Shown here piece by piece: positions 1 to 39,549 of a DNA stretch of 39,549 nucleotides. Position 1 is the stretch's first letter. Each line of letters starts with the position of its first letter. The position numbers were made by a program, and so were the translations under genes. The DNA is from an uncultured Clostridia bacterium (GTDB lineage: Bacteria; Bacillota; Clostridia; TANB77; CAG-465): NCBI GenBank assembly GCA_944388545.1, contig CALXJE010000020.1, positions 1 through 39,549 on the forward strand, read 5' to 3'. The notes under the pieces are model-generated. The model was not told the origin of the DNA. It saw only the letters and a list, made by a program, of their open reading frames with translations, and did not search any database.

Positions 1-7
1 TTAAAAA

Positions 8-47
8 GTGTTACAGAGTTATTCACAAAAACATAACTCTGTAACAC
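8..47 (-). terminator. Intrinsic terminator after the GT2 gene
   Basis: Perfect 15-bp inverted repeat (8-22 with 33-47) around a 10-base loop. Read on the minus strand it is followed by CTTTTTAA. It sits 48 bases past the stop of the glycosyltransferase at 95-850 and closes that operon. Confidence 0.85.
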
Positions 48-94
48 AAATATATTATATTTTGTTAATATTTTCCATATTTAAGTACCATTAT

Positions 95-850
95 TCAATT
101 TTTGTAATAATTGATGTTTTTTCCCTGTTTTTTATTATTTTTCATTTCTTTCTTTATTCTTTTAAAATCTTTTACCGCTTGAATTCCTATTTTAGTTATT
201 TTTCTTATATTAATTGAATTAACTCCGCCTTGCCTTTCTCTAAAGGTTATTGGCATAAATTTAATATTTTCTTTATTATCAACTAATAATACGGTAAGCA
301 TAACATTTGACAAATTAAATTTGTCTGGAATTCTATCAATATATTTAGCTAAAACTTCTCTTTTCATCAATCTAAATGGAGTATTTGCATCTGTTATTTT
401 TAATCCAAAAATACAAAGCAATACAAATTTTAGAGTTTTTGTTACTAAAATTCTAAAAAAACCATCTTTCCTGTGATTTCTATGTCCTATAATTGCAGCA
501 TAATTATTTCTATCTTGCCAGAAAGGCCAAAATTCATCAGCAATAGTCTGTCCATCTGAATCTGTTTGAAATATATAATCTGCATTATTCTCTAAAGCAT
601 ATTTATATGCATATAACACAGTAGCACCATGACCTTCATTAACTTTATCTATAGGCTCTAAACATGGATATTTCACTTTTAACTCACACAATCTTTTATA
701 TGTATTATCTTTACTTCCATCATTTACAACTACTAGTTTTGAGTCATTACCTATTTTACTGACAACTTCATGCCATTCTTTTACTACTGTCTCGATATTT
801 TCTTCTTCATTATATGCGGGCATTACTATATATAATTTATCATTATTCAT
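95..850 (-). CDS. DPM1-like family 2 glycosyltransferase
   Basis: A soluble GT-A-fold transferase of 251 residues, probably moving a sugar from a nucleotide donor onto a lipid or glycan carrier at the inner membrane face. The start of the fold shows PAYNEEEN (11-18), followed by VVNDGSKDN (41-49) and an acidic QTDSDGQ motif (95-101) for metal and donor binding. DANTPFRLMKREV near 154-166 is typical of dolichol-phosphate-mannose-synthase-like members. There is only one weak hydrophobic stretch (about 133-150) and no C-terminal membrane pair, so it is the short form. The start has AAGGAG seven bases upstream. It overlaps the end of the mutase gene by eight bases, which suggests coupled translation as the last gene of its unit. 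The acceptor cannot be read from sequence. Confidence 0.88.
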   Translation of the reverse strand: MNNDKLYIVMPAYNEEENIETVVKEWHEVVSKIGNDSKLVVVNDGSKDNTYKRLCELKVKYPCLEPIDKVNEGHGATVLYAYKYALENNADYIFQTDSDGQTIADEFWPFWQDRNNYAAIIGHRNHRKDGFFRILVTKTLKFVLLCIFGLKITDANTPFRLMKREVLAKYIDRIPDKFNLSNVMLTVLLVDNKENIKFMPITFRERQGGVNSINIRKITKIGIQAVKDFKRIKKEMKNNKKQGKNINYYKN

Positions 851-2012
851 TTTCTTTCTCCTTTTTTAATATTTCTTCTGATAGATTCAAAGCTTTTTCA
901 ACTACAGCATCCATATTATAATATTTATATTCTGCTAGTCTTCCGCAAAAATATAAGTTATTGATATCTTTTACATGTTCTGTATATTTTTTATACATAT
1001 TTAAATTTTCTTTATTTATTATTGGATAATATGGAGTATTGGTACCATCATATTTTTGGGGATACTCTTTTAATATAGTTGTATGCCCCTTTGCATAATT
1101 CTCATTATAAAAATGCTTGAATTCTGTTATTCTAGTATATTTTTCTTCATTAGGATAATTAACAACCGCTGCATCTTGATATTTATCTATGTTGTATTGC
1201 TCAAATACTAAATCTAAAGAACGATAAGGCAAGTGCCCAAATTTATAATCTAATAATCTATCTATTTCTCCAGTATATACCACTATACCATTATACTCTT
1301 CGTCATTATAATATATTTTATTATTTAAAGTATCAACTTTTATTAAATTCAATGCATCTGTATTTAACATTATAGTAATATTATCGTTATGTAAAATGTT
1401 ATCAAATAATTCTGTAAAACCGTTTTCAGGCATATATTGAATTTCATCTTGAAAGTACCTATCATCATATCCCAAGACAACTGGCACTCTATTTATAACA
1501 GAATTATCTACTTGCTTAATTGGAATTTCCCATTGTTTTGCAGTATAGTTTACAAATACTTTATTATAAACAAACTGTCCTATTTTCTTAATATCCTCAT
1601 CACTATTATTTATCAAATCTAATATTGATACTTTTTTACTATCTGGATATAAACTATCTAACTTATTTTTTATTATTATTGCTTCATCTTTATTAAATAA
1701 AGTCTCTAATGAAGTATAATTAAATGGTATTGGTACTAAATTTCCGTCAATTTTTCCAAGCACTCTATGTTCATATTTATACCAATTTGAGAATTTATTT
1801 AAATAATTATATACTTTTTTATTATTAGTATGAAATATATGAGGTCCATACCTGTGTATTCTAACACCATTAGTATCTACACATTCATACATATTTCCGC
1901 CTATATGTTCTCTTTTTTCTAGTAATAAGACTTTTTTTCCGCTTTCTGCAAGTTGTCTAGCTACTACACTACCAGCAAATCCCGCACCAATTACTATTGC
2001 ATCATATTCCAT
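843..2012 (-). CDS. glf: UDP-galactopyranose mutase
   Basis: Flavoenzyme interconverting UDP-galactopyranose and UDP-galactofuranose, which supplies galactofuranose for surface glycans. The N-terminus has the FAD dinucleotide fold (IVIGAGFAGS), then the family signatures HIGGN and RYGPHIFHT. Later motifs include NYTAKQWE, EYKYYNMD near the C-terminus, and an invariant-looking GRLAEY. About 389 residues is the usual bacterial length. A longer reading frame begins seven codons upstream at 2033. I prefer the ATG at 2012 because AAAGGAGG lies eight bases before it and the preceding gene stops only two bases away. It implies that Galf is part of the polymer made by this locus. Confidence 0.95.
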   Translation of the reverse strand: MEYDAIVIGAGFAGSVVARQLAESGKKVLLLEKREHIGGNMYECVDTNGVRIHRYGPHIFHTNNKKVYNYLNKFSNWYKYEHRVLGKIDGNLVPIPFNYTSLETLFNKDEAIIIKNKLDSLYPDSKKVSILDLINNSDEDIKKIGQFVYNKVFVNYTAKQWEIPIKQVDNSVINRVPVVLGYDDRYFQDEIQYMPENGFTELFDNILHNDNITIMLNTDALNLIKVDTLNNKIYYNDEEYNGIVVYTGEIDRLLDYKFGHLPYRSLDLVFEQYNIDKYQDAAVVNYPNEEKYTRITEFKHFYNENYAKGHTTILKEYPQKYDGTNTPYYPIINKENLNMYKKYTEHVKDINNLYFCGRLAEYKYYNMDAVVEKALNLSEEILKKEKENE

Positions 2013-2014
2013 AG

Positions 2015-3934
2015 CTAATCCTCCTTTATACATCTATTTTTATTTTTCTTAATAAACAGATTAATTCCTCCTGCAGCTAATATATATATAAATACCTTTG
2101 CAATATACGAATATCTTGCATTCACTTCAATTAAAAGATATACAAAGAAATTTGCAAGAATAACTAAATAAAGTAAGTATATTCTTCTATCAGTAATACC
2201 TTGTTTTTTGTTGTACATTACAAATATTGTAGCTGATATTATACAAATCAAGAAAATTGTTACATCATAAAATTGTATTCCTTCTAAAACATCTGAAAAT
2301 TGATATACTTTTCCAAATATTTCTACATTTTTATTTTCAAGCTCATAAAATACCCAATAATATGGTATATTCCCCCAAAATTCTCGTTCTTTAATTTCAA
2401 AAAAGTCAATATATTCACTTACAGAAAGTGAGGCTAGATTTTTCTTGATAAATTCTTTTTCGGCTTCTGTATTTAATAATATCTTTGTACCTTCTTTGCT
2501 ATATCCCCCTTTTGCATTATAATCAGAAGCACAAACAAATTTCCATAAAACATCTTTATTTTCTAATCCATTGTTATTTACACCTGTAGCTTTAACTAAG
2601 AATGAAGCTGAATTATTTATAATTAAGTATGTTGCTATTATTAGGAACATACTAACTATTCCCTTTTTATATTTTTCCTTACTTAAACAATTAATAAATA
2701 TGTAAACTAAAATTACTGCTACATATACAATAGCTTCTGTTCTAAATATATTACTAAAAGCTATTAAAGCTCCTACAAGTAAATATTTCAATATATAATT
2801 CATATTGCTGTATTTTTTAGCTACTAGTATATATATAGCCATGAGTATGAAAACTGAAAATATATGTTGATTACTTAATACACCACAAAAAGCCGACACA
2901 TATATTCCAATGCAGTACAAAAAAGATACAATCTGCGCTGGTCTTTTGCCAAAAATTTCTTTTGCTATTAAGTAGATAAATAAACATACTATTGAGCCAT
3001 AAACGCAATCTAAAATATGTAACCATAGCTCACTTCCTAATAGTCCTATAACAAGTGCATCATATAATACCATTCCAGTTTGATAAGCCCATCTAATAAA
3101 ATATGGGTCTGTATTTAATATGTTGTTTCCATTTAATAGTTCCTGTGCAGCTAATAACACCGCTTTAAAATCTGACCTTGGTACTATCTGTAATTTAAAA
3201 TACATAGCTATTCTAATTATAAAAGCTATTATAAGTATGATATAGTGATAATTGTTATCTAAAAAACTAAGTACTTTATTTTTACTTTTTTTATCCTTAT
3301 CAAAAGTTGTAGTTTTTTTATGTTTAATCAAAACATCCATTAATAAATATATTAAAGTAAGTAAAATGAATGCTGCTATATTAAAATTTAAATATAGTAT
3401 TATTACTGCTGCTATTAATGTAACTATTTTTATAACATTCATAAAAAATATTGCAGCTTTATTTTCTTGTTTAATTTCAAAGAAGGTACTATCTAAATCA
3501 TCTTTAATCTTTTTTTCTTTAAATATAAATATCTTACTAAATAAATAATTAGCTATTATAACTATAACATTAGATAATAACTTCATAATAAGATCATATA
3601 TTCCCATTAAGTTTACAGATACATACATTATAACTACATCTATTATACCTGATAATACTCTAAAAAAGAAAAATGAGCTTATTTCTTTAATGATACCTTT
3701 AAAACCAACTATTTTACTTTCAAATACGTATTTTCTATTAGTTATATATGCAAACAGTACAGCTATAACCCAGGCTATAATAGTAGACATTGTTAAGTCT
3801 AATCTAAAAAACCTGCTAGATACTATGTATACTATATAGTTTACTAAAGTAGTAAGCACTCCAAAGAAAGCATAATTTACAAGTTCTTTATACTTTTTAT
3901 AATATTTATCAACTATTTTAAAAATGTTCTTCAT
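2015..3934 (-). CDS. GtrA-like domain fused to a GT-C-type membrane protein
   Basis: A 639-residue multi-spanning membrane protein in two parts. Residues about 15-140 form a four-helix GtrA-like unit (YAFFGVLTTLVNYIVY at the start, then TNRKYVFESK), a family thought to flip polyprenyl-linked sugars. From about 230 onward it resembles a GT-C or ArnT/PMT-type transferase. An acidic RSDFKAVLLAAQELL loop follows the first helix of this part, as in families using lipid-phosphate sugar donors, and about nine more helices follow. GGAG lies seven bases before the ATG. It is 16 bases after the frameshifted GtrB-like gene, so donor synthesis, flipping and transfer look organised as a GtrA/GtrB/Gtr set with A and the transferase fused. 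The GT-C assignment is from topology and the acidic loop, not a full family match. Confidence 0.75.
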   Translation of the reverse strand: MKNIFKIVDKYYKKYKELVNYAFFGVLTTLVNYIVYIVSSRFFRLDLTMSTIIAWVIAVLFAYITNRKYVFESKIVGFKGIIKEISSFFFFRVLSGIIDVVIMYVSVNLMGIYDLIMKLLSNVIVIIANYLFSKIFIFKEKKIKDDLDSTFFEIKQENKAAIFFMNVIKIVTLIAAVIILYLNFNIAAFILLTLIYLLMDVLIKHKKTTTFDKDKKSKNKVLSFLDNNYHYIILIIAFIIRIAMYFKLQIVPRSDFKAVLLAAQELLNGNNILNTDPYFIRWAYQTGMVLYDALVIGLLGSELWLHILDCVYGSIVCLFIYLIAKEIFGKRPAQIVSFLYCIGIYVSAFCGVLSNQHIFSVFILMAIYILVAKKYSNMNYILKYLLVGALIAFSNIFRTEAIVYVAVILVYIFINCLSKEKYKKGIVSMFLIIATYLIINNSASFLVKATGVNNNGLENKDVLWKFVCASDYNAKGGYSKEGTKILLNTEAEKEFIKKNLASLSVSEYIDFFEIKEREFWGNIPYYWVFYELENKNVEIFGKVYQFSDVLEGIQFYDVTIFLICIISATIFVMYNKKQGITDRRIYLLYLVILANFFVYLLIEVNARYSYIAKVFIYILAAGGINLFIKKNKNRCIKED

Positions 3935-3950
3935 AATATATCTCCGTTAA

Positions 3951-4890
3951 TTACTTATCAAAATTTATTCTTTTTTCTTCTATTACTAGTGGTCTTCTCA
4001 TTACTCTAGAATTAATAGATAAAATATATTCTCCTAAAAATCCTAAAAAGAATAATTGTATAGCTCCTAAGAAAAATATTCCTATAACTATAGGGGCACT
4101 ACCTGCAGAAAACATTTCCCAATTACATAACTTTAATATAAGATAAACAAGTGCCACTATAAAACTTACAAGTCCTATAAATATTCCTCCGAAAAGTAGC
4201 AATTCTTAATCCAACTTTTGTATATGATGTAAGGCTTAGCATTGCCGCATCATATAATTTATAAAAATTATTATGTGTCTTACCTGCTCTTCTTTTAGCT
4301 TGTTCATAAGGGATATCTTTTCTTGAAAAACCAAGTTCTGCAACTATCCCTCTTAAAAAAGGTGTTGGATCATCTAAATTTCTTAGTACATCTATAAAAG
4401 TTTTATCATATAACCCAAATCCAGTAAAATGTTCTATTTGTTCTGTATCTGACATCTTTCTTATTATTTTGTAATATAAACTTCTTAAAAAATACATTAG
4501 TTTATTTTCTTTACTACTCTTTTTAATTCCAATTACAATTCTATAACCGTTTTCCCATTCTTTAACAAATTTAGATATCATATCAACTGGATCTTGAAAA
4601 TCTGCACATAGCAATATAGTGCAATCGCCTGTTGATTGCAACATTCCATAATATGGGGAATTAAACTGCCCAAAATTTTTAGCATTAAAAATCGCTCTTA
4701 TTTTACTATTTTCTTTACATATTTTTTCAATAATCTCTTTTGTTTTATCTGTAGAACAATTATCAATAAATAATATTTCATAATCATAATTAGCTAACTT
4801 TTCTTTTATCTCTTGTTCTACAGCTTTACTTATTGCTTCAACATTTTCTTCCTCGTTATAACAAGGAATTACTATACTAATCTTTTTCAT
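3951..4890 (-). pseudogene. GtrB-like polyprenyl-phosphate glycosyltransferase, broken by a one-base frameshift
   Basis: A family 2 transferase of the GtrB/DPMS type that would load a sugar onto undecaprenyl phosphate. The N-terminal part (frame ending at 4123) has IVIPCYNEEEN, DNCSTDKT, ADFQDP and FTGFGLYDK. The C-terminal part (3951-4202, another frame) carries the expected two membrane helices and the tail LGEYI...RPLVIEE. The frames join at 4192-4195, a run of four A on plus (TTTT in the coding sense). Three T instead of four would restore one protein of about 310 residues. The true start is probably the ATG at 4890, just after AAGGAG; an ATG 27 bases further upstream touches the -10 element. 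It is either an inactivating mutation or a sequencing/assembly error. Confidence 0.85.
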
Positions 4891-4917
4891 CATTTTCTCC
4901 TTAAAATATACGACCAT

Positions 4918-4946
4918 ATTATACTACACATATTTACATAATACAA
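4918..4946 (-). promoter_or_regulatory. Promoter of the gtrB-like/glf unit
   Basis: Minus-strand TATAAT (4918-4923) and TTGTAT (4941-4946) separated by 17 bases. The -10 is consensus and the -35 is weak. Its position rules out the upstream ATG at 4917 as a start. Confidence 0.7.
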
Positions 4947-4948
4947 GG

Positions 4949-4982
4949 AAAAAAGATGCAAGTTTTAACTTACATCTTTTTT
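4949..4982 (-). terminator. Intrinsic terminator of the yerE/yerF-like unit
   Basis: Minus-strand hairpin: AAAAAAGATG, T, AAGT, a TAAA loop, ACTT, G, CATCTTTTTT. In RNA the T/G opposition is a wobble pair, giving 15 continuous pairs ending in a U-run. It starts 10 bases after the stop at 4992 and separates two sugar-gene units. Confidence 0.88.
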
Positions 4983-4991
4983 AGTCTACTA

Positions 4992-5909
4992 TTAATTACT
5001 ATCTTTATACCATTTGACAGTCTTTTTTATACCCTCTTCAAATGATACTTCTGGTTTAAAACCCAGCTCTTTAATTTCTCTTGAGATATCCACATTCAAA
5101 TTTGTAACTTTATTACTAGAGTATGGAATTTCACCAAATTTTAAGGATAAACTGGAATCGATAATATCTCTTATACTATAAATATAGTCCTTAAGTTTTT
5201 TCTGTTCAGTACTTGCAATGCAATAGACTTGTTCATCTTTTCCTTTTTCTGCAGCAAGTAAAATTCCTTTTACAGCATCTTCTACATAAAGGTAATTCCA
5301 AATTTGTGTCCCAGCAGTATACTTTGGAACTTCACCCTTTAAAAAAGAAGCTATACTTTGCATTATTAACGTATTTGGATTGTTAATTGGACCGTATACA
5401 CTAAAAATTCTCACCCAAATATGTCTAATTTTAAGTTGCTTTGAAAGCAGTCTACTCATTTTGCAAGCAGAATATTTAGCAATAGCATACCCTGTTTCTG
5501 GATTTACTGGACTATCATATTTAATAATATCTTTTGTAATGCCATACTCAGCTTGAGAGCCTACTCCAATAAATGTTTTGCATCTTAGTCTTTTAGCTAA
5601 ACACACTGAATCTAAAGTGTATTCAACATTTAGATTTTGAAGATATACATCATCTCTATATTTACCAGTTGTTCCCATCCAAGCTAGGTGTATAAAAAAA
5701 TCATATCCCTTTTCTGTAAAATCCAATCTACAAATGTCAGACAGATCACAGTTAACAAATTTGAAGTTATCATTTGATAGGAATTCTTCTATCTCCTTAC
5801 TTTTTCTTCTTGCAATTGCTAATACCTTTGCTCCTTGTGATAGCAGTTGTCTTATAACATGTATTCCTATCATAGAAGTCGCTCCGGTTATAACGGCACT
5901 TTTAATCAC
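4992..5909 (-). CDS. Extended SDR sugar reductase/epimerase, candidate YerF-like
   Basis: A 305-residue extended short-chain dehydrogenase acting on a nucleotide sugar. The NAD(P) motif is GATSMIG (9-15). The catalytic serine region is GVGSQAEYG and the catalytic pair is in GYAIAKY (Tyr-x3-Lys). By position, directly after a YerE-like enzyme, the likely reaction is reduction of the two-carbon keto branch of a CDP-3,6-dideoxy-4-C-acetyl hexose, as YerF does in Yersinia. That is inference from context; it could also be a C-4 or C-2 epimerase or reductase. The start codon is GTG at 5909. Its GAGGAGG ribosome site is encoded by the Glu-Glu-Glu tail of the upstream gene, which stops three bases earlier, so translation is probably coupled. 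A strong terminator follows. Confidence 0.8.
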   Translation of the reverse strand: MIKSAVITGATSMIGIHVIRQLLSQGAKVLAIARRKSKEIEEFLSNDNFKFVNCDLSDICRLDFTEKGYDFFIHLAWMGTTGKYRDDVYLQNLNVEYTLDSVCLAKRLRCKTFIGVGSQAEYGITKDIIKYDSPVNPETGYAIAKYSACKMSRLLSKQLKIRHIWVRIFSVYGPINNPNTLIMQSIASFLKGEVPKYTAGTQIWNYLYVEDAVKGILLAAEKGKDEQVYCIASTEQKKLKDYIYSIRDIIDSSLSLKFGEIPYSSNKVTNLNVDISREIKELGFKPEVSFEEGIKKTVKWYKDSN

Positions 5910-5912
5910 ATT

Positions 5913-7736
5913 CTATTCCTCCTCAATGATTGGAATAATCATATTCTCTTTAAACTCTTCTCTGTCTAAAAATGGTGCTAAATCCTCAAGTGGAGGTGAA
6001 ACTAAAGTTCCATCTTCAAGTTTTTTAGTTGCAGATTTAGGTTCAAAGTTTTGCTTTTCAGAAACAAATACTTCACATACAATAGGTCCTTTAATTTTTA
6101 GAACTTCTTCAATCACAATCCCCATATCCTCGTTTTTTTCAACTTTAAAATATGGGAATCCGTATGCAGGCGCAAGTTTAGACATATCAGGAAAACTAAG
6201 ATCGTTACTCTCTGGTCCTATACCAACAAATTGTTTGTTAAACATGTTAGTCTGTGTTTGACGTATAGAATGATAACCATTGTTATTAATGATGAATATT
6301 TTTAAAGGAAGTCTATGATGAATTATTGTTTGCAGTTCCTGAATATTCATCTGAATACTACCATCACCACTTATGCATATAATATCTTGATTGTCATTTC
6401 TTGCAAACGTTGCACCAATTGCTGCAGGTAAATCATACCCCATTGAGGCAATAGCAGAGTTAATAATAAATCTTTGACCTGGTTTTATTACATAAGCATG
6501 ACTTCCTACAACACAAGCTGTTCCATTTCCTACAACAGTGATCTGTCCATAATTCAGCCGCTTACTAAGTTCTTTAATAAAGCAGTAAGGATTTGCTCTT
6601 CCATCGATATTTTCATAGTGTTTAGGTAAAACAACTGGATACTTATGTTTCCATTCTGAGCACTTATCAAGCCAATCTTGATTTTCAAAAAGTTTTGAAA
6701 CAGATAAGCTTTTATCAAGTTTTTCCAAGAATATTTTTGCATCAGCACATATTGGCATATCAATGGACAAAGTCGGTTTTTTAAGCTCCTCTTTATCCAC
6801 ATCCACCATAATTTTATATGCTGCTCTTGCCCATGTTTTCCAGTTATATCCTACCTGGCGTATACTAAGTCTACATCCAATAGACAAAACTAAATCACTA
6901 TTTTGCACTGCAAAGTTTCCTGCTCTATCTCCCATTATTCCACCACGACCAACATAAAGTGGATGATCATCATAAATAGCGTCTATACTATTCCATGCTG
7001 TAACAATAGGAATATTAAGTTTTTCAATAACTCTAATAAAAGATTTATACCCACCAGAAATTCTGATACCGTTTCCTGCATATAAAACAGGTCTTTTTGC
7101 AAATTTAATTTTATCAATCACTTGCATAACTAAATCATCAATATTTACTTGACTGCTTTGAAATTCATCTACATAGCTATCATAACCATACAATTCGTTT
7201 GTTTCAATATATGCTCCTTGAACATTTAGCGGAATATCAAGCCAGCATGGACCTGGTCTTCCACTATATGCTAAATAAAGAGCCTTTTCCAAACAATACC
7301 GTATTTTTTTAGGATCAATAACCATTTCACAGTATTTAGTCATTGACTCAACCGCTTTACAAATATCAAATTCTTGATCGCCCATTGCTCTTATTCCAAG
7401 CCCTGTACTTCTTGCAGTTGTATCATATCTAACTTGTCCAGATATAATGAGCATTGGAATTGAATCCAAGTATCCACCAACAACACCTGTTATAGCATTA
7501 GTTCCTCCTGGTCCAGTTGTTACACAAACTGCTGCTATTTTATTATTTATCCGAGCATAACTTTCTGCTGCAATAGCACAAGCCTGTTCATGATGATTGT
7601 ATATACATTTTAGCCCATTCTTATGTCCCAAACTGTCATTTAAATGCATAGCACCACCACCAGTTACTGTAAATACATGACTAATGCCATTTTCTACTAA
7701 AAAATTAGCTATATAGTCAGAGACTTTTACTTTCAT
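5913..7736 (-). CDS. Thiamine-diphosphate enzyme of the acetolactate-synthase fold, candidate YerE-like sugar branching enzyme
   Basis: About 607 residues with the three-domain AHAS layout. The N-terminal domain has NHHEQACAIAAESYAR with the activating Glu and TTGPGGTNAITG. The central domain may bind FAD. The C-terminal domain has the thiamine-diphosphate motif from GDGSIQMNIQEL to NNNGYHSI. The tail ends in PLEDLAPFLDREEF, a feature I associate with TPP enzymes in sugar clusters rather than valine biosynthesis; no regulatory small subunit lies beside it. In Yersinia, YerE uses pyruvate to add an acetyl unit to C-4 of CDP-3,6-dideoxy-4-keto-glucose, and ddhABC next door would make precisely that substrate. 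The ATG at 7736 is chosen over one at 7808 because AAGGAG is eight bases upstream and homology starts at MKVKVSDY. Confidence 0.85.
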   Translation of the reverse strand: MKVKVSDYIANFLVENGISHVFTVTGGGAMHLNDSLGHKNGLKCIYNHHEQACAIAAESYARINNKIAAVCVTTGPGGTNAITGVVGGYLDSIPMLIISGQVRYDTTARSTGLGIRAMGDQEFDICKAVESMTKYCEMVIDPKKIRYCLEKALYLAYSGRPGPCWLDIPLNVQGAYIETNELYGYDSYVDEFQSSQVNIDDLVMQVIDKIKFAKRPVLYAGNGIRISGGYKSFIRVIEKLNIPIVTAWNSIDAIYDDHPLYVGRGGIMGDRAGNFAVQNSDLVLSIGCRLSIRQVGYNWKTWARAAYKIMVDVDKEELKKPTLSIDMPICADAKIFLEKLDKSLSVSKLFENQDWLDKCSEWKHKYPVVLPKHYENIDGRANPYCFIKELSKRLNYGQITVVGNGTACVVGSHAYVIKPGQRFIINSAIASMGYDLPAAIGATFARNDNQDIICISGDGSIQMNIQELQTIIHHRLPLKIFIINNNGYHSIRQTQTNMFNKQFVGIGPESNDLSFPDMSKLAPAYGFPYFKVEKNEDMGIVIEEVLKIKGPIVCEVFVSEKQNFEPKSATKKLEDGTLVSPPLEDLAPFLDREEFKENMIIPIIEEE

Positions 7737-7792
7737 TAATGTCAACTCCTTCATAAATTTTATTAAGGCTATATGTTTAGTTATTCTTCGTT

Positions 7793-8230
7793 TTATTTGA
7801 ATGCCCACAATTTATTCATTATAAAATTAATTGGAACAGTTATACATAAATTTATTATAGGTGCTATATATTCCGATATATGCAAAAGATCAACCATAAC
7901 ATATAATAAGACTGTACTAAGCAAAAATGTAATTCCATATGCCATATAAACTCTTACTAATTGTTTAATCTTATCAACTTTTGAATTACTATTGACTGTT
8001 GATTTAAACACATACCTATTATTCCAATAATATGAATTTAGAACACTTACAATAAATCCTATTGTATTTGCAACAATATAATTACAATTAAAGTAAACTA
8101 AAACATAATAAATTAAAAGTGATATTAAAGTGTTAGAAACTCCTATTATTCCAAATTTTATAAACTGCAATATAGTCTTTTTTAAATCTTGTTTGTTATT
8201 AATCCCACATTTTTCTAATATTTTTTTCAT
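7793..8230 (-). CDS. GtrA-like four-helix membrane protein
   Basis: About 145 residues with four predicted helices. The opening FIKFGIIGVSNTLISLLIYY and the loop NNRYVFKST are typical of GtrA-like proteins, which are thought to move polyprenyl-linked sugars across the membrane. The ATG at 8230 has GGAG nine bases upstream. An ATG five codons earlier would bury that ribosome site, so I reject it. It is the first gene after a consensus promoter and lies 56 bases before the YerE-like gene. This makes it a plausible carrier step for the branched dideoxysugar or a polymer containing it. It is the second GtrA-like domain in the locus (the other is in 2015-3934). Confidence 0.85.
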   Translation of the reverse strand: MKKILEKCGINNKQDLKKTILQFIKFGIIGVSNTLISLLIYYVLVYFNCNYIVANTIGFIVSVLNSYYWNNRYVFKSTVNSNSKVDKIKQLVRVYMAYGITFLLSTVLLYVMVDLLHISEYIAPIINLCITVPINFIMNKLWAFK

Positions 8231-8256
8231 GTATATTTTCTCCATTCATAACAATT

Positions 8257-8285
8257 ATTATAATGTGAAATTAATTACAAGTCAA
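8257..8285 (-). promoter_or_regulatory. Promoter of the gtrA/yerE/yerF-like unit
   Basis: Minus-strand TTGACT (8280-8285), 17 bases, then TATAAT (8257-8262). One mismatch from the vegetative consensus. The first gene starts 27 bases downstream. Confidence 0.85.
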
Positions 8286-8310
8286 CTTGAAATTAAAGTA
8301 TTTAAAAATT

Positions 8311-8335
8311 AAGGTGCGCTTAAAAAGCGCACCTT
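8311..8335 (-). terminator. Intrinsic terminator of the ddhABC unit
   Basis: Perfect GC-rich 11-bp hairpin (8311-8321 with 8325-8335) around three bases. On minus it is followed by AATTTTTAAA. It sits just after the stop at 8346. Confidence 0.85.
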
Positions 8336-8345
8336 ATACCATTTG

Positions 8346-9683
8346 TTATCTTAACGCTTCATGAATTTTTTTGGCCATATAACTGATTTTAGCACCTGTC
8401 ATACCGGGATATACTCCTATCCAAAAGCTGTCATTCATAACTTTATCAGTGTTTTCAAGACCTCCTACTACTCTATATCCTTCTCCACATCTTCTCATTT
8501 CGTCAAAACATGGATGTTTGATAAGATTCCCTGCAAACAAGTTTCTAGTTTGAATTCCATTTTTCTCTAGATAATTTACAACAACATTTCTAGATACTCC
8601 TTCTTTACAAGTAATCATAAATCCAAACCAGCTAGGATCAGAACCAGAACATTCTTCTGGAAGTATAATTTTATCTTGCAAGTCACTGAGTTTCTCTTTA
8701 AGGAGCCTAAAGTTATATTTCCTTTTTTCAACAAATGAAGGGAGTTTTTTTAACTGAGCACATCCGACTGCAGCTTGCATATCTGTAATTTTAAGGTTAT
8801 ACCCAAAATGAGAATATACATACTTGTGATCATAACCTTTAGGAAGTTCTCCGTACTGACCATCAAATCTATGCTTGCAAAGATTATCTACACCAGATGG
8901 GCAAGAACAATCTCTCCCCCAATCTCTAAATGAACGAACAATCTTATTCAAAAGTGGATTGTTTGTATATACAGCTCCACCCTCACCCATTGTCATATGA
9001 TGTGGTGGATAAAAGCTTGATGTTCCTATATCTCCAATTGTACCTGTAAAGCACTCTTTACCATCAATTGTATACTTAGAACCAAGTGCATCACAATTAT
9101 CTTCTATAAGCCACAAATCATGCTTCTTGCAAAAATCCACAACTGTTTTTAAATCAAATGGATTTCCAAGTGTATGAGCAATCATAACTGCTTTTGTTTT
9201 ATCTGACAAAGCCTTTTCTAACATTCTCACATCAATGTTATATTGAGGAATTGTAATATCAACAAAAACTGGAACAGCTCCAAATTGAATATATGGTGTA
9301 ACCGTAGTAGGAAATCCAGCTGCAACAGTTATTACTTCGTCTCCCCTTTTTACAGCTCTTTTACCAAGAAGCGGAGATGTTAGTGACATGAATGCAAGTA
9401 AGTTTGCAGAAGAACCGGAGTTCACTGCTGAACAATACTTAACTCCAAGATAAGCTGCAAGTTCTTTTTCAAACTCGTCTGTATATCTTCCAGAAGTAAG
9501 CCAAAATTCTAAAGAACTATCTACAAGATTTACCATTTCTTCACTATCATATATTCTTGATGCATATGGTATTCTGTCTCCATCTTTAAAATCTTTTTTT
9601 TGATTATGAAACTTGTTACAATATTCCTCGACGAGTTTTAATATATATTTTCTTGCCTCTATCTCTGTTTTGTTTTCAAGCAT
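8346..9683 (-). CDS. rfbH: CDP-4-keto-6-deoxyglucose 3-dehydratase (E1)
   Basis: PMP- and iron-sulfur-dependent enzyme (also called DdhC/AscC) that removes the C-3 hydroxyl of CDP-4-keto-6-deoxyglucose. The 445-residue chain has the aminotransferase fold, but the usual PLP lysine is replaced by histidine in FYPPHHMTMGEGGA. That marks a dehydratase rather than a sugar transaminase. Downstream CSCPSGVDNLC gives the C-x-C-x7-C cysteines of the 2Fe-2S site. SGSSANLLAFMS and ITDMQAAVG are other family blocks. GGAGG lies nine bases before the ATG. Its partner reductase (E3/DdhD) is not in the window, so electrons must come from an enzyme encoded elsewhere. The terminator at 8311-8335 ends the unit. 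Confidence 0.95.
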   Translation of the reverse strand: MLENKTEIEARKYILKLVEEYCNKFHNQKKDFKDGDRIPYASRIYDSEEMVNLVDSSLEFWLTSGRYTDEFEKELAAYLGVKYCSAVNSGSSANLLAFMSLTSPLLGKRAVKRGDEVITVAAGFPTTVTPYIQFGAVPVFVDITIPQYNIDVRMLEKALSDKTKAVMIAHTLGNPFDLKTVVDFCKKHDLWLIEDNCDALGSKYTIDGKECFTGTIGDIGTSSFYPPHHMTMGEGGAVYTNNPLLNKIVRSFRDWGRDCSCPSGVDNLCKHRFDGQYGELPKGYDHKYVYSHFGYNLKITDMQAAVGCAQLKKLPSFVEKRKYNFRLLKEKLSDLQDKIILPEECSGSDPSWFGFMITCKEGVSRNVVVNYLEKNGIQTRNLFAGNLIKHPCFDEMRRCGEGYRVVGGLENTDKVMNDSFWIGVYPGMTGAKISYMAKKIHEALR

Positions 9684-9684
9684 A

Positions 9685-10746
9685 TTATTTGCCTCCTATA
9701 AATTCATTTATTTGAGTATCCATACATTTTGACATATCACCATTTTGCAAAAATATCTTTGAAAATTCAACTGTTTTTTCAATAGCCTCAGATATATTCC
9801 ACGTAGGTGACCAACCAAAAGTACTTTTTAACTTAGAGCAATCCAGCTTTAAAAAATTTGCTTCATGAGGACCAATTTCCATTTTAGTAGACCATTTTAA
9901 ATCTTCACCCCAACTTGAACAAAACATTGTAACTAACTGTCCTACTGTAACACAGTCTGCTTCGTCTGGTCCAACATTATAACTACCCGCATACCTAGCA
10001 TCTTCATATTGACGTTTTGCAATTAAAAGATATGCAAAAAGTGGCTCAAGTACATGTTGAAAAGGTCTTACAGAATTAGGATTCCTCACAAATATGTCTT
10101 GCTTTGTCATCGCTGCTCTAACACAATCAGGTATAATTCTGTCTTTGGCAAAATCTCCTCCACCAATTACATTTCCTGCCCTAGCAGTTGATATTCTAAC
10201 TGAACCATCTGCAAAAAAAGCCTCTTTGTAACACTTAGTAACTAGCTCTGAACAAGATTTACTATTTGAGTAAGGGTCAAATCCATTAAGTTCTTCATTT
10301 TCTCTGTAACCCCATTCCCATTCATTATTTTTGTATACTTTATCGGTAGTAACATTTAAAAATGATCTTACAGATTTAACACGTCTCACAGCCTCTAAGA
10401 CTTTTACTGTTCCCATAACATTTGTTTCGTACGTTCTAACAGGTTCTTCATATGATGTTCTAACAATTGGTTGAGCTGCAAGATGAAATACAATTTCAGG
10501 CTTAAAACTCTCCATCGCATCATACAAATTATCAAAGCTTCTTACATCGGCAATTACTGATCTTTCCATCCCTTTTTCTATATCTGCACATTCAAATAAG
10601 TTAGGATGAGTCTCGGGAGCTAAACTATATCCCATAACCTTAGCACCTGCATTAACTAAAATCCGTGTAAGCCAGCTTCCTTTAAAACCTGTATGACCTG
10701 TAATTAGAACTTTTTTTCCTTTATAAAAAGATAATAAGTCTTTCAT
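9685..10746 (-). CDS. rfbG: CDP-glucose 4,6-dehydratase
   Basis: Extended SDR (also DdhB/AscB) converting CDP-glucose to CDP-4-keto-6-deoxyglucose with bound NAD. The NAD motif is GHTGFKGSW near residue 13. VTTDKVY gives the Thr-Asp-Lys catalytic set and YSNSKSCSE the Tyr-x3-Lys pair. NVGPDEAD follows in the substrate domain. Length is about 353 residues from the ATG at 10746, which has GGGAGG seven bases upstream. A longer frame starting at 10791 overlaps ddhA and adds 15 residues with no homology. It stops one base before the next gene's start, so the three ddh genes are almost certainly co-translated. Confidence 0.94.
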   Translation of the reverse strand: MKDLLSFYKGKKVLITGHTGFKGSWLTRILVNAGAKVMGYSLAPETHPNLFECADIEKGMERSVIADVRSFDNLYDAMESFKPEIVFHLAAQPIVRTSYEEPVRTYETNVMGTVKVLEAVRRVKSVRSFLNVTTDKVYKNNEWEWGYRENEELNGFDPYSNSKSCSELVTKCYKEAFFADGSVRISTARAGNVIGGGDFAKDRIIPDCVRAAMTKQDIFVRNPNSVRPFQHVLEPLFAYLLIAKRQYEDARYAGSYNVGPDEADCVTVGQLVTMFCSSWGEDLKWSTKMEIGPHEANFLKLDCSKLKSTFGWSPTWNISEAIEKTVEFSKIFLQNGDMSKCMDTQINEFIGGK

Positions 10747-10748
10747 TT

Positions 10749-11525
10749 TTAATCCTCCCATACTTTCCATGGAGCATGTCCAGATTCCCACATTTCTTCA
10801 AGTTGCATTTTATCTCTTTGAGTATCCATACACTTCCAGAAACCATCATATTTATATGCCATAAGTTGTCCATCTTTTGCTAATGCTTCAAGTGGCTCTT
10901 TTTCAAATACAGTACTATCACCTTCAATATAATTAAATACTTCTGGTTCAAGCACCATAAATCCTGCATTTATATAGCTTCCGTCTGTATCGTTCTTTTC
11001 TCTAAATGCGTTTATTTCCATATTGTCATCAATTTCAAGTACGCCAAATCTTTGTCCTGCATTTACAGCTGTAAGAGTTGCTAATTTTCCATGCTTTTTA
11101 TGGAACTTTAATATATCATTCATATCAATGTCACAAACTCCATCTCCATAAGTAAGCATAAAAGATTGATTGCCAATATATTTTTGAATTCTTTTTATCC
11201 TTCCACCTGTCATTGTATTAAGGCCAGTATCGACCAACGTTACCTTCCAAGGTTCAGAATAGTTATCATGGACTTCCATACTATTAGTCTTGAGATCAAA
11301 AGTAACATCTGATGTATACAAATAATAGTTTGAAAAGAATTCTTTAATCACATGAGATTTATATCCTAAACAGATAATAAACTCATTGAATCCTCTTGCA
11401 GAATAACTTTTCATGATATGCCACAAGATAGGTTTTTCTCCAATTCCAATCATAGGTTTAGGTTTCAAATGACTTTCTTCAGATATCCGAGTTCCAAATC
11501 CTCCTGCTAAAATTACTACTTTCAT
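10749..11525 (-). CDS. rfbF: Glucose-1-phosphate cytidylyltransferase
   Basis: Makes CDP-glucose from glucose-1-phosphate and CTP (also DdhA/AscA), the committed step to CDP-dideoxyhexoses. The 258-residue nucleotidyltransferase has ILAGGFGTRI at its start, KPKPMIGIGEKP for phosphate and sugar binding, and the long YGDGVCDID acidic metal site. WKCMDTQRDK near the C-terminus is characteristic of this cytidylyltransferase rather than RmlA or GalU. The start has GAGGAGG nine bases upstream. It opens the ddhABC unit after a leader of about 165 bases. Confidence 0.94.
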   Translation of the reverse strand: MKVVILAGGFGTRISEESHLKPKPMIGIGEKPILWHIMKSYSARGFNEFIICLGYKSHVIKEFFSNYYLYTSDVTFDLKTNSMEVHDNYSEPWKVTLVDTGLNTMTGGRIKRIQKYIGNQSFMLTYGDGVCDIDMNDILKFHKKHGKLATLTAVNAGQRFGVLEIDDNMEINAFREKNDTDGSYINAGFMVLEPEVFNYIEGDSTVFEKEPLEALAKDGQLMAYKYDGFWKCMDTQRDKMQLEEMWESGHAPWKVWED

Positions 11526-11697
11526 AAGTTAATTCCTCCTCAAAATTATTATTTATGTTTAACAGTCACTATTTAATAGCAGACTAGAATAAAATAGTAA
11601 TATTTTTATGTTGCTTTTAAGCTTTAAAACACTAACTATAGTTTAATATCAACTCCTTTCAAATTATTAAAAAGATATAATGTTAAAATTCGTTAGT

Positions 11698-11726
11698 ATT
11701 ATATCATATATTTATGTAAAGTTCAA
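11698..11726 (-). promoter_or_regulatory. Promoter of ddhABC
   Basis: Minus-strand TTGAAC (11721-11726), 17 bases, TATAAT (11698-11703). The transcript would have an untranslated leader of about 165 bases before 11525. The leader contains an orphan AAAGGAG (11653-11659) with no usable frame after it and no clear terminator hairpin. Confidence 0.82.
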
Positions 11727-11737
11727 TCTTTTGCTTA

Positions 11738-11766
11738 AAAAGAAAATGCAAGAAAATAATCCTGCA
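11738..11766 (-). terminator. Intrinsic terminator of the wzx-to-Alg13 unit
   Basis: Minus-strand hairpin TGCAGGA, six-base loop, TCTTGCA (11747-11766) with one G-U pair, followed by TTTTCTTTTT. It lies 26 bases after the stop at 11793 and just upstream of the ddhABC promoter. Confidence 0.82.
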
Positions 11767-11792
11767 CTCTCTGATATTTTTTAATAAAAATT

Positions 11793-13802
11793 TTATTTAT
11801 ACATATTAAGATCTTCTCTTAAATATATAATAGAATATATCCATTTTGTTCTAACTCTCTTTATTTTAACATCCTCATCTATGCCATAATATTTTTTTAG
11901 ATTAGCTAAATGTCCTTCATGCCACGCATTTAAATTATGCAACACTTCTTCAGGAAACAATAAAAGTGTTATCTCTTTACTATTTTCTCTTATTCCTTTA
12001 TTTATTATTTCTTCTCTATCAATTTGCATTAATCTAACATTAGAATAGATAACTAATAACAATGCAATTGTTCCAACAAACGCGAGTTTTACTAATATTC
12101 CAAATATACTTTTTATTTTAGAAGGTGTATTTTTTGTATCAACTTCACCTAATAGTATAAATGAAAATGCATATAACATGTATACAGTAAATAATGCTGT
12201 TCTGTGACCAGAAATTGGTGACAATAATAGTGCTAAATTACTAGATAATCCAACAAATAAATAAAATAATGCTTTATATTTATCTTTTACAAATCTAAAC
12301 GCAATATATATTAACAATAATGTAAATGTAATCCAATAAATTTGAATTAATATACTCTCTGAGTTTCTTATAAAATCAATATATGATAATAAAGCTGTTG
12401 CTTTTGAACTAGTACTAGCTATGCTAGTTAATAAATTTGCAATTATATTAATCACTGGAACAAGCAAATATATACTTGTTAATATTTTTATAACTTTATT
12501 TCTTACATTTTTATTTACTATAATGAAAATACATGCTGTAAGTAATGCCATTAATACATTGTTTTCCATATATGTAAATTTTACAAAATTCTTTAAATTA
12601 TATAGGCACTTTCCAATTAAAGACAATTCTCCAAATTCTGAACTTTCACTTGAAAGTCTAGCTGAAGAACCTGGACTAAGTATCATAACTAAGAATCCTG
12701 CTAGAGATATAATAAAATATATTAATATATTTTTATTAATTTTTTTATTTTTTACCCAAGTATATACGAGTAATAAAGCATTAGCGAAAACTAGTGCAGC
12801 ACCAACACTTTCTGCCATCATTGATGCAAGTAAATTTATAATACAACACAACGTTATCTTTAACTTACTTTGTGAATAATCTTTTTTCCAAATTTTATTC
12901 ATTAAAGCAAAATATACTAAACATAAAAATGTTGGCATTGTATAAGTACAATTTCCAGCTATCCATAGATAACATTGAGTAAAAATAGTACTTTCTAAAA
13001 ATATCACGCTAAGAGCTACTAGAAATGGCATTATTTTTCTACTTGAAACACCAGATATTTTGCATATTATAAAATATGCACCACATACCATTGCAGCATT
13101 CACAATATTCCAAAGCCATTCTGTATTTATAAAGAACATAACTAATGTATTTGCTACTATTCTTCCACCAAGAGTAAAGTATCTTTCAAAAGCTAATTTA
13201 AAGTTTTCTATAATATTATTTGAGCCATTTAATTTTCCGCCCCAATCATCTCCACCTATTGGTGCTAATAAAGAAATTATATAAAAAGTAACTAATAATA
13301 TTAATCCTATCCAAAATGAATTACTGCTTTTTTGAGGTTTAACATTTATTTCTTCCTTTAATTCATTCATAAATTTTTCTGTATTACTTTCATATTTATT
13401 AGGAGTAAAAGTTTTGGCTTTTTCCATAACATCATCTAGACTTTCACCATCTTTTAACTCTAATATATATCCCTGATCACTAAAAATACTTACCAATTCT
13501 TCCTGATGATTGTCTACATGTTCTCCATATTTTTGCATTCTAGCACAAGCTATTATCTTTTTGCCTTTTTTTAATGGTTCAACTATAGATCCTGTCCCAC
13601 CATGAGTAATTATATAATCTGCTCTTTCTACTAATTTTTCCATTTCTTCATAGCTTACAAAATCTAAAATTTTCATTTTTTGGCTATCATATTTAGTATG
13701 TCCTGCTTGAACTATTATCTCATCATTAATATTACTATTTTCAATAGCATCTAATAATCTAGTAAATTCTTGTTTTTGAGTTCCTAATGTAACTAATATC
13801 AT
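11793..13802 (-). CDS. Alg13-like glycosyltransferase domain fused to a DUF6056-like membrane protein
   Basis: A 669-residue fusion. Residues 1-155 match the Alg13/PssE/CpsG type: MILVTLGTQ at the N-terminus and DYIITHGGTGSI, the nucleotide-sugar-binding block of GT-B family 28 C-domains. The remainder (from about 165) has around 12 hydrophobic helices, with APIGGDDWGG just after the first, GGRIVANTLV, and LWIAGNCTY. That resembles DUF6056 membrane proteins, which look like GT-C or polymerase-type enzymes. The Alg13 part needs an Alg14 partner, encoded immediately upstream. The ATG at 13802 overlaps that gene's stop as TAATG; an earlier start at 13820 is rejected because it would cover the GGGGGTGG ribosome site. 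The DUF assignment is from motif memory. Confidence 0.82.
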   Translation of the reverse strand: MILVTLGTQKQEFTRLLDAIENSNINDEIIVQAGHTKYDSQKMKILDFVSYEEMEKLVERADYIITHGGTGSIVEPLKKGKKIIACARMQKYGEHVDNHQEELVSIFSDQGYILELKDGESLDDVMEKAKTFTPNKYESNTEKFMNELKEEINVKPQKSSNSFWIGLILLVTFYIISLLAPIGGDDWGGKLNGSNNIIENFKLAFERYFTLGGRIVANTLVMFFINTEWLWNIVNAAMVCGAYFIICKISGVSSRKIMPFLVALSVIFLESTIFTQCYLWIAGNCTYTMPTFLCLVYFALMNKIWKKDYSQSKLKITLCCIINLLASMMAESVGAALVFANALLLVYTWVKNKKINKNILIYFIISLAGFLVMILSPGSSARLSSESSEFGELSLIGKCLYNLKNFVKFTYMENNVLMALLTACIFIIVNKNVRNKVIKILTSIYLLVPVINIIANLLTSIASTSSKATALLSYIDFIRNSESILIQIYWITFTLLLIYIAFRFVKDKYKALFYLFVGLSSNLALLLSPISGHRTALFTVYMLYAFSFILLGEVDTKNTPSKIKSIFGILVKLAFVGTIALLLVIYSNVRLMQIDREEIINKGIRENSKEITLLLFPEEVLHNLNAWHEGHLANLKKYYGIDEDVKIKRVRTKWIYSIIYLREDLNMYK

Positions 13803-14281
13803 TAATAAATCCACCCCCAAACTTTTGCTTTAGGGTAAAACTTTTTCATACTATCCCATTGTACAACAAAAGTATCAGCAATAGGATATACCATTTTACC
13901 AGATTTTGTAGGGCTTGTCCTTTTAGCAAAGCTCTCTATAAAAATAACTTTACTACCAAATAATTTAGCTATATAACACATAGGTACTGCTGTATGGGTT
14001 CCTGTTGTAACTACAACTTTAGGTCTATACTTAAAAAATAGAAATAATGATTTTAAAATATTCCATCCTTCTTTAAAAGGATATGAAAGCCAATATTGTC
14101 TACTACAATATGTCAAGTATTCCATTTTATACTTACTTTTCATATCTTTTGTAACGTCTGTATACTCAGTAACTAGTATATAATTATAGTCTTTAAATAT
14201 CCCTTTTAGTTGTAGCATCTGTGTAAGATGCCCTCCTACACTAGATATAAACATAACTCTTTTTAATTTTTTATTTTTCAT
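13802..14281 (-). CDS. Alg14-like glycosyltransferase subunit (PssD/CpsF type)
   Basis: A 159-residue membrane-anchoring partner that recruits an Alg13-like catalytic subunit to lipid-linked substrate. The N-terminus has FISSVGGHLTQML, then VVVTTGTHTAVPMCYIAKLFG and FIESFAKRTSPTKSGK, all classic for Alg14/PssD/EpsE. The C-terminus ends in QWDSMKKFYPKAKVWGWIY, as in capsular family members. Together with the next gene it should add the second sugar onto an undecaprenyl-PP-sugar. GGGGAG lies upstream of the ATG. It shares one base with the following gene. Confidence 0.92.
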   Translation of the reverse strand: MKNKKLKRVMFISSVGGHLTQMLQLKGIFKDYNYILVTEYTDVTKDMKSKYKMEYLTYCSRQYWLSYPFKEGWNILKSLFLFFKYRPKVVVTTGTHTAVPMCYIAKLFGSKVIFIESFAKRTSPTKSGKMVYPIADTFVVQWDSMKKFYPKAKVWGWIY

Positions 14282-14303
14282 AAAATTACTCCCCTAATAA
14301 AAT

Positions 14304-15191
14304 CTATAATTTCAACATATCTCCTAAAAATTTGTTGCCTTCATCACTATAATACCAAGCTGCACATCTTGCTGGTGTAAAAGTAAGCTCACCAAATAAT
14401 GGCTTGCCATTAAAATCATAAAAATCTACTCTTACATATTTAAATGGTTTTGATAATATTTTAGCATACTCTATCATTTTATCAAGGCATTCTGGTTTTT
14501 GTGGAATTGATTCAGCCCTATCAGCTTTAGTTCCAATATCAAGTTCATTCCAATTTAAATCTAAAAAATTAAGTCTTAGGTTATTCTGTCTTTCCGTACA
14601 TGTAAGTATTACCTTAGGTTTACCATCAAAACAATATATTTTATAATCATTTGGAAAAACTCCTGCATCTGTTTCTATGTATTTTTCACATATAATTAAT
14701 GGTTTTATTTTTGGATAATGAAGTTCTGAAGTTTCATATCCAAATTTTTTCTTCATCCATTTATTAAGTGTTTTTATTGTATGCTCTTTATCTAGTTTGT
14801 CTTTATCAGTACAAATAATATTATATCCACATCCATGATTGCATTTTAAAACAAATTTATTTGGAAGCTTATCCCAATCTATTTCATAAGCATTATTATA
14901 TACACCATAAATTTCATTAAGTATTTCTTCTACTCCACATTCTTTTATGTAATCTCTTACTAAATACTTATCTGTACATTTTATTACTAAGTCATTATTG
15001 TTATAGTCATCTATTTTTAATTTCATAAGTTTTTCATTAAATAGCTCTGGATTTTTTAGATTTAATTTTTTATGCGTAAGAATTCTATATAATACTTTAC
15101 TTGATAGTTTTGGAGATATATGTGAAAGCACATACATTCCTTGCTTTGCTACTTTTTCTTTTAAGCTTACTTTTTTATTAGGATCACTCAT
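14304..15191 (-). CDS. TupA-like ATP-grasp protein
   Basis: A 295-residue member of the TupA-like ATP-grasp family, found in polysaccharide and teichuronopeptide loci and thought to ligate an amino acid or similar group to a glycan. Family blocks seen are NPELFNEKLMKLK, FVLKCNHGCGYNI (glycine-rich ATP loop), PNDYKIYCFDGKPK, and YVRVDFYDFNGKPLFGELTFTPA carrying the acidic metal ligands. There is no signal peptide, so it acts in the cytoplasm. It starts two bases after the upstream gene's stop, with GGAGAG upstream. The acceptor is unknown. Its presence suggests a non-sugar decoration of the repeat unit. Confidence 0.88.
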   Translation of the reverse strand: MSDPNKKVSLKEKVAKQGMYVLSHISPKLSSKVLYRILTHKKLNLKNPELFNEKLMKLKIDDYNNNDLVIKCTDKYLVRDYIKECGVEEILNEIYGVYNNAYEIDWDKLPNKFVLKCNHGCGYNIICTDKDKLDKEHTIKTLNKWMKKKFGYETSELHYPKIKPLIICEKYIETDAGVFPNDYKIYCFDGKPKVILTCTERQNNLRLNFLDLNWNELDIGTKADRAESIPQKPECLDKMIEYAKILSKPFKYVRVDFYDFNGKPLFGELTFTPARCAAWYYSDEGNKFLGDMLKL

Positions 15192-15193
15192 AA

Positions 15194-17599
15194 TTATCTC
15201 TCCTTAATAATATCATTTAGTTTATTAGTAATAACATTGTTAAATTTATTATAATCAAATTTCTCTTTAATGTTATATCCTTTATCTAAGAATTCTTTCA
15301 TTCCTAAATATACACCTTCGCTGCTATTTTCACATAATATTCCAAATCCTTTTTCTGTTATATTTTTAGCATCTGCAACATCTGTAGAAATAATTGGTAT
15401 ATTTAGCACTCTTGCTTCATCTAAAACTACGCCATATCCTTCATAAATTGATGTAAATAATAAAGCTGAGCTTTTTTTAAGATAAACATATGGATTCTTT
15501 TTGTTGCCTACCATAAATATAGTATCTTCTAACTTAGATTCTTTTATCATTTTTTCATATGATTTGCTATCTTCACCATTTCCTACAAGTATTACTTGAA
15601 AATTATATTTATCATCTTTTAGTTTTTTACTACTTTCTATTATTCTTGATATTTTTTTACTTTTTTCTTCCTGTCTAGAAACATGTATGAATGTTATCTT
15701 TCCTTCAAAATCAATATTTTCTGTTATTTCTTTATCATCACTAGCTAGCTTTAATATTTTATCTCCATCTATGTAATTATTAATTACTAAAGATGTCCCA
15801 TTATATTGGGGGAATATTTCTTTAAAACTTCTTAATGCCTTATCTGAAACACAGACCACTTTTTTAAATTTTTGAAATTTTACTTGACTATTAAGTTTTT
15901 TCATTTCTTTTTCATTTCTACTTGCTAAATCTGCATGTATAAATATAATATTATTCTTTGATGCATTTCTTGTTAGAGTTGCAAGTACTCCATGATTATG
16001 TCCATAACAAATAGATGCATAAAAAGTATTTTCAAATATAAATTTAGAATTTAATACTATCATTTTAAATATTGTTATAATTTTATTTTTTAATGTCCAA
16101 TCTTTTTTACAAAAAACATAAGTATCTATTTCTTTTGGTATATCATCAATATATTCTTTATCTTTTATATATCCGACATATACCTTAATATCATATTTAC
16201 TTTTTAAATTGCTCATTCTTAATAAATTAATTAATGATTTTTCCATACCACCTATGGATAATCTAGGTATAAATATAGCTACCTTCCTTTTACTATTTTT
16301 TTCTTCTATATAAAAGCTATCTTCTTTTGTATTAAGTTTAATTAATACAACACTTAAGAAAAGAGCAACTGTTGGAGCTAATAATACATGACCTGCTATG
16401 TACGATATTCCAAGGGATAAACAAATACTTATCCCCATAACGAAATTCTTTTCATTACATTCAGTTTTAAAATCTTTAAACATTCTTTCCAAAAAGCTTA
16501 CACATATTAATACAATAGGCATAAAATATATAAAAATTCCAACTATTCCATAAACAAAGAATATATCGTATAAATCTCTTTCTATAGAATTATAGCTACC
16601 ATCTTCTAGCTTTATTCTATTATCATGATTTACTCCAAATATTTTCTCTATAACACTTGCATTTTTATATTTTTCAACTTGCTCTTGAACATCTAGTTCT
16701 CTACCATTATATACAAAAGATTGTAATACCTTTTTATTATCAACCGGTTCTTCACCAACAGTAACTGAGTTTTTAGCTATATCAATTCTTTCTACCATAT
16801 ATTTTAAAGAAGGAGAGTATGGAGCACTTGCAATTAATACAATCAATAAAATAAATACTGTAAACAACATATTCTTAGATAATCTATTTTTTCTAGTAAT
16901 AAACATAAAAAGTTCAAATATAAACAATCCAATTATTGTAATAGCTATTGCTACAAATGATGTTTTTGTTCCTATAGCTAATAAGCCATACGTAACTGTA
17001 CTAAGAGCAAATATCATTGATTTACTTCTATATTTACTAGCGAAATATATGATAATAGGATAAAACATAGCAAGAAGCGCACTTATCTCATTTCCAGAAT
17101 AGTACCACCCTGAATGGCCATATTCAGGAACTGTTGAATATGTTGCATATTGTGTTCCAGTTAATCTAGCAATAATCATTACTGTAGCATAAACAGATGC
17201 ACTATAAACCAATGTTTTTAAATGTATTTTATTACCATTTTCAGTATATTTATATAAAAACAGCATCGCAACTGGGAATGTAATATACTTACATATTTCA
17301 GAAATCTTTACTATTATACTAGATAAAGAAAAACTATCTATAGATATAATAAAATTAATAACTGCAGATATAACAATAAAACCTAGCATTACAAATGTAG
17401 ATTTCCTTTTTTCTTTATTTATAAAAACTAAATAAAATATCGCATATAGTAAAAATAGTGTTTTATATACTATTCCAAGAGTTATCGATGTATTCATATG
17501 AACTATCATATATGTAGTTATAACCTCAACAAGTGGTAACAATATATAGAACAAACTTATAACTTTCTCGTCATACATTTTTTCTAGTTTTTTTAACAT
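15194..17599 (-). CDS. O-antigen polymerase-like membrane domain fused to a family 4 glycosyltransferase
   Basis: An 801-residue fusion. The first 425 or so residues hold about 12 membrane helices with an external loop around 270-340. A short GVNHDNRIKLEDGSYNSIERD stretch before YGIVGIFIY resembles the Wzy/O-antigen ligase active loop. From about 430 a GT-B glycosyltransferase begins (KVAIFIPRLSIGGMEKSLINL). It includes FIHVSRQEEKSKK and the E-x7-E nucleotide-sugar motif in YEGYGVVLDEARVL near 719-732. In most loci these are separate genes. A repeat-unit polymerase on the outside and a transferase on the inside in one chain is unusual. It has its own promoter (17637-17665) and AAAAGGAG before the ATG. 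Confidence 0.85.
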   Translation of the reverse strand: MLKKLEKMYDEKVISLFYILLPLVEVITTYMIVHMNTSITLGIVYKTLFLLYAIFYLVFINKEKRKSTFVMLGFIVISAVINFIISIDSFSLSSIIVKISEICKYITFPVAMLFLYKYTENGNKIHLKTLVYSASVYATVMIIARLTGTQYATYSTVPEYGHSGWYYSGNEISALLAMFYPIIIYFASKYRSKSMIFALSTVTYGLLAIGTKTSFVAIAITIIGLFIFELFMFITRKNRLSKNMLFTVFILLIVLIASAPYSPSLKYMVERIDIAKNSVTVGEEPVDNKKVLQSFVYNGRELDVQEQVEKYKNASVIEKIFGVNHDNRIKLEDGSYNSIERDLYDIFFVYGIVGIFIYFMPIVLICVSFLERMFKDFKTECNEKNFVMGISICLSLGISYIAGHVLLAPTVALFLSVVLIKLNTKEDSFYIEEKNSKRKVAIFIPRLSIGGMEKSLINLLRMSNLKSKYDIKVYVGYIKDKEYIDDIPKEIDTYVFCKKDWTLKNKIITIFKMIVLNSKFIFENTFYASICYGHNHGVLATLTRNASKNNIIFIHADLASRNEKEMKKLNSQVKFQKFKKVVCVSDKALRSFKEIFPQYNGTSLVINNYIDGDKILKLASDDKEITENIDFEGKITFIHVSRQEEKSKKISRIIESSKKLKDDKYNFQVILVGNGEDSKSYEKMIKESKLEDTIFMVGNKKNPYVYLKKSSALLFTSIYEGYGVVLDEARVLNIPIISTDVADAKNITEKGFGILCENSSEGVYLGMKEFLDKGYNIKEKFDYNKFNNVITNKLNDIIKER

Positions 17600-17636
17600 T
17601 TTTTATTCTCCTTTTATTTGTTTTTTCAATTACATG

Positions 17637-17665
17637 ATTATACTATAACGAGTATATTTTTTCAA
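17637..17665 (-). promoter_or_regulatory. Internal promoter before the polymerase/GT4 fusion
   Basis: Minus-strand TTGAAA (17660-17665), 17 bases, TATAAT (17637-17642). It closely resembles the flippase promoter at 19256-19284, including AAAAAA after the -35 and ATAG before the -10. Confidence 0.8.
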
Positions 17666-17700
17666 CATTATATATAACATTATTATTGATTTAATTATAT

Positions 17701-19224
17701 TCATTTTTTAAACTTAATAAACCTTTTAACTACTTTCTTAAATGAACTATCTAACATATAACATCCAATAAATAAAACTATACTATTAATTGCTGCAATT
17801 ATTAATGTATCAACTATCCAAGTAAAATAATTTAAATTACTATATATATTTAATTTTTGAATTAATAGGTAATTTATTGCACAAATTGTTAACATAGAAA
17901 TTGTATATAATATGAATTTACCAAAAGATTTTTTCATTCCTGTCTTAAATATACTTCTATGTAAAAATTTAGTCTGGAAAGGATGCCTTACAAAAGCCAT
18001 AGATATAACTGTTGCTCCTACAACACCTGCTATTCCAAAAAATCTAGCAAATATTATTGAAAGTATAATATTAACCGCTACACAAGTAAATTCAATCCAC
18101 TTTGTCTCTTTATATTTTCCGTTTGCTTCTATCATTGTAAGATTTGTTCTTCCAACACACTCATACCATACATAGATAGCAAATATAAGCATAGTTATAC
18201 TATCTAATACATAATCTTTGTTTATCCAAACTTCAACTAGTTTACTAATTGAAGAAAAAGTAACCACACTTATTATAACCCCAATAAAATATGTTGCAGA
18301 TAATATTTCGTTATATAAGCTTTCTGCCTCACCTTTTTTTGCATTGTTTTTTGCAAACTTATTGCCTAATATCTCAAGAGGAGAAGCAAAAAACATATCT
18401 AATATATTTCTTATAGCAGTAATGATATAATTATATGAACCATAAATAGAAGTGGCTGTTAATCCCAAATTTTTAGTCATTGATATTATTATGTTGTCTG
18501 TTCCATAAAAAACAATTCTAGATACTTTATGTCCCATTACATCTTTAGACATTTCTTTAGTTGTAAGATCAATTTCTTTTGTCATATCAAGCCAAGAATA
18601 TTCTTTTTTTACAATTTTACTAAATATTATATAACTTGTTACATTTAGAATAACAATTGAAGTAAGAACTAATAAATAATCTAAACCTGTTAATATTAAA
18701 CAAAGTTCTACTGCTTTAACAATTAAAGTAGCAACATTAATAATTATGTTAGCTTTATATTTCTTTTGATCAGCATATAACAATGTTCTATAAGGGAGGT
18801 CAAATATATTTTTAACAAAATAATCTACTGCAAATACCATAAAAATTGTTATCATTTTAGCCTTTGACATTGTTTCCATTTCTAAGAAAAATGGTAATAC
18901 AAATGCAGCTATAGTAGCCATTCCAAACAACTTAATAGCTATGCCTTTGTATGTTTTTTTACTTCCATTTACTAACTTCGTAACTTCTTCTTTATTACCT
19001 TCTGCCAAAGGTTTATATAACTTATATATTATAGCAGACCCAAATCCCATTTCTACTAAAGATAAATAAGTATATATCTGAGTTATTAATTGTATAAAAC
19101 CATTTGTTTCATCACCATAAATCATTATGAAGAATTTAATTTTAATAAAACCTATCACTGCTAAAATTATCCATGGCAATATAGATGTTATTATATTAAG
19201 TTTTAAAGTTTTTATCTTATTCAA
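17701..19224 (-). CDS. Polysaccharide flippase, Wzx/PST type
   Basis: A 507-residue membrane protein with about 12-14 predicted helices, matching the polysaccharide transport (MOP superfamily) flippases that move undecaprenyl-linked repeat units outward. The N-terminal helix pair, then ETNGFIQLITQIYTYLSLVEMGFGSAIIY (16-20 residue blocks of this kind open many Gram-positive Wzx proteins), and the central SIYGSYNYIITAIRNIL are recognisable. The start codon is TTG at 19224 with AAGGTGGG nine bases upstream, so it is easily missed or mis-started. It is the first gene of the polymer-assembly unit. Substrate specificity cannot be read from sequence. Confidence 0.88.
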   Translation of the reverse strand: MNKIKTLKLNIITSILPWIILAVIGFIKIKFFIMIYGDETNGFIQLITQIYTYLSLVEMGFGSAIIYKLYKPLAEGNKEEVTKLVNGSKKTYKGIAIKLFGMATIAAFVLPFFLEMETMSKAKMITIFMVFAVDYFVKNIFDLPYRTLLYADQKKYKANIIINVATLIVKAVELCLILTGLDYLLVLTSIVILNVTSYIIFSKIVKKEYSWLDMTKEIDLTTKEMSKDVMGHKVSRIVFYGTDNIIISMTKNLGLTATSIYGSYNYIITAIRNILDMFFASPLEILGNKFAKNNAKKGEAESLYNEILSATYFIGVIISVVTFSSISKLVEVWINKDYVLDSITMLIFAIYVWYECVGRTNLTMIEANGKYKETKWIEFTCVAVNIILSIIFARFFGIAGVVGATVISMAFVRHPFQTKFLHRSIFKTGMKKSFGKFILYTISMLTICAINYLLIQKLNIYSNLNYFTWIVDTLIIAAINSIVLFIGCYMLDSSFKKVVKRFIKFKK

Positions 19225-19255
19225 TACGCTTATCCCACCTTAACTTGTTCATTAG

Positions 19256-19284
19256 ATTATACTATATTGTATATGTTTTTTCAA
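19256..19284 (-). promoter_or_regulatory. Promoter of the flippase unit
   Basis: Minus-strand TTGAAA (19279-19284), 17 bases, TATAAT (19256-19261), with the TTG start about 32 bases downstream of the -10. Confidence 0.85.
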
Positions 19285-19324
19285 CTTTTCTATATTATAA
19301 AAATTTAATTATATACAAGTAAAA

Positions 19325-19386
19325 AAAGTGACTCTATAATATAGGTTGTGATGTGTTTTCGCACTCCAACATATATTATAGAGCCA
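19325..19386 (-). terminator. Long hairpin terminator of greA-lysS
   Basis: Arms 19332-19348 and 19367-19383 pair over 17 positions with one mismatch. On minus the stem extends about three more pairs through a G-U. It encloses an 18-base loop that has its own GTG/CAC mini-stem. On minus it is followed at once by CTTTTTTTAC. This is a good intrinsic terminator, but the stem is unusually long. It could also be a miniature inverted-repeat element that doubles as terminator. Confidence 0.8.
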
Positions 19387-19404
19387 GATAACTTTTCGTT
19401 ATCT
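19386..19404. repeat. Small perfect hairpin beside the terminator
   Basis: AGATAAC, five-base loop TTTTC, GTTATCT: a perfect 7-bp inverted repeat directly adjoining the long hairpin. It would be transcribed just before it on minus. Confidence 0.6.
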
Positions 19405-19641
19405 ATACCCAAACTATTGACAAAAAAGCTAACTATTTTTCTATTTTGTTTAAATTTAATAAACTATATAATATTATACATATAATAACCGATTAAATCC
19501 TAACGATATAATCAACTTCTTCTGATACTTGTTTTATTATTGGTATATAACTCCATAATTTTTACATTACATTAATAGATATTCTTATGGTCTTACCTCT
19601 TTGAATATTTTTTAAAAATATAACTAGTTATTTAAACTCAA

Positions 19642-21150
19642 TTAAACATTGTTAAGTGGTTTCATTGTAGGGAAAAATAATACATCTCTTATTGAATAAC
19701 TGTTTGTAAATAACATAATTAATCTATCTAATCCTAGTCCTAGTCCTCCAGTTGGTGGAAGTCCTATCTCAAGAGCGTTAATGAAGTCTTCATCCATTCC
19801 CCCTGCTTCTTCATCACCTAAAGCTTTTGCTTCTGCTTGTTTTACAAATCTTTCATATTGATCTATTGGGTCATTAAGCTCAGAATAAGCATTACCATAT
19901 TCTCTTCCACCAATAAATAGTTCAAATCTTTCAACTAAACTTGGATCTGAAGACTTTCTTTTAGTTAAAGGCGATACTTCTACTGGATAATCAATTATAA
20001 AAGTTGGGGCAATTAATGTTTCTTCAACAAACTCTTCAAAAAACTCGTTTATTATATGTCCTCTTGTATTTTTTATAGGATCTATTTCAACTTCTTTTTC
20101 CTCAGCAAGTTTTCTTGCCTCTTCATCAGTCTTTATCTCATTAAAATCAATTCCTGTAACTTCTTTTATTGCATCTATCATAGTCACTCTTCTAAATCCA
20201 GGAGTTAAGTCTATATCTTGTCCTTGATAATTTATTTTTGTTGTTCCTAAAACATTTTGAGCTATAGTAGAAATTATTTCTTCAGAGATATCCATCATAT
20301 CATTATAATCTTCATATGCAGAATAAAGTTCTATATTGGTAAATTCCGGATTATGTTTTATGTCCATTCCTTCATTTCTAAAGTTTCTACCTATTTCATA
20401 AACTTTATCTATACCACCAACAATAATTCTTTTTAAATTAAGCTCTGGAGCTATCCTTAAATACATATCTAAATTAAGAGTATTATGATGTGTAATAAAA
20501 GGTCTTGCAGCATCTCCTGTTGCTACAGTAGTAAGTATAGGAGTTTCTACCTCCATATATCCTTTTTCATCTAATATTCTTCTTAATTCTTTTATAATCT
20601 TACTTCTTAAAATAAAAGTATTTTTAACTTCAGGATTAACAATTAAATCTACATATCTTTGTCTATATCTTAAATCCGGATCTTTTAATCCGTGCCATTT
20701 TTCAGGAAGTGGTCTTAAAGATTTACAAAGAAGTGTTATTTCTTTTGCATGTACAGATATTTCCTCCGTTTTTGTTTTAAACACAAATCCTTTTATACCT
20801 ATAATATCACCTATATCATAAGTTTTAAACTCTTTATATGCTTCTTCACCTAAATCATTAGTACTTATATAACTTTGAATTCTACCTTGTCCATCTTGAA
20901 TATGACAAAAAGATGCTTTACCCATAATTCTTTTTGCCACTATTCTTCCCGCAATTGAAACATCTTTTCCTTCTAATGATTCAAAATTTGATTTAATATC
21001 CTGGCTATTATGTGTTTTATCATATTTAGTAATATCAAATGGATTTTTATTTTTTTGTTGAAGTTCTTTTAGTTTTTGCATTCTCACTTCTACAAGTTTA
21101 TTTATATCTTCTACTGTTAATTCTTCTTTATTAATATTTTGATCATTCAC
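19642..21150 (-). CDS. lysS: Lysyl-tRNA synthetase, class II
   Basis: Charges tRNA-Lys. The 502-residue protein has the N-terminal OB-fold anticodon domain (about 60-170; [18 protein letters not shown]). Then come class II motif 1 ([23 protein letters not shown]), motif 2 ([18 protein letters not shown]) and motif 3 ([15 protein letters not shown]). Length fits bacterial LysS. The start is GTG at 21150 with AGGAAG upstream. It follows greA by 29 bases and shares its promoter, an arrangement common in Firmicutes. Transcription ends at the hairpin near 19325-19386. I see no T-box leader. Confidence 0.97.
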
Positions 21151-21179
21151 TTTATTTCACTTCCTACTTTCAATTTTTA

Positions 21180-21659
21180 CTATACAGTTTTCTTTATATC
21201 GTCAATTCTATATTTTGCTATTCCGTTTGGTACTTCTATTTCTATTTCTTCACCTTTTTTCTTTCCAAATAAAGCCTTACCTACAGGTGATTCTATAGAT
21301 ATTTTATTATTTATAACATCAATTTCTGTAGCTGGTACTATATGATAATCTATATTCTCATCAAACTCATAATCATATAGCGAAACTGTTACGCCTATAC
21401 CAACTGATTTTGTTGAAATCTTATCAACTATTTTAGCTGTTCTTAATGTATTTTCCATTTCAATTATTTTAGCTTCAAGTTGTGCTTGCTCATTCTTGGC
21501 TTCATCATATTCAGAGTTTTCTGATATATCTCCAAATTCTCTAGCTACTTTTATTCTCTCTGCTATCTCCATTTTCTTAGTGCCTTTTAAATATGTTAAT
21601 TCATCTTCTAATTTTTTATATCCTTCTTCAGTAAGTAATATTGCCTCTTTTTCTTCCAT
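21180..21659 (-). CDS. greA: Transcription elongation factor GreA
   Basis: Rescues backtracked RNA polymerase by stimulating transcript cleavage. The 159 residues are standard. The N-terminal coiled-coil has LTEEGYKKLEDEL and the acidic tip block EFGDISENSEYDEAKNEQ. The C-terminal FKBP-like domain includes SPVGKALFGKKKGEEI and the closing VPNGIAKYRI. The start has AGGAGG upstream. It is first in a two-gene unit with lysS, behind a consensus promoter. Confidence 0.97.
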   Translation of the reverse strand: MEEKEAILLTEEGYKKLEDELTYLKGTKKMEIAERIKVAREFGDISENSEYDEAKNEQAQLEAKIIEMENTLRTAKIVDKISTKSVGIGVTVSLYDYEFDENIDYHIVPATEIDVINNKISIESPVGKALFGKKKGEEIEIEVPNGIAKYRIDDIKKTV

Positions 21660-21740
21660 TTTTTCTCATTCCTCCTAGATAAAATCCTATCAATTATTTG
21701 TTTTTTAGTAATAAGTATTACCTAATAATTAACTTTATAT

Positions 21741-21769
21741 ACTATACTCTATACTTTAACATTTGTCAA
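21741..21769 (-). promoter_or_regulatory. Promoter of greA-lysS
   Basis: Minus-strand TTGACA (21764-21769, exact consensus), 17 bases, TATAGT (21741-21746). It lies in the 118-base gap downstream of the 117-residue membrane protein gene. Confidence 0.9.
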
Positions 21770-21777
21770 TATTTATG

Positions 21778-22131
21778 TTACTTTATTATTCTTCTTTTCT
21801 TAATCATTCTTGAATGTCTTTTTATAAATTTGTATATGTATATTAAAATAAGTATTATAATTTGTGAAGAACAAAAATAAATAGCTATATATGTAAAATA
21901 GTCTGATATTTTCCCATACCTTTCCAGGAACTCTTCGTAATTTTCCATCGCTTTATATGATAAAGATAATAAATACCCTAAAGTTACAGCTCCTATTATT
22001 TCTTCAATAAACATTAAAAATGTAGTAAATCCACTTCTGATACTCATTATCTTTTTAATAGTAATTATGCATAATACACACATGAAAATAATAATTCCAA
22101 CTGTAATATATATAGCATTTATATCTATCAT
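21778..22131 (-). CDS. Unrecognised small membrane protein
   Basis: A 117-residue protein I do not recognise. It has a hydrophobic N-terminal helix (about 5-25), a second around 40-60 interrupted by FIEEIIGAVTLGY, and a third near 80-103. The tail is strongly basic (KFIKRHSRMIKKRRIIK) and likely cytoplasmic. It starts 21 bases after the 298-residue gene and probably ends the cdaA-containing unit. No catalytic motif is visible. Confidence 0.7.
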   Translation of the reverse strand: MIDINAIYITVGIIIFMCVLCIITIKKIMSIRSGFTTFLMFIEEIIGAVTLGYLLSLSYKAMENYEEFLERYGKISDYFTYIAIYFCSSQIIILILIYIYKFIKRHSRMIKKRRIIK

Positions 22132-22152
22132 TTGTTAATCACTCTCCTATAA

Positions 22153-23040
22153 TTAATCTATTATAGCATTTGACACGGTAATTTTTCCATATAATTCATA
22201 CAATTCTTTTATCTTACTTATATAATAAATTTGATCTTGCATACCTTTTTCAAGTTTTAAATATTTTTCATTAAATTTATCATTTTCTTTATTTGTAAAA
22301 TCTACAAAACATGTATTTTTAGAAAATCTAAATTTAGAATACTCTATTCTAGACTTATCTATAAATATACATATATTATATCTTTTAAAATCTTTTGTAC
22401 TTCTATTTAATATTTGTATACATGATCCATATTCATCATTTATTTCCTTTATTTTATTTTGAAATTTTTTACCTACTTTATCTAAAGAAAAAATTACTAA
22501 TTCCTTATACTTGTTATTTAAATCTTTAATAATATTTAAATTAATATTATTTACATCATTTGCTAAAATAGCAGGGGTTATATCTTCATTTTTTAAATTA
22601 TTATTTAACTTATACTCTTCGATATATTTATCCAAATTATTTTCAACTGTACTAAAAAATAAATACTCATTAATGCTAAATTGTTGTAAAATTTCTTTAA
22701 TATAATCTTTTATATCTTTCTTTTTCTTTAAAGTATTTGAAAATACGACTGAATATCCTATTAAATTATTATTTTTTATAAGCTTTTCCATGTTTTTTTT
22801 TAACTTATTAATATTGTGCTTATTCTTAAAATTGCTTATCGTAGATATTAATGTAGGTTTATTATGTATTACATTTTCTTTTTTAATACCATTTATATAT
22901 TTTGAAATGTCATTTATTTTACTAATATTTAAACTCATTTCTAATATATAATTCTCATTTCCTACCTTACTAACATCTAATTTAACGTTTTTTCCATTCA
23001 TAACAGTATTTGAAACTTCTTTTATAAAGATTGTATTCAT
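22153..23040 (-). CDS. Unrecognised protein downstream of cdaA
   Basis: About 295 residues, no signal peptide or membrane helix, very rich in Asn, Lys and Ile. I do not recognise a family. The N-terminal third looks beta-rich. The middle (KLKKNMEKLIKNNNLIGYSVVFSN) is helical. The last third alternates strands and helices (ELVIFSLDKVGKKF, YNICIFIDKS, NTCFVDFTN), consistent with an alpha/beta fold. The ATG at 23040 follows GAGGTGAT at normal spacing; a GTG three codons earlier is less likely. It occupies the position next to cdaA where many Firmicutes carry the YbbR-domain regulator cdaR, but I see no YbbR repeats. Confidence 0.75.
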   Translation of the reverse strand: MNTIFIKEVSNTVMNGKNVKLDVSKVGNENYILEMSLNISKINDISKYINGIKKENVIHNKPTLISTISNFKNKHNINKLKKNMEKLIKNNNLIGYSVVFSNTLKKKKDIKDYIKEILQQFSINEYLFFSTVENNLDKYIEEYKLNNNLKNEDITPAILANDVNNINLNIIKDLNNKYKELVIFSLDKVGKKFQNKIKEINDEYGSCIQILNRSTKDFKRYNICIFIDKSRIEYSKFRFSKNTCFVDFTNKENDKFNEKYLKLEKGMQDQIYYISKIKELYELYGKITVSNAIID

Positions 23041-23099
23041 ATATATCACCTCATGAATAATATATATGAATTTAAAATATAAGTATTACAATTTTATGA

Positions 23100-23969
23100 T
23101 TATTGTTGACTACGAATATTTTCTTTCATCTTTGTTGCTACTATTTTATCTTTATTTTTATCCATACCTTTTAATAATATTGATGTTAATTTCTCCCCTG
23201 TTAAATCTCTTTTCATTTTTCCGCTTTCTACAAATGAAATTGTTCCTGTTTCCTCTGAAACAACTATAACTAACGCATCTGACACTTCACTCATTCCAAC
23301 AGCAGCTCTATGTCTTGTTCCAAGATCTTTAGGAACTACATTTTCAGATGCAAGCGGAAGTACACAACTTGCTGCTTTTATTTTATTATCTCCTATAACT
23401 ACAGCTCCATCATGAAGAGGTGTTCGTGGTATAAATATAGTCTGTAATAATTCCGAAGATACTTTAGCAGAAAGATCTATTCCCTCTCTTGCTATATCAG
23501 ATATTTTGGTGCTTTGTTCTATTACAATTAAAGCTCCTATTTTCTTTAAAGACATAATCTCTACTGCTTTAACTATTTCTGATACTATCTGTTTATTTTT
23601 TAATTTATCATCAAAATCAAAAATATCTACTATTTTCTTTCTTCCTAGTTTTTCAAATGCGTTTCTAAGCTCTGGCTGAAATACTACTATAAATAACAAC
23701 ATTCCATAGGTCATTATATTAGTAAGAATAAAATCTAAGATAACAAGATTTAACGCTTTACTTACTATCATTAATATAAATAGTATTAATATACCTTTAA
23801 CTATTTGTTCTGCTCTAGTTTGTTTAATAATTCTAATAACGTAATATACTATAAATGCAACCAATGTTATATCTATCACTAAAGCTGCAACTCTCCATGC
23901 ACTTGTAATTTGTAATACATCTTTTAAAGTATACATAAAGTCAATTAATGCATCCCATATATTTTTCAT
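23100..23969 (-). CDS. cdaA: Diadenylate cyclase CdaA (c-di-AMP synthase)
   Basis: Makes cyclic di-AMP from two ATP at the membrane, controlling potassium, osmolyte and cell-wall homeostasis. The 289-residue chain has three N-terminal helices (about 25-95), then the DAC domain with the DGA motif (TPLHDGAVVIG) and the RHR motif (DLGTRHRAAVGMSE). VVSEETGTISFVESGKM follows. Length and layout are those of CdaA, not DisA or CdaS. GAGAGGTGAT precedes the ATG. The usual partners cdaR and glmM are not adjacent. Here it lies after a 32-residue membrane peptide gene and before an unrecognised 295-residue protein. Confidence 0.96.
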   Translation of the reverse strand: MKNIWDALIDFMYTLKDVLQITSAWRVAALVIDITLVAFIVYYVIRIIKQTRAEQIVKGILILFILMIVSKALNLVILDFILTNIMTYGMLLFIVVFQPELRNAFEKLGRKKIVDIFDFDDKLKNKQIVSEIVKAVEIMSLKKIGALIVIEQSTKISDIAREGIDLSAKVSSELLQTIFIPRTPLHDGAVVIGDNKIKAASCVLPLASENVVPKDLGTRHRAAVGMSEVSDALVIVVSEETGTISFVESGKMKRDLTGEKLTSILLKGMDKNKDKIVATKMKENIRSQQ

Positions 23970-23997
23970 TATACAATCACCTCTCCTACAATACTAA

Positions 23998-24096
23998 TTA
24001 CAATACGTTATAAATTAATGCTAAAAATGTTGTAAATATCATTATTCCAATTAAAAGCCAAACTACTATTTTAAGCGCTTTACTATCTCTATTCAT
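23998..24096 (-). CDS. 32-residue single-helix membrane peptide
   Basis: A short gene with an excellent ribosome site, GGAGG eight bases before the ATG at 24096. The peptide has a charged start (MNRDSKALK) and one membrane helix (IVVWLLIGIMIFTTFLALIY), then NVL and stop. It fits between its neighbours with 26- and 28-base gaps, as a member of the same operon. It resembles the short DUF4044-like single-helix peptides of Firmicutes in size and layout, though that link is loose. Position just ahead of cdaA suggests an accessory subunit or regulator, which is inference. Confidence 0.7.
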   Translation of the reverse strand: MNRDSKALKIVVWLLIGIMIFTTFLALIYNVL

Positions 24097-24122
24097 TATT
24101 TATTACCTCCTAAAAATTACAA

Positions 24123-24920
24123 TCATTTTGTTATAGTTACATCTACAACTCCGTACCTTTTATCTACTACTTCATCCTCATTAAGAAGTATATGGAACTC
24201 ATTATTTTTAATGTAGAATTGCTCCAATCCTGTTATTGTATAATTATATTTACTTTCTGCTATCATATTATCTTCAATAACTGTATTCTTTACTTGATTA
24301 CTAATAAGGTCTAAATAATTTGCTCCTAAGATTTCAATAGCAGCATCTTCTTGACTAAGTAAAGTTCCTTTTGCTAAATCTATATTATACGCGTCTACTC
24401 TATCTGTAGTTGTTGACCCTGAAGCATTATCCACTATTCTTTCATGTATAGTTATAGAAACGATTCTATTTTCATTAATCTTATTTTCATACACTTTATA
24501 TGTAACTCTATATGTAAATCTATTTTCTGTAGATTCCATTTGATCAGATAAGCTTTTTGATCTTTCATCATAATGATTTTGTATAGTAGAATTAATTTCT
24601 TCTAAAGCTACATCATTTACTTTTATTTGCGGTATTGTCATATTAATACTAAAATTACCGTTTCTGCTATTGCTAGCTTTATCTTCTACTTTATATGTTA
24701 TTTCGTCAACATTTATAGTATTTTCTGCCATAGTTTCTTTAGCTTCTTCATAAACTTCTACATCCTTTAAAGGATCTTGTCCAAGAACAGTAGGCTCTGG
24801 CTCATTAATAATTGAATATGCAACTAAACCTGTTCCCAGTATTATAAATAGGAAAAAGGCATACACTCCCATATTACCTGTCTTTTTTTTCCTTATCTTG
24901 TTATAACTCATTGTTTCCAT
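24123..24920 (-). CDS. Membrane-anchored RsiV/PdaC-like (DUF4163/DUF3298-type) extracytoplasmic protein
   Basis: A 265-residue protein with a basic cytoplasmic stretch (KIRKKK), one membrane helix (about 19-38) and an external domain. The outer part has FSINMTIPQIKV, then a long strand pattern (FTYRVTYKVYENKINENRIVSITIHERIV). It ends in a block YNIDLAKGTLLSQEDA, which recalls the DUF3298 half of RsiV and PdaC proteins. RsiV is a lysozyme-sensing anti-sigma factor, but no sigma-factor gene is next to this one and the cytoplasmic part is too short to hold a sigma factor. An extracytoplasmic cell-wall-related role is therefore more likely. It is co-transcribed, with 14- and 26-base gaps. Confidence 0.7.
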   Translation of the reverse strand: METMSYNKIRKKKTGNMGVYAFFLFIILGTGLVAYSIINEPEPTVLGQDPLKDVEVYEEAKETMAENTINVDEITYKVEDKASNSRNGNFSINMTIPQIKVNDVALEEINSTIQNHYDERSKSLSDQMESTENRFTYRVTYKVYENKINENRIVSITIHERIVDNASGSTTTDRVDAYNIDLAKGTLLSQEDAAIEILGANYLDLISNQVKNTVIEDNMIAESKYNYTITGLEQFYIKNNEFHILLNEDEVVDKRYGVVDVTITK

Positions 24921-24934
24921 ACAAACTACATCTC

Positions 24935-25534
24935 CTAATTCTTATCATTTTTTCTATTAATTAAATCTTTTACATTTTCTGTAACATGATTTACTTTACT
25001 TTTAATTTCATCAATGTCTACTTTTTCTTTTATATTATCTATAAAAGATGGTATATTAACATTGTTTGTCTTATGATTTTCACTATCTTCATTAGTATCG
25101 TTTTTATTTTCCTCTGCAAAATATCCTCTTTCCAATGTTTCCTTATACTCTTTATCCTTTTTTAGTTTAGTAAATATATTAATAATAAAGTAAATAATAT
25201 TTATTATTGAAACTATAACAAACATTGCTCTTGGTATAAACATATATACTGTATCACAATCGTCTGCCCTAAGTGTACCATGAGGTCCAAGTCTTGAAAC
25301 TAAAACTGAAGATATAATTCCAAATACAACATATATACCTATAGTTATTAGATTTATTAATGTTATATAATCTTTTGACTTAATTTTCCATAACTTCCTA
25401 AACATGTATACATTTGAAAACATTATTATAATAATTAGTATTACTAAAAAATTTGTAAATGGCAAAAGAAAATATTCTTCTAATTTTTCAGGAATAGTAT
25501 GAACTGTGCTAGCTGCTAAATATTCAGGATTCAT
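24935..25534 (-). CDS. Unrecognised four-helix membrane protein
   Basis: A 199-residue protein I cannot place in a family. Four hydrophobic helices (about 27-46, 57-82, 101-122 region) precede a hydrophilic, Lys/Glu/Asn-rich C-terminal tail of about 70 residues. A loop RLGPHGTLRADDCD between helices is the only distinctive motif. The tail (KEKVDIDEIKSKVNHVTENVKDLINRK) is predicted helical and could form a coiled coil in the cytoplasm. AGGAGG precedes the ATG, and the gene starts 11 bases after pta. Confidence 0.7.
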   Translation of the reverse strand: MNPEYLAASTVHTIPEKLEEYFLLPFTNFLVILIIIIMFSNVYMFRKLWKIKSKDYITLINLITIGIYVVFGIISSVLVSRLGPHGTLRADDCDTVYMFIPRAMFVIVSIINIIYFIINIFTKLKKDKEYKETLERGYFAEENKNDTNEDSENHKTNNVNIPSFIDNIKEKVDIDEIKSKVNHVTENVKDLINRKNDKN

Positions 25535-25545
25535 ATTGAGTCCTC

Positions 25546-26547
25546 CTACGAATCATTTGCTGAAGCTTGAAGAGCAGTTATTGCAATTACTCCAACTATG
25601 TCTTCTGAAATACATCCTCTAGATAAGTCATTTATCGGCTTTGCTAATCCTTGTGTTATAGGTCCATATGCATTTGCTTTTCCAAATCTTTGAACTAGTT
25701 TATAGCCAATATTTCCTGAATTTAAATCAGGGAATATAAATACATTTGCCTGACCTGCTACAGTACTTTTTGGAGCTTTTAATTTTGCAACTTTTTTATC
25801 CACCGCAGCATCAACTTGAAGTTCTCCATCTATCATAATATCTGGTCTTCTTTGCCTAACTATATTAAGTGAGTTTCTTACGCTATCTATACTATCTGAT
25901 TTTGCACTTCCCATTGTTGAATAAGAAAGCATTGCTATCTTAGCTTCTTCATCTAAAAGAAGTTTACAACTTTCACTTGATTGTATCGCTATTTCAGCTC
26001 TTTGTTCATCAGTTGGAAATTCAACAAGTCCACTATCTGCAAAAATATATGCATTTTTATAATCTGAATTTAAAAGTTCCATTATAAAGAAAGCTGATAC
26101 ACACTTAGCATCTTTTTTAGTTTTAACTATTTGAAGAGCAGGTCTTAAAGTATCAGCTGTAGAATGACTAGCTCCACAAACTAGTCCGTCTGCTTTTCCT
26201 TCTTTAACCATCATAACTCCAAAATATATATAGTCTTTTATTAACTCTCTTGCTTTTTCTTCTGTCATTCCCTTTTCTTTTCTTAATTCATAAAGTCTAT
26301 TTTCAAATGACTTAGTATATTCTGAATTTTCAGGATTTACTATTTCTATGCCATTTAAATCTATATTTTCTTTAATGCAGATATCATTTATCTTGTCCTT
26401 ATCTCCTATAATAATAATATTAGCTATTTTTTCAGAAGTTGCCATACTTGCTGCTCTAAGCACTCTTATATCTTCACTTTCTGGAAGTACAATTCTCTTT
26501 ATGTTTTTTTTTGCTCTTTCTTTAATCTTAGAAATTATAGTTTCCAA
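25546..26547 (-). CDS. pta: Phosphate acetyltransferase
   Basis: Interconverts acetyl-CoA and acetyl phosphate, the first step of acetate formation with ATP gain via acetate kinase. The 333-residue protein is the short Pta form with a single PTA_PTB domain. Visible blocks are RIVLPESEDIRVLRAA at the start, GLVCGASHSTADTLRPALQI, SAFFIMEL, IFADSGLVEFPTDEQ, MLSYSTMGSAKSD, and KLKAPKSTVAGQANVFIFPDLNSGN at the C-terminus. The start codon is TTG at 26547 with AGGAGG upstream. ackA is not beside it. It lies between plsY and a membrane protein gene in a nine-gene unit. Confidence 0.96.
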   Translation of the reverse strand: METIISKIKERAKKNIKRIVLPESEDIRVLRAASMATSEKIANIIIIGDKDKINDICIKENIDLNGIEIVNPENSEYTKSFENRLYELRKEKGMTEEKARELIKDYIYFGVMMVKEGKADGLVCGASHSTADTLRPALQIVKTKKDAKCVSAFFIMELLNSDYKNAYIFADSGLVEFPTDEQRAEIAIQSSESCKLLLDEEAKIAMLSYSTMGSAKSDSIDSVRNSLNIVRQRRPDIMIDGELQVDAAVDKKVAKLKAPKSTVAGQANVFIFPDLNSGNIGYKLVQRFGKANAYGPITQGLAKPINDLSRGCISEDIVGVIAITALQASANDS

Positions 26548-26566
26548 TTATATTTCCTCCTATTAA

Positions 26567-27160
26567 TTAAAACAACCTATTTTCTTCTCTATTTATAATT
26601 CTTTTTATGTTAGATCTATGTTTGTATAAAATTACTGCTGATGCAATAATTACCGCTATAGTATATTCCGTTTCCATTATAACAATCATAATATCAAAAA
26701 GTACAATTGCAGATACACTACCAAGTGACACTGTTCTACTTATAACTATAATTATTAAAGCAACTATTAAGCAAACTGCAACTGGCTTTGGAGCTATAAA
26801 TGAACATGAAATAAGCATTGCTACTACACCTTTGCCACCTTTAAACCCGTAATATACAGGGAAACAATGTCCTAATATAGCTCCAACTAAATAAAAAGAT
26901 TTAGCAGAAGTTAACGCTTCTTTTCCAAATATCTTAACAAGAAGTAACATAACCCAATATGCTACCACAACTTTAAAAGCATCTAGTAGAAATACTAAAA
27001 CTCCCCAGCCTTTTCCCATAGTTCTAATAGCATTTGTAGTACCAGCATTTCCACTTCCAACTTTTCTAATGTCTGTTCCAATAATTCTTTTACTAAGTAT
27101 TATTGCTGGATTTATTGAACATATTAAATACGAAAATATGAATATAAATACATTTAACAT
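26567..27160 (-). CDS. plsY: Acyl-phosphate:glycerol-3-phosphate acyltransferase PlsY
   Basis: Transfers the acyl group from acyl-phosphate to glycerol-3-phosphate in the membrane, the first acylation of phospholipid synthesis. The 197-residue protein has five predicted helices and the three family motifs: SGNAGTTNAIRTMG near 37-50, GHCFPVYYGFKGGKGVV near 96-112, and a later basic-loop region KHRSNIKRI. GGAGG lies before the ATG. It starts 17 bases after der, a pairing common in clostridia. Confidence 0.96.
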   Translation of the reverse strand: MLNVFIFIFSYLICSINPAIILSKRIIGTDIRKVGSGNAGTTNAIRTMGKGWGVLVFLLDAFKVVVAYWVMLLLVKIFGKEALTSAKSFYLVGAILGHCFPVYYGFKGGKGVVAMLISCSFIAPKPVAVCLIVALIIIVISRTVSLGSVSAIVLFDIMIVIMETEYTIAVIIASAVILYKHRSNIKRIINREENRLF

Positions 27161-27177
27161 TATTATTCCTCCAAATA

Positions 27178-28506
27178 TTAAATATCTTTTTCTTTTTTCC
27201 CTCTAGCCAAAAAGACTATTGGAGTTCCTTCTAAATCAAAGTTCTTTCTAATATGATTTTCTAAATACCTCATATATGAAAAATGCATTAATTCTTTATC
27301 ATTTACAAAAGCAACAAATGTTGGTGGTTTATTTTTTACTTGAGTTACATAATATACTTTTAATCTTTTACCCTTTTCAACATTTGGCGGAGTAACCGCT
27401 AATGCCTCGATTATAACATCATTTAAAACTCCTGTAGATATTCTGAAAGTACTTGCTTTATATACCTTATTTATTAATTCAAACAACTTTTCAACTCTTT
27501 GACCTGTCTTTGTAGATATAAATATAATCGGTGCATAAGACATAAACTTAAACTTTTCTCTTACTCTCTTTTTATATGAATCTACTGTTGTCTCTCCTTT
27601 ATTTATAAGGTCCCATTTATTTATAGCTATTATCATAGCTTTTCCTTTTTCATGTGCGTATCCTGCTATTTTCTCATCCTGCTCTGTAACTCCTTCAAGA
27701 GAGTCTATCATTATAACGCAGACATCTGACCTATCTATAGCTGCTTGTGCTTTTATTACACTATACTTTTCTATTCTATCATATACTTTACTTTTCTTTC
27801 TTATTCCTGCTGTATCAATAAAAGTATATTTTCCATATTTATTTTCAAAATTTGTATCAATAGCATCTCTTGTAGTTCCTGCTATATCACTTACAATGGT
27901 TCTTTCTTCTCCCAATATATAATTAACTAATGAGGATTTTCCTACATTTGGTTTACCGATTATAGCAACATTAATTCTTTCCTCATCTTCAACATCTTCC
28001 TCAAAATTTGGAAAGTGATTACAAATCTCATCCAGCACTTCACCTATTCCTAGTTTTGCTTTTGCTGAAATTGGCATTGGATCTCCTAAACCTAAATTAT
28101 AGAATTCATATATATCAGCCGGTGGAGTTCCAACATTATCACATTTGTTACACACAAGTATGACTGGCTTTTTAGTTCTTCTTAAAATAGTTGCAACTTC
28201 TTCATCTTGAACTGTAATTCCAGCTTTTACATCAGTAATAAATACAATTACATCTGCCATATCCATTGCAAGTTCTGCTTGCCTTCTCATCTGTTTTAAT
28301 ATTATATCTTCTGATTCTGGTTCTATTCCACCTGTATCAATAACCTGAAATGTTCTGCCACACCACTCTGCATCTGCATATATTCTATCACGAGTTACTC
28401 CAGGTCTATCTTCAATTATTGCTAATTTTTCACCTACTAATACATTAAAAAGAGTAGATTTCCCAACGTTTGGTCTTCCTATTATAGCTACTACTGGTTT
28501 TATCAT
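27178..28506 (-). CDS. der: Ribosome-assembly GTPase Der (EngA)
   Basis: Essential double-GTPase for 50S subunit maturation. The 442 residues hold G-domain 1 (GRPNVGKST at 11-19, VTRDRIYADAEW, DTGGIE, NKCD) and G-domain 2 (GKPNVGKSS, TTRDAID, DTAGIRKK, NKWD). A C-terminal KH-like domain begins about 350 and contains PPTFVAFVNDKELMHFSYMRYL. Length and domain order match the family. GGAGG lies before the ATG, and the upstream promoter is consensus. First gene of a long unit running to 21778. Confidence 0.98.
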   Translation of the reverse strand: MIKPVVAIIGRPNVGKSTLFNVLVGEKLAIIEDRPGVTRDRIYADAEWCGRTFQVIDTGGIEPESEDIILKQMRRQAELAMDMADVIVFITDVKAGITVQDEEVATILRRTKKPVILVCNKCDNVGTPPADIYEFYNLGLGDPMPISAKAKLGIGEVLDEICNHFPNFEEDVEDEERINVAIIGKPNVGKSSLVNYILGEERTIVSDIAGTTRDAIDTNFENKYGKYTFIDTAGIRKKSKVYDRIEKYSVIKAQAAIDRSDVCVIMIDSLEGVTEQDEKIAGYAHEKGKAMIIAINKWDLINKGETTVDSYKKRVREKFKFMSYAPIIFISTKTGQRVEKLFELINKVYKASTFRISTGVLNDVIIEALAVTPPNVEKGKRLKVYYVTQVKNKPPTFVAFVNDKELMHFSYMRYLENHIRKNFDLEGTPIVFLARGKKEKDI

Positions 28507-28531
28507 TTCAGGCCTCCTTTTTTACTTATAT

Positions 28532-28560
28532 ATTTTACTTTATTTTACACTTTCAGTCAA
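28532..28560 (-). promoter_or_regulatory. Promoter of the der unit
   Basis: Minus-strand TTGACT (28555-28560), 17 bases, TAAAAT (28532-28537). It reads leftward into der from the 267-base divergent region. I found no convincing rightward promoter for the plus-strand pair in the same region; a TATACT at 28741-28746 lacks a good -35. Confidence 0.82.
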
Positions 28561-28773
28561 TAAAATGTAAAGAAAAACTAAAAATATGCAAAAATTTTGG
28601 TTATGAATTAAAACTATAATCAATAAAATATCAAAAAGTTAATCAAAAGACTTTTTGCTTAACCTTTTTATATATTGTGTCATTTTTTGTCAAAAAAGCG
28701 CATATTTTAGCAAAAAATAATTACTATTAGTATCTTTTGATATACTTTATGTGTAAATTGGAGGTGTCATATT

Positions 28774-29259
28774 ATGAAAAAAGTTTCAATTGTATTATTA
28801 ACTATTTTAATATTAATACTGATTATACTATCTTTCTTCCTTTATTTTTCTCAAAAAGAACTAAAAGAGTTAGAGACTACTTATTCAAATCTAATGAATA
28901 ATCCATCAAACAGGGATTTAAAAGAAAAATATGAGATTAAATTAGATATTAAAAATGATAATATAAAAAGAATTGGTGTCTCTCACTCTAAGCACTATGA
29001 AATTACTGATACTAAAAATATGCAGGATATTATTTCTTTAATAAACAACCTAAGTTTTAAAAGATGTGCTGAAAACAAGTATGAAAAACTGCTTCCTGGT
29101 TTTATATACAATATTGTTGTATATACCACCTATGATGATGAATTATTAAATATCAAAATACTTTCAGAAAATCGTATAAAAATAAAAAATATCGAATATG
29201 AAGCTATAAATGGAAAAATTAATATAGATAAAATAACTCAATTAATAAACAGTTTATAG
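28774..29259 (+). CDS. Membrane-anchored protein of unknown function, tandem copy 1
   Basis: A 161-residue protein with an N-terminal membrane anchor (about 5-27, after MKKV), no lipobox, and an external domain. The shared core with the next gene is RIGVSHSKHYEITDT, then SLINNLSFKR, an alternating-strand block YNIVVYTTYDDELLNIKILSE, and a C-terminal helix. I do not recognise the family. The layout suggests a small alpha/beta domain displayed outside the membrane. GGAGGTG precedes the ATG. This and its paralogue are the only plus-strand genes here, and they sit between der and a secreted peptidase. Confidence 0.8.
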   Translation: MKKVSIVLLTILILILIILSFFLYFSQKELKELETTYSNLMNNPSNRDLKEKYEIKLDIKNDNIKRIGVSHSKHYEITDTKNMQDIISLINNLSFKRCAENKYEKLLPGFIYNIVVYTTYDDELLNIKILSENRIKIKNIEYEAINGKINIDKITQLINSL

Positions 29260-29270
29260 GAGGTTCTATT

Positions 29271-29747
29271 ATGAAAAAAAGCATAAAAATTATTTCACTT
29301 ATTTTATTTTTAACAATTATATTATTACTTGTTTTTTTATTGTTAACACACAATAAAATTGAAAAGCTACAAAATTTAAATTGGTATTTATCTAAGAATA
29401 TAGAAAATAATATCCCAAAAGAAGAGATTACAATTAGCTTAGATAGAACAACTGATGGAATCCCAAGAATTGGAGTATATTCCTCTATGCACTATGAAAT
29501 AACTAATACTAATGATATTGACTCTTTACTTTCTTTAATAAATAATCTTACTTTAAAAAGAACTAATAAAAGTAATTCAGATAATAATTATCTTTATAAC
29601 ATTACAGTATATAGTATTTTTAATAGAGAATTACTAAATATTAAAATATTATCTGAAGCAAAAGTTGTTATACAAAATTATGAATATGAAATAGTAAATA
29701 ATAATATCGATATAGAAAAAATTAAAGAATTAATCCCAATTGTGTAA
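29271..29747 (+). CDS. Membrane-anchored protein of unknown function, tandem copy 2
   Basis: A 158-residue paralogue of the previous gene, 11 bases downstream, with AGGAGG before its ATG. It has the same N-terminal anchor (about 4-26), the same RIGVYSSMHYEIT core, LLSLINNLTLKR, and YNITVYSIFNRELLNIKILSEA. The variable parts are the linker after the anchor and the loop around 95-105. The close but imperfect match implies a local duplication followed by divergence. A 13-bp perfect hairpin overlaps its last codons and stop. Confidence 0.8.
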   Translation: MKKSIKIISLILFLTIILLLVFLLLTHNKIEKLQNLNWYLSKNIENNIPKEEITISLDRTTDGIPRIGVYSSMHYEITNTNDIDSLLSLINNLTLKRTNKSNSDNNYLYNITVYSIFNRELLNIKILSEAKVVIQNYEYEIVNNNIDIEKIKELIPIV

Positions 29748-29764
29748 TTTTCACAATTGGGATT
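29732..29764. terminator. Bidirectional hairpin between convergent genes
   Basis: Perfect 13-bp arms (29732-29744, 29752-29764) with a seven-base loop, overlapping the last codons and stop of the plus-strand gene. It lies 43 bases beyond the peptidase stop. On minus it is followed by AATTCTTTAATTTTTT; the plus-side tract is weaker. Confidence 0.75.
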
Positions 29765-29806
29765 ATATATTAGTTATTAATATGTATGCTTAAACATTAC
29801 AGTATT

Positions 29807-30541
29807 TTAATTTATAACAAAAGAATAGGCTCCGCTAAGCAGTGACCAATCAACCCAAAGATAAGCACCTACTGCATCTTGTACTCCAATTTGGGTATAT
29901 ACTTTGTTAACACCATTTTCAGTGCCATATCCTAAAATAGTATATGCATGCTCTCCATCTCCTGCTATAACAGGAGAATTATAACCAATATATGTTTTTA
30001 GATTATTCCAATTTGAACCAATATAATATGATGTTACAGTGTATCCTTTACGGTTGGCATATTTTTTCATTCCACTTATACCCTTACTAAGTGCAATATT
30101 AGCATAATTCCAACCACAGTCTGAGCAAATTTGTGAAAACTCAGATTGGCTCATACTTGAACCTGAAATCAGTTTTGAGTATCCCCTATAATCAAAATAT
30201 GACAATACATTTGCTACAGCTATAGGCACACATGTTCTACTAGGTGATTGAGCTCTACCTTCTGAAAAATTAACATCAATATATGTTTTAAAGCTATTAT
30301 AACCTGATATAAATTTAGTTCCAGTAACTGTTGCAGAACTAATAGGTTGATTTATTCCTCCTTCATAAATACTTAACTGTACAGCATAAGGTAACCGGTC
30401 AAATGCATCTTCAGATATAATTTCTGTTATATCTTTTGATAACTCTTTATAACTAATTACCTTTTTTTCTTCTGCATTAACACAAACAGTCATGCAAATT
30501 GACATACAAATTACAAGAACCAACACTATTATCTTTTTCAA
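29807..30541 (-). CDS. Secreted C39-like papain-fold cysteine peptidase
   Basis: A 244-residue exported protein. The signal peptide (1-23) has a basic start, a hydrophobic core and a likely cut after VNA. The mature part has about 75 residues of propeptide-like sequence. Then come the catalytic Cys104 in SRTCVPIAVANVLSYF and His198 in GDGEHAYTILGYG, the layout of the C39_2 peptidase-like family. There is no ABC transporter, so it is not a bacteriocin-leader peptidase. It probably cleaves peptides outside the cell. The start is TTG at 30541 with GGAGG upstream. Two membrane-anchored paralogues converge on it and a pilin-like gene lies upstream, but linkage to either is not shown. Confidence 0.85.
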   Translation of the reverse strand: MKKIIVLVLVICMSICMTVCVNAEEKKVISYKELSKDITEIISEDAFDRLPYAVQLSIYEGGINQPISSATVTGTKFISGYNSFKTYIDVNFSEGRAQSPSRTCVPIAVANVLSYFDYRGYSKLISGSSMSQSEFSQICSDCGWNYANIALSKGISGMKKYANRKGYTVTSYYIGSNWNNLKTYIGYNSPVIAGDGEHAYTILGYGTENGVNKVYTQIGVQDAVGAYLWVDWSLLSGAYSFVIN

Positions 30542-30600
30542 AATATTACCTCCTAATTATAACTTTTAGATGATTATTAAATCATACTATATTAATAACT

Positions 30601-30623
30601 AACTATATTATTATAATATAGTT
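30601..30623. repeat. Near-perfect palindrome upstream of the peptidase
   Basis: Eleven-base perfect arms around one central base (AACTATATTAT, T, ATAATATAGTT), about 60 bases upstream of the TTG start. It contains TATAAT on minus. Candidate operator or promoter-overlapping site, though AT-rich palindromes arise easily by chance here. The rest of the 321-base gap 30542-30862 holds only this and the hairpin at 30824. Confidence 0.5.
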
Positions 30624-30823
30624 TTATTTTTTTGTATTTTTTTCGACATTTTAAAATATTTTACTACAAAAGTTGCCAAAATAAGTTTTTAATTTATCTC
30701 TATAATCAATTTTTTACATTTTCATTATATTTATTTTTTAGTATCAATATTTAACCATAACTTAATAAAGCGTATATCTAATAATAGTTTATACATATGT
30801 GCTATTTTCTACGTAATAATTTA

Positions 30824-30839
30824 GGACACATACGTGTCC
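30824..30839. repeat. Hairpin just past the variable 3' end
   Basis: GGACAC, four-base loop ATAC, GTGTCC: a perfect 6-bp stem (7 with a G-U on minus), 24 bases beyond the stop of the pilin/FGE gene. There is no U-run, so it is a poor terminator. A GC-rich, four-base-loop hairpin shortly after the variable region is a known target-recognition feature in diversity-generating retroelements. Using it as support here is inference. Confidence 0.65.
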
Positions 30840-30862
30840 CTTTATTCTATTATAATACAATT

Positions 30863-32110
30863 CTACACTATATAAAGTGCTGGACGAAAGCTGTAGTAAA
30901 CGCTACAATGCGTTGGGCTATAAATATAACGACCAGATGCCGGATAATTATTGATAGTATTACCGAAGCTACCTCCACGATTAATGCGCCCCTCGCTCGA
31001 GTAAGCCTCCATTGTCTTTTCACTTACATTTCCTGCTAGATCATATATATTCTTTGCTTTCCAGTTTTCATGTGCTCCTGTTTTTGCAGGACTGTTTGGA
31101 CTTACTGATGCTCTGTCCACATTACTATAATAGTTTCCCCACGCTATACTGTCGTTTACATTGTGATCTCTATCTTCTATGAATCTTAATACTGCATCCC
31201 ACTGCACTCCATATATTAATGTTGATTTTACTGAGGTGCTTGTTTTATATAAATTTCTTGATAATTCTACTGCTCCTTTTCCTTGATTTAAACTATTAGT
31301 GTCTGTTACATCCCCTACTACTGATGTCATGCTTGGTCCCCAACCTACATAGTTATATACATATGCATCTTTTCTTACTACCATGTTTGTTGTTCCATTT
31401 GCTACGTCTGTCCTCTCAGTTTCACTTCCCGCTTCATATCTTCCTATATAAAAACCTCCATACTTTTCTACACTTTCTTTCATTGCTTTATATTCCGCAT
31501 ATTCTCCTGTTAAATCGTTTGCTTCTGTTATTGTTGTATCATATGAATATGGCTCTGTTGCCTTTCCTGATGATACATATGTTTGTTTTGTACCTTTTAA
31601 ATATCCATCTTCTCTTATAAACTCTGATATATCTACTGGCACCCATACAAATTGATTCCTTGTTGTTTTTGCATCTGCATCTTCTGATACTTTCTCCATT
31701 CCTTCATATATTACTAGACCTCCAACTACTGTGTTTTCACCTTCTATATCTGATGCTACAAATCCTTCTGGTATTACCGGTTTTGTATATACCTTTATAC
31801 TCCCATCATCTTTTATCTCTACTAATTCTAAATCATCAGCACTAAATCCTTGATCTTTTAATTTTTCTTTTACATATTCATCCGCACTTCTTGTTTCTCC
31901 ATTCATCTCCTTATCTATTACCCAGTCTCCATATGCTATATTTGCTGCCTCTTTTAGTGTTGCTCTATCGCTTTTGTCTGTTGATTCTTTTGCTCTTCCT
32001 ATTATAGAACTATTATTTAAAGCTAATATCACTGCTCCTGCTAATATTATCATTATTATTATTGTGATAACTAGCACTATTAATGATACACCATATTTAT
32101 TTTTTATCAT
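30863..32110 (-). CDS. Pilin-like leader fused to a formylglycine-generating-enzyme-fold domain, with a variable C-terminus
   Basis: A 415-residue surface protein. Residues 1-35 are a type IV prepilin-like segment: KNKYG followed by VSLIVLVITIIIMIILAGAVIL, cut after Gly. The usual Glu at mature position 5 is Val. A helical and linker region follows to about 140. From about 145 to the end is an FGE-sulfatase/C-type-lectin fold: FVWVPVDIS, YGGFYIGRYEAGS, YGVQWDAVLRFI, IYDLAGNV, RGGSF and the final FRPALYI. FGE catalytic cysteines are not apparent, so a binding role is likelier than an enzymatic one. Where the copy at 39 kb has the canonical NVWEWTMEA, this has NVSEKTMEA. GAGGAGG precedes the ATG. 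Confidence 0.88.
   Translation of the reverse strand: MIKNKYGVSLIVLVITIIIMIILAGAVILALNNSSIIGRAKESTDKSDRATLKEAANIAYGDWVIDKEMNGETRSADEYVKEKLKDQGFSADDLELVEIKDDGSIKVYTKPVIPEGFVASDIEGENTVVGGLVIYEGMEKVSEDADAKTTRNQFVWVPVDISEFIREDGYLKGTKQTYVSSGKATEPYSYDTTITEANDLTGEYAEYKAMKESVEKYGGFYIGRYEAGSETERTDVANGTTNMVVRKDAYVYNYVGWGPSMTSVVGDVTDTNSLNQGKGAVELSRNLYKTSTSVKSTLIYGVQWDAVLRFIEDRDHNVNDSIAWGNYYSNVDRASVSPNSPAKTGAHENWKAKNIYDLAGNVSEKTMEAYSSEGRINRGGSFGNTINNYPASGRYIYSPTHCSVYYSFRPALYIV
30866..31003 (-). other. Candidate hypervariable region of the pilin/FGE protein
   Basis: The last 46 codons. By hand alignment 25 of 46 residues differ from the copy at 39026-39163, against about 16 of 95 just upstream. Fixed positions are RGGS, YPAS, single R and P residues, FR and ALY. 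Changed codons mostly end in T or C, as expected from AAY template codons. The stretch is visibly richer in G+C (CGT, CGC, GGG, GAG, TCG) than the genes around it. Confidence 0.65.
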
Positions 32111-32199
32111 GTGTTTTCCTCCTCTTGTTTTTCGGTAGTTTATTTTTATTAAATCTCTTTCTTGTGTTTACTTTTTTTCTATATTTAACATATACAATT

Positions 32200-32228
32200 A
32201 TTATCTCATACATTAAATAATTTTACAA
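32200..32228 (-). promoter_or_regulatory. Probable promoter of the pilin/FGE gene
   Basis: Minus-strand TTGTAA (32223-32228), 17 bases, GATAAT (32200-32205), about 85 bases upstream of the ATG at 32110. Moderate match. Confidence 0.6.
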
Positions 32229-32284
32229 GAATTATTTATAATATAAACAAGTTTTAAAATCATTATATCGCAATATATGTTTGA

Positions 32285-32298
32285 GGTACATACGTATC
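32285..32298. repeat. Imperfect dyad resembling the hairpin at 30824
   Basis: GGTACATACGTATC shares the core ACATACGT and a following TTTTATT-like tract with the hairpin at 30824-30839. The pilin/FGE gene is therefore flanked on both sides by related short dyads. Short enough to be chance. Confidence 0.4.
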
Positions 32299-32348
32299 TT
32301 TTATTATCCTGATTAATAGTCTTATTTAGTTTTCTTCTATAAACATAA

Positions 32349-32373
32349 TAGATTAATAAAGCTTATTAATCTA
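32349..32373 (-). terminator. Hairpin after the O-antigen-ligase-like gene
   Basis: Perfect 11-bp AT-rich arms around AGC, abutting the stop at 32374. On minus it is followed by TTATGTTTATAG, a weak U tract. Probable end of the ppa-pheST unit. Confidence 0.6.
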
Positions 32374-34944
32374 TTAATCTAATCTTTTTTCAAACTCTGA
32401 TATAGCTTTTTTTATTGCATTACTATTTAAATATTTATCATCTTTTTTTAGCTCATCAATATAATTTGTACACATTTCAATATACATTTCATTAGCTTTT
32501 TTAGAAAGAGGATTAAGTTCTATTATTCTATCTGTAAGTTTAATGGCATAATTTAAGTAAAAAGTATATGCTACTTCCTCACTTGAAAATTGCTCTTTAT
32601 ATATATCTGCAAAATTAACAAAATTATATATATATACATCTGCTACTTCATTTAATACATATTTATCATAATATTCATATTCTAGCATTTTATCTGTATT
32701 TTCTTTTATTTTAATAATTATATTAGCAAGTTCCTTATTTAATTCTTCTTTTAATTCCTTATCGTTTAATGCATTTACATGTGCTTCTGTGATTAATACT
32801 TTGTATTTATTATATTCTTCATTTAATTCTCTCATATAATCTATGTCAAATCTATCTTGCTTATTTTTAAGTTCTAAATAGGCTATATTTTCAGATACCT
32901 CTTTTGCACTAAGTTCTTCCCCTTTATTTGGTGCTTTAACCAAACTTGCTCTATATGCATTAAAGGAAAAATATGTAGTAAAGAAAAATATTACTGCAGA
33001 TAATGATAACACAATTATTCTTATATAAGACCAGTCTATCTTACTCTCTATTAATTTTCTTTCGTTATATTTAGTAATACTATCAATATATGCTTTTAAA
33101 AGTAATGCTAATATAACTGCAAAAAGATATATCATAAGTGCATAAGATAGAGCCAAATCGAAAATAGTAATTGCAAGAAAAGCTAGATAAATTAATATTA
33201 ATTTCATCACATAGTTTTTTTCATCAAATGTTAACTTCTTTAATCTAATGAATAACTTTATTACAAGAATAATTGATAATAGTATTATACAACCTAATAT
33301 ACTTGCTCCTATTATACCTACTTCTACTAATGCTTGGAGTAATGCCGAATGTGCTTCGCTTGAAACATATCCTATACTTTGCACGCTACCATAGGTATGC
33401 TTAAAGCCTTCTCCTCCGACTCCTATAATAGGACTTTGTTTCATCAGTTTAAATGTGTCTTTTGCATATTCTAATCTTAATGTATCTCCATATACCCCTG
33501 AAAAAGTATCTCTTACTTTAAATACTATACTATCTGGAATGAACAAATATGATAAAGGTATACTATTTCCATTAAGTTTAAAATTTTTTATCTTTATATC
33601 GCCCTTTTTAACAGTAATATCTACTACTAATTTTCTAACATTTTGACTTACATTTATTTCTTGTTTAAAATTACCACTTCTATTATCATAATAATTATAT
33701 GTAGCTATTATATTATCTTTATATCTATCATCAATTTCTTTAATTTCTATTGTAAATCTTGTATCTTCTTTTAACGTATCTACTTTAAATTCAATATCGT
33801 TTTTTCCAGTCTTAAAATTAAATATACTTCTAGAAATCTTTATAGTTTCATTGTCTTTTGTAGATACTCTTATATCTTTAGGAATAAAAAGTATTGCAAT
33901 AAAAATTATAACAAATAAAACTATAATTATAGCTTTAATATATGATCTATTAAAATTAAATATTTTTTTCTTTATATTTACTTTATTTTTTAAAGTTTTA
34001 ATAATTAATATTATAATTTCAAATATAATTATAAATATTAAGGTAAATATAATTAACCCAATATATATATATGAATAACTCCCATTCAATATATATTTTT
34101 CTAGTACACCACTTATAACTAACGAATAGGCTGTAAGAATAAGTTTATATATTCCACTTTTCTTATCAATATATATTATATTAAAAAGACTATCTATAGT
34201 TAAAACACCTAAAGCAACTGCCATTGCAACTCTTGATTTAGTAAGACTAATTGCAAAAATTCCAAGCAATGTTATAAATATACAAACTACAAGTTCTATG
34301 TATTTATTTTTACTTTCTTTCTTTAATATCTTAGATATGTTATTAAAACATATAATCATTCCAAAAAGTATTATAATTCCAGTAATGTTAGCATATTGAA
34401 TAGTTCCAGATAGTCTCTCTTTGTCTTCAAGATAACCTGTTGATAACTCATTTAAAAATTCTTCAAATGCTCTAAATGTAAGTTGATCTATACCTAATAT
34501 CATTTGAACAACTGATATTAAGACAAGTATTTTTAAATACATTTTTTCATTATTTGAACATCTTACAATAAAATAAATAACAGTCATATTGACATATCTT
34601 AGCATTTCATAAATGCTATCTGGAAGACTAACATATGTTTTAAATACTATAGGAAGCAAATATGTAAAAGGTAAGAAAAGCATAAATGTATCTAATAAGA
34701 TCTTTAGCTTTGATTTAGTTCTCTTATCTTTTTTACTTGTTATTTCCTTTACTATTTTGTATGTTAAATATATAGCTCCTATAAAAGATATAATAACATT
34801 TGGGAAAAGGAAATCCGATTTATAGAAAGCTCCTTTATATATTGAAGTTATAAAAAGGATCAGGCATATTACAACGTCTAATATGCCTGTTAACTTTTGA
34901 GCAATATAACCATCTTTTTTATTTGAATTTATTTGCCCTTTCAT
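32374..34944 (-). CDS. O-antigen ligase/polymerase family membrane protein with a helical C-terminal domain
   Basis: An 856-residue protein with around 12 predicted helices in two blocks (about 15-350 and 545-670). Between them lies a beta-rich external domain (about 355-490). The Wzy_C-type loop contains IIGVGGEGFKHTYG and SSEAHSALLQALVEVGIIG, the family hallmark with a conserved His. The last 190 residues are helical and hydrophilic, TPR-like in feel (LDRIIELNPLSKKANEMYIEMC). The family ligates or polymerises lipid-linked glycans and includes pilin glycosylases such as TfpO/PilO. A pilin-like gene lies next, but on its own promoter. It starts 17 bases after pheT with AGGAGG, so it is probably read from the ppa-pheST promoter. 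Confidence 0.85.
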   Translation of the reverse strand: MKGQINSNKKDGYIAQKLTGILDVVICLILFITSIYKGAFYKSDFLFPNVIISFIGAIYLTYKIVKEITSKKDKRTKSKLKILLDTFMLFLPFTYLLPIVFKTYVSLPDSIYEMLRYVNMTVIYFIVRCSNNEKMYLKILVLISVVQMILGIDQLTFRAFEEFLNELSTGYLEDKERLSGTIQYANITGIIILFGMIICFNNISKILKKESKNKYIELVVCIFITLLGIFAISLTKSRVAMAVALGVLTIDSLFNIIYIDKKSGIYKLILTAYSLVISGVLEKYILNGSYSYIYIGLIIFTLIFIIIFEIIILIIKTLKNKVNIKKKIFNFNRSYIKAIIIVLFVIIFIAILFIPKDIRVSTKDNETIKISRSIFNFKTGKNDIEFKVDTLKEDTRFTIEIKEIDDRYKDNIIATYNYYDNRSGNFKQEINVSQNVRKLVVDITVKKGDIKIKNFKLNGNSIPLSYLFIPDSIVFKVRDTFSGVYGDTLRLEYAKDTFKLMKQSPIIGVGGEGFKHTYGSVQSIGYVSSEAHSALLQALVEVGIIGASILGCIILLSIILVIKLFIRLKKLTFDEKNYVMKLILIYLAFLAITIFDLALSYALMIYLFAVILALLLKAYIDSITKYNERKLIESKIDWSYIRIIVLSLSAVIFFFTTYFSFNAYRASLVKAPNKGEELSAKEVSENIAYLELKNKQDRFDIDYMRELNEEYNKYKVLITEAHVNALNDKELKEELNKELANIIIKIKENTDKMLEYEYYDKYVLNEVADVYIYNFVNFADIYKEQFSSEEVAYTFYLNYAIKLTDRIIELNPLSKKANEMYIEMCTNYIDELKKDDKYLNSNAIKKAISEFEKRLD

Positions 34945-34961
34945 TATTCCTCCTAAATATT

Positions 34962-37307
34962 TTATTTAACTATACTGTAATTATTTTTTTCTATATGTTC
35001 TAATATTTTATTTGATACTTCTTGAATTTCATCGTGTGTAAGAGTTTTATTATTTGAGCCAATTGTAAATCTTATAGTAACTTTTTTCTTATCGTCAATG
35101 TATACATCATATAGCTTATAATCTATTAAATACTCATTATTATATTTTTTAAGCACTTCATCTAAATTATTATATAAATCATCTTTATCCATTATTATTG
35201 TATAATCTATTGTTGTTACAGGATATCTAGATGGCTCTATATATTCAATATCTTGTTTATTTAAATTAAGTATTTTTTCTACATTTAATTCAGCGTTTAC
35301 AATTTCTATTTTTTTACCACACTCTTTAGCAAATAATCTATCGAACACTGATATATATCCTATTATATCATCATTTACAAATACTGCTAAAGTATACTCA
35401 TTATTTAGATATTTCTTATCAATTTTATATTGTTTAAATTTAACATCTATATTTTTATTACTACTAATTAATTTGTATATTAATTTTTTTATCTCCATAT
35501 ATTTATCTTCTAAATTAGATTTAAAACATACGGATAAAATACTTAATACTCTTTCTTCCTTTTCTTTTGTTATAGCACTTCCTATTTCAAATATACCGTA
35601 TTCAGAATAATATTTTGAATTTTTAATACATTGTTCAAATAAAGATAAAGATATATCATCTCTTATAATATTATTATCCTTTTTATTTACTATTTTAACA
35701 TTATCCTCTTTATTTATTCCATATTTATTTAAAAGTTCTGTCTGATACCATAAATATGTATGAATTTCACTAAAACCAGTATCAAGCGCTATAGATTTTT
35801 TCAAATTATACTCTAAATCATATTTATTATCGCCTTCTCTAACAATTAAATCTAATTTTAATGGTACTTCTTTTAAATTGTTATATCCATATATTCTAGC
35901 TATCTCTTCAATAATGTCTGCAGAATATGTTATATCTTTGGTAGAACGATATGTTGGCGCTGTAACAATATATTTATCATCTTTAACTTCTACCTTAAAA
36001 TGAAGAGAATTAAGTATATCACAAACTGTTTTATCGTCTAAAGTAAATCCCATATATTTTTTCAAATAGTCTTTTTTTAACTCTACTACATTTTCTTTTA
36101 CTTCATTAGTATATATATCTTCTATTCTAGAATTTATACTAATATTTTCATCTACATCCATTAATAATTTTATAAATCTCTTAATAGCAAGGACTGTCAT
36201 GTTAGGATCTAAGCTCTTTTCATATCTTGCACTAGCTTCTGTTCTTAAACCTAGAGCTACTGCACTTTTTCTTACACTTGCACTATCAAAATTCGCAGAT
36301 TCAAGTATTAGGGTTTCAGTATCATCATCTATTTCTGAATTTAGTCCTCCCATTATACCAGCTATAGCAACTGGTCTATTTTCATCGCATATCATTAGTG
36401 TATTCTCTGGTATATTTCTTTCTTCTCCGTCTAATGTTGTAAATTTTATCTTTTCTTTTCCAGTATTTTTTACAATTATATTATTAATCTTTTTACTATC
36501 AAATGCGTGCATTGGTTGCCCAAGTTCTAACATTAAATAATTTGTTAAATCAACAAGTAATGATATACTTCTCATTGAACAGTAATATAGCATAACTTTC
36601 ATTTCCATTGTTGCTTCTTTTTTAGTAATATTCCCTATTTCTACACATGAATATCTATTACAATTTTTAGTATCTTCCACTTTAATATTAAGCGGTTTTG
36701 TACTATCTATATTATCAAATATCTCAAGTGGTAATAATTCTTTTCCTGTTATTGCTGCAATTTCTCTTGCTATACCATAATGTCCCCACATATCTGGTCT
36801 GTTTGTAAGTGACTTATTATCTATTTCAATTACAATATCATCAATTGGAATGTATTTCTTAATGTCTTCTCCTACAATATATGATTTATCTAAGTCCATT
36901 ACCCCTAAATGACTATCGCTTATTCCAAGTTCTCTCTCACTTGCAAGTACGCCTTGACTTTCTACTCCGTCTAAATTAATTGAAACAACTTCACTTATAC
37001 CTTTTAAGCTTCCACCTTGTAATGCACAAGGAACAAGCATTCCCTCATATAGATTAGTTGCACTACTAACCACTGTAATTTCTTTTCTATAACCTATATC
37101 TAGAGTTAAAACATTATATTTTTCATTTGACTTATGTTTTTCTAACTTTACAATCTTTGCTACTACAACATTATTTATATCTTTTCCCTTTTCTTCTATA
37201 CCGTCTATTTCAGCAGAACGTATGGTAAAATCATTCCAAACATTAAGAAAGTCTATTTTATCCGAATCTTTTATATATTTTTTTAAAACGTTACATGATA
37301 TATACAT
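34962..37307 (-). CDS. pheT: Phenylalanyl-tRNA synthetase beta subunit
   Basis: Structural and editing subunit of the alpha2-beta2 enzyme charging tRNA-Phe. The 781-residue chain has the N-terminal tRNA-binding OB domain (about 40-150; VVVAKIVKLEKHKSNEKYNV). Next is the B3/B4 editing domain (SLTNRPDMWGHYGIAREIAA, then QPMHAFDSKKI and VAIAGIMGG), followed by B5. The catalytic-like core has IEEIARIYGYNN, and the C-terminus is the anticodon-binding FDX-ACB fold (SRYPVTTIDYTIIM). AGGAGG precedes the ATG. It follows pheS by 11 bases. Confidence 0.98.
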   Translation of the reverse strand: MYISCNVLKKYIKDSDKIDFLNVWNDFTIRSAEIDGIEEKGKDINNVVVAKIVKLEKHKSNEKYNVLTLDIGYRKEITVVSSATNLYEGMLVPCALQGGSLKGISEVVSINLDGVESQGVLASERELGISDSHLGVMDLDKSYIVGEDIKKYIPIDDIVIEIDNKSLTNRPDMWGHYGIAREIAAITGKELLPLEIFDNIDSTKPLNIKVEDTKNCNRYSCVEIGNITKKEATMEMKVMLYYCSMRSISLLVDLTNYLMLELGQPMHAFDSKKINNIIVKNTGKEKIKFTTLDGEERNIPENTLMICDENRPVAIAGIMGGLNSEIDDDTETLILESANFDSASVRKSAVALGLRTEASARYEKSLDPNMTVLAIKRFIKLLMDVDENISINSRIEDIYTNEVKENVVELKKDYLKKYMGFTLDDKTVCDILNSLHFKVEVKDDKYIVTAPTYRSTKDITYSADIIEEIARIYGYNNLKEVPLKLDLIVREGDNKYDLEYNLKKSIALDTGFSEIHTYLWYQTELLNKYGINKEDNVKIVNKKDNNIIRDDISLSLFEQCIKNSKYYSEYGIFEIGSAITKEKEERVLSILSVCFKSNLEDKYMEIKKLIYKLISSNKNIDVKFKQYKIDKKYLNNEYTLAVFVNDDIIGYISVFDRLFAKECGKKIEIVNAELNVEKILNLNKQDIEYIEPSRYPVTTIDYTIIMDKDDLYNNLDEVLKKYNNEYLIDYKLYDVYIDDKKKVTIRFTIGSNNKTLTHDEIQEVSNKILEHIEKNNYSIVK

Positions 37308-37318
37308 ACTAGTTCCTC

Positions 37319-38332
37319 CTACTTAACTTTAAATTGTTTTAAATGTCTAATTTCTCCCGAATTTAGCATTCTTATATCATTTATTTTGTATTTCATCATT
37401 GCCATTCTTGTAAGTCCTATACCAAATGCAAATCCACTATATTCATCAGGGTTAATATTACCCATTCTTAATACTTCTGGATGTATCATTCCACAAGGGC
37501 ATAACTCAAGCCATCCACTATTTTTACAAGTTGGACATCCTTTACCTCCACATATTAAACATTTAATATCAAGTTCAAATCCTGGTTCAACAAATGGGAA
37601 GAATCCAGGTCTTAATCTTACTTCAATGTCTTTTTTATATATTTCCTTTAATATATTTTTCATTACATATATTAGATTACTAATTGATACTTCCTTATCT
37701 ATTACCATACCTTCTATTTGAAAGAAGGTATTTTCATGACATGCATCTATGTCTTCATTTCTAAAGCATCTTCCAGGAGCCGCCATACGAATAGGAGCAC
37801 CATAAGTCTCCATTGACCTTGCTTGAACTGGTGATGTGTGCGTTCTTAATACATCTCCTAAATTTGTCCAATATGTATCTTGCATATCTCTTGCGGGATG
37901 ATTTTTAGGTATATTTAATGCTTCAAAATTATAATATTCTTTTTCCATCTCAGGTCCAGATACAATCATAAATCCCATTTTCTTTAATACCTCTGCTACT
38001 TCATTTGCAACTATAGTAATAGGACTAAGTGAACCTATTTCATCACCTACAGGTAATGTATTATCAAATATACGTTTATTCTCTTTTTTAGAAGATATTT
38101 CATTCATTTTTTCTTTTACTAAATTTTCTATAAATGACTTAACTTCATTTGCAAGTTTCCCTATTTCTTTTTTTTCTTCTATAGTTAAATCTTTCATACT
38201 TTTCATAACTTGCATTATTTGACTATCTTTTCCAAGATAGGTAGATTTTAATCTTAATAAACTTTGTTCATCTGATACATTATTTATATCAGAAGTTGCA
38301 TTCTGTTTTAATAATTCTAATTTTTCTTTCAT
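37319..38332 (-). CDS. pheS: Phenylalanyl-tRNA synthetase alpha subunit
   Basis: Catalytic subunit, 337 residues. The N-terminal coiled coil (1-85) binds tRNA. Class II motif 2 is GRCFRNEDIDACHENTFFQ, and motif 3 is GFAFGIGLTRMAMMKY. HPARDMQDTYW and SPVQARSME are family blocks. Between motifs 2 and 3 sits a cysteine cluster, CLICGGKGCPTC and then CPCGM, spaced like a zinc-binding insert. Similar inserts occur in some Firmicutes PheS proteins. It lies nine bases after ppa. I see no T-box upstream of ppa. Confidence 0.98.
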   Translation of the reverse strand: MKEKLELLKQNATSDINNVSDEQSLLRLKSTYLGKDSQIMQVMKSMKDLTIEEKKEIGKLANEVKSFIENLVKEKMNEISSKKENKRIFDNTLPVGDEIGSLSPITIVANEVAEVLKKMGFMIVSGPEMEKEYYNFEALNIPKNHPARDMQDTYWTNLGDVLRTHTSPVQARSMETYGAPIRMAAPGRCFRNEDIDACHENTFFQIEGMVIDKEVSISNLIYVMKNILKEIYKKDIEVRLRPGFFPFVEPGFELDIKCLICGGKGCPTCKNSGWLELCPCGMIHPEVLRMGNINPDEYSGFAFGIGLTRMAMMKYKINDIRMLNSGEIRHLKQFKVK

Positions 38333-38341
38333 ACTTAATTC

Positions 38342-38875
38342 CTACTTTCCAAATTTATCTTTATATGCTTTTATACTCTTCTCAACTATATCTATAGCTT
38401 CATTTCTTCCTTTAAAGCCTCTAATTTCTACTTTTTTATCTTCAAAAGCTTTATACACATTAAAGAAATGCTCCATCTCTGTAGTTATATGATCTGGCAA
38501 ACTTTCTAAATTCTTAAATGATGAATATACCCTGTCTTTTATTGGTACTGCAATGATTTTTTCATCAAGCTGTCCTCCATCTTCCATAAGCATTACTCCT
38601 ATTGGTTTTACTTCTAATATAACACTCTGAGGTATTGCTTCTTGGCATAAAACCAAAACATCTAATGGATCGTCATCATTTGCATAAGTTTTTGGTATAA
38701 AGCCATAATTTGCAGGATATTGTACTGATGTACTAAGTACTCTATCTAATTTTACAAGTCCTGTTTCTTTATCTAATTCATATTTATTCTTACTTCCTTT
38801 TGGTATCTCTATAAAAGCCCAAAATCTATCTTTCTTTATTCTTTTACTGTCAAAATCATGCCATGCATTAAACAT
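38342..38875 (-). CDS. ppa: Inorganic pyrophosphatase, family I
   Basis: Soluble enzyme hydrolysing pyrophosphate, which pulls biosynthetic reactions such as tRNA charging and nucleotide-sugar formation. The 177 residues show IEIPKGSKNKYELDKETG, the metal-binding signature DDDPLDVLVLC (about 69-79), and IIAVPIKDR with further acidic ligands. First gene of ppa-pheS-pheT. Coupling a pyrophosphatase with a tRNA synthetase is sensible because charging releases pyrophosphate. AAGGAAT precedes the ATG and a promoter lies at 38942-38970. Confidence 0.96.
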   Translation of the reverse strand: MFNAWHDFDSKRIKKDRFWAFIEIPKGSKNKYELDKETGLVKLDRVLSTSVQYPANYGFIPKTYANDDDPLDVLVLCQEAIPQSVILEVKPIGVMLMEDGGQLDEKIIAVPIKDRVYSSFKNLESLPDHITTEMEHFFNVYKAFEDKKVEIRGFKGRNEAIDIVEKSIKAYKDKFGK

Positions 38876-38941
38876 ATTAATTCCTTCTTTCTACTTTATA
38901 TAAACTAAAATAGCATATATACTATATAATTTCATCTAAAA

Positions 38942-38970
38942 ATTATATAATATATATGCTTAAAATGCAA
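38942..38970 (-). promoter_or_regulatory. Promoter of ppa-pheS-pheT
   Basis: Minus-strand TTGCAT (38965-38970), 17 bases, TATAAT (38942-38947). The -35 overlaps one arm of the hairpin that ends the upstream pilin/FGE gene. Confidence 0.75.
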
Positions 38971-38991
38971 GATTTCACAATTTGCTTTTAA
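38960..38991 (-). terminator. Hairpin after the second pilin/FGE gene
   Basis: TTAAAAGCAA pairs with TTGCATTTTAA (one bulge) around an 11-base loop on minus, about 31 bases past the stop at 39023. There is no long U-run, so termination is uncertain. It shares bases with the ppa -35 element. Confidence 0.5.
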
Positions 38992-39022
38992 CATTTTTTA
39001 ACAATATCATCAAACACAATTT

Positions 39023-39549
39023 CTACACTACATAAAGTGCTAGACGGAAGGCGCTGTGTCTGTCGCAATCAGAAGGACTACCGGAGGTACGATAAGATGC
39101 TGGGTAGTTAGAATCGTCGCCCAAGTAGCTACCACCGCGATAAACACGGTGAGTAGACCTACGGGCCTCCATTGTCCATTCCCACACATTTCCTGCTAGG
39201 TCATATATATTCTTTGCTTTCCAATTTTCATGCGCTCCTGTTTTGGCTGGATTATTTGGACTTACACTTGTTCTATCTGTATTATTACTATGGTTTCCCC
39301 ATGATGTACTATCATTTACATTATGCTCACTACCAGCTATAAACCTTAATACTGCATCCCACTGCACTCCATATATTAGTGTTGATTTTACTGATTTACT
39401 GTCTTTATATAAATTTCTTGATAGTTCTACTGCTCCTTTTCCCTGATTTTTACTACTATATGTTATATCTCCACTTGCTGATGTCATGCTTGGTCCCCAT
39501 CCTACATAATTATATACATATGCATCTTTTCTTACTACCATGTTTGTTG
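39023..39549 (-). CDS. Second pilin/FGE-fold protein, partial (5' end outside window)
   Basis: The C-terminal 175 or so residues of a paralogue of the protein at 30863-32110; the frame continues past the right edge (Thr-Asn before the first Met shown). It shares RKDAYVYNYVGWGPSMTS, KSTLIYGVQWDAVLRFI and NWKAKNIYDLAGNV almost exactly. It retains the canonical FGE-fold block NVWEWTMEA, which is altered in the other copy. The final 46 residues are the candidate variable region, ending in FRLALYVV. The pilin-like leader, expected by homology, is not visible here. The stop region TAGTGTAGAA is the same in both copies, so similarity runs slightly past the gene. Confidence 0.88.
   Translation of the reverse strand, partial: TNMVVRKDAYVYNYVGWGPSMTSASGDITYSSKNQGKGAVELSRNLYKDSKSVKSTLIYGVQWDAVLRFIAGSEHNVNDSTSWGNHSNNTDRTSVSPNNPAKTGAHENWKAKNIYDLAGNVWEWTMEARRSTHRVYRGGSYLGDDSNYPASYRTSGSPSDCDRHSAFRLALYVV
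39026..39163 (-). other. Candidate hypervariable region, second copy
   Basis: Same length (46 codons) and same fixed frame (RGGS, YPAS, R, P, FR, ALY) as 30866-31003, with different residues in the LGDDSN, TSGS and SDCDRHS blocks. G+C is clearly higher than in the flanking gene, with CGT, CGC, GGC and CAC codons that are otherwise scarce in the window. Confidence 0.65.

Follow-up and report, generated by a model that had tools for sequence, protein, structure and literature searches.

A conserved single-helix miniprotein precedes cdaA in a Clostridia order whose cdaA locus lacks cdaR

The cdaA locus and its neighbours

The window, the 39,549-nucleotide stretch of DNA analysed here, is contig 20 of a 1.15 Mb genome of 49 contigs that is rated 100% complete. 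Along its minus strand, der, plsY, pta, ORF199 and ORF265 are followed by a 32-residue peptide (the miniprotein), cdaA, ORF295, a 117-residue membrane protein, greA and lysS (Table 1). The cdaA gene certainly encodes a CdaA diadenylate cyclase, which synthesises the signal molecule c-di-AMP, as its product scores above the cut-offs of TIGR00159 (251.9 against 188.8 bits), PF02457 (149.9 against 27) and PF19293 (46.3 against 23.8); the closest CdaA segment among database records, from a Clostridia MAG, is 85% identical.

Table 1 Features surrounding cdaA in the window.
Feature	Coordinates	Strand	Description
Miniprotein, 32 residues	23998-24096	minus	Charged N-terminal end, one predicted membrane helix, ideal Shine-Dalgarno; family sited upstream of cdaA in loci of the order
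cdaA, membrane diadenylate cyclase, 289 aa	23100-23969	minus	CdaA_N membrane domain and DAC domain; TIGR00159 (E 5.6e-75), PF02457, PF19293
ORF295, soluble, 295 residues	22153-23040	minus	C-terminal domain predicted to be Rossmann-like; belongs to no named family; immediately 3' of cdaA in family f1
Membrane protein, 117 residues	21778-22131	minus	115-residue counterpart in the sole other genome of the genus
ORF265, 265 residues	24123-24920	minus	One N-terminal membrane helix (from sequence); possible outer PdaC/DUF3298-like domain, below cut-offs
greA	21180-21659	minus	Next downstream gene in the f1 loci listed

The first-pass annotation had described cdaA as standing without cdaR or glmM, between a one-helix 32-residue peptide with an ideal ribosome site and an unrecognised soluble protein of 295 residues, and each part of this description was borne out. 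An AGGAGG motif lies 9 nt 5' of the miniprotein ATG, and 28 nt separate the end of the peptide from cdaA. ORF295 begins with an ATG at 23040, preceded by GAGGTGAT, which yields the 295-residue product; an alternative GTG start three codons upstream would give 298 residues. ORF295 occupies the usual place of cdaR, the locus is negative with a CdaR profile, and glmM is not nearby.

Further out, greA directly follows ORF295 in the other f1 loci listed (family and genus labels such as f1, f3, f30, g1, g5 and g23 are anonymous), and a gene of 115-117 residues, not seen in those loci, intervenes in the window's genus; in the genus-mate, the 115-residue counterpart lies beside greA (L206:313-660). 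On the other side, ORF265 is the upstream neighbour of the miniprotein in four loci (genera g1 and g5), and its layout, a single membrane helix plus a possible outer domain, is closer to that of CdaR than the layout of ORF295 is. An Rfam scan of the window found no RNA, and a terminator scan of positions 21000-26600 found no terminator. A promoter-like match (11/12) lies ahead of greA at 21769-21741; the promoter scan of the region returned 42 sites against 43.7 in shuffles, and thus no excess. Elsewhere on the minus strand, a polysaccharide cluster contains an 801-residue protein in which an O-antigen-ligase-like membrane domain is joined to a group 1 glycosyltransferase (15194-17599), and residues 8-156 of a 675-residue protein (11793-13820) match the PssE/Cps14G glycosyltransferase model above its cut-off.

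The cdaA locus of the order lacks CdaR

Passages of two papers describe the cdaA-cdaR-glmM arrangement as conserved in Firmicutes (PMC8573169, PMC10243994). The window shares with that operon a CdaA with membrane and DAC domains and an adjoining gene for a single-helix membrane protein, but here no CdaR is found at the locus, glmM does not adjoin cdaA in the loci read, and the partner gene lies upstream rather than downstream of cdaA and lacks an outside domain. The position directly 3' of cdaA is taken not by cdaR but by ORF295 in the window and in f1, by truA in many f3 loci (one of them Pfam-checked), and by varied genes elsewhere.

The model for YbbR (PF07949), the domain by which CdaR is recognised, gave no match in the window's own genome, in the 36 genomes of its family or in any of 287 genomes of the order, 262 of which have a CdaA above the cut-off. 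Across a class sample, 162 of 196 genomes were YbbR-positive, a count that is a lower bound; the sample includes eight genomes of this order, all negative. The model has false negatives, and it missed CdaR in 4/4 genomes checked outside the order. These four (L193, L195, L196 and L197) had been candidates for CdaR-lacking controls and were rejected, as in all of them the gene immediately 3' of cdaA encodes a CdaR-like protein, which matches a full-length CdaR profile in 4/4 (E of 7e-36 or lower) and passes the Pfam YbbR cut-off in 2/4. Such genomes, which carry CdaR and are nevertheless YbbR-negative genome-wide, call for caution with presence and absence counts from PF07949. In genomes of f2 and g23, within the order, CdaA itself appears to have been lost, with weak matches of 9e-6 to 8e-9 (six listed) that are DisA-like at most.

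Because the YbbR search was imperfect, we built the full-length CdaR profile from 25 outgroup proteins. This profile recovered 8/8 control loci, all at E 7e-36 or better, and found nothing at E 1 or better among 1,410 ORFs from 117 sources within the order, a few of which are cut by contig ends. The cdaA locus in this order therefore has no CdaR. That the protein has been lost genome-wide is likely rather than proven, given the four genomes in which the YbbR model missed it. A cdaR elsewhere, together with cdaA neighbours that are not conserved, would have spoken against the first-pass annotation; within the sensitivity of the YbbR model no such gene appeared in the 287 genomes, and the neighbours proved to be conserved, as described below.

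Canonical GlmM exceeded the cut-off in 213 of the 287 order genomes, and no glmM lies beside cdaA in the window or in the order loci read. In the window's genus canonical GlmM was not found; the window genome and the one other genome of the genus give only weak matches. The sole match found to the GlmM model in the window genome is a phosphomutase (L047:2240-3601, contig 3; 186 of 447.6 bits), which scores best as the phosphoglucomutase/phosphomannomutase PgmG (420 of 600 bits) and as Arch_GlmM (351 of 439), both below the cut-offs.

ORF295, a neighbour of cdaA in one family

An ORF295-type gene lies directly downstream of cdaA in 33/33 f1 loci with a continuing contig, 29 of them aligned and the other four placed by profile. 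The ORF295 profile detects relatives in 35 of the 36 f1 genomes, and in the exception, G031, neither an ORF295 relative nor cdaA was found. In other families of the order, the cdaA loci read have no such gene. Distant relatives in four f3 genomes sit away from cdaA, between truB and a penicillin-binding-protein gene (Pfam checks support truB at one of these four loci and the penicillin-binding protein at two). Searching the whole order returned 40 of 287 genomes, including one false match, G245, in unrelated genes, and in the class sample a mixed profile detected 7/8 order genomes and, marginally, 1 of the other 188. The relatives are very divergent, with 18-25% identity to the window protein.

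Sequence searches of ORF295 against Pfam (including 29 relatives), NCBIfam and the PDB gave nothing credible, and its sister-family relatives matched nothing over the cut-off in Pfam or NCBIfam. Two structural models, built from 4-row alignments, have mean pLDDT values of 58 and 55, with core blocks at about 70-89, and both predict that the second half of the protein adopts a Rossmann-like fold; the N-terminal half is of low confidence and not reliably modelled. The best structural matches, at Z of about 10 over ~120-130 residues with an rmsd of about 3-5, are transcarbamylases, dipicolinate synthase A and shikimate dehydrogenase, and Foldseek returned generic Rossmann matches for the two models (0 and 6, respectively, at E 0.001 or better). 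In NAD(P)-binding Rossmann enzymes, a GxGxxG glycine-rich loop usually follows the first strand. The second half of ORF295 would share the predicted fold of dehydrogenase and transcarbamylase domains (shikimate dehydrogenase, dipicolinate synthase A, ATCase), but it differs from them in having no sequence match and no conserved glycine after the first strand in the alignments, and in its low-confidence N-terminal half.

These data bear on whether ORF295 could be the real regulator of CdaA in f1. In that case a soluble sensor of Rossmann-like fold would bind a metabolite as well as the cyclase domain, in the manner of GlmM elsewhere. Its invariable position after cdaA in f1, its presence in every f1 genome but the one in which cdaA was not found either, the Rossmann-like domain in both models and the missing canonical GlmM in the window's genus would fit such a role. 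Its absence from the cdaA loci of the other families read, the location of the f3 relatives between truB and the penicillin-binding-protein gene, and the strong divergence of its sequence argue against it. We consider it unlikely on this evidence that ORF295 is the real regulator, while noting that such a role would be compatible with one for the miniprotein as a CdaA subunit. ORF295 is best described as an extra gene next to cdaA in a single family, whose product may be a soluble regulator. Of the first-pass proposal that either neighbour could replace CdaR, the part concerning ORF295 has support in this one family only, the f3 relatives lying beside truB; the part concerning the peptide gained support from the linkage that follows.

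The miniprotein family and its proposed role

We read the cdaA loci of 30 f1 genomes and of 80 other genomes of the order (f3, f4 and f5), the latter picked for genus spread among the best CdaA matches listed. A crude rule, demanding 26-95 residues, an end near the cdaA start, one hydrophobic stretch and a positive N-terminal side, found a peptide upstream of cdaA in 30/30 f1 loci and in 78/80 of the others. In the two loci that the rule missed, L160 and L168, a helix of this type forms the end of a longer protein, of 169 and 115 residues respectively; L160 matches the family profile at 2e-9, and L168, which matches weakly (best domain 0.0013, whole sequence 0.074), was accepted by eye. By eye, the miniprotein is also present in the other five f1 genomes that have cdaA, so that the linkage holds in 115/115 order loci examined across the four families. 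As a control, a rule-positive peptide precedes cdaA in 107/109 order loci, against 16/218 for other ORFs of at least 200 residues on both strands of the same loci, and two of these 16 have low scores with the family profile (6.9 and 5.8 bits).

The peptides align as one family with the consensus KIFVKIMAGILALLMVLSVAATLIYAL (in the row for L179, an overlapping frame was used in place of a better peptide). The gap between the miniprotein and cdaA has a median of 20 nt and is at most 60 nt in 99 of 108 cases. Beyond the pair, the next genes out form 30 clusters on the upstream side (109 loci) and 21 on the downstream side (106 loci), some of which may be non-coding ORFs; the clusters are uneven, the two largest holding 52/109 loci upstream and 75/106 downstream, with 17 and 15 singletons. 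As the outer neighbours vary around the peptide-cdaA pair, operon inertia explains the linkage poorly.

The miniprotein frame is under purifying selection, with a pN/pS of 0.42 for 17 close pairs, whereas the other two frames give 0.70 and 2.05; a second set of 32 pairs likewise gave 0.42, against 0.21 for cdaA. This selection on the amino-acid sequence speaks against a regulatory upstream reading frame whose translation would set the expression of cdaA and whose product would not be a partner of CdaA. The short length of the frame, its place directly 5' of cdaA, the strong ribosome site and the median gap of 20 nt are what such a frame would predict, but the helix persists across four families despite lengths that range from 30 to 169 residues, and related peptides in family f30 lie up to about 600 nt upstream. 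We therefore regard a purely regulatory frame as quite improbable.

Another view would make the miniprotein a general small membrane protein with no tie to CdaA, placed beside it by chance or by promoter sharing. The obvious candidate is Prli42 (NF033880), the stressosome-associated membrane miniprotein of Listeria, which likewise has about 31 residues and one helix, and to which the window peptide has a weak likeness; according to a passage of PMC9840623, the described partner of Prli42 is RsbR1, not CdaA. We rejected this identity, as the window peptide scores 20.8 bits against a cut-off of 27.5, 0/143 order genomes pass the cut-off and most of the matches listed lie in long open frames. Although the sub-threshold score would suit a general membrane protein, the linkage to cdaA persists through changes of the outer neighbours, making this view an unlikely one.

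We also looked for the peptide outside the order by running a family profile of 109 peptides (108 from counted loci, plus L036) on 4,824 frames from 39 non-order loci. Its best three matches, at E 1e-4, 9e-3 and 0.05, are the f30 loci L111, L107 and L115, in which the peptide lies upstream of cdaA-cdaR at a distance of about 80 to 600 nt. The crude rule was positive before cdaA in 5/30 outgroup loci, which are the best CdaA scorers and hence not an even sample. Among these positives the profile backs L107; the peptides of L111 and L115 were missed by the rule and are supported by the profile, so that all profile-supported cases are from f30. A similar peptide in L117 (f56) was recognised by eye only, and the other outgroup rule positives look spurious. 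In the CdaR-bearing group of L193 and L195-L197, no such peptide was found in the three loci testable by the rule. The coexistence of peptide and CdaR in f30 means that the peptide is not a marker of CdaR loss, and since the related peptides precede cdaA-cdaR there, the pairing either arose before CdaR went missing or has no connection with its absence. The miniprotein would thus be an older companion of CdaA, and what looks like a replacement of CdaR may really be the retention of an older partner.

The same loci bear on whether the miniprotein could be a remnant of CdaR, cut down to its membrane helix and moved ahead of cdaA. Both consensus helices contain a similar motif, K-I-x-A/S-x-I/L-L/I-A, and 73 of 2000 column shuffles reach the observed score in a comparison with 25 CdaR N-terminal ends, a weak likeness that is suggestive at most. 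However, f30 genomes carry the peptide together with CdaR, and no CdaR frame matches the miniprotein profile up to an E of 5, leaving descent from CdaR a very remote prospect.

With its linkage, its coding selection, its common sequence family and a locus without CdaR established, we consider it somewhat probable that the miniprotein serves CdaA as a dedicated membrane subunit, with binding to the cyclase inferred from these features. Passages of PMC10243994 and PMC8573169 state that CdaR contacts CdaA via membrane helices and that GlmM is an inhibitor that blocks active CdaA oligomers; how CdaR acts on CdaA is called unclear in PMC8573169. By analogy, the single helix of the miniprotein, with its charged end presumably in the cytoplasm, would pack on the N-terminal membrane helices of CdaA, where the membrane helix of CdaR binds in other Firmicutes, and might thereby steady or tune the assembly of active cyclase. 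The miniprotein would then be an old CdaA companion, kept in a Clostridia order whose cdaA locus no longer holds cdaR, and ORF295 would be an add-on in one family, perhaps a soluble regulator. Several observations count against this reading: conservation of the miniprotein helix is not one-sided (permutation p 0.63), its likeness to the CdaR helix is weak, it co-occurs with CdaR in f30, the outer neighbours cluster unevenly, and the YbbR search misses some CdaR proteins. Open-access literature searches found nothing on CdaA with a small membrane protein, on CdaR absence in Clostridia, on the YbbR gene neighbourhood or on a diadenylate cyclase microprotein.

More tentatively, and in our view with less than even chances, this order may have dropped the CdaR branch altogether, so that its CdaA runs with a one-helix subunit that makes a membrane contact only and has no outside sensor, which would constitute a new class of cyclase partner. 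If this is true, the essential role of CdaR would lie in its helix and not in its outer domains. A bare membrane helix encoded beside cdaA in all 115 loci, at a locus without cdaR, would offer a minimal system for the role of membrane contact alone. The cdaA-cdaR-glmM arrangement is absent from a sizeable clade, and control of c-di-AMP there is thus not simply to be copied from Bacillus or Listeria.
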